From: Pseudomonadota bacterium
GTDB lineage: Bacteria > Desulfobacterota > Desulfobacteria > Desulfobacterales > RPRI01
Assembly (NCBI GenBank): GCA_018817425.1
Contig: JAHITX010000060.1
Location: 1 to 64,000, forward strand
Length of the DNA: 64,000 bases
Direction of reading: 5' to 3'
A model generated the notes under the pieces. It saw only the letters and a list, made by a program, of their open reading frames with translations. It had not been told where the DNA came from and did no database searches. The translations under genes were made by a program, and so were the position numbers. Shown here in pieces: positions 1-64,000 of this stretch (position 1 is its first letter; each line of letters begins with the position of its first letter).

Positions 1-75
1 ACAGAGCCGCTCAATATGTCTATCGCTGATCAATCTGTGGTCAATCCAGCTGAAGCTCTTAGGGACTTTGCGCAA
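1..75 (-). CDS. Partial protein of mobile-element-associated type (left edge)
   Basis: The minus strand reads from a TTG at 73-75 to the edge of the window without a stop, giving an N-terminus that includes PKSFSWIDHRLISDRHIERL. It overlaps the end of the upstream zinc-ribbon gene by 17 nt, as in translationally coupled pairs. From memory, similar N-termini follow this kind of zinc-ribbon gene in other sulfate-reducer genomes, often near IS21-like transposase genes. That association is recalled and was not tested. The start codon is a guess and the function is unknown. Confidence 0.5.
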   Translation of the reverse strand, partial: MRKVPKSFSWIDHRLISDRHIERLC

Positions 76-595
76 CCGGCTCGGTAAAATCACATGCTTT
101 ACAATCATAATTTTCTCCTTTTCCGTTAAATTGACAGGACAAAACGTCCTGACCCAATTGTTGCATACGGCGCAGAGTTTTTACTATATCATCTTGTAAC
201 GCAGAACCGGTAAATTGAGAAATTAACCCTATAATAACAGCTGGTTGAATGATTAAGGAATCTTGTAACATATTGTTCGTAAAATCGCTGTTATCCTTAT
301 TTATTTCAGAATGTTGCGCATTTAAGCGATCTTGTAACGCATTTTGTTTGTTTGAAAAACTCCGTTTCCAATAGCCCGGATGTTGTCTCCGCCATTCCTG
401 TACCCGCAGGGTATTTAAAGGACCTTTAAAGTAGTTTTTGTTCTCAGGTTTCTGAAGCCATTTTTGTTGACCTGCCGCCTTGGCCTTCTTACGACACTCA
501 GAGTTTTTACAATACCTTTGCCGGTTGCGATTCCTGCAATCAGGCACAAATAAACGCTTGCAGTTACGGCATTTTATCTTTTTTACCATTCCCAT
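59..595 (-). CDS. Zinc-ribbon protein, probably mobile-element associated
   Basis: A 178-residue basic protein. Its N-terminus (residues about 9-35) carries a Cys4 ribbon, CRNC followed by C20, C29 and C34, in a lysine/arginine-rich setting. A WRRQHPGYWKR-type segment follows, and then a low-complexity region with the repeated phrase ALQD. A second cysteine pair (CKAC) lies near the C-terminus. The ribbon suggests nucleic-acid binding. No catalytic motif is visible. It is translationally coupled to the partial gene at the left edge. Related ribbon proteins are, as I recall, common beside transposase operons in Desulfobacterales, so this may be the edge of an insertion element. The exact role is unknown. 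Confidence 0.65.
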   Translation of the reverse strand: MGMVKKIKCRNCKRLFVPDCRNRNRQRYCKNSECRKKAKAAGQQKWLQKPENKNYFKGPLNTLRVQEWRRQHPGYWKRSFSNKQNALQDRLNAQHSEINKDNSDFTNNMLQDSLIIQPAVIIGLISQFTGSALQDDIVKTLRRMQQLGQDVLSCQFNGKGENYDCKACDFTEPVAQSP

Positions 596-763
596 TCAAA
601 TAGCACCTCCCAAACGGGTTCAACTATTTATGAATGGGTATGTTTTGTGAAGAAAAAAACTAAAGAAAAAACCGGAAGAAAAATGAAGAAAAGGGTTTAA
701 AAATTTATTATCCTGGAAGAAAAAGAAATCGAAGAAAATTACAGTTTAACTCCGGGGATTGAA

Positions 764-1186
764 TTACATTTTAAAGTCGGCCCTGACAATGACAATGGAG
801 AATAAGGCCATAAAGATTATCGTCATTGGTAAACGATCCCACACCAATGTCTGGTTGTCAGGCCGGATATGGTAGAAACCGGAGCCGAATGCAACTAATA
901 TCATACCCGAAAATAAACAATAATATACAAATTTAATATCAGGTATGATTTTTAACCTTTCAGTTTCTCTTAGTTTTATTACTCCCAGAACACCTACTAT
1001 AAAAAAAGCAATATTAGAAACAACATTCCGGAAATTAGGTATTGTCAGAATTAATTTTGAATCTTGAAATTGATGATATCCGGGATCCTGCGGGATTGGT
1101 TCAACAAACAAAAGCCCGACGATTGCAGCAGTGGTCACCAATATTATTAATGAAATCCCGATAGCTTTCTTTTTTTGTATATCCAT
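764..1186 (-). CDS. Ceramidase-like membrane protein, C-terminally truncated
   Basis: A 140-residue hydrophobic protein with about four predicted membrane segments. The N-terminus has one helix (about 10-27), followed by a conserved N-F-R-N-V-V-S-N block and the motif GSGFYHIRPDNQTLVWDRLP at about 101-120. That serine/histidine/aspartate motif is typical of the alkaline ceramidase/Per1 hydrolase superfamily. Family members are usually over 200 residues and have a C-terminal pair of zinc-binding histidines. Here the ORF ends just after the WDRLPMT segment, so those residues are absent. No continuation is evident in the short spacer downstream. It may be a decayed gene or a minimal variant. Catalytic activity is doubtful. 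Confidence 0.6.
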   Translation of the reverse strand: MDIQKKKAIGISLIILVTTAAIVGLLFVEPIPQDPGYHQFQDSKLILTIPNFRNVVSNIAFFIVGVLGVIKLRETERLKIIPDIKFVYYCLFSGMILVAFGSGFYHIRPDNQTLVWDRLPMTIIFMALFSIVIVRADFKM

Positions 1187-1360
1187 GGTCCGTTACCAGT
1201 TAGATTGATTAGATGAAAATGCCTTCCAAAGATTTCGTTTATCTGATTATTTGGTTTCTATTATATAGCAAAAGTTAAGGCATTTATAAATAAATTTATT
1301 TACAATATGGATGTAACAATTTGTAAATATATGTTAATGAAAACATCCTGTTTTGGAAAT

Positions 1361-1409
1361 AAATCAGCGGCCTTGATCTGAACTGCAATCTACCATTTCC
1401 GGACGGACA
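1361..1409 (-). repeat. Fragment of small inverted-repeat element B
   Basis: Read on the minus strand this begins TGTCCGTCC and continues through AAATGGTAGATTGC into a block ending AAGGCCGC. It matches the left end of the complete element at 24004-24144 with only a few mismatches over about 48 bases. The opposite inverted repeat is not found nearby, so this is a remnant. The surrounding 1187-1760 has no convincing gene; a 65-codon ORF there has no recognisable features. Confidence 0.6.
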
Positions 1410-1730
1410 CTAAATAGGTGGGGATTAAGAAAAAGATACAATCTCATTAATGCTCTCGCTAAGCATGCTCAATAGATCAAAGGCAGGGCTCACATGGCAG
1501 GCATATGTGGAAGAATATAAAAGAGAAGTACTATTAATGATGCTTACACCTACTACTGTTCGGTGATGGGTAGTTACCAGAATTGAGGATTACAGGAAGC
1601 AAATGATTAACTTTATAGCAAAAAAAATCCAACCCACATTTAGCCCCCATTCCCGGTCTGATTTTCAGTTGATGATCCAATTCTTTATAAGCAATATCGT
1701 TACGAGTGGAAAATATGTGTACAAAGCACA

Positions 1731-1953
1731 ATGTAAATTTTAAATGTCATTTTAAATTTACAGAGCCAGTTTCAAAACGCCCCATTTTGGCCGATCTCTG
1801 CGTTGGGCTCAAATTTCAATCCTCGAAATACTCCATGTATTCCTGTGGTTAAAATTTTCTCCCGCCTTGAGCTTGACCAAGCTGAAACGTTTTGAAAGTG
1901 GCTCTACATTATATTAATTCGGAAATTGTGTTCTCTTTTTCGTGGGGCTAAAC
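1731..1953 (+). repeat. Diverged intergenic repeat, copy 1 (interrupted by element A)
   Basis: The sequence on both sides of element A (1731-1762 and 1905-1953) aligns by eye with the uninterrupted stretch 5628-5704. The shared stretch starts ATGTAAATTT, passes through a CATTATAT block, and ends in a T-rich run followed by GGGCTAA. Similarity is roughly three quarters. The second copy shows what the site may have looked like before element A inserted. The end of the repeat supplies the first codons of the DUF4143 fragment ORF, so those residues are probably not original protein. Confidence 0.4.
1763..1904. repeat. MITE-like element A, copy 1
   Basis: A 142-bp element with imperfect terminal inverted repeats (left GAGCCAGTTTCAAAACG, right CGTTTTGAAAGTGGCTC; one mismatch in 17). 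It is flanked on both sides by TACA, a 4-bp target duplication at 1759-1762 and 1905-1908. It has no coding capacity. A close copy with a different duplicated target lies at 42587-42750, and more diverged relatives lie at 19201-19341 and 32079-32129. Together these features identify a miniature inverted-repeat transposable element mobilised by a transposase not in this window. Confidence 0.85.
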
Positions 1954-2292
1954 TTTAAATATTTGGAACAAATTGAAAGTTGCACTTGCAAATTACACCG
2001 TTTTAATCAGTGGAAGAAAAGTAATATTTACTTTTACCGCGACAGCAAGGGAAATGAGGTTGATCTGCTGCTAAAAAGTGGATCAGATATTTTTCCTGTT
2101 GAGATCAAAGCAGGCATGACCATAACCAGAGACTATTTCAAAGGCTTGAACCATTTTGCGAAAGTATTTTCAGAACACATTCCCAAAGGCGCTGGCATTG
2201 TTTATAGCGGTAGCGAAAGTCAAAAAAGAACGAATGTTACGATTGTTCCGTTTAAGCGCATGATTGATCTTTTTCGGATTGTAGAAGAATAA
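1942..2292 (+). pseudogene. C-terminal fragment of an ATPase with DUF4143 domain
   Basis: The 116-codon ORF from a GTG encodes only the C-terminal part of a DUF4143 domain. It contains the nuclease-like signature NEVDLLL followed by PVEIKA (a D...ExK pattern) and the usual GLNHFAKVF segment. Full proteins of this family are about 380-420 residues, with an N-terminal AAA ATPase domain that is absent here. The first 25 or so residues come from repeat sequence next to element A. The gene is therefore a 3' remnant and probably not functional. Confidence 0.75.
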
Positions 2293-2331
2293 GATAGATT
2301 TATAAAAGTTGATGGAACCGTAATTTGCGGA

Positions 2332-5300
2332 TTATTGTTTCTCCAGTTCAAGTTTAATTGCCAGTCCTATTTTTTCTAATGTTAACGGTTTTTTTAAGTA
2401 TTGACCTGCGCCTAAGTCCTGAGTTTCTTTCACCTCATTTGTTTCAGAAAAGCCGCTGACTATTATAGCTTTTTGCTTAGGATAAATTTTTATTATTCTC
2501 TCATAAGTCTCACGACCACTTAAGCCCGGCTCCATTATCATATCCAGGATTATCAAATCTACGGCATGTTCTTTCAAATACTCAATCGCTTCCTCTCCGC
2601 CGGGAACCGCAAAACTATCATAGCCTAGAGTTTTTAAAATATTACAGGTTATCTCTCTTTGACTTTCCACATCATCGATAACCATAATAGTTTCATGGTT
2701 TCCTTTATATTCTTTAATCAATAAAGGTTTATCTTTTTTAAATGTTTTATCTCTTGTAATGGGAAAGTATAAATCAAATATAGTGCCACTCCCGTTGCTT
2801 GTAACATTAATGTAGCCTTTGTGATCCTGCATAACATTCCATACTACCGCCAGCCCCAAGCCAGTACCGCTTTTGCCCATTATTTTCTTTGTAAAAAACG
2901 GCTCAAAAATTCTTTCAAGATGTTCCACTAATATTCCTGGGCCATCATCTGCTACAGATAAAATAACATACTCACCTGTATTTACGTCTTCATATCCTCT
3001 TATGGGTCTGTCTACATAGCAGTTTCTAGTCGATATGATAACAGTGCCGCTATCTTCAATAGCTTCAGCAGCATTTGCTATCAGATTCATTATTAATTTT
3101 CTGATATGGATAAGTGAGCCGGCTATATTAACCAAATCCTGATCAAGGTCGGTTTTGATTTCAATGGCTTGATGGAATTGCTTAAGTTTATTATATTCGG
3201 GGGAATGCAAATATTCTTTGACAATATTATTTAAATTTAAGGGCTCTTTAGGTGATGCTACGCCCCTAGCTATAGTCAACAGTTCCTGAACGATAGAAAC
3301 CGCCTTGTTTCCTGACTCCTGAATGGTTTCTATAGGTTTTCTTAATTTGCTGTCTTCAGGTAAATCAAGTAATAATAATTCCGGATAGCTGACTATACCG
3401 GATAATACATTATTCAGGTCATGGGCTACACCACCTGCCAAAAGTCCAAGTGATTCCATTTTCTTGGATCTTGCAAGTTTTTCTTCACTTTCCCGTAACC
3501 TGTCTTCCGCTTTCTTACGCTCGGTAATGTCCTGATTCACCCCATAAGTTTTGAGTATCTGACCATTGGCATCTCTAATAACGGAGCATAGGACGCTGAT
3601 ATAACCGATTGTTCCATCAGCGTAAAATATACGATGTTCCAGTTTATACTGGGAGGCGTTTGCTTCAATTGCTTTCCGGGATTCTTCCTCAAGATAAGAT
3701 ATGTCGTCATGATGGACAAAGCGCCGGAAGTATTCAGCCAATGACATTGTATATCCGCCTGCTTGATCGGCTGTGGTGTGAAAAATCTTGTAGAAATAGT
3801 CGTTGAACGTAAAGAGATCATTGATGGCGTCGTATTCCCATGAAGCAAGATGCGCCATTTCTAAAGCATTGGCCAGCTTTACCTGAAGGTTTTCCTGTTC
3901 TTTATCGGTCCGTTTTCGTTCAATATCATTGATAAAAATTTCACCAATGAAGCGCAGTATAGCCTGGTTATCGTAGTCCCAGGTTTGATACTCATGCACA
4001 GCGTCAAATCCGATAAAACCTAAGAGGTGATTACTAAGCTTCATGGGTAGAACAATAAGCGATTTGATACCTTGATCCTCAAAGTGTTTTTGTTCCACCA
4101 GTGCTTCAGGCGGCAGATACTTTACGTTTGGCACATAAAAAACTTCATGCTTTTGGATTTGTTCGGTAAACCATGGCAATTCAAGAGCAAGAGGAATATC
4201 CTTTAAATCATCTATTTGTGGTTGGATACCATTGGCACACCATTCATGACTATTGTCGACCAGGTTACCGCTTTTTTGAAAAAGAAAGACATAGGCACGG
4301 TCTGCTCCTGAAAAAGCACCTACAGAAGCCAGGGCAAGGTTGATACCTGCATCAATTTCGTCTGAACTTAGTCCCACAAATTCCGAAGATATTTTACTGA
4401 TTAACCTTTCAAGCTCCATACGCCGTGCCAGGGTTTCTTCAGTCTTTTTGCGTTTTGTGATATCTTCAATTATTCCTGAACCATGAATAAAACTACCGGC
4501 ACGAAAAATTGGAATCCAGGAAGCTATTATGTTTAATATTTTTCCACCTGTAAAAGATGTATATTGACCTTCATAATATCCACGAACACCATTAAGGGAT
4601 TTGCGAATTTCATTTGTCATAGTTTCATTCGGAAGATCGAGCATATTCAACCCTATGAGTTTTTCCCGGGTTGAACCTAATATAGCAATCATCTCTTCAT
4701 TAACAGCTGAGATTATTCCTTGCTTATCATAATGAATTATTCCAATTGGTGCATTTTCAAAGAATAATCTGTGCTTTTTCTCATTCTCCTTAAGAGCTTT
4801 GGCTGCCTGTTTTCTGGAAGCAAACAATATGATAGAAACTGCAAATAGAAGCATTACCGTAAATGGTATAAAGCAACGCCCGATGATTTCTTTGTACCAA
4901 TCCTTAGCATCAACATCCATACCGAGAACAGCAACAAGATTATTAGTATGTGGATCTGTTAATGGAATAAGAGCAGTAACCAGTTTGCCCCATCTATCGG
5001 TAACCGGTCCTGCAACAGCTTCCTGTTTTGTGTTGAAATAATGAAGATAGGAGTCCGAAACTTCCTTGTAAACTAATCCGGGTGGTGCGTAATCCTTGGA
5101 ATCCACAGGCAATGAATCCACATAAAAGAAAACCACGCCGTCTGAGCGGCGTCCCATCAGGTAAAGAAATCGACATTTACTAACGGCATTGCGCATTGAT
5201 TCTAATTGTGACTTTATGCGCTCATAAGCTGGTGTACCCAAATCACTTTCAGAACCGGACAAAGAGTCAATATGTTCGATATTAATGGCATTCGCAGTGA

Positions 5301-5433
5301 TCCTTGCATGTATAAGCAGCTCCTGCCGCATATTTTTATCGGTCGAATACGCTACCCACCACATGGCTGTGATGCCTATAACGAAAACAAGCAGGAGTAA
5401 GAGTAGAAATTTGCGGTTTATTATTTTATTCAT
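2332..5433 (-). CDS. Membrane hybrid sensor histidine kinase (PAS-GAF-PAS-HisKA-HATPase-REC)
   Basis: A 1033-residue orphan hybrid kinase. Two membrane helices (about 8-28 and 187-205) bracket a periplasmic sensor of roughly 155 residues. Then come a PAS domain (about 215-330), a GAF domain (about 345-505), a second PAS (about 520-640), a HisKA domain with phosphoacceptor His671 ([13 protein letters not shown]), a HATPase domain with DDGPGI and SGTGLGL boxes, and a C-terminal receiver with Asp920/921, phosphoacceptor Asp964 and Lys1014/1015. No output partner is adjacent, so phosphate probably passes to a remote phosphotransfer protein. The kinase-receiver half closely resembles that of the soluble kinase at 20544-22907, marking them as paralogues with different sensor halves. 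The ligand is unknown. Confidence 0.9.
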
Positions 5434-5627
5434 TATTATTTAAATACTATAAATTTAAATATTATTCGATAGTTTTTACCAAAAAAAAAGCCGGTTTCTA
5501 AAATTTTTATATAATATTTGTAAAGGCTATATCGGTATATGAGCAAAAATATATGAGGGAAAATTTGCGGGATAATATATCAACTTCCAAAATTTCGGCA
5601 AACAGATCCAGACAGGAACAAAATACG

Positions 5628-5704
5628 ATGTAAATTTAAATTGAGGCATGAAATTTATCATTATATAAATTGCAGAATTGTATTCTTTCTTTTTTTGGGC
5701 TAAG
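5628..5704 (+). repeat. Diverged intergenic repeat, copy 2
   Basis: This stretch aligns by eye with the flanks of element A at 1731-1953 and represents an uninterrupted form. It lies in the 308-bp gap 5434-5741 between the divergent hybrid kinase and flavodoxin genes and may include promoter sequence for the latter. Otherwise the gap is AT-rich and shows no ORF or strong hairpin. Confidence 0.35.
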
Positions 5705-5741
5705 CTTCATAAAAATCAGATAATACATAAAGGAGGTCACT

Positions 5742-6344
5742 ATGTACGCAATAGCAATAAACGGAAGCCCAAGAAAGGGCGGGAATACTGAATTGCTTCT
5801 TAAGGAAGTGCTTTCCGAATTAAATGATGCCGGCTGGGAAACAGAGCTTGTGAAAGTTGGCGGAACGGCAATTCGTGGTTGTATTGCCTGTGAAAAATGT
5901 TTTAAAAATCAAGACAACCAATGTTCTGTTAAAAAGGATAAATTTAATGAAATCTATTCAAAAATGTTGAAGGCTGATGCTATGATTCTGGGCTCACCAA
6001 CTTATTTTGCGGCTGTATCGGCTGATTTAAAGGCATTGATTGAAAGAGCGGGTTTTGTTGCTTATGCCAACAATAATGCTTTTGCCGGAAAAATAGGGGC
6101 GGCGGTAGTTGCGGTCAGGCGAGGTGGTGCCACCCATGCATTTGATACCATTAACCATATGTTCCAGATGTCAAGGATGATTATTCCCGGTTCAACTTAC
6201 TGGAATATGGGCTTTGGCTTAGGCAAGGGAGAAGTACTTGAAGATAAGGAAGGTCTTGCCAACATGCGGCATCTGGGAAAAAGCATTGATTGGCTTGGCA
6301 AGGCTATTAAACCCAAGCTCTCCAAATATCCTAAGAGTAATTGA
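5742..6344 (+). CDS. Flavodoxin-family NAD(P)H-dependent FMN reductase
   Basis: A 200-residue cytoplasmic protein of the NADPH-dependent FMN reductase/iron-sulfur flavoprotein superfamily. The FMN phosphate-binding loop GSPRKGGNTE sits at 9-18. A C-x2-C segment (CIACEKC) and a further cysteine follow at about 47-60, as in the iron-sulfur flavoproteins of anaerobes. The GSPTYFAAVSADLKALIER segment is the second flavin-binding region. The family transfers electrons from NAD(P)H or ferredoxin to small acceptors; the acceptor here cannot be told. A strong ribosome-binding site (AAAGGAGG) precedes the ATG. It is followed 10 nt later by recD2, so the two may be cotranscribed. Confidence 0.85.
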   Translation: MYAIAINGSPRKGGNTELLLKEVLSELNDAGWETELVKVGGTAIRGCIACEKCFKNQDNQCSVKKDKFNEIYSKMLKADAMILGSPTYFAAVSADLKALIERAGFVAYANNNAFAGKIGAAVVAVRRGGATHAFDTINHMFQMSRMIIPGSTYWNMGFGLGKGEVLEDKEGLANMRHLGKSIDWLGKAIKPKLSKYPKSN

Positions 6345-6354
6345 AAATACTGCT

Positions 6355-8532
6355 ATGGAACTTTCCGGACAGATTGAAATAATAACCTATACGAATGAAA
6401 AGACCGGTTATCTGGTTGCAAAGGTGAAAGTTGCAGGAATGAAAAAACCTGTTACCGTGGTGGGAAATCTTTTGTCCCCGGCCTTGGGCGAAACTTTTAC
6501 AATGAAAGGAGAATGGATAAAGCATCCCAAGTTTGGTGATCAGTTTGCTGTTTCCGAGTTTGTAAGCATTGTCCCCGAAGATGCCTTGGGTGTGGAAAAA
6601 TACCTGGGTTCGGGAATGATAAAAGGCCTGGGGCCGGTTATGGCTAAACGCATTGTTAAAAAATTTGGTGAAAAGGCCCTTTCTGTTATCGAAAATGAAA
6701 CAGAAAAACTTACTGAGATTGAAGGCATAGGCAAAAAACGGATAGCAGAAATAAAAAAAGCCTGGGATGAACAAAAAAGTATACGCAGCATTATGCTTTT
6801 TTTGTATGCACATGGAATAGGTTCGGGGTATGCAATAAAAATATATAGAAAATACGGAGACAGAGCTGTTGCGGTGTTAAAGGAAAATCCTTACCGGCTC
6901 GTATCCGATATTTTCGGAATAGGGTTTCTGACAGCAGATAAAATCGCACAAAAATTCGGGTTTTTAAAAGATTCTGATGAAAGAATTGCGGCCGGAATTT
7001 TCTATGTTCTTTCCGAACTGGCCAATGATGGACACGTCTATTACCCATATAAACTGCTTGTTGAAAAATGTGCTGAGATTCTTGATGTAGATAGAGATAG
7101 TATAAAGAACAAGATAGATGATTTGTCTTTATCGGGAAAAATAGTAATAGAAGAAATTGAAGATAAGCAAGAAGATAAACAATCAAAAGGAGTATTTCTT
7201 TTAAGATATCATTATTGTGAAACAGGTATTGCAAATTGTTTAAAGCTTATTGCCGATTCGGCGGGCCCTTTTAAAATTACTGTTTCTGATAAGGCCATAG
7301 AATGGGTGCAAAAAAGTATGGCAATCAAATTGGCCCAAAAACAGATTGAAGCCATAAAATCCGCTCTTTATAGTAAAGTAATGGTAATTACAGGTGGTCC
7401 GGGAACAGGTAAAACTACTATTGTGAATGCCATCCTTAAAATATCTCAAAGTCTGAAGTTAAAAACACTGCTCGCAGCGCCTACCGGAAGAGCTGCAAAA
7501 CGTATGAGTGAAGCTACAGCGCACGAAGCAAAAACAATTCACAGGATGCTTGAGTTCAATTTCGAGCAGGGAGGATTTCAGAAAGACGAGAATAATCCTC
7601 TTGATTGTGATTTGCTGATTATAGATGAAGCATCCATGATAGACACAATCTTGATGTTCGGGCTCTTAAAAGCGGTGCCTTCCGGGACGGCTCTTATTCT
7701 TGTGGGAGATGTGAACCAGCTTCCTTCGGTTGGTGCAGGTAATGTTTTAAATGATATTATTTCATCAGGACTTTTTTCTGTTGTTGTGCTGTCTGAAATT
7801 TTCCGCCAGGCGAAAAAAAGCCGTATTGTAATAAACGCCCACAGGATAAACAGCGGGCAAATGCCTTTTTTAAAAACTGAAGATAATGAAAGCGATTATT
7901 ATTTTATAGAACAGAATGAGCCCGAAAGGGCGGTAGAAATAATAAGAGAGCTTGTTGCGCATCGAATACCAAAGCGGTTTGGGTTTGACCCGTTTTCCGA
8001 CATACAGGTTTTAAGTCCCATGCACAAGGGTGAACTTGGAGTATCCAATCTTAACATGATTTTGCAGGAAGCGCTTAATCCTGGAGATGCATTATATTCG
8101 AGCCAGGAGAGAAATTATAAGATTGGAGATAAGGTCATGCAGATTAAAAATAATTATGACAAGGATGTTTATAACGGAGATATCGGAAGAATAACTTCAA
8201 TTGATTCCAAAGAGCAGAATGTGATGGTTTCCTTTGACAACCGCTTGGTAAAATATGATTTTAATGAAATTGATGAGATAATACTTTCCTATGCGGTATC
8301 TGTTCATAAGTCTCAGGGATCTGAATATCCGGCTGTTGTAATTCCTGTTCATACCCAGCATTACATGCTTTTGCAGCGCAACCTGATTTATACTGCTCTT
8401 ACAAGAGGACGAAGGCTTGTGGTTATGGTGGGTGCAAAAAAAGCGCTTGCAATAGGAATCAATAACAGCAAGACTCAAAAGAGATATACGTATCTTAAAA
8501 ACCGGCTTAGTATGACATCAACTTTATTGTGA
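6355..8532 (+). CDS. recD2: ATP-dependent 5'-3' DNA helicase RecD2
   Basis: A 725-residue SF1B helicase of the RecD-like (RecD2) type that works without RecBC. The N-terminal OB/helix-hairpin-helix region contains GLGPVMAKRIVKKFG and IEGIGKKRIAEI repeats. The motor has Walker A GGPGTGKTT at about 347, LIIDEASMID as Walker B, GDVNQLPSVGAG, and a late YAVSVHKSQGSEYP motif. The open frame begins upstream inside the preceding gene at 6238. The ATG at 6355 was chosen because it leaves the usual family length and starts MELSGQIEII, which matches the normal N-terminus. RecD2 acts in replication-fork and mismatch-related repair. Confidence 0.93.
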   Translation: MELSGQIEIITYTNEKTGYLVAKVKVAGMKKPVTVVGNLLSPALGETFTMKGEWIKHPKFGDQFAVSEFVSIVPEDALGVEKYLGSGMIKGLGPVMAKRIVKKFGEKALSVIENETEKLTEIEGIGKKRIAEIKKAWDEQKSIRSIMLFLYAHGIGSGYAIKIYRKYGDRAVAVLKENPYRLVSDIFGIGFLTADKIAQKFGFLKDSDERIAAGIFYVLSELANDGHVYYPYKLLVEKCAEILDVDRDSIKNKIDDLSLSGKIVIEEIEDKQEDKQSKGVFLLRYHYCETGIANCLKLIADSAGPFKITVSDKAIEWVQKSMAIKLAQKQIEAIKSALYSKVMVITGGPGTGKTTIVNAILKISQSLKLKTLLAAPTGRAAKRMSEATAHEAKTIHRMLEFNFEQGGFQKDENNPLDCDLLIIDEASMIDTILMFGLLKAVPSGTALILVGDVNQLPSVGAGNVLNDIISSGLFSVVVLSEIFRQAKKSRIVINAHRINSGQMPFLKTEDNESDYYFIEQNEPERAVEIIRELVAHRIPKRFGFDPFSDIQVLSPMHKGELGVSNLNMILQEALNPGDALYSSQERNYKIGDKVMQIKNNYDKDVYNGDIGRITSIDSKEQNVMVSFDNRLVKYDFNEIDEIILSYAVSVHKSQGSEYPAVVIPVHTQHYMLLQRNLIYTALTRGRRLVVMVGAKKALAIGINNSKTQKRYTYLKNRLSMTSTLL

Positions 8533-8548
8533 AAGGGAAGTAAACATA

Positions 8549-9217
8549 ATGCAGATTACTTCAGAAATATTTCAGGTTGGAGGAAGCGGATATACATCAG
8601 ATAAAGATGCTGCCGTATATCTTATTAATTTTGGAGGTCATGCAGCCCTGGTTGATTCGGGGTGCGGCTTTTCCCGAGAGAAACTATTGAAAAACATTGC
8701 TGCCTGCAAAATACAACCTGAGCAGATAGAATATCTTCTTATTACCCATTGCCATTTTGATCATACGGGTGGAGCTAAAGGATTGAAAGATGTCATTGAT
8801 TTGAAGATAGTTTCTCATGAATTGGAAGCAAAATACCTTGAAAATGGCGATAACGCAGTTACAGCAGCCAATTGGTATGGTGCTACTCTCCAGCCTTTTT
8901 CAATTGATCGAAAACTTTCAAAGCCGCGTGAAATTATAGAGCTTGGGGGACGACAGATTGAAGCCATTCACATTCCGGGGCATTCTCCCGGTTCAGTGGT
9001 CTATCTGACTGAATCTGAAGGCCAAAAAGTCCTTTTCGGGCAGGATGTTCATGGACCGCTTAACTCTATCATTCTTTCCAATAGAAATGATTATATAAAT
9101 TCTTTAAGTCTTCTGGTAAGCCTTGAGGCGGATATTCTCTGTGAAGGGCATTATGGCATATTTCATGGCAAGGATGAGGTGAGAAAGTTTATTACATCAT
9201 TTTCAGCATCAAAATAA
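8549..9217 (+). CDS. Metallo-beta-lactamase-fold hydrolase
   Basis: A 222-residue cytoplasmic MBL-fold protein. It carries the metal-binding motif THCHFDH at 66-72, a later histidine in IPGHSPGS, an aspartate in FGQDVHGP and a histidine in EGHYGIF, giving the full binuclear site. Size and spacing resemble glyoxalase II-like hydrolases, but the substrate cannot be assigned. It starts 16 nt after recD2 with a GAAAGGGAAG ribosome-binding site, so it is probably in the same transcript. Confidence 0.88.
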   Translation: MQITSEIFQVGGSGYTSDKDAAVYLINFGGHAALVDSGCGFSREKLLKNIAACKIQPEQIEYLLITHCHFDHTGGAKGLKDVIDLKIVSHELEAKYLENGDNAVTAANWYGATLQPFSIDRKLSKPREIIELGGRQIEAIHIPGHSPGSVVYLTESEGQKVLFGQDVHGPLNSIILSNRNDYINSLSLLVSLEADILCEGHYGIFHGKDEVRKFITSFSASK

Positions 9218-9362
9218 TGATACCTTCATAAAAAAGTGGCCCTCAAAAACGGTAATTTCTTCACCCTATATCACCTCAAACCAACATACGCTGTTTTACG
9301 CATTGCAACTTGGATAAACAAATTGTAAAAGAAATTTCGCAATAACAATATCAGGCAGGAAA

Positions 9363-10274
9363 ATGAATCAACTACGACAAATAGCTTTCGGATATTCCAC
9401 CCGTTGCAATGTGAAATGCGCACACTGTGTGGCCTCAGGTGGATCACCGGGTACAGACAAAATGGACTTTATCCGGGCAAAAGAAATTATCGAAGAAATG
9501 GCCTTGGCACATGTGAGTGGTATCAGTTTTACTGCCGGAGAGCCGCTCATATTTTTAGATGATATCTGCGGCCTGATTTTGGTTTGTAAGCAAAACCGGA
9601 TTTATACAAGGGTGGTTACCAATGGGTTCTGGGCAAACTCATCGGATCAGGCAGATAAAATGGTATCTACACTGAGAAAAAGCGGCCTGTCCCAGATGAG
9701 GATCAGCACCAGCCGCTGGCATCAGGAGAATATCGACCGCACAAACATTGTTAATGCGACAGCCGCTTGTGTGAAACAGGGGCTGGATTATTTTGTTTCC
9801 TTTGTTACGGATTTTTCGGAAACAGATGACGATGTTGAACAGTTTCTTAAAGAAAATGAGTTGCGATATTTTCCGGAACCTGTAATCTATTTCGGAAGAG
9901 CAGAGAATTTTGAACGCAGACAGATCTTTACAGATTATTATCCTAACATATGTTCCATGAATGCTTATCTTTCTCCCAATCAGGACATGTATGCCTGCTG
10001 TGACGCCGGAAACCGGTTTTTAAAAACCGGGTTTTTATACCTTGGAAATTTGGAAAAGGAATCTGTGGAAGAACTGTTTAAAAAAAAAGAACAGCATAAA
10101 ATATATCATCTTATCCGAAGTATAGGGCTTACGCGTATGGCTACTTATCTTGGGTTTATGGCCAGTGAAATAGTGCGGTATCGCAAATGCGAGTTGTGTG
10201 AAATGCTTTTTAATTCAAAAGAGAATCTGGAAAAGATTGAACAGAGCATAGATGATCTGATGATTGTAAGATAA
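9363..10274 (+). CDS. Radical SAM protein
   Basis: A 303-residue radical SAM enzyme. Cys15, Cys19 and Cys22 (CNVKCAHC) form the CxxxCxxC site for the SAM-bound [4Fe-4S] cluster. The GEPL-type motif (FTAGEPLIF) follows at about 58. C-terminal cysteines (NICSMN, YACCDAGN and KCELCEM) resemble a SPASM or twitch auxiliary-cluster region. Many members modify peptides, but no precursor peptide was seen in the 145-bp spacer before it or in its neighbours. It precedes the CvfB-like gene by 12 nt and is likely cotranscribed with it. The substrate is unknown. Confidence 0.85.
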   Translation: MNQLRQIAFGYSTRCNVKCAHCVASGGSPGTDKMDFIRAKEIIEEMALAHVSGISFTAGEPLIFLDDICGLILVCKQNRIYTRVVTNGFWANSSDQADKMVSTLRKSGLSQMRISTSRWHQENIDRTNIVNATAACVKQGLDYFVSFVTDFSETDDDVEQFLKENELRYFPEPVIYFGRAENFERRQIFTDYYPNICSMNAYLSPNQDMYACCDAGNRFLKTGFLYLGNLEKESVEELFKKKEQHKIYHLIRSIGLTRMATYLGFMASEIVRYRKCELCEMLFNSKENLEKIEQSIDDLMIVR

Positions 10275-10286
10275 AATTAAGGAAAA

Positions 10287-11198
10287 ATGAAAATGGTTGA
10301 ATTAGGAAAAATAAACACCCTCAAGATTATTAAAGTGGTGAGATCCGGCATAATCTTAGACGGTGGCACACTCGGAGAGATATTGATTTCCGAAAAAGAA
10401 GCCCCTGCACATTGCAAGGTAAATGATAATATCGAAGTATTCATATATATCGATTCAAAAGCCAAAATGACCGCTACAACCCAAAAGCCCTATGCCGTGG
10501 CAGGTCAGTTTGCTTTGCTCAAGGTGGCAGTATCCAATTCCTATGGAGCTTTTATGGACTGGGGTTTAAAGCAGAACCTGCGCGTCCCGGTACCGGAACA
10601 GAAGCAGCACATGAAACTGGGGCAGTTCTATGTCGTGTTTGTTTACAATAATAAAAAGAACCACATAGCAGCTTCATCCAGAATAGATAAGTTTTTGTCA
10701 ACACTGCCTGTCAATTTCAAAGAGGGTGAGCCGGTGGACCTTATTATCGGTGAGTCAACACCTTTGGGCTATAAAGCGATTATCAACAAAACCCATGTGG
10801 GTGTTTTGTATAAGAATGAAGTATTTCAGATCCTGGAACAAGGGCAAAAAGTAAAGGGTTTTATTAAAAAGATCAGAGAAGACGGCAAGATTGATCTTTG
10901 CCTTCAAAAACACAGTGCCCAGGCTTTCGATGATTTGTCACAAAGTATTCTAAATATATTAAAAGAAAATGGCGGAAGCCTGGAAGTATCGGATAAAAGT
11001 TCACCGGAAGAAATCTACAGGCTGTTTAGCGCCAGCAAAAAAAGATTTAAAAGTGCCATTGGCGGATTGTATAAAAAAGGGATGATTGTTATTGAGGAAC
11101 ACCACATAAAGTTATACCGGAAGCCGGTAGTAAAACATATAAAAACCCGCAAACAGAATTTAAACCAGGCTGCCAGGCGCAGGAAAATTGATAAGTGA
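10287..11198 (+). CDS. CvfB-like S1 RNA-binding protein
   Basis: A 303-residue protein with several S1-like OB folds in tandem (GILISEKEAP, GAFMDWGLKQNLRVP, GVLYKNEVFQ) and a C-terminal winged-helix region (residues about 215-280, NILKENGGSLEVSDKSSPEE). This is the layout of the CvfB/YitL family, RNA-binding proteins that affect gene expression. A lysine/arginine-rich tail ends the protein. Two ATG codons (10287 and 10293) are possible starts, and an AAGGAAA ribosome-binding site serves either. It is the last gene of the plus-strand run and converges with the FAD oxidase gene. Confidence 0.85.
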   Translation: MKMVELGKINTLKIIKVVRSGIILDGGTLGEILISEKEAPAHCKVNDNIEVFIYIDSKAKMTATTQKPYAVAGQFALLKVAVSNSYGAFMDWGLKQNLRVPVPEQKQHMKLGQFYVVFVYNNKKNHIAASSRIDKFLSTLPVNFKEGEPVDLIIGESTPLGYKAIINKTHVGVLYKNEVFQILEQGQKVKGFIKKIREDGKIDLCLQKHSAQAFDDLSQSILNILKENGGSLEVSDKSSPEEIYRLFSASKKRFKSAIGGLYKKGMIVIEEHHIKLYRKPVVKHIKTRKQNLNQAARRRKIDK

Positions 11199-11295
11199 AA
11201 CTTTCTTTTGTGTATCGGTTTCACTATCTACAGCTGTTTATAAGCGAATCTTTTTGCGTTAATTATCTCTAAACTTTCCCACGGTTAAATTGAAT

Positions 11296-12387
11296 TCATT
11301 CCTCTATACTGTTTCTTACCGCCCGTTCGGCGGCGGTCAAAGCGCCTTCGAGATAACCGCCGTGTTGGTCGGCGGTTTCCGAACCGGCAAAATGTATTGC
11401 GCCGTCCCAAATGGAGGCTTGACCTGCCGGGGGGTGATAGAGAGGGTGTTCGTACATAGGCGGCTGGTCAAACTGGGTGGCGGTAAATCGCTCGCGAGCC
11501 CAATCATGGTAGAAGAAGGCCGTTGGTTGTGCCGCAGGTTTGCCATAAATGTCTGCAAGTTGAGATAGAATCGCCTCGATAACGAGTTGTTGATGGTTGC
11601 GTTGCACCGCCGGAATACCGACAAAGCCGGTTAGTCCGTAAGGGTTCTGGCTGTTGTTGGATCCGTCATGGATTTCGCCCAGCGGACCGTGCTGGCTGAA
11701 AGCCTGGCCCGAGAGGCCCGTTTGCCGCCAGAAAAGCTCATCGTAAAGAGCACAGAATTTTGCCTGGCCCGCCATCCACGTACCGATTTTCAGCATTTCC
11801 TGAGTTAAATCATGAGATAGTTCAGGGTTAAAGAAAATGGTAGCAGCGGCAAGGCGCGGCGGCAGAGCAAGGATTACCTTCTTGGCGCTGAACCGGGCCC
11901 AAGGTTCTGTTTCCAGTTCTCCTACGCTAACCAGAGCACCGGGGAACTTTTTTTCGATCTTACATACCGGGTGATTGAGTCTGATAGCGTTTTCAGGAAT
12001 ATCCTTACTTAGTTTTGTGATTAGTGCCATCATGCCGCCGGAAAGCCGCCAGGAGATGGGTTCCATGACGTAACCGCTGACGGTTCGGACGGCTCCATCG
12101 GGACTTTGGAAACGGCCCATGCCCTCATCAAACTGACGATAACCCTTAAGGCCCAATGTTTGGATAAGGCGTGCCATTTCCGGGTGAATCGAAGGCCAAT
12201 ACCATGAGGGGCCGAGATCGGAGAAAAAACCTTGATGTTCAGGGCTTAAAATTCTGCCGCCGACACGCTCACGGGCTTCGAGAACAATAAAAGATTTATT
12301 TCTTTGGGACACCAGGTAGGCGGCATAGATACCACTGAGGCCGCCTCCGATAATTATGATATCAACTGTTTCAGTAAGAATTGTAAT
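11296..12387 (-). CDS. Flavin-containing amine oxidase-like FAD oxidoreductase
   Basis: A protein of about 363 residues of the monoamine oxidase type. The first ATG/GTG-type start in frame is a GTG at 12312, but that would remove the FAD-binding Rossmann motif. The frame upstream encodes VDIIIIGGGLSGIYAAY, so the real protein must start earlier. An in-frame TAG at 12391-12393 limits the choice to an ATT at 12385-12387, preceded by GGAG at a sensible distance. Downstream motifs include EARERVGGR (FAD-contacting) and a C-terminal HFAGSETADQHGGYLEGA. The substrate is unknown. Either an unusual initiation codon is used or the ATG has been lost. Confidence 0.8.
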   Translation of the reverse strand: MTILTETVDIIIIGGGLSGIYAAYLVSQRNKSFIVLEARERVGGRILSPEHQGFFSDLGPSWYWPSIHPEMARLIQTLGLKGYRQFDEGMGRFQSPDGAVRTVSGYVMEPISWRLSGGMMALITKLSKDIPENAIRLNHPVCKIEKKFPGALVSVGELETEPWARFSAKKVILALPPRLAAATIFFNPELSHDLTQEMLKIGTWMAGQAKFCALYDELFWRQTGLSGQAFSQHGPLGEIHDGSNNSQNPYGLTGFVGIPAVQRNHQQLVIEAILSQLADIYGKPAAQPTAFFYHDWARERFTATQFDQPPMYEHPLYHPPAGQASIWDGAIHFAGSETADQHGGYLEGALTAAERAVRNSIEE

Positions 12388-12776
12388 ATTCTATATCTCC
12401 AATATCACCATAGACCTAATTGATTTGCAGATGTTCTTTGGCGTTGGTGCTAAAAATCTCTTTATGATAAAAGAAGCGTGCCTATTCAGGCATATCCGGA
12501 TAAAACTTTTCGAACATGTATGACGATCTCATCAATCTGTTTGTGGCACCCGCCTTGTTCTATAAATTCCGTGTGTTCGTCAATGGTAGAAATTATATAC
12601 CAAGCGAAATCATGCATTTTGTTGCTCTGTACAGTAGCGTAACGTACCGATCACCGAGTGCAAAAGGCTACCACAATATTATGCAAAAGCGAAAAATGTT
12701 GAAAAACCAATTTAATCTAAAAAGCCGCGGCCTTTTGCATCCGGTGCATTGGGTTGTTCGGCCTTTCCGTTCGACC
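12388..12776 (-). other. Intergenic region with a possible 43-codon ORF
   Basis: This 389-bp gap separates the FAD oxidase and HNH nuclease genes. The minus strand carries a 43-codon ORF at 12486-12617 (start MHDFAWYIIS, end VRKVLSGYA) whose composition is protein-like, but it has no clear ribosome-binding site and no family I recognise. Longer plus-strand ORFs here run antisense into the HNH gene and look spurious. No hairpin terminator stands out. Confidence 0.25.
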
Positions 12777-13688
12777 CTATTTCTTTCGATGTATCTCATC
12801 ATGACATACCGTACATATGGTAATGAGATTGCTATCCGTGTTGTCTCCACCCTCTGCATGGTGTTTTTTGTGATGTAACTCCAAGTGGCGAGGATCAGAT
12901 CTGTTCCACTCTTCGTGGGACCATTTGCAGAGCGTGCATTTATACTCATCACGTCTGAGAACTTTTCGTTTGACTGGGTCAGGAATGTGACGGTCATGTT
13001 CAGGGCTTTGCCTGTCAGCTTCCAGCAGATAGACTCCCACTTCAAGATCAGGACGACCTGTATTCTGAGTGACGACAGGCCAACCATATTCTGTCCGTAA
13101 TTCTCTTACTCTTCTGGCCCATTCAGATCTATCTTTTGCAAGATATTTCAGTTCCTCCCCTGTTACTTTCTGACCGACATTTTTTCTTAAATATTTTAAT
13201 ATTTTGTCACGAACAGCAATGTTTTCTCTTCTTATTTCGTTTGCCAAATGCCAACGATGGGCTGCATCTCTATCCTGAACAACTGAAAGCAACAAATAAT
13301 CAGAAGGTCCCATGGTTGTAACGTCAATGTCAGAAAATGGAAATTCATTTTCTTCCGCCATTTGTTTGGCGGTCAGGCCGCTCACGATTGACCACCCATA
13401 CTGTACTTTTAGCTCTCGAACCCTGCGGGCATATTCTTGTATGCCTGAAACTACAAGGAGTTCATCACCGCTTATTATGATGGCAGGATATTTTTTAAAA
13501 TAATAAAGAATTCTATCCCGAGCGCTTTTTGCAATCGTGGCTGGAATTAGAGATTTTCCTAAATCTCGTAAATGCTGAAAGCAGGGGACAAGAGAAAGAA
13601 CTTTATCTCGTAACCTGTCGGATTTTAATTCCTGTTCAAAGTTGGTTAATAGTTTCTGTAATTGTTTTCTAATTTCTTCAGAGTTCAT
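12777..13688 (-). CDS. HNH endonuclease of the Dcm-Vsr cluster
   Basis: A 303-residue protein ending in an HNH nuclease domain. CTLC and a later CTVC supply the zinc cysteines, LELHHKKHHAEGG the catalytic histidines, and NLITICTVCHDEIH the rest of the fold. Residues about 50-220 contain two similar modules, each with a YARRVRELKVQYGW-type or WARRVRELRTEYGW-type segment, which look like repeated DNA-binding domains. The start ATG overlaps the vsr stop codon by 4 nt, so it is translated with the upstream methyltransferase and vsr genes. It is the probable restriction enzyme of the system. Confidence 0.87.
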   Translation of the reverse strand: MNSEEIRKQLQKLLTNFEQELKSDRLRDKVLSLVPCFQHLRDLGKSLIPATIAKSARDRILYYFKKYPAIIISGDELLVVSGIQEYARRVRELKVQYGWSIVSGLTAKQMAEENEFPFSDIDVTTMGPSDYLLLSVVQDRDAAHRWHLANEIRRENIAVRDKILKYLRKNVGQKVTGEELKYLAKDRSEWARRVRELRTEYGWPVVTQNTGRPDLEVGVYLLEADRQSPEHDRHIPDPVKRKVLRRDEYKCTLCKWSHEEWNRSDPRHLELHHKKHHAEGGDNTDSNLITICTVCHDEIHRKK

Positions 13689-14113
13689 ATGTAATATGTC
13701 TCTTCATGCCCTTTGAGAAACAAAAGCAGTTTCTTTTTTAATTTGTCAGAGTCTTTCACTTCGCAGGTCCAGACAGTCAAAATATCCCAACCTAATTGTT
13801 CAAGCTTATAAACGGTGGCTTTGTCTCTTTCTATGTTCTTGTCCAACTTCTCATTCCAAAAATATTTATTGGTTGTCGGTCTTTTCGCCCGTGAGCAATC
13901 TATATGACCATGCCAAAAACAACCATGAACAAAAATGATTTTTTTGTGCTTTGGTAATGTGATATCAGGCTTCCCCGGCAAGTCATTCCTATAAAGTCTA
14001 AATCTGTACCCCATATTATGGAGCAAAGAACGCACAAACAATTCAGGTTTTGTGTCTTTGCCGCTTACGCGCGACATAATTTGGCTTCGCTTTTTTTGTG
14101 AGAAGAGGTCCAT
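13685..14113 (-). CDS. vsr: Very-short-patch repair endonuclease Vsr
   Basis: A 142-residue Vsr-type mismatch endonuclease. Family marks are the SRVSGKDTKPELFVRSLLH N-terminus, the aspartate in GKPDI, FVHGCFWHGH, and the late WDILTVWTCEV strand. Vsr nicks DNA at T:G mismatches that arise when 5-methylcytosine deaminates, so it fits a cytosine-C5 methyltransferase partner. It overlaps the methyltransferase gene by 49 nt upstream and the HNH gene by 4 nt downstream. Both overlaps suggest tight translational coupling. Confidence 0.93.
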   Translation of the reverse strand: MDLFSQKKRSQIMSRVSGKDTKPELFVRSLLHNMGYRFRLYRNDLPGKPDITLPKHKKIIFVHGCFWHGHIDCSRAKRPTTNKYFWNEKLDKNIERDKATVYKLEQLGWDILTVWTCEVKDSDKLKKKLLLFLKGHEETYYI

Positions 14114-15327
14114 TGTTCATATCTTTGGTCAAGTAGTAGCCTAACGACATCGGCTACTCTCGCAGCAAGAAGAGGCGGCACGGCATTGCCGATTTGTTTT
14201 GCAATTTCAATTTTTGAACCCAAAAATTGAAAGCTGTCAGGAAAACTTTGAAACCGTGCGGCTTCTCTGTGAGTGATAGGCCTATGCTGATTAGGATGTA
14301 AATAACGCCCTTTTTCAGGTTTGAAAAATTCGGTACGTATTGTAACTGAAGGCTTATCCCACCAAAGTCGTCCAAATAAATCAGTACCGCCTGATTTCTT
14401 TCTAATCCAACATTTAGGCGTTAACTCCGGCGCAATACGTTGTAGATCGAATCGATTCATCCCTTCTTCAGGTATTGCTCTATATCGTTTTCGGCTTAGT
14501 TCAGTTGGATTCCTCCCGAAATGCAAGTCTAAGGGCGGCTGTATATTTCTAATTTCAGTTCCTTCAGGTTCCGGCAAATCGCCAATGGCGTCTTTTACAG
14601 TTTTCCAGCGTGAAGGCGTTGAAAGGTATTCCTGTCTATCGAAGAAAAGTTTTAGCTGTTTTCCGTTGCCATTAGGGTTAAAATGTGTTTTTCGCGGAGG
14701 GAATAAAATAGATGGATCTGCGAACTTACATCCAATAATAAAAGCTCGAGTGCGAGTTTGCGGAACACCATAATCCGCAGCAATCAATTTATCCTGCCAA
14801 ACCTTGAACCCAAGAGATTCAGCTGCTCCAACTATTTCACCATGCTCAAAAGTTCCTAGTAACTGAGGTACATTTTCCATGACAAAAATTGATGCACCGG
14901 ATTTTTCTACCACTTCTAAGTAAGGCCGCCACAACTCTTTACGTGGGTCATTTTCACGATTTTTGTTTAGGAGGCTAAAACCTTGGCATGGCGGCCCACC
15001 GATAACTACATCAGCTTTAGGTATTTCTATTTTGCCTTTTTTCAATATCTCAACAATATCGCCTGCGATGCTATGCGGACCAAAATTTTCATTATATGTC
15101 TCAACACAGAGCCGATTAAAGTCGTTCGCCCAAACAGATTGGAAAGGTTGCCCGAAAACTTCTGAGAACCCTAAAGACATACCGCCGGCACCTGAAAATA
15201 AATCTATGAGACGATAACGTCTTGGATTCTTGATCAACCCTCCAGAACAGCGAGAATAATAAGTTGCTTCGTCCTCTTTAACAATAAGTGCTTTGTCTAT
15301 TTTTATTATATTTTCATATTGATACAT
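14065..15327 (-). CDS. dcm: DNA (cytosine-5) methyltransferase
   Basis: A 420-residue C5-cytosine methyltransferase. Motif I is DLFSGAGGMSLGF (about 42-54), motif IV is GGPPCQGFS with catalytic Cys114, motif VI is MENVPQLLG, and the C-terminal motifs IX-X include a REAARFQSFPDSF segment and QIGNAVPP. The variable recognition region between motifs VIII and IX contains PELTPKCWIRKKSGG. The target sequence cannot be predicted. It is the first gene of a methyltransferase-vsr-HNH operon and protects host DNA. The symbol dcm is used for family membership, not for identity with the E. coli enzyme. Confidence 0.92.
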   Translation of the reverse strand: MYQYENIIKIDKALIVKEDEATYYSRCSGGLIKNPRRYRLIDLFSGAGGMSLGFSEVFGQPFQSVWANDFNRLCVETYNENFGPHSIAGDIVEILKKGKIEIPKADVVIGGPPCQGFSLLNKNRENDPRKELWRPYLEVVEKSGASIFVMENVPQLLGTFEHGEIVGAAESLGFKVWQDKLIAADYGVPQTRTRAFIIGCKFADPSILFPPRKTHFNPNGNGKQLKLFFDRQEYLSTPSRWKTVKDAIGDLPEPEGTEIRNIQPPLDLHFGRNPTELSRKRYRAIPEEGMNRFDLQRIAPELTPKCWIRKKSGGTDLFGRLWWDKPSVTIRTEFFKPEKGRYLHPNQHRPITHREAARFQSFPDSFQFLGSKIEIAKQIGNAVPPLLAARVADVVRLLLDQRYEQWTSSHKKSEAKLCRA

Positions 15328-15622
15328 GTTTTTGGTGCCTTATCGGTATAAGTTTTTTATATTGTTTTGTGACTCTACCATCGCAGGCAACATTTTTATA
15401 TCATAAAATTGTATCGGAGGCCTAACAAGTTATTGTACTGACCAGTATATCTCCAAATGGAGAAAGATTTGACAACCTTTTTATGATGTTTTAAAGCATT
15501 TTCTAACAGTATATCACTCAAGATTGAATCATATACTGTTAACGGGATAACTCCAAATGCTAGAAATACCTGAGGGCATAATTTCAAGATTTGGTTCTTT
15601 TCTCTCCATGAAAAATATACCT

Positions 15623-15841
15623 TTAGCCTCTCATTTGTGACTGTCTCCATTCCAGTTTGCCGGAACTTATCTTTTTCGGAAAGCCTATTTTCTTCTTCGG
15701 TTTGCTTTCAACAACCAACATATGATCCAATGTCTCAAAAACAGCCCGGAAAAGATCTTCGTTAATTTCATTGAGTTCTTCAAGTTCTTTTCTGAGGACA
15801 GCATTATCAAGAAACATTTGTCTTAATTGCAAGCGGACTAA
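15623..15841 (-). CDS. Small acidic/basic ORF in frame with the universal stress gene
   Basis: An ORF of about 69-72 codons lies directly after the stop of the universal stress protein gene and in the same reading frame, with only the TGA between them. The product contains a plausible helix (LRKELEELNEINEDLFRAVFETLDHM) followed by a lysine-rich tail. The first possible starts are TTG at 15832 and ATG at 15817, and neither has a good ribosome-binding site. It may be a separately translated small protein, or the C-terminal extension of a longer stress protein split by a nonsense change. The coordinates span the open frame after the TGA. Confidence 0.5.
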   Translation of the reverse strand, partial: LVRLQLRQMFLDNAVLRKELEELNEINEDLFRAVFETLDHMLVVESKPKKKIGFPKKISSGKLEWRQSQMRG

Positions 15842-16309
15842 TCATTTTTCATCTTTCCCGGCAGGAATGGTAATAACCGGACACTCTGCAAAGCGGACAA
15901 CTCTTTCTGCAACCAAACCAAATACTATACGACGCCACCCGGTAAATCCGTGAGTGGCAATGACAATAGCATCCACATTTTCCTCTGAAGCTAATTTCAC
16001 GATTTCTTCTGCCGGTGATCCACTTAAGACAAATGAACGGTTTACGACACCATCGGATACTTTTTTATTAATTACAAAATCCATGTTAGCTCTTGCTATA
16101 TCCATAAAGTCCTCAAACATATTAGATATTTGATAGCTTGTTTGTATTGTTGAATCGATAGGTTGTAAAACTTGCATTGATGTTACAACATTAATTAGAA
16201 GCAGCTCTGCACCAAAATGGCGTGCCAGTTCATCGGCTGCAACAACACCTTTGTAGGATAGTTCGCTATAATCTGTTGGTGCCAAAATTTTTTTAACGGG
16301 CAGTAGCAT
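15842..16309 (-). CDS. Universal stress protein (UspA family)
   Basis: A 155-residue single-domain Usp. The N-terminus KKILAPTDYSELS gives the first strand and the adenine-contacting aspartate. The ATP-binding region near the C-terminus reads ATHGFTGWRRIVFGLVAERV, followed by CPVITIP. The usual G-2x-G-9x-G(S/T) pattern is only partly kept, because a valine (V136 region) takes the serine position. Universal stress proteins bind ATP and respond to starvation or redox stress; the role here is unknown. An AGGAGAG-like ribosome-binding site precedes the ATG. The next downstream ORF is in the same frame. Confidence 0.88.
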   Translation of the reverse strand: MLLPVKKILAPTDYSELSYKGVVAADELARHFGAELLLINVVTSMQVLQPIDSTIQTSYQISNMFEDFMDIARANMDFVINKKVSDGVVNRSFVLSGSPAEEIVKLASEENVDAIVIATHGFTGWRRIVFGLVAERVVRFAECPVITIPAGKDEK

Positions 16310-16579
16310 CAGTTCTCTCCTTTCTTTAAGATAAAATATGTAAATCCTATATCGACAGGCTGATTTATTAAATTATATTCCAGGATTAATTTAAATACAA
16401 TAGGGTAAATCCTTTATTCTATGATCATATAATGAATGGAATGTATCAAATGTGAGTTTATTGCCGCGTATTACTGCTTTCCCAAAAGCCGTTACGAATA
16501 GATTCAATCGTCAGAAAAGCAAGATCAGTATTACCCCCTTAATTAAGTTTAAATATTTAATACTCCCCCAATACTCCCC

Positions 16580-17974
16580 CTATTTTATATTTTTCTCCAA
16601 CATCTCTTCAACAACATAGCCGCTCTTGCCGCTTTTATCATTAATCGAATAATGCAGGCTGTCGTTTGTTTTATTCTTATAAATACCTCCCCAGTAGATA
16701 AAGGCCCTGTCCTTTTGCCCTTTTACAATCACAGCAAGCGGCATTTTTTCCAGATGCCGTCTTTCAATTTTCAGCAGATAGGTGCCGGCATCGGATACAT
16801 CCACCGATACATTCTGCTTCCATACTTCTGCCGGTAACCTTACATCCAAAATTGTGTCTCTTTTGTGCATCGACATCCATTTCTTCTTGATTTCGGATTT
16901 CAATTTTGCTTTGTCCCTCCCGCTATACAAATCTTTGGGCGCACTAACCGAATTGAGGTAAATCAAAAATGTTTTGTCTGCCAGCGTTTTCAGTTTTATA
17001 TGAGTTCGATTCACTTCCTGCCATGTTTTGTCCTTGCCCATCAGATTTGCATACGCATCGTTTTTCGCTTTAATGGACGCCACTTGTTTCACCAGGCTTG
17101 GCGTATTCTTTTTCCATTGGGTATACATCTGTTCCGGCGTATTCTTTAAACTCGCCACATGCTTCTTCCAGTTGGACATCCGGGTTACATCGAAATGGCC
17201 GATGAGTTTATTCTGCATGGCTTTAAGTTTCATTTTATAATTATACGATCTATTTTTGCTGGTAAAACCTGTAAGCAGACGCTTTACATTAGCATTGTTC
17301 TTCCACTTGCTGTCCGTACTGAGGGCCACAACAAACATCTTGTCTGTTTCAAAGCTGTCCAGCCGGTCTTTAAGTTCCACCAGTACCTGTTTGTAGTGAT
17401 CCGTAGCAGCACCCGGATTTTTCTTACTTTTTTTCACATTCAGTTTCGGCTTGAATGTTTCATACCGTGCATACAACAGCTTTACTTTGGCACTGTGGTC
17501 AACCATTGTATCGTTAAGGCCCGTTTTAAGGTTCTTTTTGTTGGCACCTGTATTAGCCTTTGCGTCAGTCTTTGTATTAACCTTTTCGTAAACTATATTT
17601 CTGGCTTTTGCATTGGCCTTGTCCTGCTTGTATTTCGCAGTCAGGGATGTTTTTAAAGCACGAACACTGGTTCTTGCCCGCTCAACACTTTTATAATCAT
17701 AGGTTTTCGGATTGTTCAGCTTGAAGGCTTTTTGGATCTTGTTACACTGAATCTCAAGCTTTGTTATGGTTTTCATAACCATATCATAATTCTTATCACC
17801 GTCTTTAGCGCCAAAATCCACTTTCTTGAACTCGCGGTCAATATCTTGAACCTTATTGCTTACCTGATTCACATAATAATTGACCGATTTGGCAGCATAA
17901 ACATTACTTGCCACCATCAACACCAATGAAAGCAAACTGATCCCCACAATGCGTTTCATTATCACCTGATTCAT
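16580..17974 (-). CDS. Exported lysine-rich protein of unknown function
   Basis: About 464 residues from the ATG at 17974. That start was chosen because AGGAGG lies a few bases upstream, whereas the longer frame to 18031 adds an unlikely leader. A signal peptide (KRIVGISLLSLVLMVASNVYA) ends before KSVNYY. The mature part is very rich in lysine, with helical stretches and repeated W-K-K/W-K-N phrases, and ends in a small beta-rich region (residues about 385-464, DVRLPAEVWKQNVSVDV). I do not recognise a family. It is expected in the periplasm or outside the cell. It is followed upstream (on this strand) by the lipoprotein gene, with 96 nt between them. Confidence 0.7.
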   Translation of the reverse strand: MNQVIMKRIVGISLLSLVLMVASNVYAAKSVNYYVNQVSNKVQDIDREFKKVDFGAKDGDKNYDMVMKTITKLEIQCNKIQKAFKLNNPKTYDYKSVERARTSVRALKTSLTAKYKQDKANAKARNIVYEKVNTKTDAKANTGANKKNLKTGLNDTMVDHSAKVKLLYARYETFKPKLNVKKSKKNPGAATDHYKQVLVELKDRLDSFETDKMFVVALSTDSKWKNNANVKRLLTGFTSKNRSYNYKMKLKAMQNKLIGHFDVTRMSNWKKHVASLKNTPEQMYTQWKKNTPSLVKQVASIKAKNDAYANLMGKDKTWQEVNRTHIKLKTLADKTFLIYLNSVSAPKDLYSGRDKAKLKSEIKKKWMSMHKRDTILDVRLPAEVWKQNVSVDVSDAGTYLLKIERRHLEKMPLAVIVKGQKDRAFIYWGGIYKNKTNDSLHYSINDKSGKSGYVVEEMLEKNIK

Positions 17975-18070
17975 CCCATCCTCCTCAATAGATTCAACAC
18001 ACAACCATCTATGCAACATATGCAGTATCAAAGGGTGCAGTAGCTTACATAATTAAACAGGTTTAAGTAT

Positions 18071-19084
18071 TTATCTGGATATTTCTCTAAGCATTGAATC
18101 AAATACTGATTTTCCATTTCTACCATATTCTTCAACGAAACCGCTTTCAATAATTGAAATCTCTTGTTTAATACTTGAATTTCTAAGGGCGGTTCGTGTT
18201 CTTCTCAGCCATTCAAGCAATTCTGATCGTGTGATTAAATTGTGAGACAATGTTTGTCCCATTTCTAAACCAACCATGTGTAAGGATTTTTTATACAACA
18301 GACTCCACATTTCTTCAGCGGTAAGAACCCCAAAGATTGATGTATATAATTTACCTTCATATTCACCAATTTGCCCCTTATTAAAATCCAAATTTATATA
18401 TTGCGACTTATTTGCAGTATAGAAGTTTGTAGATTTTAAATAATTATCGACCTCATTTTGATAGTAAGATATAAAAGATGTCTTAAATTTTTCCCTGTCT
18501 GCAGGAGAACCCTCAGCAATTAATTCCTTAAATATTGCAACAGAATTATCTAAAGCTTTTTTAAATCGACTTTGATAATTCATTTGATCTTGCACATATT
18601 TTGTTACATCTTCCGCAAAAAATTCACTATTTCTTTTTCCAATTTTTCCTGCAGCTACTTCGATGTGAGGACCAAGCACCAAATCAGCTTCCCGGTCTTG
18701 AAAACCTTTCCTGAAACCATCTTGAAAAGCTTTTTTTAAACTCAAATGAACTGTAAAATAATAATTTGACGTCCGCCAGTCTCCCTTGGGGTCAGAATCA
18801 GGTCTTCGTCCTGAGATCAAAAACTCAACAAAAGGATTATTGATTTGTTTAGGTTTATAATTTTCTAAGCGTAGTTTTTCTCCCCAATCATTTCCAGCTC
18901 TTTCATAAGCTTCAACTGTTTTTGCTGTATAGTCTTTATCCGATATCCTTACTATTTTTTCAACAATTTGAATTTGTGGTTCTGGCTTAGGCTGATTGAG
19001 GGGAACACAAGCAGATGTAAAATAAAAAATCATACTTATTGTGACCAATAGAAACAATTCATTTGTTTTACTTTTCAATTTCAT
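18071..19084 (-). CDS. Putative lipoprotein of unknown function
   Basis: A 337-residue protein with a signal peptide ending in a lipobox-like FTSAC (Cys26), followed by a proline-rich linker (PLNQPKPEP). The rest is alpha/beta, with a segment LKKAFQDGFRKGFQDREADL at about 120 and a helical C-terminal half. No known domain is recognised. It lies upstream of the exported lysine-rich protein gene on the same strand, so they may form an operon of envelope proteins. A hairpin is located about 50 nt before its start codon. Confidence 0.65.
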   Translation of the reverse strand: MKLKSKTNELFLLVTISMIFYFTSACVPLNQPKPEPQIQIVEKIVRISDKDYTAKTVEAYERAGNDWGEKLRLENYKPKQINNPFVEFLISGRRPDSDPKGDWRTSNYYFTVHLSLKKAFQDGFRKGFQDREADLVLGPHIEVAAGKIGKRNSEFFAEDVTKYVQDQMNYQSRFKKALDNSVAIFKELIAEGSPADREKFKTSFISYYQNEVDNYLKSTNFYTANKSQYINLDFNKGQIGEYEGKLYTSIFGVLTAEEMWSLLYKKSLHMVGLEMGQTLSHNLITRSELLEWLRRTRTALRNSSIKQEISIIESGFVEEYGRNGKSVFDSMLREISR

Positions 19085-19134
19085 CGCAATTTCCTTTGTT
19101 ATTTATGTTTTTATCTTTCCATTTTAAAAACACA

Positions 19135-19172
19135 AAAGCCCCTTGCTTCAATTATCTGAAGATTGGGGCTTT
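19135..19172 (-). terminator. Hairpin upstream of the lipoprotein gene
   Basis: AAAGCCCC at 19135-19142 pairs with GGGGCTTT at 19165-19172, and an inner CTTCA/TGAAG stem extends it. On the minus strand it is followed by a T-rich run (TTTTGTGTTTTT), the form of an intrinsic terminator. It stands only 50 nt before the lipoprotein start, so it may be an attenuator in that leader or the end of an older transcript. Function is inferred only from shape. Confidence 0.45.
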
Positions 19173-19200
19173 ATTATATCCTGTCATATTCGATCCTTTT

Positions 19201-19341
19201 GAGACCTTTGCAAAACGCCCCCTTTTGCCCAATTCCATCATCAAGCGAAAATTTCAATACTCGTAATACCCGAAGTATTCCTTTGGTTGAAATTTTTGCC
19301 TTTCTTGAACTTGAGCAAAATTGAACATTTTCAAAAGTATC
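19201..19341. repeat. Diverged MITE-like element, relative of element A
   Basis: A 141-bp stretch with imperfect inverted ends (left GAGACCTTTGCAAAA, right inverse GATACTTTTGAAAAT; 12 of 15 match). It shares the order and much of the sequence of element A, including a middle block close to AAATACTCNATGTATTCC and an AAATTTT stretch. No clear target duplication is seen. It appears to be an older or different subfamily. The rest of the gap 19085-19767 has no gene; a short direct repeat of GTGCATATTA lies near 19500. Confidence 0.6.
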
Positions 19342-19767
19342 ATCCTATAAATAATAAAATGAGTTAACGGTTTATTTTTACAGAAAATGCCAAAACGACA
19401 CAAATTTTATAATGAACAACAATACGAAAATTTTGCTAACACTTTCCATTAATTAAATTAAGGGAGAAAATAGGTTAACCAACTGTAATCGTGCATATTA
19501 ACGTGCATATTAGGGTCACATTTTAAATATTTATTATTCTTTTATAGCCGTATTCAATCCGCTACCCATGCAAATCTCCATTTTTGTAATATTCTGTTTT
19601 TTCAAGAAACCATTTTTGACAAATTTATCATAATTTAAAAAGATCCATTTAATTCAAAGTATTGCCTTGCTTGATAAGACTTCGATTAAAAGTAATCTTT
19701 AGAATAATGGTATTCAAGGAAAAGATTACGTTCATTAAATTAAATATCGTACTTTAGACTCAGAACT

Positions 19768-20349
19768 TTAGTGTAAAAATGTCAACCTGGATTTTTTTGT
19801 CCAAAACCGTGAGAGTATAGGTGAGAGTTTAGGCCCTTTAGTTCTACAGTTATTGTTTTTCAATGAGACAATAACCTGTTTTATCAATTTTTTAACAAAT
19901 GTCTTATAACGCCTGCGGGCTGTTTTTGTTTTGTTTCCGAAAAGTACCAAAACATCAGTTATATCCTGCCATTGCCGGGAAATCTTACCCATGATGTTGC
20001 TATGCCCTGAATAAGGAGAATGACCCAAAGCCTCCATATTTTCAACAAGCTGGGCTCTGATGGGATTTAGATGAATGTAACGGACCAACTCAAGCAGATA
20101 AGCATCCTCCTGGCATAAAATGGATTTATAGCGGTTCTGAAATAGACGCCCGGATCGATTATACCGCCGGTTAAATACAACTGCATATCCGGTAAGCAGC
20201 CACCTCATTGAAGTTGACACCGAAACACTGCCGGTTTTTACCAGTAAGTAAAAATGATTTAAAAATAGAGACCATGCAAAACAACGACTTTGGGTTTCGG
20301 TTATAAGCTTTCCAAACCGGTTAAGAAAATCATCGCGAATTAAAACAAT
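19768..20349 (-). pseudogene. Degenerate REP-associated tyrosine transposase (Y1 family)
   Basis: The frame is open from 20349 and encodes DDFLNRFGKLITETQSRCFAW, then LLTGYAVVFNRR, SGRLFQNRYKSILC and YLLELVRYIHLNPIRAQLV. These are hallmarks of RAYT/IS200-like Y1 transposases. The N-terminal part with the usual HVTSRGN region is missing: a TAA at 20350-20352 closes the frame. The HUH motif, normally P-N-H-F-H, reads L-N-H-F-Y, so a metal-binding histidine is lost. The element is therefore inactive. Confidence 0.8.
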
Positions 20350-20543
20350 TTATGCTTACACCGACTGGCAGTTTTTTACGCCTAATTTTTATTTTGCTTT
20401 CAAATGTAAAAAAACCATTATACATTTTTATCAATTCTTGAAAAAGGATTTTGCAGAACCGGCTTATTTATACTTGAAAAGATGTTTTGCGACACACCGG
20501 CAGTAATCTTTGCGACAGATTTAGTACCTTTTGCTCAAAGCAA

Positions 20544-22907
20544 CTACTTCTTCAATTCTTCCTTAACAGCCAGACCTATCTTTTTAAATGTTATGGGCTT
20601 CTTTACAAACTGGCCTGCGCCCAGTTTTTGTGTTTTTTTCACCTCTTCTGTTTCAGCAAGGCCGCTTACGATCACAGCTTTTTGGCCGGGGCGTACCTTT
20701 AATATCTTCTCATATGTCTCACATCCATTTATTCCAGGGTCCATAATCATATCGAGCAGTATTAAATCCGCTCTATTCTCTTTCAAATATTCTACAGCCT
20801 CCTCTCCGCCGGAAACTGCGAAAGCTTCATATCCCAAGGCATCAAGCATCATACACGATATTTCTCTTTGGCTTTCCATATCATCAACAACAAGAATAAC
20901 TTCCTTGTTTCCTTTAAGGTCATCAAGAGGATCAAACGAAGACCGCTTCGATAATTCCTCTTTAGTAATAGGAAAATACAACTCAAAAGTTGTAAGTTTT
21001 TCACCGGTTATCACATCTATGTAGCCTTCATGATCCTGAACAACATTCCATACGACTGAAAGGCCAAGACCTGTACCGCTTCTGCCCATTACCTTCCTGG
21101 TATAAAAGGGATCAAAGATTCTTTCAAGATCATCCGGTGATATTCCCGAACCATTATCTGAAACAGATAAAACGACATACTCACCTGCTTTTAAACTATC
21201 ATATCCCCTCATTGGTTTGTCCAGACTGAGGTTCATGGTAGATATCGTAATACTACCACTGCCTTCAATGGCTTCTATGGCATTCAAGACAAGATTCATT
21301 ATAGCTTTTCTGATATGAACATCAGAAGCATTTACATTAAAAGGGTGAGGGCAAAGATTCGCATTGATCGTAACTGAAGGATGAAAATGTTGAAGTTTGT
21401 TAAACTCAGGTGAACTTAAATATTCACGGATTATTAAATTGATATTTAATGGGGTTTTAACCGTAGCAACTCCTCTTGCTAATGTCAGTAAATTCTGGAC
21501 AATAGAAACAGCCCTTGTTCCTGAATCCTGTATTGCTTCTATCGGTTTTCTAAGACTGCTGCATTCAGGCAAATCCATTAAAAGTAATTCCGGATAGCCT
21601 ACAACACCAGATAATACATTATTCAGATCGTGCGCCACACCGCCTGCCAAAAGGCCCAGAGCTTCCATTTTTTTTAATCTGGCGATCTTCTCCTCATTTT
21701 CGCGCAGGGCCTTATATGCCTGCTTAACCTCGGTAAGATCAATCATAATCCCCCGCAATCCCACAGATTGTCCTTGCTGAATAATCGGGGTGGAATATAC
21801 TATAAGAGGAAATGTGCTGCCGTCTTTTCTCAATGCGGTATATTCATTACCTTCTGATTTCTCACCATTCATAATATTTTGTATTTTGTTAAGGGCTCGA
21901 TTTCTATCTTCAGGTATAAGCATCGTAAGGGCGTTAATTCCCTTTTTGAAATCATCTTCAGTATAGCCAAGCAATTCATATGTACGCCGGTTGACAAAAG
22001 TCGTAGTGCCTTGTTTATCTACTTCAAAAACAACCTGGGGCAATAGCTCAGCCAATTGTCTGTATTTTTCTTCGCTTTGCTGCAAAGCCTCTTCAGCCTG
22101 CATTATTTCAGTTCTATCGTAAAAAACTGAAATAAAGCATTTTTCCCCTGCGATCTGTACTTCTTTAGAAAATACAAATGTTTTGATTACAGAACCATCT
22201 TTTATGTTAAAATCTATTTCAAGCCCATTAACTTCTCCTGATGATTCCAGCTCCTTTATAAGCCTGTTTCTTTTATCTACAGAATATAAGCCCAATTCAG
22301 TAGAAACCTTACCAAGTATTTCCTCCGAAGTATATTTTGTCAACTCACAGAGTTTTTTATTTACATTAATTATCTTTCCTGTTTTCTTTTCCGATACAGC
22401 AATGGCCATTGGAGATAAATCAAATATAACCTGCAATTTTTTCCGTTTCTCTAAAAGATTTTTTTCCGCCAGTTTGCGCTCGGTAATATCTATATAAAAA
22501 CCTACAATAAATTTAACCCGGTTGTTTTCTTTAAGCGGTGATATGATGATATGACAATGTATTTCTTTGTCATTCAGCCTGAAAGTTCCTTCTTCATTTA
22601 CAAATTCACCGGCAAAAGCACGGCTGTTTTTGCTTTGCCACAAAGATAGAGTTTCTTTGTCGCTGCTCAGATCTTCGGGCCGTTTTCCAATAAAATCACC
22701 CCAATGTTTTCTGCAAATAGAATTCTGAAAAACATAACGGCCCTGTTCATCAATCACAAAATAATCAAAAGGGATGCTCTCGATTGCAACTTCAAAAATA
22801 GCCTCTCTGCCACGCATTGCTTCATAGCTTAACTTATATTCATCAACCTCTTTTTCCAGATCTTTAATCCTTGATTCAAGCTTTGCATAAGCTTCTGTAT
22901 CAGACAT
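20544..22907 (-). CDS. Soluble hybrid histidine kinase (3x PAS-HisKA-HATPase-REC)
   Basis: A 787-residue cytoplasmic hybrid kinase without membrane helices. A coiled coil (about 5-30) leads into three PAS domains (about 35-145, 155-270, 280-395). Then come HisKA with phosphoacceptor His426 ([13 protein letters not shown]), a HATPase domain with DNGSGI and SGTGLGL boxes, and a C-terminal receiver beginning VVDDMESQREI with LLDMIMDPG as the phosphorylation site. From HisKA to the C-terminus it parallels the membrane kinase at 2332-5433, including the closing K-K-P-[IL]-T-F/L-x-K-I-G-L-A. The sensor signal is presumably cytoplasmic. No output partner is adjacent. Confidence 0.9.
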   Translation of the reverse strand: MSDTEAYAKLESRIKDLEKEVDEYKLSYEAMRGREAIFEVAIESIPFDYFVIDEQGRYVFQNSICRKHWGDFIGKRPEDLSSDKETLSLWQSKNSRAFAGEFVNEEGTFRLNDKEIHCHIIISPLKENNRVKFIVGFYIDITERKLAEKNLLEKRKKLQVIFDLSPMAIAVSEKKTGKIINVNKKLCELTKYTSEEILGKVSTELGLYSVDKRNRLIKELESSGEVNGLEIDFNIKDGSVIKTFVFSKEVQIAGEKCFISVFYDRTEIMQAEEALQQSEEKYRQLAELLPQVVFEVDKQGTTTFVNRRTYELLGYTEDDFKKGINALTMLIPEDRNRALNKIQNIMNGEKSEGNEYTALRKDGSTFPLIVYSTPIIQQGQSVGLRGIMIDLTEVKQAYKALRENEEKIARLKKMEALGLLAGGVAHDLNNVLSGVVGYPELLLMDLPECSSLRKPIEAIQDSGTRAVSIVQNLLTLARGVATVKTPLNINLIIREYLSSPEFNKLQHFHPSVTINANLCPHPFNVNASDVHIRKAIMNLVLNAIEAIEGSGSITISTMNLSLDKPMRGYDSLKAGEYVVLSVSDNGSGISPDDLERIFDPFYTRKVMGRSGTGLGLSVVWNVVQDHEGYIDVITGEKLTTFELYFPITKEELSKRSSFDPLDDLKGNKEVILVVDDMESQREISCMMLDALGYEAFAVSGGEEAVEYLKENRADLILLDMIMDPGINGCETYEKILKVRPGQKAVIVSGLAETEEVKKTQKLGAGQFVKKPITFKKIGLAVKEELKK

Positions 22908-23200
22908 TTGGCACGCTCCATATGATAGTAATAAAAATAAACAGCCTCAAATAAAATTAAAAAAATTTTTAACCCGGTATGAAAGTACTTTTTCACACAC
23001 AAAGCTTTAAATATGGTGACATACTATTGTTAATAGAATCTTTGGTGCTCATTAAGTCAATTATAACAAAAGCAAGTTCTTAAAATAAAAAGCAACACCG
23101 CATTTGAGTTTCCAAAGTTTCATGTATTTGCCTCAGGCAAAATAATGGTGCAATCCGGCTATTTTTACACCGGCAAATTCATATTACTTTTCCACCATGT

Positions 23201-23293
23201 TTATTTATTATTTTGACGGTATTTTCGTGCGTTCAAAGCGATCACTTTCAGCGCTTCTGAAGAGTACTTCCCAAACATCATAAATATAGGCAT
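23201..23293 (-). pseudogene. N-terminal stub of a GYD-domain protein
   Basis: A 30-codon ORF with a good ribosome-binding site (GAAGG, 7 nt spacer) begins MPIFMMFGKYSSEALKVI, which matches the usual start of small GYD-domain proteins of about 95 residues. The homology stops near residue 18, the sequence then drifts and ends in a stop. It looks like a truncated gene. An inverted repeat, GTATCC-AAAA-GGATAC at 23371-23386, lies upstream and could be an old operator. Confidence 0.45.
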
Positions 23294-23442
23294 CTTGATA
23301 CCTTCTTTCCTGTTCAAAATAAATCCAATTGGCGTAATTTTGGTTATACGGGAAAACTATTTTTTTGGATAGTATCCAAAAGGATACCTTTTTATGTTTT
23401 TCATGGCATAAAACAAAGGTATTATAAATTATATATAGATAC

Positions 23443-23870
23443 TCTATAGGCCGGTTTCTTAAATGCAGCCATTTAGCTGTCTATAATTGGATAAATGCAT
23501 TTGGTAAAGCTGAGGACGATATTCGTTCGGAAAAAGCGATAAAGGTTGTGGAAGTACATGAAATGCATAGCTATATCTCTTTAAAAAAGAATATTGTTGG
23601 ATCTGGATTGCTGTTGATCGATATGGAAAGAGGTTCTTCAACTGCGTATTGGGCGATCGTGGCACAGCCACTGGCGAGCAATTGTGGGATACCATCAAAA
23701 ATATCAAGAATGGCAAAATAGTTACTGACTACTGGAAACCGTACGAAAATCTCATTCCTCAAGAGCTGCATATCCAATCCAAGGCTGAGACATTTGCTGT
23801 AGAGGGTTATAGTAGTTTTTTCGACACTTTCTTGCAAGAATTCGAAGTAAATCCAAATGCTACAGCTTTT
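23443..23870 (+). pseudogene. IS1-family transposase remnant
   Basis: Conceptual translation in shifting frames gives RFLKCSHLAVYNWINAFG, VVEVHEMHSYISLKK, then (minus one) YCWIWIAVDRYGKRFF, LGDRGTATGEQLWDTIK, DYWKPYENLIP and KAETFAVEGY. These match IS1-type transposases of the DDE class. The first frame change falls at A-AAA-AAG (23583-23589) in the correct phase for minus-one slippage. A second change near 23815 (into FFRHFLARIRSKSKCYS) breaks the protein. The zinc-ribbon N-terminus and the terminal repeats were not identified. Confidence 0.8.
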
Positions 23871-23876
23871 CTTATT

Positions 23877-23920
23877 CCCCCTCACCCTGGCCCTCTCCCA
23901 CGAGGGGAGAGGGTAAAAGG
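23877..23920. repeat. REP-like palindrome
   Basis: CCCTCTCCC at 23891-23899 and GGGAGAGGG at 23905-23913 form a perfect 9-bp stem with a 5-nt loop, set in a GC-rich block unlike its AT-rich surroundings. Similar palindromes are scattered through many proteobacterial genomes as REP-like repeats. The degenerate RAYT gene 3.5 kb away belongs to the class of enzymes linked to REP spread, but a link between these two is inference. Confidence 0.6.
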
Positions 23921-24003
23921 AAAACGGTTGCATAGGACTTAACAAATATGGTTTTGAAATATGATTTGAAATTCTGGTAGTTCTTTCCGGATTCGCTCGC
24001 TAG

Positions 24004-24144
24004 TGTCCGTCTATAAATGGTAGATTGCGCTTCAGATCAAGGCCGCAGCATTTTTAAAAACGCATGCGTAATGGGTTTACGTCGAGTATTTCAAAAACGC
24101 GAGAACGCAGATATGTGGCACAAGATGCCATTTATGGACGGACA
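24004..24144. repeat. Small inverted-repeat element B
   Basis: A 141-bp stretch bounded by TGTCCGTCTATAAATGG and its inverse CCATTTATGGACGGACA (one mismatch in 17). It has no convincing coding capacity. The left 48 bases recur at 1361-1409 on the opposite strand. It is a second MITE-like family, distinct from element A. No target duplication is evident. The remaining sequence to the mutase gene stop at 24268 holds nothing recognisable. Confidence 0.65.
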
Positions 24145-24267
24145 ATCACTATCCCCGATGCTTGCACCGGGGTTAGTGATAGATATTGCGATTCAAGAAA
24201 GATACAGTGATTGATATTTTTAGTTGCAGGAAGTGAAAGCAATTATATTTATTGTCGTGCCTGAATA

Positions 24268-25911
24268 TCAGTCTTTAAAAGGTGATTCAATCATTTCAAA
24301 CGGGTCGTAATGATGACCACGGCCTACTCTTAATGAACCCCATATTTCGCCTATAGTTGCATATTCTTTACAGGCTTCTATCATGGTTGGAGTAAGATTA
24401 ACATTTCCCTGTTTGTCTTCTTCTACCAGTTTTTTTATTAATTCTTTTACAGCATTATTATTTCTCTTCTTTTTTATATCCTTTACTCTCTGAACCTGTT
24501 CGGCAGTAGAAGCTTTAGATACTACATGAATGGGAATTTTATGGTCTTGTTCAGGTGGAACCACCAAATCGTTAATACCTACAAGTTTCATGTCTCCGCT
24601 TTCTATATCTGTCTGACGCTTTAAAGCAGCTTCGTCTATCATTGCCCTTATCCATCCGTCTTTAACGCCTTCTTCCAGACCTCCCTTGTCAAGTATCTTC
24701 TGAAGAAGTTCCCATGACCTCTTTTCTACTTCGTTTGTAAGCCACTCAACATAGTAAGAGCCGGCAAGAGGATCAACCACATTGGCAATTCCGGTTTCAT
24801 AAGCAAGAATGTTTTGTGTACACATAGCAATCCTGGTTGCAACTTCCGTAGGCAGACATAAAGGCTCATCATACATAACAGGGTCAATGGCATTACAGCC
24901 GCCAAGAGCAGCAGACATAAGCTGTACTGCAATTCGCCCTATATTGTTAAGAGGCTGCTGAGCTATAGCTGTAAGTCCGGATACCCGTGCTGCGATATAA
25001 AGCTTTTGTGCTCTCGGATTCTTGGAACCGTACCTTTCTCTTGCTATTTTTGCCCATATTCTTCTGGATGCCCTGAATTTGGCAATTTCTTCAAAAAAAT
25101 CCATCCATATTGTAAAAGTAAAAGGAACCCTGTTTGCAAATTCGTCAAAATTTAATCCGCGCTCTACAAGCCGGTCGGCAAATGCTATTGTGGAAGCAAA
25201 TCCCAGTGCTGTTTCCATAACAGCAGGCGTCCCTTCTTCTGAAACATTGTGTGCGCTTGTATGAAATGTTGCAAATCTTAATTTATTTTTCGAACAGTAT
25301 TCGACTACATCAACTGCAAGTTTGGACCATAAATCCAGAGGCTGAGGGGTAACAAAGCCACTGTAGTACTGACAATATAAATTAAGAGCAGCACCGCCGT
25401 TTAAAGCAGAATAAGGGACGCCCTGCTTTTGGGCCATAGCAAAAAACATACAGGGTAAAACCGGGCCGCTTGCCCCTGACGATTCGAAAGTGATTGTTGT
25501 CTTGTCAATAGGAAAGCCTTCTAAAATGGTTTCAACATCATCTAATGAGGATACCGGTATGCCAACCAAACCGGCTTCATCCACTGCCATAGGATGGTCA
25601 GCATCAATTCCGACCTGAGTGGGGTAATCATTTACAACCTCAACTCCTTCCGATCCTATGCTGGCCAGATACTTCAGTCTTTCCATGGAATCTTTTGCCG
25701 AACCGAATCCGGAAAGAAATCTTCTTGTCCAGATTCTGTTTCGAAACATCCCCTTATATAAACCTCTTGTATAAGGGTATTCCCCGGCTTCACCGAGATC
25801 CCTGTCATAATCAAAATCTTTTAAGTCTTCGGGCTTATACATCTCTTTTAATGGTATACCTGAAGCCGACTCGAACTTCCTGTTTGCGTCTTCCTGAATC
25901 GTTGTTTTCAT
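24268..25911 (-). CDS. B12-dependent acyl-CoA mutase, large subunit
   Basis: A 547-residue substrate-binding (TIM-barrel) subunit of the methylmalonyl-CoA mutase superfamily, lacking its own B12 domain. Family marks include W61-T-R-R-F-L-S-G-F, DYPTQVGIDADHP (about 95-107), TPQP (188-191), a histidine at about 221 in SAHNVSEEG, and the late LAYETGIANVVDPLAGS. By eye alignment, the residue equivalent to Tyr89 of methylmalonyl-CoA mutase is Leu66, and the carboxylate-binding Arg207 is replaced by Leu194. Methylmalonyl-CoA is therefore an unlikely substrate. It overlaps the B12-binding subunit gene by 4 nt and is last in the operon. The substrate is unknown. Confidence 0.88.
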   Translation of the reverse strand: MKTTIQEDANRKFESASGIPLKEMYKPEDLKDFDYDRDLGEAGEYPYTRGLYKGMFRNRIWTRRFLSGFGSAKDSMERLKYLASIGSEGVEVVNDYPTQVGIDADHPMAVDEAGLVGIPVSSLDDVETILEGFPIDKTTITFESSGASGPVLPCMFFAMAQKQGVPYSALNGGAALNLYCQYYSGFVTPQPLDLWSKLAVDVVEYCSKNKLRFATFHTSAHNVSEEGTPAVMETALGFASTIAFADRLVERGLNFDEFANRVPFTFTIWMDFFEEIAKFRASRRIWAKIARERYGSKNPRAQKLYIAARVSGLTAIAQQPLNNIGRIAVQLMSAALGGCNAIDPVMYDEPLCLPTEVATRIAMCTQNILAYETGIANVVDPLAGSYYVEWLTNEVEKRSWELLQKILDKGGLEEGVKDGWIRAMIDEAALKRQTDIESGDMKLVGINDLVVPPEQDHKIPIHVVSKASTAEQVQRVKDIKKKRNNNAVKELIKKLVEEDKQGNVNLTPTMIEACKEYATIGEIWGSLRVGRGHHYDPFEMIESPFKD

Positions 25912-26342
25912 ATTTGCTTCTCCCTGACAGGATTTAAATCCCTTTTGCTTTTCTTTTCAACAAGGGATGTAATTGTTTCTACTATTACATTAGACATTGC
26001 TCCGGGCCCGATAACTGCGTCAACACCCAGTGCCTTTAGTTCATCAGGAAAAGGATCCGGAATGGTTCCGCCTACAATTACTACAACATTGTCCATTCCC
26101 TCTTTTTTCAACATGTCAATCAGCTTGGGGACCAGTCTGGTATGATTTGATGACTGACAGCTTATACCAACAACATCTGCATCTTCTTCTACAACGGCCT
26201 TGAAAATTGTTTCAGGACTTTGAAATCTTCCAAGATATACCACTTCCATACCGGCATCACGCAACATTGCGCTTACAATTTTGGCTCCTACATCGTGCCC
26301 GTCAAGACCAATTTTTGAAATTACTGCTTTTATCTGCTTCAT
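25908..26342 (-). CDS. B12-binding small subunit of acyl-CoA mutase
   Basis: A 144-residue Rossmann-like cobalamin-binding domain. The base-off/His-on signature D14-G-H16-D-V-G19 supplies the lower cobalt ligand, and the VIVGGTIPDPF segment fits the later nucleotide-tail pocket. This free-standing size matches the small subunits of isobutyryl-CoA and 2-hydroxyisobutyryl-CoA mutases and of archaeal methylmalonyl-CoA mutases. It is translationally coupled to the large subunit gene (4-nt overlap) and 108 nt after the thiolase gene. Confidence 0.92.
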   Translation of the reverse strand: MKQIKAVISKIGLDGHDVGAKIVSAMLRDAGMEVVYLGRFQSPETIFKAVVEEDADVVGISCQSSNHTRLVPKLIDMLKKEGMDNVVVIVGGTIPDPFPDELKALGVDAVIGPGAMSNVIVETITSLVEKKSKRDLNPVREKQI

Positions 26343-26450
26343 GAGATACTTCCTCTTTGCATTAGATTTTAGGCAATATTGAAGCTCCCCGACGCAAGCA
26401 TCGGGGATTGCGCTCGTTGTTGCGGTTCAACTCACCTGCCATTTACTTTT

Positions 26451-27644
26451 TTATTTAGGTTCCGTTCCAAAAATATTAACCAATGCAACGGCACCGGTTC
26501 CGCCAAGGTTATGCGTAAGGCCTATTTTCGGATCCTTTACCTGGCGTTTGCCGGCTTCACCACGCAATTGCCAGAATATCTCGCATGCCTGGGCTACTCC
26601 TGTGGCTCCAATGGGGTGACCTTTTGATTTTAATCCTCCGCTTACATTGCAGGGTATATCACCGTCTAACATTGGGCCACCGTTTTCCACCCATTGACCG
26701 CCTTTTCCCCGCTCACAAAAACCTAAGTCTTCGTAATCTATTAATTCCGTGCAGGTAAAACAGTCATGTATTTCGGCTACATCTATGTCTTTGGGCGAAA
26801 TATCGGCTATCTCGTATGCGGTTTTACCGGCTATTGTTGTTGTATCCCACTGGTGATAATGCCGTTTCTGGTGACCGTAAAAATCATCGCAGGCAAGTGC
26901 GCTGCTCCAAAGATATATCGGCTTGTCGGTATATTCCCTGGCGATATCTTCTCTGGTCAATATAATTGCTGCTGCACCGTCGGTTGTCGGGCAGCAATCA
27001 AACAGCCCTAATGGCCAACTTATCATCGGAGCATTCATTACCTGTTCCATGGTTACTTCAAACTGAAAATGGGCATACGGATCAAGAGTTCCGTTGTGAT
27101 GATTCTTTACCGCAATCATTGCAAAATGTTCTTTCTTTGTTCCGTATTTTGCCATATGGGCTACACCGAATTGCCCGTACATCGCAGGCCCTGTCAGCCC
27201 TCTTGGATGCCACCACTGATGATATGAGGTGTTGGCCTGGCCTATCATGGATTCACGTCCCGGAATGTCTCTCATCTTCTCGGCACCTACTACAAGTGCT
27301 ACATCATATACTCCGGCTTTAATGGCAAAAGCTGCCTGACGTATAGCATCACTGCCGGTACAACAGGCGTTTTCCACCCTGCTTACAGGTTTATCATAAA
27401 ATGTGAGCGCATTGGAAAGGGTGGCTCCGCTTACTATTTCTTTTCTCAAGCTTGTTCCGGGTAAACAACATCCGAACCATGCAGCTTCAATCGCATCTTC
27501 TTTTATTCCCTTGTCAACGCTTTTTAAGCAATTCTCATATGATTCAAATATCATGTCTTCTAAGCTTTTTTCAAAAAGCTCTCCGAAACGAATCATACCA
27601 GCGCCTACCACTGCTACATTTAAAGGATTCTTTTTACGCGCCAT
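26451..27644 (-). CDS. Thiolase-family (SCP2-type) acyl-CoA thiolase
   Basis: A 397-residue thiolase-fold protein of the SCP-x/lipid-transfer branch. The nucleophile region ENACCTGSD holds Cys94, and the C-terminal GGLKSKGHPIGATG supplies the catalytic histidine. EIHDCFTCTELI is the usual third motif. Members of this branch often need a DUF35 zinc-ribbon/OB partner, and here a DUF35 domain is fused to the neighbouring synthase-like protein, whose gene ends 4 nt upstream. It probably cleaves or forms a beta-ketoacyl-CoA made in the operon's pathway. Confidence 0.9.
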   Translation of the reverse strand: MARKKNPLNVAVVGAGMIRFGELFEKSLEDMIFESYENCLKSVDKGIKEDAIEAAWFGCCLPGTSLRKEIVSGATLSNALTFYDKPVSRVENACCTGSDAIRQAAFAIKAGVYDVALVVGAEKMRDIPGRESMIGQANTSYHQWWHPRGLTGPAMYGQFGVAHMAKYGTKKEHFAMIAVKNHHNGTLDPYAHFQFEVTMEQVMNAPMISWPLGLFDCCPTTDGAAAIILTREDIAREYTDKPIYLWSSALACDDFYGHQKRHYHQWDTTTIAGKTAYEIADISPKDIDVAEIHDCFTCTELIDYEDLGFCERGKGGQWVENGGPMLDGDIPCNVSGGLKSKGHPIGATGVAQACEIFWQLRGEAGKRQVKDPKIGLTHNLGGTGAVALVNIFGTEPK

Positions 27645-27648
27645 ATCA

Positions 27649-29133
27649 TCACCCCCCTGCTTTTTCGTCTATAAGTCTGAACTTATATCCGTATTTTACG
27701 ATATCGTTTTCCATGCCATGCCGCCTTAAAACAAGTTCGACCTTTGCCCCTACTTTTACTTTCTCCATAGGGCTGTCTACCATCATGGCGCTTATTTTGC
27801 CGCCGTATTCTCCCTGTTTTCCGGCTACCCTTGCTATGCACATTGGAAATGGCGCTTGTTCAGGATCCAGATAAACTATAAACTGATGAAAAAACGTTTC
27901 GATAACTCCCTTGCGGGGTAACGGAACTTTCTCAAACTCGCGGCTCCTGCAATCTTTTTCAACGCATATGTTTCGCTTTGGAAAATTTATGGACCCGCAC
28001 TTGGTGCATTTTAAAGCCTTAAGACCAAACACAAAATCTTTATCACGCCAAAATAAAGGAGAAGAATCAACTGAAGACATTGGTTCCGGAAGGGCCAGGC
28101 CTTTTAGTCTCCCCTTAATTTTTTCGTACTGAATGTATTCTATGTATTGTTTATAATCATCCTTAAAATAATTCTGCACAGGCGATATATGCCCTCTTTT
28201 TTCATCTATCCCCTTTGTTGCAGTAAGAAGAAAAGCATCGCTTCCTGCACCCGATCCGTAAGAAGCCACAAGTATCTTCTCATCAGGCTTGGCATTATCC
28301 AGACCAGCTGCAAGAGCTATTAAGGATGAAGCTGAACCGGTGTCTCCTATCATCGGGGAAAGAGCGGTAACACTTAGTGCTTCGGGTTTAAACTTCATAG
28401 ACTTTGCTACATCAGCAGGGCTTTTTCCATCCGGCTGGGTAACCGCCAGGTATGAAATATCTTCGGGTTTAAGTTTTGTTTCAGCTAAACATTTACCTAT
28501 TGCTTGTCTTATATGAGCAAAATAACCCGCAGTTCTGTGAAAACGGGCATCATCATAGAAATTGGCATAATCTTTTTTTGCCATACGCCAGGTTGTATTT
28601 AAAGATGTTGATTGGGCTACACCGCTTCCAAGTTCTGCAATTGCATCACTTGTCCCCAGAATAAAAACCGCCGCCCCTGCGCCATATGCCGTTTCCAGCT
28701 GAGTTCCCATTTCTGCTACCTGGCAATCTGCTCCAATAGCCATGCCATACTTAGTTTTTCCGGAATCAACAAGGCCGGCGCACCCTAGTAATGCCGCCGT
28801 ACCGGCTCGAACCGATCCGCCAAAATCTGCTATTATAACACCATCGGAAACACCCAAAGCCTCGGCAATCAGAATCGCTGAAGACTTATCAATATAAGCA
28901 CCCGATACGGTGCCCAAATATAATGCCCCGATATCTGATGCATCCAGCCCGGCATGTTTTAAGGCATTAAAAGAAGCTTCAACAGCCAATGTAACAATGT
29001 CTTCATCTTCGCCTGCTACACTTTTTTCTTTAACTCCGCCCGCAATTCCTCCAAACGGCCAGGCTTTAGCTATAGACTTTGTAACAATCCTCTTTCTTGG
29101 GATTGAAACCCCATATCCAATTATACCCGCCAT
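27649..29133 (-). CDS. HMG-CoA synthase-like protein fused to a DUF35 zinc-ribbon/OB domain
   Basis: A 494-residue two-domain protein. Residues 1 to about 340 have the thiolase fold of HMG-CoA synthase/KAS III enzymes (GYGVSIPRKRI, YGAGAAVFILG, SYGSGAGSDAFLL). Residues about 375-494 are a DUF35 domain with zinc ribbon CTKCGSINFPKRNIC and a second cysteine, CRSREF, followed by an OB fold. The position of the synthase nucleophile (ACYGGTAAL in usual enzymes) reads S-V108-R-A-G-T-A-A-L, so the catalytic cysteine appears to be missing. In archaea a separate DUF35 protein bridges thiolase and HMG-CoA synthase; here it is fused and adjacent to a thiolase. The reaction is unknown. Confidence 0.87.
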   Translation of the reverse strand: MAGIIGYGVSIPRKRIVTKSIAKAWPFGGIAGGVKEKSVAGEDEDIVTLAVEASFNALKHAGLDASDIGALYLGTVSGAYIDKSSAILIAEALGVSDGVIIADFGGSVRAGTAALLGCAGLVDSGKTKYGMAIGADCQVAEMGTQLETAYGAGAAVFILGTSDAIAELGSGVAQSTSLNTTWRMAKKDYANFYDDARFHRTAGYFAHIRQAIGKCLAETKLKPEDISYLAVTQPDGKSPADVAKSMKFKPEALSVTALSPMIGDTGSASSLIALAAGLDNAKPDEKILVASYGSGAGSDAFLLTATKGIDEKRGHISPVQNYFKDDYKQYIEYIQYEKIKGRLKGLALPEPMSSVDSSPLFWRDKDFVFGLKALKCTKCGSINFPKRNICVEKDCRSREFEKVPLPRKGVIETFFHQFIVYLDPEQAPFPMCIARVAGKQGEYGGKISAMMVDSPMEKVKVGAKVELVLRRHGMENDIVKYGYKFRLIDEKAGG

Positions 29134-29157
29134 AATTATACCCTCGCTTTATAATTT

Positions 29158-30312
29158 TTATTGTTTCACTTTTTTGGCAAGCTCAGCTGCTATAACCAAA
29201 CGCTGTATTTCATTCGTTCCTTCGTATATCTGAAAGATTTTAGCATCCCTGTAAAGTTTTTCAACCGGATATTCCTTGGAATAACCATATCCTCCGAAAA
29301 TCTGTACAGCCTGAATGGCTGCCCTTACAGCTGCATCACCGGCCATGGCTTTAGCCTGGGATGACTCCAATATAGGAAGCTTTCCCTGATCAACCAGCCA
29401 TGCCGCTCTCCAGGTAAGCAAACGTGCTGCATCTATTTCCATGGACATTTCAGCCAATTTTAGTTGAATAAGCTGCTGGGCGATCAAAGGCTTACCGAAC
29501 TGAACCCTCTCGGAAGCATACTTTAAAGATTCATCCAGTGCCCTTTGGCCAAGGCCCAATGCGGTTGCAGCCGCCAAAGCCCTTGACCGGTCAAGAGCTT
29601 CCATAGCCACAACAAAACCCTGGCCTTCCTTACCTAATAAGTTCTCTTCGGGTATTCTTACATCTTCTAAGATCAACTCGACCGTATGAGATGCCCGGAT
29701 ACCCATTTTATCTTCTTTTTTTCCTACTTTTATTCCTGCTTCTTTGGGAACGATAAAGGCGCTTAATCCCTTGTGAGCTTTAGATGGGTCTGTTTTTGCT
29801 ATAACAACATATACTGATGCCAGATCTCCGTTTGTGATAAAGGTTTTTCGGCCATTTAGCACATATTCGGAACCTATTTTATCCGCCTTGGTTGAAACGG
29901 CAGATACATCCGAACCGGCTCCCGGCTCGGTTACAGCAAAAGCTACAAACTTAATATCTTCAGATTCGCAGATTAACTTTAAATACTTTTCTTTTTGTTC
30001 CGGGGTTCCGAAAAACATTATTGGGATTACTGCTATACTGTTTAACAGCAAAGAAGTGGCAATGCCGGCGCACCCGTAAGTCAGTCCTTCGGCAATCAAA
30101 CATGTTTCCATCATCCCCATGCCTGCTCCGCCATATTCTTCCGGAACACCCGCATTAATCAATCCCAGTTCATGTGCCTTCTGGGCAACATCCATTGGAA
30201 GTGTCCCCAGTTTGTCATATTCGGCAGCAATGGGTATGATTTCATTTTTTACAAATTTATCAACCATATCCTTTAAGGCAACCTGTTCTTCGCTCAATTC
30301 AAAACTAATCAT
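29158..30312 (-). CDS. Acyl-CoA dehydrogenase
   Basis: A 384-residue FAD-dependent acyl-CoA dehydrogenase of the short/medium-chain type. Signatures are AFAVTEPGAGSD, the NGRKTFITNG loop, RVQFGKPL, and QIFGGYGYSKEYPVEKLYRDAKI. The catalytic base is the glutamate of IYEGTNEIQR near residue 365. Its electrons go to electron-transfer flavoprotein, which is not encoded in this window. It is the first gene of the five-gene operon, 60 nt downstream of the proposed sigma-54 promoter. Confidence 0.93.
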   Translation of the reverse strand: MISFELSEEQVALKDMVDKFVKNEIIPIAAEYDKLGTLPMDVAQKAHELGLINAGVPEEYGGAGMGMMETCLIAEGLTYGCAGIATSLLLNSIAVIPIMFFGTPEQKEKYLKLICESEDIKFVAFAVTEPGAGSDVSAVSTKADKIGSEYVLNGRKTFITNGDLASVYVVIAKTDPSKAHKGLSAFIVPKEAGIKVGKKEDKMGIRASHTVELILEDVRIPEENLLGKEGQGFVVAMEALDRSRALAAATALGLGQRALDESLKYASERVQFGKPLIAQQLIQLKLAEMSMEIDAARLLTWRAAWLVDQGKLPILESSQAKAMAGDAAVRAAIQAVQIFGGYGYSKEYPVEKLYRDAKIFQIYEGTNEIQRLVIAAELAKKVKQ

Positions 30313-30371
30313 AATTCACTCCGTTTTTGCAGATGTTGTTTTGTAATCATCGGTATGAACCCATACTAATA

Positions 30372-30389
30372 AGCATAAAGCGGGCCAAT
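30372..30389 (-). promoter_or_regulatory. Sigma-54 (-24/-12) promoter for the acyl-CoA operon
   Basis: On the minus strand the sequence TTGGCCCGCTTTATGCTT has GG and GC separated by exactly 10 bases, the invariant spacing of RpoN promoters. It stands 60 nt before the acyl-CoA dehydrogenase start and points into that operon. The adjacent divergent gene encodes a sigma-54 activator, which supports the call. Confidence 0.75.
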
Positions 30390-30440
30390 ATATAAAATAA
30401 AAATATATCAATAAGTTATACATGAGCGCTTGTAAATAAT

Positions 30441-30501
30441 TCCAATATGCTGTAATGTACTTCCAACATATTGGAATATGTTATAAATACAATCCAATAT
30501 A
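30441..30501. promoter_or_regulatory. Palindromic activator sites (upstream activating sequence)
   Basis: TTCCAACATATTGGAA at 30461-30476 is an inverted repeat with perfect 6-bp arms. Related half-sites occur on either side (TTCCAATATG near 30440-30449 and TCCAATATACCGGA near 30493-30506). They lie roughly 60-120 bp upstream of the sigma-54 promoter, the usual distance for an enhancer-binding protein. They also lie before the chosen start of the activator gene, so the activator may regulate itself. Confidence 0.6.
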
Positions 30502-30548
30502 CCGGAATATATTTAATTTGTATATCAGGAAATGAAAGAGTGATTGAA

Positions 30549-32078
30549 ATGAATATCAATGAGAAAGATTTTTTCCATCAGGCCACTAAACGGATTTGCG
30601 GAAACCTTGAGATAGAACAGGCGATGCTGCATACCTTTGAATACCTGAAAGATTTTATACCACTGGATGAAATGTGGCTGATTCTGGTAGATAGAAATAT
30701 AGGTACAATAAAAACCATTGCGGGTGCAAATCATGCCGGTGCAAGAATAATGGACAGGCTTATACATGTTCCGGCGAATATAAGAAAGGAGCTTAACGAG
30801 TACGATTTTACACCCAAAAAAATAACAATTATCAACAGAGCCGAACTTAATCCGCTTGCCTTTAATTTATTAAATGTTTTGGGTTATCCTGATTCATCTT
30901 CATTGGTTTTTTCACTGTCAACCAATACTGACAGAATAAGTGTTTTTGTTATAAGAGCCACAGGAAAAGACCGGTTTTCGGATTCACATGCACGTCTGCT
31001 TGCCATGCTTCACGACCCAATTGCAATTGCCATGTCTAATGCCTTAAAGCATGAAGAATTACTTAAACTCAAAGAAGATGACAACAGGTATCTTGCCCAG
31101 GAGCTGCGTCAATTAACCGGAGAAGTAATCATAGGTGCAGAGTCCGGATTAAAAAATGTTATGGATATGGTTCAACAAGTGGCAATGAGAGATAATCCTG
31201 TATTGCTTTTAGGTGAAACCGGAGTTGGTAAAGAAGTAATAGCCGATGCTATTCATTATACTTCAAACCGTAAAGACGGTCCTTTTATCAAGGTCAACAG
31301 TGGTGCTATTCCCGAACACCTTATAGATAGTGAGCTTTTCGGACATGAAAAAGGAGCATTTACCGGAGCGGTGAATCAAAAAAGAGGGCGTTTTGAAAGA
31401 GCACATGGAGGAACAATTTTTCTTGATGAGATCGGAGACTTGCCCATTCAGGCCCAAAGCCGGTTATTACGCGTTCTTCAGCAAAAAGAAATTGAGCGTG
31501 TAGGTGGTACCAAAACTATTCTTGTTGATACCAGAATTATTGCCGCTACTCACCGTAATTTAGAACAATTGGTTTTTAATAAAAAATTCCGTGAGGATCT
31601 TTGGTACAGGCTAAGCGTTTTTCCTATCGTGATTCCACCATTACGGGAAAGAAAATCAGATATTCCTGCGCTGGTTAAGTATTTTTTGAAACGAAAATCG
31701 AGAGAGATGAATTTTCGTACTTTACCGGAGGTTAAGCCCGGGGCAATTGAGAAGATGATTGAATATCCATGGAGCGGAAATGTTCGTGAACTTGAAAATG
31801 TAGTAGAAAGGGCGCTTATCCAATATAGAGGAGGCCAATTAACTTTTGAGCATTTACATTTTCATCCTGTTGAAGAAACATTACTTCCTTCTGCTACAGA
31901 TGGAAGGATATTAACACTAAACGAGATCGATGCCCGCCACATTCGTTTGGTGCTTGAAACAACAAATGGAAGAATTAATGGTAAAGGCGGAGCAGCAGAA
32001 CTTTTATCTATACATCCAAACACTCTTAGATTCAGGATGGATAAACTTGGGATAAGTTATGGGAAAAAGAATATGTAA
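30549..32078 (+). CDS. Sigma-54-dependent transcriptional activator
   Basis: About 509 residues from the ATG at 30549. An in-frame ATG at 30471 would place the operator palindrome inside the gene, so the later start (or a GTG at 30540) is preferred. The N-terminal GAF-like sensor domain occupies about 10-175. The AAA+ domain has Walker A GETGVGKE at about 222, the sigma-54-contacting GAFTGA loop at about 269, and [14 protein letters not shown] Fis-type helix-turn-helix ([18 protein letters not shown]) ends the protein. It is divergent from the acyl-CoA operon and is the obvious candidate for its activator. The GAF domain presumably senses a pathway compound. Confidence 0.92.
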
Positions 32079-32129
32079 ATTTTCGCCTTCCTTTTACTTG
32101 GACAAAATTGAACATTTTTCAAAGGTCTC
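32079..32129. repeat. Fragment of an element-A-related repeat
   Basis: The 51 bases following the activator gene stop codon (from ATTTTCGCC to TTTCAAAGGTCTC) match the right end of the element at 19201-19341. Its terminal CAAAGGTCTC is the exact inverse of that element's left end. The left end is absent, so this is a truncated copy joined to the 3' end of the gene. Confidence 0.55.
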
Positions 32130-32219
32130 ACTATAAGTTATTCCAACATTAACAGCTTCGGAACTTCTTGATATTAAAAGGAAAATATTTATTATTTTGT
32201 TATTGCAGGAGATTATCAA

Positions 32220-33386
32220 ATGCATGGTAAACCATTGAGACGTAGCTTTTATGTGTCCCGAATCGGAAAGTACTGCAACCTGAAATTTCTACTCTGCTTT
32301 TTCTGCTTTTTTCTCTATTGCCTTTCGCCGCATTGGGTGCAAGCGAATCCGGATGTAAACACACCAGGTAATTTGCAGCCAAAAAAGCTTGTTATCGGCA
32401 CCAAACAATCGCCACCCTTTGCGTTTAAGGACCAGACGGGTCAATGGAAAGGTATCAGTATCGAACTGTGGGAGGCCATTGCAAAAAATCTGAAGTATGA
32501 TTACGTTTTTAAGGAATATGATCTGCAAGGCTTAATGAATGCCGTTGAAAACAAATCCATTGATGCCGCAGTTGCCGCACTTACTATTACTTCCGAGCGT
32601 GAAAAACGGTTTGATTTCACACACCCTTTTCATACCAGCGGTCTTGGTATAGCAGTTTTGCAAGGCAAAGAAAATTCCTGGCTGGTTGTGCTTAACCGGT
32701 TCTTATCCCGGGCTTTCCTGGAAATTGTTCTGGCGCTTGTCTTGTTACTGTTTGTTGTGGGACTTCTTGTCTGGTTTTTTGAAAGGAAGAAAAACCAGGA
32801 ACAATTCGGCGGCAGCTTTCTGGCAGGTATTGGTTCAGGCTTCTGGTGGTCGGCGGTTACAATGACAACGGTTGGATATGGCGACAAGGCCCCGCGAACC
32901 ATCGGAGGCCGGCTGGTCGGCCTTGTATGGATGTTTATAGCCATAATTATTATTTCCAGCTTCACAGCTGCGATCACTTCAACGCTCACGGTAAATCAGA
33001 TTCAGCAACATGTCAGGGGGCCTGAAGATCTTAATCGGGTGAAAGTCGGGTCAATAAAACATTCCACCAGCGCTTCATATCTTAAAACACAACGGATTTC
33101 TTTTCAGGATTACTCCTCCGTCATGGATGCTTTGCAAGGGCTGGAGGCCGGAGAAGTTGATGCGGTTGTTTATGATGCTCCTATATTAAGGTATCTGGTA
33201 AACCGGAAAATGCAAAACAAGATTCAGGTTTTGAACACCATTTTTGAAAAGCAACAGTACGGGATCGGCCTTCCGACAGCAAGTCCGCTACGGGAAAAGA
33301 TAAACCGGCTGGTACCGGCGATAATAAGCGATAGAAAATGGCAGGATATTTTATTCCGCTATCTGGGAGAACCGGCTTCTTATTAA
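32220..33386 (+). CDS. Glutamate-receptor-type ligand-gated potassium channel
   Basis: A 388-residue protein with the order of bacterial ionotropic glutamate receptors (GluR0 type). A signal peptide ends near VQAN (about 43). The first half of a solute-binding domain follows (55-150), with the ligand-binding arginine R127 in ITSEREKRFDF. Next is a channel module (about 160-260) with two helices around a re-entrant pore loop, and its filter TTVGYGD (216-222) is a potassium signature. Last comes the second half of the binding domain, with D319 in VVYDAPIL. The ligand, likely an amino acid, binds outside the membrane and gates potassium flow. AGGAG lies 8 nt before the ATG. No related neighbours. 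Confidence 0.9.
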   Translation: MHGKPLRRSFYVSRIGKYCNLKFLLCFFCFFLYCLSPHWVQANPDVNTPGNLQPKKLVIGTKQSPPFAFKDQTGQWKGISIELWEAIAKNLKYDYVFKEYDLQGLMNAVENKSIDAAVAALTITSEREKRFDFTHPFHTSGLGIAVLQGKENSWLVVLNRFLSRAFLEIVLALVLLLFVVGLLVWFFERKKNQEQFGGSFLAGIGSGFWWSAVTMTTVGYGDKAPRTIGGRLVGLVWMFIAIIIISSFTAAITSTLTVNQIQQHVRGPEDLNRVKVGSIKHSTSASYLKTQRISFQDYSSVMDALQGLEAGEVDAVVYDAPILRYLVNRKMQNKIQVLNTIFEKQQYGIGLPTASPLREKINRLVPAIISDRKWQDILFRYLGEPASY

Positions 33387-33470
33387 CAATAATACCATCA
33401 ATTCCACTAAGATTGAAAAGGTTATAGCAATTGGAATAGTATTCTGACAACCGCTATTTAATCTAAGAAT

Positions 33471-34739
33471 TTAAAGATTTTTATGATGTACTTTGCTTTT
33501 ATTATTCGATAGAAAAAGAAATAAAATTATACCAAGTATCATAATGCAGGCTCCGAAATAAAATGCGTGCCTTAGTTGCAGCATATCCGCTATCAGGCCT
33601 GCTGCAAGTGAGCCTGTAAGCATTCCAAGGCTGTGAGCTGCGGTTATTAAAGAAATCACAGAGCCCATACCTCCGGTATCTTTGCCTTTGATTACGGCAA
33701 GAGCCATAAGAGCCGGTATCGAAATGCCACCTCCTATACCAAAAAGAATGCTTGCAAAAAGACAGTTATTAAAACCCGTTGATCTTCCAAAATAGAGCAT
33801 GGCAAAGGTTACAATTACTCCTCCTGCCGGTACAAGTATTCGTTTATTGAATTTATCGGCAACTATTCCCATGGGTGTGTGCATAATTCCACTGATGAAA
33901 ACACCCAAAGAAACTAATAATCCTGTATAAAAGCTTGGCAGGAAAAATTCGGTATCCGCTAAAATCGGCAAAAATGCCCATATGATTCCAATGGATGTGG
34001 TGTAAGTGAATTGAAAAAGATAAAGTGCAGCTATATTTTTTTCAAAAATAAGAGATCTCCATTTTGCAGGAGTTTTGCCATAATTTTTTATATTTTCACT
34101 GGCAGTAGGAGGCAGATAAAACAGGCATATCAAAAAAGCTGTGAAAGATAAAAACCCCATGCATAAAAAAGCTGCATTAAGATTGTAGTAATCCTTTACA
34201 AATCCTCCGATGATAGGGCCGATGCTTAATCCTAAGAACATGGACGTGTTAAACATGCCCATAGCAAATCCTTCTTTCCCTTTAGGTGTAATATCTCCGA
34301 TATAGGCCTGACAAACGGGCATAATCAATGCCGAAGCTATACCCTGGATAAAACGGATTGTGATAAGAGCCCCTATATTTTTAGAAAATAAAAATCCCAC
34401 AGATACAATTGAATATGAGATAAGACCTGCGATAATAAATGGTTTTCGTCCTTTCCTATCGGATAATCTTCCGAAATACGGAACAAAAAGAGTTCTTGAA
34501 AGAGAAAAAACGCCAAATATCAGCCCGATATAAATTCCGCTTGCTCCAATATCATGTGCATAAACAGGTAATAGGGGGGTGACTATCCCAACACCTATTA
34601 CTGCGGTTAATATTGAAAAAAACAGAATTGAGAAAATCTTTTTATTTAATTCAAGCATAATTGACTTTTTACTCGGCGTGGTGAAACGACTTGAACGGAA
34701 GGCCTTAATAAAAGCATGGCCATTTTCTTGCATTTTCAT
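33471..34739 (-). CDS. MFS transporter
   Basis: A 422-residue 12-helix major facilitator. The loop between helices 2 and 3 reads GRLSDRKGRKPF, the classic MFS motif A, and SLGMLTGSLAAGLIADML lies in a late helix. The layout resembles drug/metabolite efflux carriers (DHA1-like), but the substrate is unknown. The frame starts at 34739. The ATG at 34658 (MLELNKKIF) would give a more usual N-terminus; neither has a strong ribosome-binding site. It converges with the channel gene. Confidence 0.87.
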   Translation of the reverse strand: MKMQENGHAFIKAFRSSRFTTPSKKSIMLELNKKIFSILFFSILTAVIGVGIVTPLLPVYAHDIGASGIYIGLIFGVFSLSRTLFVPYFGRLSDRKGRKPFIIAGLISYSIVSVGFLFSKNIGALITIRFIQGIASALIMPVCQAYIGDITPKGKEGFAMGMFNTSMFLGLSIGPIIGGFVKDYYNLNAAFLCMGFLSFTAFLICLFYLPPTASENIKNYGKTPAKWRSLIFEKNIAALYLFQFTYTTSIGIIWAFLPILADTEFFLPSFYTGLLVSLGVFISGIMHTPMGIVADKFNKRILVPAGGVIVTFAMLYFGRSTGFNNCLFASILFGIGGGISIPALMALAVIKGKDTGGMGSVISLITAAHSLGMLTGSLAAGLIADMLQLRHAFYFGACIMILGIILFLFLSNNKSKVHHKNL

Positions 34740-34798
34740 ACAACCGCTAACACACTTGTCTAAGTGTCTGACTAAAAAAATGATTCAGCGTTATAGGC

Positions 34799-35566
34799 TT
34801 ATACTATTCTTCCTATAAACCTTAACAGTCCATCAAGAATAGTGAGTGGATGCGGCGGACAGCCGGGAATAAATAAATCTACCGGTATAATATCCATGGC
34901 CCCGTTGTGCTGTTCCTGGTGGCCTGTGAAGGGGCCACCTGAGATGGCGCAAGAACCAACAGCAATCACTATCTTTGGATCAGGGACAGCGGCGTAAGTT
35001 TTTTCGAGGGCGATTCGCATATTTTCAGTAACAGGTCCTGTGATCAGTAGTCCGTCTGCATGTCTTGGCGATGCCACAAATTGTATTCCGAAACGGCCCA
35101 TGTCCCAGGCCAATGTGCCAAGTACATTGCTGTCTGCTTCACAGGCATTACATCCTCCGGCAGAGACCTGTCTGAGTTTCAGAGACCTGCCAAAAATCCT
35201 TGCTGCGGCATCATGTCTTACTGGTGGGTGATCAGGCGACCCAGTATTAACAAACAGATTGTCGCGTTGTGAAGAGGCAAGGCGGTATTCGCGGCTGAAA
35301 TTGATAGTCTCTTCAGGGCAGGCATTTTCGCAAGCACGGCAGAAAATACAATGGCCAGTATCAACTACCGGGCCGCCGGTTTCCTGGGATAGACATATAG
35401 CATCCACAGGGCAGGCAGCAATGCAAAGGTCGCAACCTTTTTTGCAGGTTAAACGGTTCACCACGGGACGTCCTGCAAATCGGGCCGGCAGTTCCGGAGG
35501 AGAACCGTCCGGATATGCCATGGTTCTATATTTCTGTTTAATGCGTGTTTTGATAATTCGAAGCAT
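34799..35566 (-). CDS. Ferredoxin-NuoB fusion subunit of Hyf/Ehr-type complex
   Basis: A 255-residue fusion. Residues about 35-90 contain two [4Fe-4S] motifs, CKKGCDLCIAACP and CIFCRACENACP (HyfH/NuoI-like). Residues about 130-255 form the small subunit (HyfI/NuoB-like) with cluster ligands in GGCNACEAD, a later GSCAISGGPF and PGCPPHP. In relatives, two separate proteins do these jobs. It carries electrons from a soluble donor, probably ferredoxin, to the large subunit on the cytoplasmic face. It is last in the operon. Confidence 0.9.
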   Translation of the reverse strand: MLRIIKTRIKQKYRTMAYPDGSPPELPARFAGRPVVNRLTCKKGCDLCIAACPVDAICLSQETGGPVVDTGHCIFCRACENACPEETINFSREYRLASSQRDNLFVNTGSPDHPPVRHDAAARIFGRSLKLRQVSAGGCNACEADSNVLGTLAWDMGRFGIQFVASPRHADGLLITGPVTENMRIALEKTYAAVPDPKIVIAVGSCAISGGPFTGHQEQHNGAMDIIPVDLFIPGCPPHPLTILDGLLRFIGRIV

Positions 35567-35617
35567 AAATACTCTCTTAAAACCTTTGGATCTTCTCCCA
35601 AATTAGCTGCGCTTTCA

Positions 35618-37123
35618 TCATAAATCATGTCCGCAATAGGATAGATTGAAACTTTTATTACATAGCGGAAAATCGGAAATCTGCTGGTTGCGCAGGGCCA
35701 AAGCAAGTCCGAACCAGTTGTGAAAAGATGGATCAACAACCTTATAGAACAAGAAATGTCCCTTAGCGTCAGTGGCTGCCACATGACAAATCTCTCCCCG
35801 CCATCCTTCAACCATGCTGACTGTAAGCATTTTTTCTCTCATGGGGGTAATTTCATGTGTAATAGAACCATTTGGTAATTCACGAAGTTGTTGACGGATA
35901 AACTTAAGTGAAGCCTTGATCTCAAGCCAGCGCACATAGGCACGGGCGAAGCAATCACCTGTTGACCATGTGCAGGGATAGACCTGCGCAAACCGGTATA
36001 TTCCATAGGGAAATTCCCTGCGTACGTCGCAATCGAGACCGCAGGCCCTGGCGGCCACGCCTACAAGGCCAACCTCAATTGCAGTCTCAGGAGATATTGT
36101 CCCGGTTCCCTCAAATCTGGCAAGAACCGAGGGGGTATCGAGCATAAGCTCAATGGCACCTGTTGCATCCTTATCCACAGCATCCAGCCCATTAAGCAGT
36201 CTCGTGATTAATTCGGTGTCAAGGTCCCAGGCCACGCCGGATGGACGGATCAAGCCGCGTCCGAATCGGTTCCCACACAAAAGTGCTGTGAGGTTCAGGA
36301 CATCTCCCCTTATCCTTCCGCAATAACTCATAGTTGGTAAATACCCGACATCTCCTGCAAGCGCCCCAAGGTCTCCTAAATGGTTGGCGATTCTTTCCAG
36401 TTCGGCAGCAATAGCCCTTATGGCTTCAGCATGGGGAGAGGCCACTATGCCTGACATAGCTTCAACAGCCCTGCAATAGGCTGTAGCATGGCCGATGGTA
36501 GTATCACCTGCCAGGGTCTCCATATAATGAATGCTACGCGGTCCTGGCCCACCGTTCATAGCCCTTTCAATGCCACGGTGCTGATAACCAAGAGATATCT
36601 CGAGATGATATACCGTTTCGCCATGACATAAAAAACGGAAATGACCCGGTTCGATTACTCCGGCATGAACAGGTCCGACAGCCACTTCATGGGATTCCTC
36701 GCCTGTTATACGGAAAAAATCTGTGACCCCCACAGTAGTTGTTTCATGAAAATTGGTGTCATGAGAATGCAAAAAACGTATGGGTTTGAGCCAGGGGTGA
36801 TCTTTGGGCCGGATCTGCCATATCTCAGCTATCTCTCTTTCAAACCAATGTGCTGCCGGACAATCAGGTGTTAATGATGGCCATAGATCAGGCAGATTGG
36901 ATGCAGTGAGTAAAAGATCGCCGGATGAAGGCCTGGACAGCACAGCCATTATTCGCAAAGGGCCATCATTGTCAGGGCGCCAGACCGGCAAGGCAGAAAG
37001 CCGCGAACCGGCAGCAACTGAATCTTTTATAATTTTACTGAATTCTTCAAAGGTGATTACCGGCAGGCAGTCATGATCTATTGCCTGTCCGTTTGTGATT
37101 ATTAGTAAATTTTCAGAAGGCAT
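35618..37123 (-). CDS. NuoC/D-like (hydrogenase large subunit-like) protein lacking Ni ligands
   Basis: A 501-residue fusion of a NuoC-like N-terminus (to about 120) and a NuoD/[NiFe] large-subunit fold. The GYQHRGIER and NGSITHEITPMREKMLTVSMVEGWRGE regions are typical of the Hyf/Hyc group. The two Ni-binding CxxC pairs are absent. The first site reads ETLAGDTTIG (about 202-211) and the second reads DPSFHNW (464-470) in place of a DPCxxC. It therefore cannot hold a NiFe centre and is not a hydrogenase as written. This matches the hydrogenase-related (Ehr) complexes described in Geobacter and the Mbx-type complexes. The true electron acceptor is unknown. Confidence 0.9.
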   Translation of the reverse strand: MPSENLLIITNGQAIDHDCLPVITFEEFSKIIKDSVAAGSRLSALPVWRPDNDGPLRIMAVLSRPSSGDLLLTASNLPDLWPSLTPDCPAAHWFEREIAEIWQIRPKDHPWLKPIRFLHSHDTNFHETTTVGVTDFFRITGEESHEVAVGPVHAGVIEPGHFRFLCHGETVYHLEISLGYQHRGIERAMNGGPGPRSIHYMETLAGDTTIGHATAYCRAVEAMSGIVASPHAEAIRAIAAELERIANHLGDLGALAGDVGYLPTMSYCGRIRGDVLNLTALLCGNRFGRGLIRPSGVAWDLDTELITRLLNGLDAVDKDATGAIELMLDTPSVLARFEGTGTISPETAIEVGLVGVAARACGLDCDVRREFPYGIYRFAQVYPCTWSTGDCFARAYVRWLEIKASLKFIRQQLRELPNGSITHEITPMREKMLTVSMVEGWRGEICHVAATDAKGHFLFYKVVDPSFHNWFGLALALRNQQISDFPLCNKSFNLSYCGHDL

Positions 37124-37124
37124 C

Positions 37125-38600
37125 TTAGAAACCTCCCGTCATGGCGGCTGCCTTGCCAAAGAAATTCCAGACGAATCCCGGGATATAAAGGCCCATCACC
37201 AGGATAACCGCGGCCAAGGCCATTGCCGGTCCGGCAAACCAGATAGGTTCCCGTTGATTGATATGGGAAGGATCAAAAGGCTTCTCTTTTTCAGGGAGTC
37301 CGAAAACCATGGGAATCACTATCCTTGCCATGGCTATAAAGATCACTCCCAGTACCACCAGATAACCGGCAGCTACAAACCATCGGCCTGATTGAAGCAT
37401 TCCTTTTAATATCGTTATCTCACTTAGAAAAGGGCTAAAGGGCGGAGCACCTGTAATTGCCAGAAATCCAAATAGCCACAGGATACCTGCCAGAGGCGTA
37501 GTCTTTATAACATTACGGACATCGTCAGTTTTTTTACTTCCATAGGTGAAAAGTATTTGGCCGGAGACTAAAAAAAGCATACCCTTTGTCAGGGAGTGGT
37601 TTACGGCATGGAGCATAGCTCCTGTGCCTGCAAGGCCGCCAATACCTAAGCCCAGAGCCATGATCCCCATGTGTTCTATGCTTGAATAGGCAAGCATCCG
37701 TTTGTAATCGGACTGACGGATCATAAAGGCTGCAGCTATGGCCATTGAAAACATACCGAAGAAGACCAACAGCTCTCCGCTGAAAGACCCAAGTCCTGCA
37801 GCCGAAAGGACTGAATGAGCCCTGAAGATGCCTAAAAAGGCGCAATTGAGAAGGGCGCCGGAAAGAAGCGCCGAAACCATGGAAGGAGATTCGCTGTGGG
37901 CGTCCGGCAGCCAGGTGTGCATGGGGGCCATTCCCATCTTTGTACCATAACCCACCAGCAACATGAGAAAGGCTGCCTTGAGCCATGCCTGATCCAGTGA
38001 AGCAGCACCTGTAATTAAATTATCCAGGTTAAGATGCGTTTTGCCGTGACCGGCAAAGGCCATAAAATAATTACCCAGAAGGGCCACTGCTATGCCTACC
38101 GAGCAGATCAAAAGGTATTTCCATCTTGCCTCAAGGCTTCGATGATGGCTGTGAAAGCTTATCAGAGGTGCGCTGACAAGTGTAGTTGCCTCTACCGCCA
38201 CCCACAACAATCCCATGTCGCGGCTTATGCAAACCATGCTCATGGAGGAGAGGAATAGCAGAAGGCAGGCGATAAATACTGCCTCCGGTTCGTTCCGGAA
38301 CAGGAATCCTTCAACAGAATCCATGACCTTACGATCCGAATCTCTTCCGAGATAGCCTACAGTGTATATGGCAACTGCTAAAAAGAGGGCGCTGGTGATT
38401 GATAAAAATAAGAGACCGGTGGTATCCAGACCAATCCAGATTCCTGCCGTGGTGTGTGTCTTTTGAAGAGCCTGGACCGCTGTCATAATACTATGGCTGA
38501 TTGCGCCGATGATCAATAATCCGCGCCTGATTCCTTTGCTGTGTATCACAAGGGCCAAAAGGCCGAGTGCGAGAGGAATCAAAACAATACTAATGAGCAT
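37125..38600 (-). CDS. Proton-pumping antiporter-like subunit (HyfF/NuoM-like)
   Basis: A 491-residue membrane protein with about 14 helices. The antiporter signature is kept: a glutamate in WVAVEATTL and a lysine in GYGTKMGMAPMHTWLPDAHSESPS, residues that move protons in complex I subunits. Only 1 nt separates its stop from the large-subunit gene start, and it follows the HyfE-like gene closely. It should form part of the ion-pumping arm of the complex. Confidence 0.92.
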   Translation of the reverse strand: MLISIVLIPLALGLLALVIHSKGIRRGLLIIGAISHSIMTAVQALQKTHTTAGIWIGLDTTGLLFLSITSALFLAVAIYTVGYLGRDSDRKVMDSVEGFLFRNEPEAVFIACLLLFLSSMSMVCISRDMGLLWVAVEATTLVSAPLISFHSHHRSLEARWKYLLICSVGIAVALLGNYFMAFAGHGKTHLNLDNLITGAASLDQAWLKAAFLMLLVGYGTKMGMAPMHTWLPDAHSESPSMVSALLSGALLNCAFLGIFRAHSVLSAAGLGSFSGELLVFFGMFSMAIAAAFMIRQSDYKRMLAYSSIEHMGIMALGLGIGGLAGTGAMLHAVNHSLTKGMLFLVSGQILFTYGSKKTDDVRNVIKTTPLAGILWLFGFLAITGAPPFSPFLSEITILKGMLQSGRWFVAAGYLVVLGVIFIAMARIVIPMVFGLPEKEKPFDPSHINQREPIWFAGPAMALAAVILVMGLYIPGFVWNFFGKAAAMTGGF

Positions 38601-38604
38601 GATA

Positions 38605-39249
38605 TTAATCCTTCAGTTCCGACAAACGGTCGGTATCGATATTATCAAACTCCCGGGAGATCTGATAAACTGTAATTCCCATGACAAAAACAGCCACAAA
38701 TACGTCCAGCAAGACCCCCATTTCCACAAGCAGCGGTTCTTCCACGGCAAGAGCTGCGCCAAAGGCATACACTCCGTTTTCCATAACAAGATAACCGACC
38801 ACCTGGGTCAGGGCGTTTTTACGCGAAATAATTATCATCAAACCCGTCAGCGTGGTAAAAAGTGCAGCCGGGAGAAGAAAGGCTGATTCCTGGGAGACTG
38901 ATGTCTTCAATGGAATAAAGATCAAAAAGCTCAAACCGAGAAGGACAATCCCTACAAGTACGGAGGCGCTGTAGCCGACAATGGGTTCAATTTCCCTCTG
39001 AGCCCCCGTTTCTCTCATTGCCCTGCGCAGAAGCCAGGGTAAAACCAGGCCCTTTACCATCAATGTTAAAAGGGCAAGAAAAATCAGCAGGGGTGGCCAT
39101 GGTCTGTCAGCCATGGTCAACATAAAAGCGCTGAGGGCAAAAGCCTGGAATACAGTGGTCTGAATAACCGTCGCCAGACGACTGGTAGCCAATAGGCGAA
39201 AATCGGTTAATACAAGGCCAAGAATAAAAATATTGGTCCATATACTCAT
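38605..39249 (-). CDS. HyfE/NuoK-like membrane subunit
   Basis: A 214-residue protein with about seven hydrophobic helices and few soluble residues. The segment VVGYLVMENGVYAFGAAL matches the NuoK/HyfE-type helix with a conserved glutamate. Its size fits HyfE rather than the shorter NuoK. It lies 4 nt after the NuoH-like gene and before the HyfF-like gene in the same order as in hyf operons. Confidence 0.88.
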   Translation of the reverse strand: MSIWTNIFILGLVLTDFRLLATSRLATVIQTTVFQAFALSAFMLTMADRPWPPLLIFLALLTLMVKGLVLPWLLRRAMRETGAQREIEPIVGYSASVLVGIVLLGLSFLIFIPLKTSVSQESAFLLPAALFTTLTGLMIIISRKNALTQVVGYLVMENGVYAFGAALAVEEPLLVEMGVLLDVFVAVFVMGITVYQISREFDNIDTDRLSELKD

Positions 39250-39253
39250 ATCA

Positions 39254-40168
39254 TTATCTCAGAATCCATAAAAGTGCGGCCACTGTCACGGAAAGGGCCA
39301 CCACAAGCATTTGAGGTACATGCAAGAGCTTGAGCCTTGCCATGCACGACTCAATTATTCCGACGAGCACAGCTATGGCTAAAATACCTATTATATTTAC
39401 AATGACGTCCACCAAAGGCAGCCCTGTCCTGAGCGGTATGGCTATGCCGACCAACAGTGCAGAAAACAACCACAGCTTCAAAGACGCTCCGTATTGTATG
39501 AAGGCCAGGTCCACTCCGCCGTGATCAAGTACCATGACCTCATGAATCATGGTAAGCTCCAGGTGCGTGTTTGGGTCATCCACCGGTATCCTGGCATTCT
39601 CCGTCAATAGAACTGTTAAAAAGGCAAAAGCTACAATCACAGAAACAGGGCCGAGAGGGGAGATGGATTTAGTCCATAACCCGGCATATATACCGGAAAG
39701 GCTGATTTCATGTGTGCCTATAGCAAGCACAGCCAGACCAAGCAGCAGCACAACTTCGGCAATAATCGCAAACTGTACCTCGCGGCTTGCACCCATTCCT
39801 TCAAAGGGAGATCCGGTATCCATGGCGGCTATCACTGTGACAAAACGGGTCAACCCTAAAGCGTAGGCCATAAAGACAAAGTCACCGGAAAAGGAAAGCA
39901 AGCCCCCGACTCCGCCTGACGGTACGATCAATATTGAGATCATCACAGCAGAAAGACCCATAACAGGACCCAAGCGAAAAACCCAGGTTGAGGTTGTGCT
40001 GTATACCGAACCTTTTTTCATCAGCTTGATAAGATCATAATAAGGTTGCAGCAAAGGTTGTCCCTTTCGACCGGCAAAAAGGGCTTTTGTGCGATTGATT
40101 ATACCTATGAGAAGCGGCGAAAGAATCAGTGTGAGGAATAAATGAATTATCGATGACAGAATGGTCAT
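39254..40168 (-). CDS. HyfC/NuoH-like membrane subunit
   Basis: A 304-residue membrane protein of the NuoH/HyfC type, which links the peripheral arm to the pumping arm. GMGASREVQFAIIAEVVLLL and VDDPNTHLELTMIHEVMVLDHGG carry the charged residues of the family. It stands 6 nt after the HyfB-like gene. Its presence with the other five subunits shows a full energy-conserving complex. Confidence 0.93.
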   Translation of the reverse strand: MTILSSIIHLFLTLILSPLLIGIINRTKALFAGRKGQPLLQPYYDLIKLMKKGSVYSTTSTWVFRLGPVMGLSAVMISILIVPSGGVGGLLSFSGDFVFMAYALGLTRFVTVIAAMDTGSPFEGMGASREVQFAIIAEVVLLLGLAVLAIGTHEISLSGIYAGLWTKSISPLGPVSVIVAFAFLTVLLTENARIPVDDPNTHLELTMIHEVMVLDHGGVDLAFIQYGASLKLWLFSALLVGIAIPLRTGLPLVDVIVNIIGILAIAVLVGIIESCMARLKLLHVPQMLVVALSVTVAALLWILR

Positions 40169-40174
40169 GTCTGA

Positions 40175-42157
40175 CTACCTCACTTTCACTAACAGCAGTA
40201 TCAGAATCGTTATGGCAATATACAACACGTAAAGCTGGTTGCGGCCTTCCTGTAGCCTGTGTATACGCTGAGCCAGTTCACTGATCAATTTAAATATGGG
40301 GGCAAACAGATTCCGGCGGAAGATATCATCAGTATGAGATGATATCTCAGCATGTTGTGGAAAAAGTCCTTTAGTGAACCGGACATTGAGCTTTGGGCGC
40401 ACCAGCCACTGGAACATACCGATCACAGGCCAGGCAAAAGATGAAGCAGTATATTGCATGCGATTGTTAGGAGCTAAATAGCCGCAGTCCCATGTTGGTC
40501 CGGTACTATTAACCCGTCTTGCAAGCAAAATGCTCCGCAGTCCCCAAAAAACTCCTGCAATGATTATCAATACTCCTCCTGCAAGGCTGATTTTCCAGAG
40601 AATTCCGCAGGCCATGGCTGATGTTTCCGATACATTTGCATCCCCTATCAATTGTCTTGCGACCGGAGTTACAAGTTTAATAGCTAAAGGACCGGCAAGA
40701 CCTATGATAATACACAGGGCTGCCAGTGTGGTCATGGCAAAGAGCATTGGCCGTGGGACTTCATGCGCCCTGGCCGAATTTTCGCTTCGTGGTTCACCTA
40801 AAAATACGATACCAAAGACTTTCGCAAAGCAGGCGGCAGCGAGCCCCCCTATTAATCCCAGAGAGGCCATGGCGATCAATCCTCCAACAGCCGGGCTACC
40901 TAATGTGCCGGCCTTGGCAACTATTCCGAACGCACCAAGATATATAAGAAATTCGCTTATAAAACCGTTTAAAGGAGGAAGTCCGCAAATGGCGGCAGCA
41001 CCGATGGCAAATGTCAGGGATGTCTGCGGCATTCTTTTCAGAAGACCTCCCAATAGATCCATATTTCTGGTGCCTGAAGCATGGGCCACACTTCCTGCTC
41101 CGAAAAAAAGCAGACTTTTAAAGAGGGCATGATTTAGTACGTGAAGCAGTCCCCCCATAAGGCCAAGGGTGGCCAGAACAGGATTATTTATTGATACGCC
41201 AAGGAGCCACAATCCCAGCCCCATGCAGATAATCCCGATATTTTCGACACTGTGGTAGGCCAGAAGACGCTTAATGTCATGCTGCGCCAGGGCGAACAGG
41301 ACGCCCATAATACCTGAGACAGCGCCAATAATAAGTAGCGTCCAGCCCCACCACTGAGCCGGAGCACCGATCAGTAATACTATCCTCACAAGACCATATA
41401 TGCCTGTCTTTATCATCACACCACTCATCACGGCTGAGACATGGGACGGTGCTGCAGGATGGGCATCGGGCAGCCATACGTGCATGGGCACAAAGCCTGC
41501 CTTTGCACCAAAACCGGCTAATGCCAGAATAAACAGGGCTGCTGCCGCACCAACAGGTGTAGTAAACTTGTCAAAGTCAAGACTCGCATTCTGCCCGCCT
41601 AAAAGTATAAAAAGAAACATCAGGCATGCCTGGCCAACATGGGCTGCTATAAGATACACCCATCCTGCCTCCCGGACCTCCGCCTTTTCGTGCTCGAACA
41701 TCACCAGAAAAAAAGAGGAGAGGGACATGCCTTCCCAGGCGATCAGAAACAATATGCCGTTTCTGGAAAGAACCACCAACAGCATGGAAGCAAAGAGTAA
41801 ATTAAAAAAGCACCACGCTGCGCCGAGATTCTTTTTGCCACGATAGATATCCATATAAGCCGTTCCATAAATGGCGGCAAGTGCACAGACAAGGGAGATA
41901 GTAATGATGAAAAAGGCGGACAAGGGATCAACTGCGATATAGAAAGAGCCGAAGGGAACCTGCCACGGTACATGGAGTGATGATTCTTTACCGGTCCATA
42001 GAATTGTTCCTGCTGCCCCCATGGCTAAAATAGCACCGGTCACGCTTGTAATAGCTCCCATCAGAGATGCGCTCTTTCCTGAACCGCCTGCAAAAACGCA
42101 CACAGCGCTGCCAAAAAGGAGGACTGCAAGAGATGCCAACATCAGATCCATGATCAT
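40175..42157 (-). CDS. HyfB/NuoL-like proton-pumping subunit
   Basis: A 660-residue antiporter-like subunit with about 15 helices. Key residues are the glutamate in LIAWEGMSLSS and the lysine in GFGAKAGFVPMHVWLPDAHPAAPSH, and a C-terminal soluble loop (GPTWDCGYLAPNNRMQYTAS) is typical of HyfB. The ATG overlaps the stop of the regulatory gene by 4 nt; a second ATG follows at codon 3. It opens the structural part of the operon. Confidence 0.92.
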   Translation of the reverse strand: MIMDLMLASLAVLLFGSAVCVFAGGSGKSASLMGAITSVTGAILAMGAAGTILWTGKESSLHVPWQVPFGSFYIAVDPLSAFFIITISLVCALAAIYGTAYMDIYRGKKNLGAAWCFFNLLFASMLLVVLSRNGILFLIAWEGMSLSSFFLVMFEHEKAEVREAGWVYLIAAHVGQACLMFLFILLGGQNASLDFDKFTTPVGAAAALFILALAGFGAKAGFVPMHVWLPDAHPAAPSHVSAVMSGVMIKTGIYGLVRIVLLIGAPAQWWGWTLLIIGAVSGIMGVLFALAQHDIKRLLAYHSVENIGIICMGLGLWLLGVSINNPVLATLGLMGGLLHVLNHALFKSLLFFGAGSVAHASGTRNMDLLGGLLKRMPQTSLTFAIGAAAICGLPPLNGFISEFLIYLGAFGIVAKAGTLGSPAVGGLIAMASLGLIGGLAAACFAKVFGIVFLGEPRSENSARAHEVPRPMLFAMTTLAALCIIIGLAGPLAIKLVTPVARQLIGDANVSETSAMACGILWKISLAGGVLIIIAGVFWGLRSILLARRVNSTGPTWDCGYLAPNNRMQYTASSFAWPVIGMFQWLVRPKLNVRFTKGLFPQHAEISSHTDDIFRRNLFAPIFKLISELAQRIHRLQEGRNQLYVLYIAITILILLLVKVR

Positions 42158-42549
42158 GATGCCCGTTCCTCCTTTCCCGCTGATTTGGCGACAAGCTGGG
42201 CATCCAGCAGGCCGGCTTGCAGGAAGATATCTTCCCTCAATCCGATTCGGGCAACAACTTCCGCAAATGTGGGCGAACGAAGGCCTAAAGAGAGCTTAGA
42301 TAAAAGATTGAGATGGGCCTTGATTGTTGGGCTGACAAATGAAGGTATAAAAGCATCCTCAGGTTCTTCCATCATTTTTAGTGAGATAGGGATGCATTTT
42401 GTTGTAGCCCATTCCAGGAGTTCCGCCCGGTTAAACCTGTATTGTCCGCTGAGCTGATGCATAGGCAGCTTTTCCTGCGCTATCCAGCGATAGATTGTCT
42501 TTTCCGAAACCTTAAGCAGTTCCGCGGCGTCTTTTACCCTGAGTTTCAT
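42154..42549 (-). CDS. HTH DNA-binding protein with a remnant PTS IIA domain
   Basis: About 131 residues from the ATG at 42549. The frame extends upstream into element A, but that leader is mobile-element sequence and was rejected. Residues 1-50 form a MerR/excisionase-type helix-turn-helix (KDAAELLKVSEKTIYRWI, QYRFNRAELLEWA). Residues about 70-120 (SPTIKAHLNLLSKLSLGLRSP) match the end of a PTS IIA (PtsN-like) domain. The middle of that domain, including its phosphorylated histidine, appears to be missing compared with the longer HTH-IIA proteins I recall. It is coupled to the first subunit gene and probably regulates the operon. Confidence 0.8.
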   Translation of the reverse strand: MKLRVKDAAELLKVSEKTIYRWIAQEKLPMHQLSGQYRFNRAELLEWATTKCIPISLKMMEEPEDAFIPSFVSPTIKAHLNLLSKLSLGLRSPTFAEVVARIGLREDIFLQAGLLDAQLVAKSAGKEERAS

Positions 42550-42586
42550 ATTTATCTTATCTTTTCCCACTTTTTCATATACATCA

Positions 42587-42750
42587 GAGCCAGTTTCAAA
42601 ACGCCCCATTTTGGCCGATCTCTGCGTTGGGCTCAAATTTCGCACGAAGTGAAGCTTTAGCGCTATCCTCGAAATACTCAATGTATTCCTGTGGTTGAAA
42701 TTTTCGCCCGCCTTGAGCTTGACCAAAATAAAACGTTTTGAAAGTGGCTC
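42587..42750. repeat. MITE-like element A, copy 2
   Basis: A 164-bp copy of the element at 1763-1904, with the same terminal inverted repeats and a different 4-bp target duplication, ATCA (42583-42586 and 42751-42754). It contains about 22 extra bases (around GCACGAAGTGAAGCTTTAGC) relative to copy 1. It sits 38 nt before the start of the HTH gene and so lies in the likely leader of the Hyf/Ehr operon. Confidence 0.88.
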
Positions 42751-42784
42751 ATCACTGCTTGGACATTTTTGAATAAGACCATAC

Positions 42785-42813
42785 TTTTATGTTCATGATA
42801 ATTATTTGTCAAT
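42785..42813 (-). promoter_or_regulatory. Possible sigma-70 promoter for the HTH-Hyf/Ehr operon
   Basis: On the minus strand TTGACA (42808-42813) is followed after 17 bases by TAAAAG. The -35 box is perfect and the -10 box is poor. If real, the start lies upstream of element A, which would be transcribed as part of the leader. Confidence 0.3.
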
Positions 42814-42831
42814 AGGACTCTTTTTATCGAA

Positions 42832-44274
42832 CTATAACATAATATCTATTGCAGGATATATCCCTTTATTATTCCCCATTGGACATGGCTGAATAATATT
42901 ATATGCTATATTTTGGCCTTTCTGAGCATGACCCTTGAATTTACTGCCATCGAAAAAGGCGCCGTTTGCTTCAAGAATATGCTCTATCCGGTTACGGAAA
43001 GCTTTAACAAAAGCATACCCGCTTCCGGTAAACTTCATAGCTCCCAGCATAAATTCTCCATCAACAGCCGAAAGTTTCTCAAGAGGCATGCCATGCTGCT
43101 CAAGATCAGCCTGATTAGATATATAACCCCATACAATATAATCCGAAGGAATATTTACAGGCTCTTTAAGATCAATAATTGTATGGGGCATTACAATTGA
43201 GCCTTTGCCTATTACAAGTGCACATCCGGGTTTTCCATGCAAAAAGGAATTAAACCCTACAAAAACTCTGAGGCCTATGTTTGCATTTATAATTTTAGCA
43301 CCATGCGCAGTTACATTAAAACCCTCAAGCTCCGAATATATTATATAGCAATTTTCCTGAGCATTTGAACCTTTTCCAAGCGTAGCATTTTCAAGATACG
43401 CTCTTTGAGCAATAAGGACGTTTTCTCCGATCCGGTTTTTTCCCTTTAAAACGGAATATCTACTTATTGAAGCGCCTGAAGGAACGGGCATTGGCAGCTT
43501 GCGGTGAACAACATTGAAAACTTCCTGGAAATCCTCTTTACGATTTTCAACGAAATCCATAAATATACCCTGCGGCATTTTACCGGTTTCGAACCTGATA
43601 TACTGGTTTAGTACATTTTCTGAAAAGTGGTAGCTGAAATTAAATTCGTCAGTCTTCCTGATTAAGATACTTCCCGGTTCCACCCATTGATGGATCATTT
43701 CACCCACCTGAACATAAGCAAAGCGACCTATCACGCAATCATGAAGAGTAGTAAGATCAACTGTTGAAAAAGGACCTAAAAAACATCCTTCAACTGGTGA
43801 ACCATGTATGTTTGCATAAGAAGTTGAAGCTGTATTTTTTATGATAAATTCTTCTAAATTTTCAGGATCATGAGAATAGTTATGAACAAGCGTTTTTATG
43901 AGAAAACTATCGCTGATGGATATTTTTTCATCATGATCAAGAGCTATATCAGAACCCTCAAAATGGAAGATGTCACCTTTTGCCATTAATTCGTCGCCCC
44001 TTATATCGCTTTTATAAAGCACCGAATTGTCAACAGTACATTTACCAAGAAAATAACTTCCTGCAAGGTTCGAGTTACTGAAATGAAAATAAAGGGGATG
44101 ATGGGAAGTTATGCCATAAAAAGCATAAAACTTGACCAGCTGATTAATGGGCACTATTTCACGAATATATGGCTCAACATCAAACGAGCCGTGTTCTCTC
44201 AAATTAATATTAACTCTATGAATTATTCTTTTTATAAGCTTTTCGAGTTGTTTCATGCAAGCCTTCCTTTTCAT
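42832..44274 (-). CDS. Left-handed beta-helix (hexapeptide repeat) protein of unknown substrate
   Basis: A 480-residue protein with two blocks of hexapeptide-like turns (about 165-205 and 285-385; for example NRIGENVLIAQRAYLENATLGKG and VIGKGSIVMPHTIIDL), the fold of acyl- and sugar-transferases such as LpxA and glucosamine-phosphate uridylyltransferase. The C-terminal 100 residues are helical. No catalytic residue can be assigned. Its neighbours are unrelated and it has its own spacing on both sides. The 365-bp gap 44275-44640 before the SulP gene is AT-rich, without ORF, and must hold divergent promoters. Confidence 0.75.
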   Translation of the reverse strand: MKRKACMKQLEKLIKRIIHRVNINLREHGSFDVEPYIREIVPINQLVKFYAFYGITSHHPLYFHFSNSNLAGSYFLGKCTVDNSVLYKSDIRGDELMAKGDIFHFEGSDIALDHDEKISISDSFLIKTLVHNYSHDPENLEEFIIKNTASTSYANIHGSPVEGCFLGPFSTVDLTTLHDCVIGRFAYVQVGEMIHQWVEPGSILIRKTDEFNFSYHFSENVLNQYIRFETGKMPQGIFMDFVENRKEDFQEVFNVVHRKLPMPVPSGASISRYSVLKGKNRIGENVLIAQRAYLENATLGKGSNAQENCYIIYSELEGFNVTAHGAKIINANIGLRVFVGFNSFLHGKPGCALVIGKGSIVMPHTIIDLKEPVNIPSDYIVWGYISNQADLEQHGMPLEKLSAVDGEFMLGAMKFTGSGYAFVKAFRNRIEHILEANGAFFDGSKFKGHAQKGQNIAYNIIQPCPMGNNKGIYPAIDIML

Positions 44275-44649
44275 TTTGAAACAAAACTAATGATTATCTT
44301 ACATAATTTTCTATCAGCTTTGATAAATTGTGCAAACTTATGGAAAAGTTTATTAAGAGTCAATATAAAAGATGGATCTGTGATTGTAAATATATATTGG
44401 AATAAGCGTTTTCTATTTGACTTAGTTTCGTATTACATGTATTGAAAACCCGCCGTGTGTATACGCTGAGGATTTTATGCAGAAGTTTTTTATCGGGATT
44501 TGCCGGTAATACTTCCCTGAATCTGATGGTTAGACTTTTTACAAAACTGCAAAGATAGTATTAGTTTAACTTAAAACAAAGTACGGTGTTATTTAGTATT
44601 AGAATAAGGTAATGGTATTTAAAATTAATTAACGAGGTAGGTGTTTAAT

Positions 44650-46776
44650 ATGTTGACCCGAATTTTCCCTTTTCTTGTGTGGTTTAAAAAATATAATCTT
44701 GAAGCCTTCAAGATTGATGCAATCTCCGGATTGACAGTGGCTCTTGTGCTTATTCCCCAGTCAATGGCTTATGCACAGTTAGCCGGGTTACCCCCATATT
44801 ACGGTTTATATGCTTCATTCATTCCTCCCATGATTGCGGCACTTTTTGGTTCCAGCCGACAACTTGCAACAGGTCCTGTGGCTGTTGTATCTCTTATGAC
44901 ATCAGCATCACTGGAACCGCTGGCTACTTTAGGAAGTGAAGGCTTTATTGCATATGCAATCCTTCTGGCTCTTATGGTAGGTATTTTTCAGTTTTCGCTT
45001 GGGGTGTTTAGGCTAGGACTTGTTGTTAATTTCTTATCTCATCCGGTTGTAAACGGTTTCACAAATGCTGCCGCGATTATTATTGCTTCTTCCCAGCTCT
45101 CAAAAATGTTTGGAGTAAGTGTGGATAATGCGGCACATCATTATGAAACTATAGCAAAAGTTATTAAATTTGCCATGAATTATACGCACTGGCCAACTTT
45201 GATAATGGGAGCATCAGCATTTATTGTTATGATGGTTTTAAAACGTTTTGCGCCCAAAGTTCCCAATGTGCTTGTAGCTGTTGGCATTGCAACGGTGGTA
45301 TCATGGATGATCGGATTTAACTGTGATAAAACAGCCGACATTACGTCTATTCAATCGAAAGAAACGATAGAATTAGTTGCAAATTATAATTTAGCCGTAG
45401 AAAACTCAATAATTCTTGGTGAAGAGCGGACTAAAGCATTGACAGCCCTTGATGAAATTATAGAAAAAGGAGACCCCATAGCAGTTATTGATGCTCAAAG
45501 AGACGTTAGTATAATTGCAGCCAAGATAGATACTTTAAAAAAGGAAATCCGTGTATATAAAGAAGATATAAGAAATCTTTTGTTTGCAGGAGTTAAACAG
45601 CCCGAAGAAATGATGTTTTTTTATCTTAAGGAACAGGTTCCTGAAGGAGTTGAAACAGACGGACGTATCTGGCGTATCAAAGTGAAAAACAATACCCTGG
45701 ATACAACCAAGCTTACAATGATAGGCGGAGGCGCTATTGTCGGAACAATACCGGAAGGGATTCCAAAATTTTCCATACCCGCGATAAATTTTAAAGTTAT
45801 GATGAAACTTTTCCCATTTGCAGCAATTATCTCACTTCTTGGTTTCATGGAAGCTATTTCAATTGCAAAAGCGATGGCGGCAAAAACAGGACAAAGGCTT
45901 GATCCCAATCAGGAACTGATAGGGCAAGGACTTGCAAATATTTTGGGTTCATTTACAAGCGGGTATCCTGTTTCAGGATCATTTTCAAGATCGGCGGTTA
46001 ACCTTTCGTCCGGTGCAGTTACGGGTTTATCCAGTGTTTTCACCAGCCTGACAGTATTAATAACGCTTATGTTTTTTACCCCGCTTCTTTACTATCTTCC
46101 TCAGTCAGTTCTTGCTGCGGTTATAATGATGGCGGTTATAGGCCTTATAAATGTTTCCGGTTTCATTCACAGTATGAAGGCAAAATGGTATGACGGTACA
46201 ATTTCAATTATATCTTTTATCTGTACTTTGGCCTTTGCGCCCCATCTTGATAAGGGCATTATGGTTGGTGTTGTTTTGTCTTTGTGTGTTTTTCTGTATA
46301 ATAGCATGAGACCGAAAGTGGCTTCATTATCGCGACATGATGATGAAGCTTTACGCGATTCAACGGTTTTTGGACTTAAACAATGCCATCATATAGATAT
46401 GGTTCGTTTCGATGGGCCGCTCTTTTTTGCAAACGCAAGTTACCTTGAAGACCAAATTACAGAGCGTCTTATGAATAAAAAGGATCTTAGGCATATTGTG
46501 ATAGTTTGTAACGGTATAAATGATATTGACGCTTCGGGTGAAGAAACTTTATCATTGGTAGTTGACAGGACAAGAAGCGGTGGAGTTGATATTTCATTTT
46601 CCGGTGTAAATGAAACTGTGATGAAAGTGTTTAAAAGAACGCACCTGATAGAAAAGATAGGTGAAGATCACATATATCCTACTATGGAAAAGGCTGTATG
46701 CTCGGTTTATGATGAAACACATACTGATAATAAGGAAGATATGTGTCCACTACAAACTGTTTGCCGTATTGCATGA
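44650..46776 (+). CDS. SulP-family anion permease with STAS domain and large insertion
   Basis: About 708 residues. The membrane part (about 20-220 and 370-550) has the SulP signature PQSMAYAQLAGLPPYYGLYASF and GSFSRSAVN. A C-terminal STAS domain (about 570-690) ends the protein. A segment of about 130 residues (roughly 225-360) between two membrane parts is extra compared with usual SulP proteins; it is charged, predicted helical, and partly coiled coil (AAKIDTLKKEIRVYKEDI). The ATG at 44650 is preferred over a GTG at 44641 because of ribosome-binding-site spacing. It probably carries sulfate or another oxyanion in a sulfate reducer. A signalling gene follows by 21 nt. Confidence 0.9.
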   Translation: MLTRIFPFLVWFKKYNLEAFKIDAISGLTVALVLIPQSMAYAQLAGLPPYYGLYASFIPPMIAALFGSSRQLATGPVAVVSLMTSASLEPLATLGSEGFIAYAILLALMVGIFQFSLGVFRLGLVVNFLSHPVVNGFTNAAAIIIASSQLSKMFGVSVDNAAHHYETIAKVIKFAMNYTHWPTLIMGASAFIVMMVLKRFAPKVPNVLVAVGIATVVSWMIGFNCDKTADITSIQSKETIELVANYNLAVENSIILGEERTKALTALDEIIEKGDPIAVIDAQRDVSIIAAKIDTLKKEIRVYKEDIRNLLFAGVKQPEEMMFFYLKEQVPEGVETDGRIWRIKVKNNTLDTTKLTMIGGGAIVGTIPEGIPKFSIPAINFKVMMKLFPFAAIISLLGFMEAISIAKAMAAKTGQRLDPNQELIGQGLANILGSFTSGYPVSGSFSRSAVNLSSGAVTGLSSVFTSLTVLITLMFFTPLLYYLPQSVLAAVIMMAVIGLINVSGFIHSMKAKWYDGTISIISFICTLAFAPHLDKGIMVGVVLSLCVFLYNSMRPKVASLSRHDDEALRDSTVFGLKQCHHIDMVRFDGPLFFANASYLEDQITERLMNKKDLRHIVIVCNGINDIDASGEETLSLVVDRTRSGGVDISFSGVNETVMKVFKRTHLIEKIGEDHIYPTMEKAVCSVYDETHTDNKEDMCPLQTVCRIA

Positions 46777-46797
46777 TTATAAAAAAAGGAGGTACTT

Positions 46798-48027
46798 ATG
46801 TCTGTAATTACTATTTTTAGCGGCACCTTCTGTGAAGAAGAATCTGTTGTTGAAAAAGTGCTTACATCAACAGGATTTAAGCTGATAACAGATGATGATA
46901 TTGTTAATAAAGCAAACAGGCTTTCAGGTATAGCTGCAAACAAGTTAAAAAAAGCTTTTTTGGCCAAAGAGTCTGTTTTTAATAATTTTACACATGAAAA
47001 AGAACTTTCAAGCGCATGGCTTAAACTTGCCGTTGCCGAAAGCATATCCGAAGATAAGCTTCTTCTATCAGGCTTTGCAGGCCAGCTTGTTCCTAAAGTA
47101 ATCAGTCATGTCTTAAAAGTATGTATTATTGCCGAAATGAAGTTTAGAATATCTAATGCAATCATGGAGCAAAAGATTTCTGAAAAAGAAGCGGTAAGGC
47201 TTATTCATAGACAAGATGAAGACAGGCTTGTATGGATAAACACTCATTTTAATAAAAATGACCCTTGGGATTCTTCATTATACGATTTAGTTGTTCCTAT
47301 GGATAAGATGCTGCTGGAAAAGGCGGTTTCTCTTATAGTTGAAAATGCCGGAAAAGATGTTGTAAAACCTACAGAGCTTTCCCGAAAATCCGTTGAGGAT
47401 TTTCTCCTTGCTTCTCAGGTTGAAGTAAAACTGGCAACGGAGGGACACAATGTTGATGCTGTTGCAAAAGACGGTGAGGTAACCATAATAGTAAATAAGC
47501 ATGTTTTTCTCCAGAGTAAACTTGAGGAAGAGCTAAAAAGTATAGCCGACAAAGTACAAGGCGTAAAGTCTGTTGAGACTAAGTTTGGAGAAGGTTACTA
47601 CCAGACGGATATTTACCGTAAGTATGATTTTAAAATGCCGTCTAAGGTTTTGCTTGTAGATGATGAACGCGAATTTGTGCAAACTTTGTCGGAACGCCTT
47701 ATCCTGCGAGATATGGGGTCTGTTGTGGCATATGATGGCGAATCCGCTCTAAGTATGGTTACGGAAGACGAACCTGATGTCATGATTTTAGATCTTAAAA
47801 TGCCGGGGATAGACGGCATCGAAGTATTAAAACGTGTTAAAAAGGACAGTCCTGATATTGAGGTCATAATTCTAACTGGTCATGGAACCGATGCTGACGA
47901 GGAAGTGTGTATGAAGCTTGGTGCATTTGCATACCTGCAGAAGCCAGTGGATATCGAGATATTAAGTGATACCTTGAAAAAAGCAAATGATAAGATCAGG
48001 CGCGGGAAAGCTTCTGAAGCAAAATAG
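46798..48027 (+). CDS. Cytidylate-kinase-like / BON / receiver fusion protein
   Basis: A 409-residue three-part protein. Residues 1 to about 190 resemble the cytidylate kinase-like family (ITDDDIVNKA, DEDRLVWINTHF, YDLVVPMDKM), but no intact GxxGxGK[ST] loop is seen; the matching place reads FSGTFCEEES. Residues about 200-265 look like a BON domain. Residues about 283-400 are a receiver with DDERE, phosphoacceptor Asp332 and the lysine in LQKPVD. GGAGG precedes the ATG. It is cotranscribed with the SulP gene and probably links transport or anion status to phosphorelay. The kinase-like part may be a sensor, not an enzyme. Confidence 0.82.
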   Translation: MSVITIFSGTFCEEESVVEKVLTSTGFKLITDDDIVNKANRLSGIAANKLKKAFLAKESVFNNFTHEKELSSAWLKLAVAESISEDKLLLSGFAGQLVPKVISHVLKVCIIAEMKFRISNAIMEQKISEKEAVRLIHRQDEDRLVWINTHFNKNDPWDSSLYDLVVPMDKMLLEKAVSLIVENAGKDVVKPTELSRKSVEDFLLASQVEVKLATEGHNVDAVAKDGEVTIIVNKHVFLQSKLEEELKSIADKVQGVKSVETKFGEGYYQTDIYRKYDFKMPSKVLLVDDEREFVQTLSERLILRDMGSVVAYDGESALSMVTEDEPDVMILDLKMPGIDGIEVLKRVKKDSPDIEVIILTGHGTDADEEVCMKLGAFAYLQKPVDIEILSDTLKKANDKIRRGKASEAK

Positions 48028-48079
48028 CGAGCGTAGCCTCGTTGCTTTTGGCAAAATTAGTGAGATAACCTAAACTTTT

Positions 48080-48111
48080 AAAACTTTCCGCTGTTTTCAG
48101 CGGAAAGTTTT
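48080..48111 (+). terminator. Intrinsic terminator after the SulP-receiver operon
   Basis: A perfect 14-bp stem (AAAACTTTCCGCTG with CAGCGGAAAGTTTT) with a TTTT loop ends in a T run. It lies 52 nt after the stop of the fusion protein gene, so the following kinase probably has its own promoter or is reached by readthrough. Confidence 0.85.
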
Positions 48112-48179
48112 AATGAAATAATTGATTTATGCTATTATATACAAAAAATACTGTTCAATAAATCAGATTTGGACATCTT

Positions 48180-49937
48180 ATGTCTATTCTTGAAAATTTA
48201 AAACCGAAATTCTGGAATTACAGTGATGTGGCCGCAGGCCCGCATAAGCATCTTTTCAACTTCAGGCGTATGTGGAAGATTGCGGTTTTGGTAATATCCA
48301 TGGTAGCGATAATACCACTGGTTTCGATTACACTCATAGATTATAAAGTAACCCAGAATGCGGTAGAAACTGATTCTTTATTGCGTACAGCCCGTCTTGT
48401 TTCAAATACCTGGCGCACTGTTTCGTTTTTTCTTGTAGAGCGAAGAGCCGCCCTTGATTTTGTTGTACGGGATAATAGATTTGATTCATTGTGTGATGCA
48501 AAAAGGCTTTCCGAAATCCTGAATAATCTGAAAAAGGGATTTGGAGGTTTCATTGATATTGGTGTAATTGATTCAAACGGGATGCAAAGGGCCTATGCCG
48601 GACCCTATAAACTGCATGGTATAAATTACCGTGACCAGAGCTGGTTTAAGGATGTAACCAGCAAGGGAGTAAATATAAGCGATGTTTTCATGGGGTTCAG
48701 GCGTACCCCGCATATAGTTATTGCGGTCAGACACAACCTTTCAAAAGAATCTTTTTTTATTCTTCGTGCAACAATAGATACCGACAAATTTAATGATCTT
48801 CTATCCCAGCTTGAGGTAAGCGGTCTGGGGGATTCTTTTCTTATAAATAAAGAAGGAGTTCTCCAGACACCTTCAAGAGATTACGGCAAGGTTTTGGATA
48901 AGATGCCTTTGCCAGTTCCTGAATTTTCCGAACACACCCGTGTTTATGAACAAACATACCAGGACAAAGCGCTTGTAATAGGATATGATTACATTCATGA
49001 CACGCCTTTTATTTTGATGATTGTTAAGCAAAAGGCCGAACTGATGAAGCCGTGGCAAAAAACCCGACTACAACTCATCGGGTTTCTTATTGCAAGCATA
49101 AGTGTTATAGTAGTTGTAATTTTAAGTGTTTCCACATACCTTGTAAACAGAATACTCCTTGCCGACCAGAAGCGCATTCTGACCCTGCACGAGGTTGAAT
49201 ATTCAAATAAAATGGCCTCAATCGGCAGGCTTGCCGCCGGAGTGGCGCATGAAATTAATAACCCTCTTGCGGTTATAAATGAAAAAGTCGGGCTTATTAA
49301 AGACATGCTCACATTCAAAGGCGATATTAAAGAAAATAAAAGATTAATTGAGCTTTCCAACTCGGCCCTTTATTCTGTGGACAGATGCGGGACAATTACA
49401 AAACGCCTGTTAAATTTTGCACGTCACCTTGATGTTAAAATCCAGCAGGTAGATATTGGTGAAGTGATAAAAGATGTTTTGGGGTTTTTAAGTAAAGAAG
49501 CGGAATACAGGAGTATTAAAGTCTCAGTAAGCGTTTTGAGTAATATCCCACAATTTGAAAGTGACAGAGGAAAACTTCAGCAAATATTTCTAAATATTGT
49601 AAACAATGCATTTGCAGCCGTAAAAGACGGCGGTAAAATTGATATTACCGCAAAGCGCGAAGGGACTGATTTGATTTCAGTAACTTTTACAGATAATGGT
49701 CAGGGTATTCCTAAATCGGATCTGAAAAAAGTGTTTGAACCGTTTTTTTCGACCAAAACCAAACAGGGAGGAACGGGGCTCGGCCTTTCCATAACTTACG
49801 GGCTTGTGCAGGAATTGGGCGGAAGTATAGGTGTTCAGAGTGAAGTGGGGAAAGGAACAAGTTTTGTTGTAACCCTTCCGCTTAAGATGGAAAAGAAGGA
49901 GGGAAAAGACAGTGAAAATCTTGCTAGTAGACGATGA
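48180..49937 (+). CDS. Cache-domain sensor histidine kinase
   Basis: A 585-residue membrane kinase. Two helices (about 32-54 and 297-322) bracket a periplasmic Cache sensor with the segment GGFIDIGVIDSNGMQRAYAGPY at about 122-143 and GVNISDVFMGFRRTPHIVIAVRH. HisKA carries His357 (AAGVAHEINNPLAV). HATPase boxes DNGQGIP, FEPFFSTK and GGTGLGLSITYG follow. Two paralogues lie at 57384-59075 and 59978-61639. The gene overlaps the next (receiver) by 26 nt, showing a matched kinase-regulator pair. The ligand is unknown; sulfur anions are a plausible guess from the neighbours. Confidence 0.92.
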   Translation: MSILENLKPKFWNYSDVAAGPHKHLFNFRRMWKIAVLVISMVAIIPLVSITLIDYKVTQNAVETDSLLRTARLVSNTWRTVSFFLVERRAALDFVVRDNRFDSLCDAKRLSEILNNLKKGFGGFIDIGVIDSNGMQRAYAGPYKLHGINYRDQSWFKDVTSKGVNISDVFMGFRRTPHIVIAVRHNLSKESFFILRATIDTDKFNDLLSQLEVSGLGDSFLINKEGVLQTPSRDYGKVLDKMPLPVPEFSEHTRVYEQTYQDKALVIGYDYIHDTPFILMIVKQKAELMKPWQKTRLQLIGFLIASISVIVVVILSVSTYLVNRILLADQKRILTLHEVEYSNKMASIGRLAAGVAHEINNPLAVINEKVGLIKDMLTFKGDIKENKRLIELSNSALYSVDRCGTITKRLLNFARHLDVKIQQVDIGEVIKDVLGFLSKEAEYRSIKVSVSVLSNIPQFESDRGKLQQIFLNIVNNAFAAVKDGGKIDITAKREGTDLISVTFTDNGQGIPKSDLKKVFEPFFSTKTKQGGTGLGLSITYGLVQELGGSIGVQSEVGKGTSFVVTLPLKMEKKEGKDSENLASRR

Positions 49938-50277
49938 GAAAGAGCTGGTGTCGACTCTTGCGGAACGTCTTTCTTTAAGGGATATTGAGGCGGATTGGGT
50001 TACCAGTGGAGATGCCGCTATAAAAAAATGTGAAACCAAAACTTATGATATAGCTGTTCTCGATATCAAGATGCCTAAAATTGGTGGAATTGAACTTAAG
50101 AAAAAACTGGATTCAAAGAATCCCGGTTTGAAATATATCTTTGTAACGGGCCACGGGTCTGAAGATGATTATATGACAGCATGTGGCGAAACAGGGGCCG
50201 AATATTATCTTGTAAAACCAGTTAATATTGATGATCTTATAGTAAAAATGAACGATGTTATGCTAAAAAAGGCGTAG
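49912..50277 (+). CDS. Single-domain response regulator
   Basis: A 121-residue receiver with no output domain. Acidic pocket D7-D8, phosphoacceptor Asp51 (AVLDIKMPK) and lysine in YLVKPVN are all present. It starts at a GTG with a GGAGGG ribosome-binding site inside the end of the kinase gene. Its output must be by protein contact or by passing phosphate on, for which the adjacent histidine protein is a candidate. Confidence 0.92.
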   Translation: MKILLVDDEKELVSTLAERLSLRDIEADWVTSGDAAIKKCETKTYDIAVLDIKMPKIGGIELKKKLDSKNPGLKYIFVTGHGSEDDYMTACGETGAEYYLVKPVNIDDLIVKMNDVMLKKA

Positions 50278-50285
50278 GTGTAATA

Positions 50286-50936
50286 TTGGCATCAAAAATG
50301 GGTATAAATGGTGAAAATGCCCTTAAATTTTTTGGGAATATGACAGCATCGATTTCTCATGAAGTAAAAAACGTGCTTGCGATTATCAATGAAAATGCCG
50401 GTCTTCTAGGGGATCTTTGTATAATGGCTGAAAAAGGGCTTCCTATTGATCCGGGCCGCTTTAGTGCCGTTGCGGAAAAAGTAATAAAACAGGTTCAGCG
50501 GGGTGATGTGATTATAAGAAGGCTTAACAATTTTGCCCATAGTGTTGATGAACCGGATTGTGATTTTGATGTAAATGATATACTTGTTTTGGTCTTGGAT
50601 CTTTCCGAGAGAATAGCTTTGATGAGCGGGATTAAACTTGAAACCAATAGAACAGCAGATCCTGTTATTATAAATGCCAATCCCTTTTTATTTGAAACTC
50701 TTATATGGTTTTTTCTTGATTATGCCATGAATGTCATTGTTGGAAAAGAAAAAACCATTTGTATTACAGCTGAAAAAAATTCCGATAATGTTGTTATAAC
50801 TTTTTCCAAATTAAAAGGACTTCCCGGAATTCAAGCAGATGAATTTCCAGGAGAGCGTGAAAAATCCCTTCTTACCGCCCTGAATGCAATAACGGTAATT
50901 GATGCCGATTCAGAAAAGATAATTATAAAATTATAA
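50286..50936 (+). CDS. Histidine-phosphoacceptor (DHp-like) protein without a functional ATPase domain
   Basis: A 216-residue protein from a TTG start 9 nt after the receiver gene. Residues 15 to about 85 form a HisKA-like helical pair with a kept histidine H25 in SISHEVKNVLAIINENAG. The C-terminal half has the size of a HATPase domain, but the usual asparagine box and glycine-rich boxes cannot be found (LIWFFLDYAMNVIVGKE takes the place of the N box). It is unlikely to bind ATP and may work as a phosphotransfer protein between the adjacent kinase, receiver and others. It could also be a decaying kinase. Confidence 0.75.
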   Translation: MASKMGINGENALKFFGNMTASISHEVKNVLAIINENAGLLGDLCIMAEKGLPIDPGRFSAVAEKVIKQVQRGDVIIRRLNNFAHSVDEPDCDFDVNDILVLVLDLSERIALMSGIKLETNRTADPVIINANPFLFETLIWFFLDYAMNVIVGKEKTICITAEKNSDNVVITFSKLKGLPGIQADEFPGEREKSLLTALNAITVIDADSEKIIIKL

Positions 50937-51020
50937 CCCTTTGTTTCAACCCCATGTCAGTCGTTTTCCAAATCATATTTTTTAGTCTAAATACAGATTT
51001 CTTGTAAAATCATAAAAACT

Positions 51021-51051
51021 ACAGGCCTCCCGGTTAAAAAAGGAGGCCTGT
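51021..51051 (-). terminator. Intrinsic terminator for the TauE operon
   Basis: ACAGGCCTCC at 51021-51030 pairs perfectly with GGAGGCCTGT at 51042-51051. Read on the minus strand the stem is followed by AGTTTTTATG. It lies 46 nt beyond the stop of the small membrane protein gene and between two convergent operons. Confidence 0.8.
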
Positions 51052-51097
51052 ATGGATATTGAACAATTTAAGATATTAATTGGATATAACGGGTTAG

Positions 51098-51784
51098 TTA
51101 GTGTCCAAGCCTTAAGCCCCAACCTTCAAACATGAACATGATACCAAAGCCATACCACATTGTGTAAATAACATAAAATACGAGGGAGAAAACAACCATA
51201 CCAGCTTTTTCTGAAATATTTTGCGGAACTATTTTATAGTAATTATAAGAGCATTCAACTCCCTTTTTTGTTATGGAAGAAACAAGTTTCATTTCCTTGA
51301 ATTTTTTCTGTTTGCCAAGCTCTTCCTGCATCAGCTTTAAAGCTGAATGCCAGTTAAACATTATCTTTCTTTCATTATAGCCATATTTTTCAGAAAGGGC
51401 CTGTCCATTGTTGTTAAACATATTATCAGCATCTTCAAGGCAGTTTCCCAAAATCTTATTAAAATTACCATTGATGCTTAATTGAGTTCCTGACACATTT
51501 GCTTCAGCGCCTCCTTTTATAAAAAGAAGGGCTGCTTCCTCTGCCTGCTTAGGTTCTTTCATTTCCAAAATCACGGAAATCGAATCATTATTGTATGTTT
51601 CGATTTCACTTTTAAGTTTGGGTATGTAGTAGGCTGAGCCTTTTGATATGGTATTATATAGTGAATCAAGGTAATTTAAAGCATTTTTACCTTCGAATAT
51701 GGGGCAAAACATAATTGTCAGAACAACAAAAAATGCGACCAGCAACCCAACCCCGCCAAAAAATTCCTTTTTATCTGCTATCAT
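51098..51784 (-). CDS. Membrane protein partner of TauE-like exporter
   Basis: A 228-residue protein with a membrane helix near each end (about 10-28 and 193-220) and a soluble, probably periplasmic, helical domain of about 160 residues between them. No family is recognised. It starts one base after the TauE gene stop, so the two are cotranscribed and likely work together, perhaps with this protein as a periplasmic accessory of the exporter. Confidence 0.75.
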   Translation of the reverse strand: MIADKKEFFGGVGLLVAFFVVLTIMFCPIFEGKNALNYLDSLYNTISKGSAYYIPKLKSEIETYNNDSISVILEMKEPKQAEEAALLFIKGGAEANVSGTQLSINGNFNKILGNCLEDADNMFNNNGQALSEKYGYNERKIMFNWHSALKLMQEELGKQKKFKEMKLVSSITKKGVECSYNYYKIVPQNISEKAGMVVFSLVFYVIYTMWYGFGIMFMFEGWGLRLGH

Positions 51785-51785
51785 T

Positions 51786-53072
51786 TTATAAAGCCTCCTC
51801 TCCTTTGAGCTTTTTAATATTTTTAAAGAAGGTGCTTATAACCCATACAGCAAAAAAGCCGATTACAATAAAAAATAAAACGTTTCCTATCATATCGAGT
51901 ATTTTGCAGGTTTCTTTTGACAGGGTAATAAGCTTTATATCCGCAAGTTTACCGGGAAGAGCAAAAAAACGGTTGCTGAAGCCAGCCAGCACAGCCATTG
52001 CATAAAAACCTCTTATTGTTATACCTTTTACAACTTTGGTTGCCATGGCTCCAACCTGTATTCCTAAAAGAGAGCCGAGCAGCATACCCATTGCAAGAGT
52101 GTAGAAAATAAACCCGTAAATTGCATACTGGCTAATTGCGGCATATCCTGCTGTAAAAATAATCTGGAAGACATCAGTTCCAACTGTTGTAAGAGAAGAT
52201 ACCCCAAGAACATATACGAAGACCGGAAAAGTTAAAAAACCACCACCAACACCCATGATAGCTGCACAAAAACCTACAAGAGCTCCGCTTAATACAAGAA
52301 AAAGAGCCGATATTTTGCGTCCTCCGGGTACAAGACCTTCATCGAAAGTAATCATCGGAGGAATATTATATGACTGAATTTTCTTTGGAAGATTGCCAAG
52401 ATCCATTCCTTCGGAATCTCCTCCATGGGCATCGCCTCCGGCATTTGGCGATTTTCTTGCCTGAAGAAAATCATAAAGAGAATATATTCCAAGAATACCG
52501 AGCATAACAACATATATTATTGTGATAAAAGCGTCACTCAATATGGGATTTATATCATAGATAACACGGTTTATCACACCTCCTGTTGTTGCCCCGGCAA
52601 CAGCGCCTATTATAAATATCAGACCCAGAGCTACTGAAATATTGCCAAGTTTTCTGTGAATAACCGATCCCATAATTGCTTTGGCAAAGATATGAAAAAG
52701 ATCGGTTCCTACAGCAAGAATACCTTTTATTCCGGCACTCATAAGCGCGGGCGCAATTATAAAGCCTCCGCCTGCTCCGATACATCCTGTAATCAGGCCG
52801 GCGCATATGCCTATAAGTATTGATGCAACAAAGATAGTTGGTGTAAAAAAAGCCGGGCTATAGGCGGTTTTCCCTCCCAGAAATTCCGGAAGAGCTTCTC
52901 CCAACGGTTCTGCAAATGCAAAACCACCAAGAATAATTGGTATAATTAACAAACCCAGTATCACAAGCCTTTTTTTATCTCTTAAAATTACATTTGAGAT
53001 ATCAAGCTCCCATTTTGCGTGGGCTCGTGCGCCCATCATCATAAATTCCCCCCACTGCTTGAAAAAATTCAT
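51786..53072 (-). CDS. TauE/SafE-family sulfite/sulfonate exporter
   Basis: A 428-residue membrane protein with the two-fold TauE/SafE pattern. CAGLITGCIGAGGGFIIAPAL (about 103) and GALVGFCAAIMGVGGGFLTFPV (about 265) are the two glycine-rich repeats, each followed by a VGTDLF or VGTDVF segment. A hydrophilic loop of about 40 residues (QARKSPNAGGDAHGGDSEG) parts the halves. The family exports sulfite, sulfoacetate and related anions. A GGAG ribosome-binding site precedes the ATG. A second family member lies at 62537. Confidence 0.92.
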   Translation of the reverse strand: MNFFKQWGEFMMMGARAHAKWELDISNVILRDKKRLVILGLLIIPIILGGFAFAEPLGEALPEFLGGKTAYSPAFFTPTIFVASILIGICAGLITGCIGAGGGFIIAPALMSAGIKGILAVGTDLFHIFAKAIMGSVIHRKLGNISVALGLIFIIGAVAGATTGGVINRVIYDINPILSDAFITIIYVVMLGILGIYSLYDFLQARKSPNAGGDAHGGDSEGMDLGNLPKKIQSYNIPPMITFDEGLVPGGRKISALFLVLSGALVGFCAAIMGVGGGFLTFPVFVYVLGVSSLTTVGTDVFQIIFTAGYAAISQYAIYGFIFYTLAMGMLLGSLLGIQVGAMATKVVKGITIRGFYAMAVLAGFSNRFFALPGKLADIKLITLSKETCKILDMIGNVLFFIVIGFFAVWVISTFFKNIKKLKGEEAL

Positions 53073-53834
53073 ATTCTTTATGCTCCTTTTTACTTTTTAT
53101 TGAAAAAACCCACTAAAATTATATAACTTTGCGTAGAAGTTGCTTCTATAAAGAATTATTAAATCTAAATATCTAATTAAGCTTAAGCGGCCCGTATTTT
53201 CTAAAAAGAATTGTACTTAACAATTAAAAATGAATAGCAAAATACATACCATAAAACTTATATGTTTATATGTTAATAAAGCCATTATGCGATTAATTAC
53301 AGTACTATACAATAAAGAAAGCAAAAACGATGGAAATATATAATAAACAGTCAGTCAAACCAAGGCTATGGTTTATATATTTAAATATATAGATAAATAT
53401 ACATATAAATCATGAATAAAATAACAATAAAATTATGTTTCATATATCCGAAATGTAATCGGCAGTGCATTTGTGGATCAGTTAAGATAAAAAACATGTC
53501 AGGATTTTTTACAATCTGTAAAGGATAATATTTCATATTCTATAGCAAGAGCTCTGTTTTGCAAGATAAAGTAACAGATAAAGTATGCACTCGTGAATAA
53601 TATAAAATAATGTTGTTTTCTTAGCTGCTTGTTTTATATTTATAGAAAAAACATTGCTGTTTAACTCTATTCACGGCTAAAAATCTTTAGAATCAGTTAA
53701 ATATATTGAATACTCTATAAGCCCAGGCATGCATTTGGCATATCAAAACTTACGCAAATATTTTCGAATTGAAACATTAAGCTCCATGATGTAGAGTCAA
53801 AAAACTACCATTTTAACTTTATTATTAAAGTATT
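53073..53834. other. Long AT-rich intergenic region
   Basis: A 762-bp gap between the divergent TauE operon and the PEP-synthase-like gene. No ORF with protein-like composition, no sigma-54 site and no strong hairpin was found. It is very AT-rich with many short ATATAAT-like stretches, so promoters for both directions are expected but cannot be placed with confidence. Confidence 0.5.
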
Positions 53835-56435
53835 ATGATAAAATTTACTGAAATTTATAATAAAATTTTTAAAAGAAATAAAATAAAATCGCCATATGAT
53901 TTGCAACATCTTTTGAGTGAATTCAAATCCCGATATCACAACTTTAAACTTCTATTAAGTTCCAACAATAAAGCACTTGATATTATGGCTGATATCGAGT
54001 TGCTTCTTGAAGGTAAAAAACCATTTGGCATGTCCCAGATAAAATCTCATTGTACTGCTGCATCGGTTAATGTTTATAAAATGTTAAAAAACTTTGATGA
54101 ACTTGTCCCGGGAAAATACAGTGAATTGTTTTCCCGATTCAACGATATACAGCAGGACATAAATAATATTGTTTCACAAAAAAAGTCTGCAACTGATCAC
54201 AGACTAGTTATACCTCTTGTTTCAGTTAACAAAGATATGGCCGACTTTATCGGAAGTAAAATGGCTAATATCGGAGAAATAAAAAACAGACTTAATATAC
54301 TAGTGCCATCAGGTTTTGTTGTTACTTCTGCGGCCTATGATAAACTGATTTCACATAATGATCTCCAGGCTGAGATAGAAAGGCTTTTTCAGACAACCGA
54401 CACCGATAATATGGAACAACTTTATACTTTGTCTTCAAAGATCCGGCAAATGATTATGAGATCTGAAGTGCCTGATGAACTTGAAGATTCCATTATTAAA
54501 TCCGTTTACGACATAGAATATATCAGGGGCAGGAAAATACGCTTTGCTTTAAGAAGCAGTGCTATCGGAGAGGATACTGCTAAAAACACATTTGCAGGTC
54601 TTTATCACTCAGAATTAAATGTTGGTGTCGACAATATTATTGACGCATATAAAACTGTGATAGCAGGAAAGTATTCGCTTCCAGCTATTACATACAGGCT
54701 GGAAAGAGGGTTTCGGGATGAAGATATTCAAATGCCGGTTGGTTGCATGGAAATGGTGGATGCTGTTTCGGGAGGAGTATTATATTCAAGAAACCCTTTG
54801 GATATGAGTGATGATTATATTTTTATTAATTCAGCATGGGGTTTGCCCAAGTCGGTTGTTGACGGAAGTATTGATTGCGACCTTTTTGTCGTTTCAAAAA
54901 AACCGCCGATTACGCTTGTACATGAAGATATAAAAGTAAAATCAAAAAAGTTTGTCTGCTTTTACGAAGAAGGCGTATGCCGCATGGATAATACCGGAGA
55001 ATCAAAAGATCTTCCCTCTTTGACCAGGGAACAGATGTATAGTTTATGCAACATGGCGCTTGCGATAGAAAAATATTACTGCTCGCCACAAGATATTGAA
55101 TGGGCGGTTGACGGCAAAGGGTCGATTTATCTGCTTCAGTGTCGGCCATTACAGGTATCGGAAAAATATAAAGAGGTTGTGTTTCAGGATCATGCAAAAA
55201 AGGATGCAACCGTTTTAGTTAAAGGAGGCATTACCGCAAGCCCAGGAGTAGCATCCGGAAAAGTTTTTCATGTTGATAAGGCAGTTGATATTTTAAAATT
55301 TCCGGAAGGAGCCGTGCTTGTAGCAAGGCAGGCGTTGCCGGCATGGGCGCCTCTTTTAAACAGAGCTTCTGCTGTTATTACTGAACAGGGAGGTTTTGCC
55401 GGTCATCTTGCAAATGTTGCCCGGGAAACGGAAGTGCCTGCTCTTTTCGGTGTCCCCATGGTTTATGATAAATTAAAAGATGATGAAATTGTAACGGTTG
55501 ATGCAAACTGCCTTGCCATCCATGCCGGAATAATAAAATGTCTGTCGGATCCTTTTGAGAAACAGAATAATCTTATGCATAACAGCCCTGTTTATGATGT
55601 TCTGAAAAAAGTAAGCAGGCACATTGTTCCTCTTAGCCTTCTTGATCCTGATTCGCGTGGCTTTAAACCTTTAAATTGCATATCCTTGCACGATATCACC
55701 CGGTTTATACATGAAAAATCAGTGCATGAGATGTTTAATTTCGGGAAGGAACATAACTTTTCAGAGCGTTCAGGAAAACGGCTTGTGGATAAAATCCCGA
55801 TGCAGTGGTGGGTTTTAAATCTGGATGATGGGTTTAAAGAAGAAGTTGTTGGAAAGTTCGTTCATCTTGATAATATTATATCTATTCCAATGCTTGCAAT
55901 ATGGGAAGGAATCACTTCGATTAAATGGGATGGGCCTCCTCCTGTTGATGGGAAAGGACTTGCCAATGTGATGTTTGAAGCCACTTTAAATCCTGCTCTG
56001 ACAACCGGTCTTCGATCCAAATATGCTGAAAAAAATTACTTCATGATATCTAAGTCGTTTTGCAGTCTAAGTTCAAGGCTGGGTTTTCACTTTTCCACAA
56101 TAGAAAGTATTGTATGTGACCGGGAAGGAGAAAATTATATCAGTTTTCAGTTTAAAGGTGGTGCAGCTGATCATGACAGAAAACTCAAAAGAGTCCTGTT
56201 TCTTGCGGAAATACTGGAAAGATACGGCTTCAGAGTAAGCGTTAAAAAAGACAGCCTGTTTTCAAGGGTAGACAACAGAGAAAGAGTATTTATGGAACAG
56301 CGCCTTAAAATACTGGGCTATCTGACAATTCACACAAGACAGATTGATATGATTATGTCAAAAGAGTCCGCTGTAAATCATTACAAAAAGAAATATTTCG
56401 CAGATATTGAGAAGATAATAGGTGCCGAAGGCTAA
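53835..56435 (+). CDS. PEP-synthase-like phosphotransfer protein lacking the C-terminal PEP domain
   Basis: An 866-residue protein. Residues 1-120 are helical and unrecognised. Residues about 135-440 form the ATP-grasp (PPDK N-terminal) domain with SKMANIGEI, RFALRSSAIGEDTAKNTFAG and DIEWAVDGKGSIYLLQCRPL. Residues about 460-560 are the swivelling phosphohistidine domain with His524 in TEQGGFAGHLANVARE. The C-terminal 300 residues do not match the PEP/pyruvate barrel of true PEP synthase. It may phosphorylate an acceptor other than pyruvate, or act in signalling. It sits alone between two transporter/kinase operons. Confidence 0.85.
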   Translation: MIKFTEIYNKIFKRNKIKSPYDLQHLLSEFKSRYHNFKLLLSSNNKALDIMADIELLLEGKKPFGMSQIKSHCTAASVNVYKMLKNFDELVPGKYSELFSRFNDIQQDINNIVSQKKSATDHRLVIPLVSVNKDMADFIGSKMANIGEIKNRLNILVPSGFVVTSAAYDKLISHNDLQAEIERLFQTTDTDNMEQLYTLSSKIRQMIMRSEVPDELEDSIIKSVYDIEYIRGRKIRFALRSSAIGEDTAKNTFAGLYHSELNVGVDNIIDAYKTVIAGKYSLPAITYRLERGFRDEDIQMPVGCMEMVDAVSGGVLYSRNPLDMSDDYIFINSAWGLPKSVVDGSIDCDLFVVSKKPPITLVHEDIKVKSKKFVCFYEEGVCRMDNTGESKDLPSLTREQMYSLCNMALAIEKYYCSPQDIEWAVDGKGSIYLLQCRPLQVSEKYKEVVFQDHAKKDATVLVKGGITASPGVASGKVFHVDKAVDILKFPEGAVLVARQALPAWAPLLNRASAVITEQGGFAGHLANVARETEVPALFGVPMVYDKLKDDEIVTVDANCLAIHAGIIKCLSDPFEKQNNLMHNSPVYDVLKKVSRHIVPLSLLDPDSRGFKPLNCISLHDITRFIHEKSVHEMFNFGKEHNFSERSGKRLVDKIPMQWWVLNLDDGFKEEVVGKFVHLDNIISIPMLAIWEGITSIKWDGPPPVDGKGLANVMFEATLNPALTTGLRSKYAEKNYFMISKSFCSLSSRLGFHFSTIESIVCDREGENYISFQFKGGAADHDRKLKRVLFLAEILERYGFRVSVKKDSLFSRVDNRERVFMEQRLKILGYLTIHTRQIDMIMSKESAVNHYKKKYFADIEKIIGAEG

Positions 56436-56453
56436 AGCTTTGTTAAGCGCTTA

Positions 56454-56882
56454 TCAGTAACTTTCGGATTTACCCCTATTTTCTTCAAGGCGGGTTATTT
56501 TTCCTTCCTGAATTTTTTTTCTTTTATAGGCGTCTTCGAGCTTATATAGCAATTCATCAACATCGGTTGGTTTCATCAGATAGTCAAAAGCTCCAAGTTC
56601 CATTCCCTCAACAGCAACCTCAACGTTCGCATGCCCCGTCAGCATAACTACTTCAACAAGGGGCTTTATCTTTTTAATTTCTCTTAATGTCTGTATGCCG
56701 TCCATGCCCTGCATTTTTACATCCAGAACAACAAGATCCGGTGGAGACTCTTTTAAAATTGTAAGTGCCTCTTCTCCGCTATATACTCCACTTGCCTTTA
56801 CCTTTCTCTTTAACAACCTTTTTAACAATGTGTCTAAAAACTCTTTTTCATCATCTACTATAAGAACGCTGAATTCGTACAC
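56454..56882 (-). CDS. Single-domain response regulator
   Basis: About 142 residues from a GTG at 56882, chosen because GGAGG stands 8 nt upstream; the frame to 56945 overlaps the gene before it. Receiver features are VDDEKEF, a phosphoacceptor aspartate in VVLDVKMQG, TGHANVEVAVEG and LMKPTD, followed by a short lysine-rich tail. No output domain. One base separates it from the preceding receiver gene, so two receivers and a kinase share one transcript. Confidence 0.9.
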   Translation of the reverse strand: MYEFSVLIVDDEKEFLDTLLKRLLKRKVKASGVYSGEEALTILKESPPDLVVLDVKMQGMDGIQTLREIKKIKPLVEVVMLTGHANVEVAVEGMELGAFDYLMKPTDVDELLYKLEDAYKRKKIQEGKITRLEENRGKSESY

Positions 56883-56883
56883 T

Positions 56884-57306
56884 TTAATTGCCTCCTGCCT
56901 TTGAGCAAACCTGTATGATCTTATTAAACAAATCTTCAAAATCACACGGCTTTGTGAGATATTCAGCAGCGCCGTAATTAACAGCTTCTTCCGACGCAGC
57001 CTCCGATCCGTGTCCTGTCAGTATTATTACCGGAAGTTCCGGAGTCATTTTCCCGAAAATTTTCAAAACCTCGATTCCATCCATATCTTCCATCTTAAGA
57101 TCAAGAACCGCTACATCAAAATCGGTTTTTCGCATAGCCCTGAGCGCTTCTGTTCCTGAAAAAGCTTTTGTTACATCAAAATTTCTTTTTGAAAGTCTTT
57201 TGGCAATAACATTGACAAAGTCTTTTTCATCATCCACAAACAATACCTTGATAGGGTCATTATTTTTATCGGGTTCTGCATTTATGCTTTGTTTTCTTTC
57301 CGCCAT
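56884..57306 (-). CDS. Single-domain response regulator
   Basis: A 140-residue receiver with a short charged N-terminal extension. VDDEKDF, the phosphoacceptor aspartate in AVLDLKMED, TGHGSEAASEEA and LTKPCD are present. No output domain. It follows the kinase gene at 57384 by 77 nt, a gap that includes a short CCATCG/CGATGG hairpin. Confidence 0.92.
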   Translation of the reverse strand: MAERKQSINAEPDKNNDPIKVLFVDDEKDFVNVIAKRLSKRNFDVTKAFSGTEALRAMRKTDFDVAVLDLKMEDMDGIEVLKIFGKMTPELPVIILTGHGSEAASEEAVNYGAAEYLTKPCDFEDLFNKIIQVCSKAGGN

Positions 57307-57383
57307 TTTAAATTACCTGTTCTTGCTCCAGCAAAGTATCCATCGCCTACGATGGCTCTTATGTCTATCGAAAAAACCGCTTA

Positions 57384-59075
57384 TTAATTTCTTTTGGTGG
57401 GAAGCCGTATATAAAATGTTGTCCCGGCATCGACTACACTTATAACATCGATTATTCCTCCCATCTTTTTTACTATTCCGTAGCATATTGAAAGTCCCAA
57501 TCCGGTTCCTTTCCCCACAGGCTTTGTTGTGAAGAAGGGGTCGAATATCCTGGCAAGATTTGATTTGGGAATTCCAGGGCCATCATCAGCTATGCTGATT
57601 ACTGTTTCATTTGCTTCCAGAAAGCTTGTCAGTGTTATATTTCCACCTCTTTTTTCCAAAGCATCCAAAGCATTATTCATAAGATTCAAAAAAACCTGCT
57701 GTATTTCAGTATGTGACAGCCGTAATATCGGGAGGTTTTGCTGAAGATTGGATTTTATGCTGACATTGCTGAATTTCGCTCTTTGCGAGCAAAAACTTAC
57801 CACATCATTTATTACATCGTTTATATTGGTATCTTCCAATACAGTATCCGTTTTCCTGGCAAAACTCAAAAGCTTTTTAGTAATATCCCGGCATCTTTTT
57901 CCCTGGGTCTTTATTTGCGCAAGCGCCCTTTCAAGTTCTTTCCTGTTTTCCGTGTTGCTTAAAGGCTCATCCTCCATAAAGTCGTGAACCCAACCTGCTT
58001 CTTCAACCATAATTGCAACAGGATTATTGATCTCATGAGCTATGCCGGCTGCAAGCTCACCAAGTGAAGCCAGTTTTCCTGTTTCTAAAATCTTTTGGTT
58101 CATGGCTTCTTTTTCTTCATCCGTTTTGGCTATTTTGGCTATTATCCATTTTGAAAGCAAAAAGGCGGTTATCATGATTACTATGCCGTCTATCAGAATA
58201 ATAAGAATAGTAATATGTTTAGCATCAGTCAGCTCGGCAAAGGCATCCGATTTGTCTTGCTGGCAGATAAGTACCCAGTCACCGTTTTTTATCAAAGAGG
58301 CTACATATAAATGCTTTTTCTCCGAATCATCCTCTATCTCGGAAAAATATATCTCCTCTTTTGTGCTGATTCCTTTTTTAATATTGTTGAAAATGGAATA
58401 TACTTTGCTGGAAACGACTTCAGAATTAGGTTTTGACTGAAATTCTCCTTTGCTGTTTAGTATGAATGCAAACCCGGTTTTGCCTATCCGGAGGTTTTCA
58501 ACAAGAGAATTGAAAGTAGCAAAGCTTATAGTTGTTTTTAATATCCATGGAAGTCCATTGTTGTTTTGTCTGACAGCGATTATAAAATGAGGAGTGCCCC
58601 GCAGGCCAAGAAATATATCGCTTATAAAATAATTGCTGTTAATTGCCTTCCGAAACCACTGAGTTTCCGAATAATTAGCCTTTTCCAGTTTAAAAGGTCC
58701 AGCATAAGTTATCTGAATGCCTTTGTCATTAATTACTCCAAGGTCTTCAAAAACAGAACCATATTCAGTCTGTAGCGAAGCAAGGCTGTTGTTTAGAAAG
58801 TCTTCATTATTAAGTTCCTCAAAAGTAAATGATTTTGCCATAAATCTTATACTGTTTAATTTTTCCAGCAAAAAACCGTCAATATTTTGCTTATGCTTTA
58901 AAACAAGTTCGCCGAGATGGGCGTTTTGTTTTTTATGGTAGGAAGCACTGAAGCGTTCTAAAATAATGCCGCTGACCGTGACTAAAGGAACAAAAGAAAG
59001 CGCAATAATAATAAAAAGCATTTTTTTTAAAAGGTATTTATAATAAGGATCTTTTAGTTGGTTTTTCCAGGTCAT
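57384..59075 (-). CDS. Cache-domain sensor histidine kinase
   Basis: A 563-residue membrane kinase with helices at about 17-38 and 285-308 and a Cache sensor between them (VFEDLGVINDKGIQITYAGP; ISDIFLGLRGTPHFIIAVRQ). HisKA has His347 (AAGIAHEINNPVAIM). HATPase has DDGPGIP, FDPFFTTK and GKGTGLGLSICYG. It is a paralogue of the kinases at 48180 and 59978. It heads an operon with two receivers and is divergent from the sigma-54-driven operon at 59568. Confidence 0.92.
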   Translation of the reverse strand: MTWKNQLKDPYYKYLLKKMLFIIIALSFVPLVTVSGIILERFSASYHKKQNAHLGELVLKHKQNIDGFLLEKLNSIRFMAKSFTFEELNNEDFLNNSLASLQTEYGSVFEDLGVINDKGIQITYAGPFKLEKANYSETQWFRKAINSNYFISDIFLGLRGTPHFIIAVRQNNNGLPWILKTTISFATFNSLVENLRIGKTGFAFILNSKGEFQSKPNSEVVSSKVYSIFNNIKKGISTKEEIYFSEIEDDSEKKHLYVASLIKNGDWVLICQQDKSDAFAELTDAKHITILIILIDGIVIMITAFLLSKWIIAKIAKTDEEKEAMNQKILETGKLASLGELAAGIAHEINNPVAIMVEEAGWVHDFMEDEPLSNTENRKELERALAQIKTQGKRCRDITKKLLSFARKTDTVLEDTNINDVINDVVSFCSQRAKFSNVSIKSNLQQNLPILRLSHTEIQQVFLNLMNNALDALEKRGGNITLTSFLEANETVISIADDGPGIPKSNLARIFDPFFTTKPVGKGTGLGLSICYGIVKKMGGIIDVISVVDAGTTFYIRLPTKRN

Positions 59076-59567
59076 GGTATAAAATCAGAAATTGTTTTTT
59101 CAACAGTTATGCAAGTATATGTTTTTGTCTATCTTATAATCTATCGTCTGTAAAGTTGTTTTTGGCGGACACATGGATGAAAAATCAGGACGTGTTCGTG
59201 TTTTTAATATTAATTATTGAAAAAAAGGTTATATGTATTTGTTTATATAGGATATATATATTAATAAGCGCCGTAGGAATCAACTCAAGAAATAAGTTTT
59301 TGTTAGTTTGTTATGTATTTTTTAAAGCAACCCCGGTTTAACTCTTTCCTTTCAAAAAAACCGGAAATCCCCATACAATATTTCGGCAGTATGTCATAGT
59401 GTATTTTACATATTGTAAAAAATATCGACACAGATCTTAAAAATCACAAATTGCGTATCATGACTTATTCTAATAAATCTATATGTTATAAATATATGCC
59501 TTTAAATAAAGATGGCACATGTCTTGCCTTAATATTTGTAAAATAATTTATACCGGGGGAATAGGCA
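59076..59567. other. Divergent intergenic region
   Basis: A 492-bp gap between two kinase operons that read away from each other. It contains the sigma-54 promoter listed separately for the right-hand operon. No credible ORF was found. No clear promoter for the left-hand kinase was found. Confidence 0.5.
59513..59527 (+). promoter_or_regulatory. Sigma-54 promoter for receiver-kinase-receiver operon
   Basis: TGGCACATGTCTTGC matches the RpoN consensus TGGCAC-N5-TTGC exactly, with GG and GC 10 bases apart. Transcription would start about 12 nt later, near 59539, and the first gene begins at 59568. The activator is not obvious nearby; the sigma-54 activator at 30549 belongs to another operon. 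Confidence 0.85.
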
Positions 59568-59963
59568 TTGAAAAAAGAATTCAAAATACTAATTGCAGAC
59601 CGAAACTCCAATGTTAGAGAATTTTTAAAGCGTGAAATGACAGACGAAGGATATGCCGTTGTTATGGCGGAAAATGGAAGGGATGTTTTAAAATGGGTAT
59701 ATAATCTTAATCCTGTCGATCTTTTAATACTTGATCCTGATTTGCCCGATGCTGATGAATCTTTATTGCTGATGAAACTTAATCAAAAAACCCCCTACAT
59801 TCCGGTAGTACTTCATACATTTTTTTCAGATTATATTGCTACTTCAAAAATTCTTGCTCTATCAGAGTTTGTTGAAAAAGGCGGAAACAGCATAGAACAA
59901 CTTAAAAAAATTATTGAAACTATTTTAAAGAACAATATCAGCACAAACCTTGGAAAAGGATAG
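59568..59963 (+). CDS. Response regulator receiver protein (variant acidic pocket)
   Basis: A 131-residue receiver from a TTG start with a GGGGGA ribosome-binding site. Phosphoacceptor Asp56 (LLILDPDLPD) and a lysine in EFVEKGG are kept, but the usual pair of acidic residues after strand one is A10-D11, so magnesium binding may be altered. No output domain. It heads the operon with the kinase at 59978 (14 nt later). Confidence 0.88.
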   Translation: MKKEFKILIADRNSNVREFLKREMTDEGYAVVMAENGRDVLKWVYNLNPVDLLILDPDLPDADESLLLMKLNQKTPYIPVVLHTFFSDYIATSKILALSEFVEKGGNSIEQLKKIIETILKNNISTNLGKG

Positions 59964-59977
59964 GCGGAGGTACTGAT

Positions 59978-61639
59978 ATGAAAAGAAGGTTATACGCAAA
60001 TCTTCAGAGAAGAATTATTCTTATAACCCTATTTGTTTCCTTCGTACCGCTGATCTTTCTTAGTATTACAATCTACCAACAATTTGCACGTGTTTTTAAA
60101 AACAAAATTCAAGAACAAATCACTTATCGGGCTAGAGTTCAGAGTAATGCTATAGAACTATTCCTAAAAGAACGCACTGCAATTCTTTTGGCTATGTCCG
60201 ACTCATATACATTTGATTTCCTATCGGAAAAAAATAATCTCGAGAAAATCTTCAAAATAATGAACAACCGGGTTGGAGGGTTCATTGATCTGGGAATGAT
60301 AGACAGCTCCGGCCGTCATGTCGCTTACATCGGTCCTTATAACCTCCTTGATGTTAATTATTATTCGGAACCATGGTTTCATGAGGTTGAAAGCAAGGGT
60401 GTTTATGTAAGTGATGTGTTTATGGGATATAGAAACGTACCTCATTTTATTATCGCCCTCCAGCGTCAGGAAGCAAACAGAAGATGGATACTAAGAGCGA
60501 CTATAGATTCCGATGTTTTTGAAAGCCTCGTTCGTACCGCACAGGTTGGAAAAACAGGGGATGCTTTTATTATAAACAAAGATGGCTACTACCAAACCAG
60601 CATGCGTTTTGGAGGCGCAATTCTTTCCAAATCGAGCATAGACACTACTATCTTCGGAGAGGGAACAATGGCGCTGGAAAAGATAAACGAACATGGGAAA
60701 AAGTTGTTATATGCCGGCCGCTGGTTTAAAAAAAACAACTGGCTTCTTGTTATAAGCCAGGATGCTTCCGAAGAAATGACACACCTTTTCAAAACAAAAC
60801 AAATGGAAATTGTTATCGTAACAATAGGCTGTCTGATGATAATTTTTACTACTATCTTTACAACTCACAAAATCATAAAACGTCTGGAATATGCAGACAA
60901 TAAGATGAACGAACTTAATGCTCAACTCGTTCATTCGGATAAACTGGCTGCCCTTGGCAAGATGGCCACAGGTGTTGCCCATGAAATAAATAATCCTCTT
61001 GCAGTAATAGCTGAAAAAACAGGTTGGATGGAAGATCTCTTAGAGGAAGAAGAGTTTCAGAGCAGCCAAAATCTCGAAGAGTATAAAAAGTCGCTTTTAA
61101 AAATCGAAGAGCATGTTGAAAGGGCAAGAAAGGTTACACATGGAATGCTCGGATTTGCGCGCAGGATGGAACCTCACTTAGAAGATGTTGACATTAATAA
61201 GGTCATTAATGAAACAATAACTTTTCTTGAAAGTTATGCCCGTACAAATAATATCTCTATAATAAATGATTCAAAATCCGATCTTCCTATTATCGCAAGT
61301 GATCATTCACAGATACAGCAGGTATTTTTGAATCTTTTGACCAACGCTATAGATGCGGTAGGAAAAGATGGAAATATATATATAAGCAGTAAAAGCAATG
61401 ATTCTAAAATAGCAGTCAGCATAAAAGACAATGGGCCTGGGATTCCCAAAGAGCGTCAGACAAGAGTTTTTGAACCCTTTTTCACCACCAAAAAATCGGG
61501 CAAAGGCACAGGGCTTGGTTTATCCGTCAGTTATAATATTGTAAAGAATCTGGGTGGAACCATAAACCTTGAAAGTGAAGAAGGGAAAGGGACAACATTT
61601 ACCGTTACACTTCCGGTTGTTGTTCCTGAAAAGAAATAA
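59978..61639 (+). CDS. Cache-domain sensor histidine kinase
   Basis: A 553-residue membrane kinase, paralogue of those at 48180 and 57384. Helices lie at about 12-33 and 276-296. The Cache sensor contains GGFIDLGMIDSSGRHVAYIGPY and GVYVSDVFMGYRNVPHFIIALQR. HisKA has His335 (ATGVAHEINNPLAV). HATPase has DNGPGIP, FEPFFTTK and GKGTGLGLSVSYN. It lies between two receiver genes in an operon that continues into a TauE exporter gene, which suggests that the sensed molecule is linked to sulfur anion transport. Confidence 0.92.
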   Translation: MKRRLYANLQRRIILITLFVSFVPLIFLSITIYQQFARVFKNKIQEQITYRARVQSNAIELFLKERTAILLAMSDSYTFDFLSEKNNLEKIFKIMNNRVGGFIDLGMIDSSGRHVAYIGPYNLLDVNYYSEPWFHEVESKGVYVSDVFMGYRNVPHFIIALQRQEANRRWILRATIDSDVFESLVRTAQVGKTGDAFIINKDGYYQTSMRFGGAILSKSSIDTTIFGEGTMALEKINEHGKKLLYAGRWFKKNNWLLVISQDASEEMTHLFKTKQMEIVIVTIGCLMIIFTTIFTTHKIIKRLEYADNKMNELNAQLVHSDKLAALGKMATGVAHEINNPLAVIAEKTGWMEDLLEEEEFQSSQNLEEYKKSLLKIEEHVERARKVTHGMLGFARRMEPHLEDVDINKVINETITFLESYARTNNISIINDSKSDLPIIASDHSQIQQVFLNLLTNAIDAVGKDGNIYISSKSNDSKIAVSIKDNGPGIPKERQTRVFEPFFTTKKSGKGTGLGLSVSYNIVKNLGGTINLESEEGKGTTFTVTLPVVVPEKK

Positions 61640-61658
61640 AAGCAAAACAGGAGGACTA

Positions 61659-62072
61659 ATGTTTACCTTCCGTGTATTAATTGTTGATGATGAAACTGAT
61701 TTTCTGGAAACAATAGTAAATCGTCTGCAAAAAAGGAAAATAGAGGCAACAGGAGTTTTAAGCGGAGAAGCCGCATTAGACCTTATTAATAAAACATCCT
61801 TTGATGTTGTTTTGCTGGACGTCAAGATGCCGGGTGGAATTGACGGGATAGAGGTGTTAAGAGCGATAAAAAAATTACATCCTTTAACCGAAGTAATACT
61901 TCTAACTGGTCATGCCGCTTTAGAAACCAGTATTGAAGGATTAAAGCTGGGAGCATTCGATTATCTGCTCAAACCGGTGAAGTTCGCAGAACTACTTGAA
62001 AAGCTTACAGCGGCTTGTAAAAAGAAAAATGCACAGCAACTGAAAATTAACAGTGCAAAAATACAAAAATAA
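61659..62072 (+). CDS. Single-domain response regulator
   Basis: About 137 residues from the ATG at 61659, preceded by AGGAGG; the longer frame from 61569 overlaps the kinase gene and was rejected. VDDETDF, the phosphoacceptor aspartate in VLLDVKMPGG, TGHAALETSIEG and LLKPVK are present, followed by a lysine-rich tail. No output domain. It resembles the receiver at 56454 closely (both have a lysine-rich tail and a TGHA motif). Confidence 0.92.
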   Translation: MFTFRVLIVDDETDFLETIVNRLQKRKIEATGVLSGEAALDLINKTSFDVVLLDVKMPGGIDGIEVLRAIKKLHPLTEVILLTGHAALETSIEGLKLGAFDYLLKPVKFAELLEKLTAACKKKNAQQLKINSAKIQK

Positions 62073-62172
62073 TTTGGCATCATAAGGCATATTTTTATTA
62101 AATACTGTTGAAACTTAAACTATACGCCCGTGAGGCGAAAAAATAATAAAACATAAAAAGGAGGGTAACAAA

Positions 62173-62469
62173 ATGCGTAAATTGTGGTTTAAACTTACAG
62201 GTATGATTACAATGACATTTCTTGTTATAGCCAATGCAGCTTTGGCGGGAGGGGAGAAAGCTTCACTTCTCGTTATAGTAGCCGACACCCGTAAGTTAAG
62301 CGGCTGGGAGGCATGGTTTGCCAATCTTTATAATGAAAGTCATGTGTATTTCACAATTTTAACAGTTGTATCCATTCCGATTATCGGAGTGATTTTTGGT
62401 GTTATAGCAGACCTGGTTATGTCCAGGATAGGAATAGACCTAAAATCCAGGGAATTGTCCGAACACTGA
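62173..62469 (+). CDS. Small membrane protein next to TauE exporter
   Basis: A 98-residue protein with a cleavable or retained N-terminal hydrophobic segment (about 8-25, ending ANAALAGG) and a second helix (about 58-82). No family is recognised. A strong AAGGAGGG ribosome-binding site precedes it. It lies 67 nt before the TauE gene and may be its small partner, like the larger membrane protein coupled to the other TauE gene. Confidence 0.7.
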   Translation: MRKLWFKLTGMITMTFLVIANAALAGGEKASLLVIVADTRKLSGWEAWFANLYNESHVYFTILTVVSIPIIGVIFGVIADLVMSRIGIDLKSRELSEH

Positions 62470-62536
62470 GATTTACGGCTATCCTTAAGGGAGAGAAATA
62501 TAATTATAATAAATAATATTTTCTGGAGGTTATATC

Positions 62537-63592
62537 ATGGATTGGTTATATGTTCTGATGCCCATTTCGGGAGTTACAGTATTCTGGCCAGGCCTTGTCA
62601 TCCTTGGGGTCGGGGTCGGAATAATTGGTGGTTTTTTTGGTATGGGCGGGGCTTGGATGGTTACGCCCGGGCTTAATATTCTTGGTTTTCCCATGGCCTT
62701 TGCCATAGGAACCGATATTGCCCACATGGCTGGAAAGTCTCTTATTTCCACAATGCGGCACGGCAGGTTCGGAAATGTTGATTACCGGCTTGGCATGATC
62801 ATGCTCGTAGGCACTATTGTGGGATTTGAGTGCGGCGCACAGATGATAATGTGGCTTGAACGAATAGGAAAAGTAGAGTTTATTGTACGATGGATGTATG
62901 TTGTACTTCTTATTCTTATCGCATGGATGGTTTTTGCAGATGTAGCTAAAAAGAAAAGAAAAGAAAAAGACGCCAGGGATCAAGGTCTGGATGTTGACAA
63001 ACTTGCCACTGGTCTTGAATGGCACAAAACTTTTCATAAACTTAAAATACCCCCTATGATACATTTTAAGGCAGCTGGATTTACCTGCTCTGCGTGGCTG
63101 CCAATTTTTATCAGTTTTCTTACAGGCTGGCTGGCCGGCATCCTTGGCATAGGCGGAGGACTTATACGTATGCCCGCTCTTATCTATTTCATAGGTTGTC
63201 CTACCCACATAGCCGTCGGAACAGACCTTTTTGAAGTTATGATATCAGGTCTTTACGGAGCCGGCACATATACTTTCAAAGGCAGAACGGAACTTGTCGC
63301 CGTTGTTATAATGCTGTGCGGTGCCGCTGTAGGAGCACAAATCGGAACAGTAGCGACCAAATATATCAAAGGTTACGGAATTCGTATCGCTTTTGGAATT
63401 GCTGTTATCGGCTGCTGTGTTTCCATTATAATGAAGCTTATTCCAAGGTATGTGGCAGGAACCAAAGCTATAATGGATACTTGCTCAACAGTTCTTATAC
63501 TAGGGCTTGTTGGCGCTTTGTCTCTGTATATTCTTGTCAGAATGATCCAGGGCGCAAAGAATGAAATTGCTATGAAGAAGGGAGGCGCTTAG
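62537..63592 (+). CDS. TauE/SafE-family sulfite/sulfonate exporter
   Basis: A 351-residue membrane protein with the two TauE/SafE repeats: GVGVGIIGGFFGMGGAWMVTPGL with IGTDIAHM (about 30-65), and WLAGILGIGGGLIRMPAL with VGTDLFEVM (about 198-235). A lysine-rich loop lies between them. An GGAGG ribosome-binding site precedes the ATG. Together with the small membrane protein gene before it and the lipoprotein gene after it, it ends the sigma-54-driven signalling operon. The substrate is probably a sulfur oxyanion. Confidence 0.92.
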   Translation: MDWLYVLMPISGVTVFWPGLVILGVGVGIIGGFFGMGGAWMVTPGLNILGFPMAFAIGTDIAHMAGKSLISTMRHGRFGNVDYRLGMIMLVGTIVGFECGAQMIMWLERIGKVEFIVRWMYVVLLILIAWMVFADVAKKKRKEKDARDQGLDVDKLATGLEWHKTFHKLKIPPMIHFKAAGFTCSAWLPIFISFLTGWLAGILGIGGGLIRMPALIYFIGCPTHIAVGTDLFEVMISGLYGAGTYTFKGRTELVAVVIMLCGAAVGAQIGTVATKYIKGYGIRIAFGIAVIGCCVSIIMKLIPRYVAGTKAIMDTCSTVLILGLVGALSLYILVRMIQGAKNEIAMKKGGA

Positions 63593-63593
63593 C

Positions 63594-64000
63594 ATGAGAA
63601 AGCATACTATGATAAAAAAACATGGCCTGTTTACCGTATTGTCTGCTTTATCATTTATTTTTATCTTTGCCTGCGGAAAATTAGGAAATGTAGATCAGGG
63701 CAGAGTTATCGAATTTGATAAAGAAAAAGCAACGGTTACACTAATAAGAGACTTTAATGCCGACCCGAAGAATCCGGACTATACACATCTTCCGCCTTAT
63801 ACATATGAGATGCCGAAGAACCCTGATGAAATCGGAGCTCTTCCCAAAGCCGGTAAACGTATGCAACTGGATACCGAGAAAAACCAGATAGTCATATTTG
63901 ATACAGCCACACAAAACTTTAAAGCAATAGATTACAAAGTAATCGATCAGAAAGATAATGTGGCCAAGAAAGACCCACTGGTCTACGATGAGGAAACTGA
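63594..64000 (+). CDS. Lipoprotein, DUF4881-like (right edge, partial)
   Basis: The frame starts at ATG 63594, 1 nt after the TauE stop, with GGAGG upstream, and is open to the end of the window (135 codons). A signal peptide ends in FIFAC (Cys27), a lipobox-like site. The mature part begins GKLGNVDQGRVIEFDKEKATVTLI and resembles, from memory, DUF4881 lipoproteins of sulfate reducers. The C-terminus lies outside the window. It is probably a periplasmic partner of the exporter. Confidence 0.7.
   Translation, partial: MRKHTMIKKHGLFTVLSALSFIFIFACGKLGNVDQGRVIEFDKEKATVTLIRDFNADPKNPDYTHLPPYTYEMPKNPDEIGALPKAGKRMQLDTEKNQIVIFDTATQNFKAIDYKVIDQKDNVAKKDPLVYDEET

Follow-up and report, generated by a model that had tools for sequence, protein, structure and literature searches.

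The window (the whole 64,000-nucleotide stretch of DNA analysed here) carries a five-gene B12-mutase operon encoding an acyl-CoA dehydrogenase, a pseudo-HMG-CoA-synthase/DUF35 fusion, a thiolase, a B12 subunit and a mutase large subunit. Judged from their sequences, the last two are the separate subunits of a mutase that belongs to the methylmalonyl-CoA mutase (MCM) superfamily and has its cobalamin motif and adenosyl-side glutamates intact; its substrate pocket departs from those of MCM, HCM, IcmF and ECM at most of the positions that determine specificity, including His244 of MCM. As the best explanation of the whole, to which we give somewhat better than an even chance, we propose an active divergent mutase with beta-oxidation partners, its substrate perhaps derived from a hydrophobic cyclic compound. 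To our knowledge, only a handful of substrates of B12-dependent acyl-CoA mutases are known, and a clade that has neither of two key MCM residues, the substrate Arg and the catalytic His, poses the mechanistic question of what stands in for His244. With its small gene set and its conserved promoter and regulator, the operon is also a compact target for enzymology.

The operon, its promoter and its regulator

All five genes were confirmed, at the coordinates given by the earlier note, on the reverse strand. The acyl-CoA dehydrogenase (384 aa; 29158..30312) has Pfam ACAD domains and a YEG motif, and was MCAD/SCAD-like in a PDB search. It is followed by a 494 aa fusion of a pseudo-HMG-CoA synthase with a zinc ribbon and OB domain of the DUF35/ChsH2 type (27649..29133; 6esq_I, E 1e-55; 6esq_E, E 1e-11), by a thiolase of the SCP2/6ESQ type (397 aa; 26451..27644; 6esq_A, E 1e-73) that scored above the PRK06064 cut-off (433 compared with 420 bits), and by the cobalamin-binding small subunit (144 aa; 25908..26342; PF02310, 103 bits; TIGR00640, 126 bits), in which the DxHxxG motif is intact as DGHDVG. 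The gene for the latter overlaps by 4 bases that for the large (substrate) subunit (547 aa; 24268..25911), which we characterised by its match to the MM_CoA_mutase barrel (PF01642, 479 bits), a residue map, trees and an AF2 model.

Upstream of the dehydrogenase gene we found a sigma-54-type (-24/-12) promoter, TTGGCCCGCTTTATGCTTAT (30369..30388, reverse strand), with GG-N10-GC spacing, a pattern derived after the fact from the sequence itself. A divergent sigma-54-dependent activator (AAA+/HTH_8, 535 aa; 30471..32078, forward strand; PF00158, 235 bits; PF02954, 23 bits) would turn the operon on. The sister genome G006 retains the entire operon and regulator at 84-94% identity, with an activator neighbour that is 89% identical and with the same promoter element 5' of its dehydrogenase gene (L063 5061-5077). 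Past the regulator the genes of the window and of G006 are unlike, and the gene context outside the operon was therefore rejected as a guide.

The thiolase contains the motifs ENACC, HDCF and GHP in alignment with 6esq_A and 6hsj_A, and we take the nucleophilic Cys, HDCF and GHP to be the functional motifs of a thiolase. The pseudo-synthase passes the NCBIfam HMG-CoA synthase model PRK04262 (313 compared with 244 bits); nevertheless, the Glu, Cys and His columns, which we take to be the catalytic residues of HMG-CoA synthase, are occupied by Val, Val108 and Thr, and an identity as HMG-CoA synthase was rejected on this ground. The same three protein families are adjacent in the archaeal acetoacetyl-CoA thiolase/HMG-CoA synthase/DUF35 complex (6esq) and in PhlACB (5m3k), although in the window the synthase and DUF35 parts are fused and the three synthase residues replaced; PhlA also is without the Cys. 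The fusion protein looks like a scaffold of the PhlA/PhlB type, and we infer that it would serve the thiolase in this way.

Profile searches found no enoyl-CoA hydratase, 3-hydroxyacyl-CoA dehydrogenase, CoA ligase or MeaB among the five operon genes. Because the first three are absent and the catalytic residues of the 'synthase' are gone, the proposal that the operon is a complete degradation route is unsupported.

The substrate pocket of the large subunit

The mutase fold, as had been claimed, is retained: the AF2 model (pTM 0.69, built from 6 sequences) gave Z-scores of 37.2 to human MCM (2xiq; 35-37 with 1req included), 35.5 to HCM (HcmA, 4r3u) and about 32 to IcmF (4xc6, 5cjw), but was weak over much of the pocket (pLDDT below 50 at residues 1-70, 93-118, 184-188 and 346-385). 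The assignment of Leu66 to the position of MCM Tyr89 held in phmmer with 1req_A and in hhalign, and the region before the Arg207 site does differ, NGGAALNLYCQ standing where MCM has NGTIQNDILKE (hhalign). The assignment of Leu194 to MCM Arg207, however, was wrong, as Arg207 fell on Gly185 in three alignments, none of them with a gap between these sites: phmmer with 1req_A, hhalign with 4 sequences set against 11, and an 81-sequence MAFFT alignment. Our guess is that the PQP motif had been used as the anchor and the later Arg of 'PSMR' taken.

In addition, Gln197 of MCM is replaced by Ala175, and three further changes had been overlooked: Tyr243 to His221, His244 to Asn222 and Gln330 to Arg309. 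In place of the Tyr89, Arg207 and His244 by which MCM is recognised, the protein therefore has Leu66, Gly185 and Asn222. Glu247 and Glu370, on the adenosyl side, are kept as Glu225 and Glu349; Tyr75, Arg82, Arg87 and Arg283 are also retained, and by sequence the CoA channel is partly preserved. The B12 subunit is separate, unlike that of MCM and as in HcmA, the closest PDB sequence; HCM, however, has Ile at Tyr89 and Gln at Arg207, and keeps QAD, GYH and Gln330. IcmF has Phe and Gln at the same two positions, keeps QAD and GYH, and carries a fused GTPase that is missing in the window's enzyme.

The altered pocket residues were invariant in all four full-length clade members (MAFFT, 81 sequences), and all six pairs of mutase copies gave dN/dS values of 0.03-0.06, so that the pocket changes exceed chance. 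Both results argue against a drifted ordinary methylmalonyl-/isobutyryl-CoA mutase or an inactive relict, a reading that would be in keeping with the conserved fold and with the normal MCM (784 bits) encoded in the window's genome (G000), which leaves a spare copy free to decay. The divergent mutase, moreover, is present in two intact copies in G000 and in two in G006 (one split across contig ends), and we consider decay very improbable.

The near-identical second copies have other neighbours (genes resembling UroD, MadB and VWA, identified for the most part by eye). Both settings were present in G000 and G006, and a simple recent duplication was rejected for this reason. The DNA identity of the copies was 91% within G000 and 90-91% within G006, compared with at most 87% over the full length between the genomes; as the copies are closest within a genome even though both settings occur in each, this suggests that they have been homogenised.

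Phylogenetic position of the mutase

Tree 1 was built from 62 of 81 rows, the 19 left out being near-duplicates or a fragment. For tree 2, the basis of the AU tests, 16 of the 62 rows were removed (long branches, near-duplicates and three of the L040 type) and five references were added. The trees took in MCM, HCM, IcmF and ECM, with authenticated stand-alone ICM (IcmA), Xanthobacter PCM, IaaG and the Desulfosarcina cetonica mutase outside them; we take the PM1 protein to be HCM and, by the name MeaA, the Ruegeria 'protein meaA' to be ECM. Two Streptomyces rows have Tyr and Arg at the Tyr89 and Arg207 sites and are therefore not ICM-like. A single clade was rejected with MCM (p 0.0004), ECM (p 0.0008), HCM (p 0.0017) and IcmF (p 0.006), so that the earlier description of the subunit as unlike known acyl-CoA mutases is borne out against the families that could be tested.

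The rejection of a clade with HCM bears on one alternative, a 2-hydroxyacyl-CoA mutase as in acetone-degrading sulfate reducers, in which a ketone and a C1 unit would give a 2-hydroxy-2-methylacyl-CoA, then a 3-hydroxyacyl-CoA for thiolysis. HCM was the top solved-structure match by sequence (354 bits), and ketone pathways with a 2-hydroxyacyl-CoA-type mutase are described in PMC7888143 for the sulfate reducers D. cetonica and Desulfococcus biacutus. Despite this best PDB score the grouping with HCM was rejected by the AU test, in a tree to which the D. cetonica mutase does not belong; HCM retains QAD, GYH and Gln330, as noted above, and the five operon genes include neither a TDP-dependent lyase nor the 3-hydroxyacyl-CoA dehydrogenase. 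We regard this pathway as quite improbable.

In tree 2 the window clade and 23 sister rows were joined with support of 100/99, apart from MCM, ECM, HCM and IcmF, whereas in tree 1 long branches converged near the window clade (L055), leaving the immediate sister unsure. By sequence comparison, the large subunit can be placed as a long branch, found in one genus, at the tip of a wider clade that is uncharacterised and mostly lacks Arg207 and His244. The sister rows include a same-phylum YD-motif clade (for example L102, L109 and L042), about 38-43% identical, that likewise lacks Arg207 and mostly His244; most of its members, however, keep Gln197, with Asp in place of His244 and His in place of Gln330, in contrast with Ala175, Asn222 and Arg309 of the window's enzyme. 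A literature search by title and abstract start, with most subscription journals outside its scope, found no description of the mutase clade.

Possible substrates and genomic context

Since the pocket matches no compared family member, the substrate is probably a compound not yet tied to B12 skeleton-rearrangement chemistry; our best guess is that the enzyme is active and rearranges the carbon skeleton of a bulky or polar acyl-CoA. As an adenosylcobalamin radical enzyme, it would shift the thioester group from one carbon to the adjacent one in an acyl-CoA whose polar or bulky substituent may face Glu143, His221, Asn222 and Arg309 in place of the carboxylate site of MCM, and the dehydrogenase and thiolase would work before or after it through beta-oxidation chemistry.

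A mutase was present in 24 of the 25 contexts examined, many of them on short contigs; a gene like the operon dehydrogenase lay on the same stretch in 10 of the 24, and one like the thiolase and/or the pseudo-synthase/DUF35 protein in 7. Three of the 24 were GYH-type references with neither kind of gene. In the sister genome G009, the thiolase/pseudo-synthase pair is flanked by an amidohydrolase and a PaaK-like ligase, the orthologues of which in G000 follow HyuA and HyuB genes (G000:C120), a link that consists of a single gene order, seen in one genome on a contig of 5.4 kb. In the PDB search, acetophenone carboxylase subunits ranked first for both Hyu proteins (402 and 233 bits). In NCBIfam, caprolactamase alpha (539 bits) preceded acetophenone carboxylase gamma (433 bits) for the HyuA-like protein, neither near its cut-off, and acetophenone carboxylase delta came first for HyuB (266 against 195 bits, below the cut-off). 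These genes may thus encode a carboxylase- or lactamase-like enzyme.

The PaaK-like ligase and HyuAB-family genes, together with the mutase and acyl-CoA dehydrogenase of the operon, recall the indoleacetate (iaa) pathway, in which IaaB is PaaK-like and a HyuAB-type enzyme is employed. The smaller side chains at the Tyr89 and Arg207 sites would also suit an IaaGH-like mutase that acts between an aryl- or alkyl-succinyl-CoA and the corresponding malonyl-CoA (in the iaa pathway, phenylsuccinyl-CoA to benzylmalonyl-CoA), with a dehydrogenation and a thiolysis after it. According to PMC8360864, the pathway comprises the ligase IaaB, the mutase IaaGH and the acyl-CoA dehydrogenase IaaF, the orthologues of which all have GGG where others have YEG. 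The YEG of the operon dehydrogenase led us to reject an iaa operon as first choice; the usual carboxylate-binding Arg is also lost and none of the operon genes encodes a transferase, which makes this reading unlikely.

The G009 orthologue of the dehydrogenase comes after DUF1329, FAD-enzyme and OYE genes, and on a Paraburkholderia plasmid a related mutase, a long branch of unsure position in tree 1, shares a region with a pseudo-synthase, a thiolase, dehydrogenases, OYE, DUF1302, DUF1329 and YCF48. DUF1329, OYE and YCF48 genes are typical of the uptake and reduction of hydrophobic cyclic compounds. DUF1329 matches numbered 24, 16 and 32 in the three operon-bearing genomes and zero in five others of the genus (G003 and G008 not included), a contrast of one lineage with another and not of independent events. 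The presence of DUF1329, OYE and YCF48 genes in two lineages, and the recurrence of dehydrogenases and thiolases near related mutases, would also suit a mutase of the pivalyl-CoA type, which by relieving a quaternary alpha carbon beside the thioester would free a gem-dimethyl or resin-acid-like compound for beta-oxidation. The known PCM has the IcmF frame, however, and a clade with IcmF was rejected; the gain of Glu143, His221, Asn222 and Arg309 would be odd for a hydrocarbon group, and we hold a mutase of this type to be doubtful.

For the preferred reading, a divergent mutase with beta-oxidation partners, the acyl-CoA might conceivably stem from a hydrophobic cyclic compound of a terpenoid-, steroid- or aromatic-ketone-like kind, by way of the HyuAB-family enzyme and the PaaK-like CoA ligase, the genes for which lie elsewhere in the genome. 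The polar pocket (Glu, His, Asn, Arg) has no obvious fit to an unfunctionalised terpenoid acyl-CoA, which counts against this explanation, as do the other surroundings of the second mutase copies, the lineage contrast in DUF1329, the unsure Paraburkholderia placement and the caprolactamase ranking.

More tentatively, and with the balance against it, we suggest a large unread radical-B12 branch, its MCM catalytic His changed to Asp or Asn and its pocket opened, with which anaerobes would rearrange acyl-CoAs that are bulky and possibly cyclic or terpenoid; in some user lineages each genome has 13 to 30 mutase genes, counting every type. The homologue surveys scored at most three candidates per genome, so that distant paralogues are undercounted. 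Such enzymes could explain how bacteria of the same phylum, deep-groundwater ones among them, open up compounds by which beta-oxidation is blocked. A GTDB scan with two peptides as queries, covering 126 stretches, returned four loci from two MAGs, on the contigs of G009 and G006. Orthologues above 90% identity turned up in a single genus, and two of its operon carriers came from mine or deep-drillhole samples.

Substrate pocket and place in the mutase family

We mapped the mutase large subunit (24268-25911) by a phmmer alignment against the methylmalonyl-CoA mutase (MCM) structure 1req_A, in which known MCM residues fell on their published numbers. Tyr89 of MCM corresponded to Leu66, Thr166 to Glu143, Thr195 to Gly173, Gln197 to Ala175, Arg207 to Gly185, Tyr243 to His221, His244 to Asn222, His328 to Ala307 and Gln330 to Arg309, and MCM Tyr75, Arg82, Arg87, Glu247, Arg283 and Glu370 were retained. 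Comparison by hhalign of the window clade (four full-length members, from one genus) with eleven MCM-like proteins gave the identical register, gap-free between sites 171 and 228, and a MAFFT alignment of 81 sequences agreed with the phmmer map. An earlier note had correctly put Leu66 at Tyr89; its placing of Leu194 at Arg207 was wrong, all three alignments having Gly185 there. The PDB names the MCM mutants Y89F and H244A (5req, 1e1c). An AF2 model of the subunit (pLDDT 62.6, pTM 0.69) matched human MCM with Z 37.2 and 2-hydroxyisobutyryl-CoA mutase (HCM) with Z 35.5, and was poor at the pocket.

A 51-row tree joined the four rows of the window clade with 23 uncharacterised mutases from the phylum in a 27-row group (support 100/99) apart from MCM, HCM, ethylmalonyl-CoA mutase (ECM) and fused isobutyryl-CoA mutase (IcmF). 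The corresponding split of a 62-row tree, built without ECM and IcmF references, held 34 rows (support 100/98). AU tests on the 51-row tree rejected one clade with HCM (p 0.0017), MCM (p 0.0004), IcmF (p 0.006) or ECM (p 0.0008), in keeping, for these four families, with the claim that the subunit is unlike known acyl-CoA mutases. Within the 34-row group, 24 rows had Asp in the His244 column, seven had Asn, and His, Gly and Phe occurred once each; at Arg207, 27 rows had Gly and four Tyr, with single occurrences of Ser, Gln and Arg. Loss of His244 is thus not unique to the window. Ala175, His221, Asn222 and Arg309 occurred together only in the window clade among the 81 rows.

His244 was His in 22 of the other 28 rows, and the six exceptions included three rows for another divergent mutase of the window's genus (L040, G000:C111 166-16994; also L041 and L049), with DGYN at the His244 site and Trp at Arg207. 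Family matches in its operon were HadC/BcrC-like and activase proteins, MeaB and an Etf subunit; a second HadB-like protein, two FAD glycolate-oxidase-like proteins and an Fe-S protein were recognized by eye.

The operon and its promoter region

In transcription order, the minus-strand operon (24268-30312) encodes an acyl-CoA dehydrogenase (29158-30312), a 494-aa HMG-CoA-synthase-like domain fused to a DUF35/ChsH2-type zinc domain (the pseudo-synthase, 27649-29133), a thiolase (26451-27644), the B12-binding small subunit (25908-26342) and the large subunit, with a divergent sigma-54 activator gene starting at 30471. All six genes were present in the same-genus genome G006 (protein identity 84-94%). 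The unusual B12 mutase operon of the earlier note is real, even understated. Its complete degradation route was overdrawn, as family searches found no hydratase, 3-hydroxyacyl-CoA dehydrogenase, ligase or MeaB among the five operon genes.

The thiolase retained its Cys, HDCF and GHP motifs. We rejected an identification of the pseudo-synthase as an HMG-CoA synthase, since Val, Val108 and Thr stand where 6esq_I (archaeal thiolase/HMG-CoA synthase/DUF35 complex) has Glu, Cys and His. Cys was also missing from this column in the pseudo-synthases of family f109 (L103, partial), Paraburkholderia and the genome G054, the last with a Cys one residue earlier, and likewise in PhlA (5m3k_A). By analogy with the 6esq and PhlACB complexes, the pseudo-synthase is likely to be a scaffold joining the thiolase and the DUF35 domain.

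A GG-N10-GC element, TTGGCCCGCTTTATGCTTAT, lies upstream of the dehydrogenase gene. The pattern drawn from it matched three of 139 loci: the window itself (L095), and L037 and L063, which are one place in G006 upstream of the same dehydrogenase gene. Palindrome-like TTCCAACATATTGGAA repeats (30437-30478) between this promoter and the activator gene are possible activator sites.

Conservation, copies and distribution

Between large-subunit copies dN/dS was 0.03-0.06 (six pairs), and for the remaining four operon genes 0.02-0.10 (window versus G006). The window genome (G000) has two intact mutase copies, 95% identical, the second in a different setting on contig C113. We infer from the low dN/dS and the two intact copies that function has probably been kept. 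G006 likewise has two copies, one apparently split across two contig ends, and a single copy was found in G009 (87% complete). Among the copies compared (L035 8185-10447, window 24268-26342, L037, L038 and L039), the two in one genome resembled each other more than they did those of another genome, even though the genomes share both gene settings. This pattern suggests homogenization.

Close relatives (at least 90% identity) were confined to three of the ten genomes of the window's genus in overlapping searches that covered 59 relatives and, for the class and the phylum, 389 and 395 genomes; every other listed match had at most 43% identity. A GTDB scan returned two MAGs only, with the same contigs as G009 and G006. 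One, from African mines, bears the title 'Desulfonema limicola isolate', which suggests that the phylum is Desulfobacterota; the other is labelled KR11. A drillhole at Olkiluoto, Finland, sampled at depths of 367-384 m below sea level, also goes by the name KR11 (PMC8275790), and by its label the second MAG would originate there.

Mutase relatives were also encoded on IMG/VR contigs catalogued as viral (L123 3040-4578; L124 2974-4578, with Asn at the His244 site; L125 2-814), which may be mis-binned cellular DNA. Eight f109 genomes (1.9-3.1 Mb) had 13 to 30 PF01642 mutase matches each, partial genes included (G594 30, G462 29, G615 26, G572 26, G522 23, G494 22, G427 19, G548 13); elsewhere G054 had 20 and G013 14.

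Gene contexts and candidate substrates

In G009 the thiolase/pseudo-synthase pair is flanked by genes for an Amidohydro_2 protein and a PaaK-like ligase, whose G000 orthologues (96% and 90%) come after HyuA/HyuB-like genes. Among solved structures, the HyuA/HyuB-like proteins best matched subunits of acetophenone carboxylase (402 and 233 bits), a further subunit of which gave a weak C-terminal match (E 1e-3). In NCBIfam, by contrast, the top model for the HyuA-like protein was caprolactamase alpha (539 versus 433 bits; no cut-off reached). As the two rankings differ, the enzyme may be either a carboxylase or a lactamase/hydantoinase.

The G009 dehydrogenase orthologue comes after DUF1329, FAD-enzyme and OYE genes. 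DUF1329 matches (E 1e-30, fragments included) numbered 24, 16 and 32 in the operon-bearing G000, G006 and G009, and none was found at this threshold in five same-genus genomes without the operon (G001, G002, G004, G005 and G007). Some 50 kb of a Paraburkholderia plasmid carries a related mutase, pseudo-synthase, thiolase, dehydrogenases, hydratase and MeaB together with OYE, DUF1302, DUF1329 and YCF48, and the f109 locus L102 has a mutase with DUF35, thiolase, two dehydrogenases, crotonase, an OYE/BaiCD-like enzyme and FabG. DUF1302 and DUF1329 are associated with hydrophobic cyclic or ketone-derived compounds, and the gene contexts together point weakly to such substrates. First-look OYE candidates numbered 80, 65 and 76 in G000, G006 and G009, the three genomes searched.
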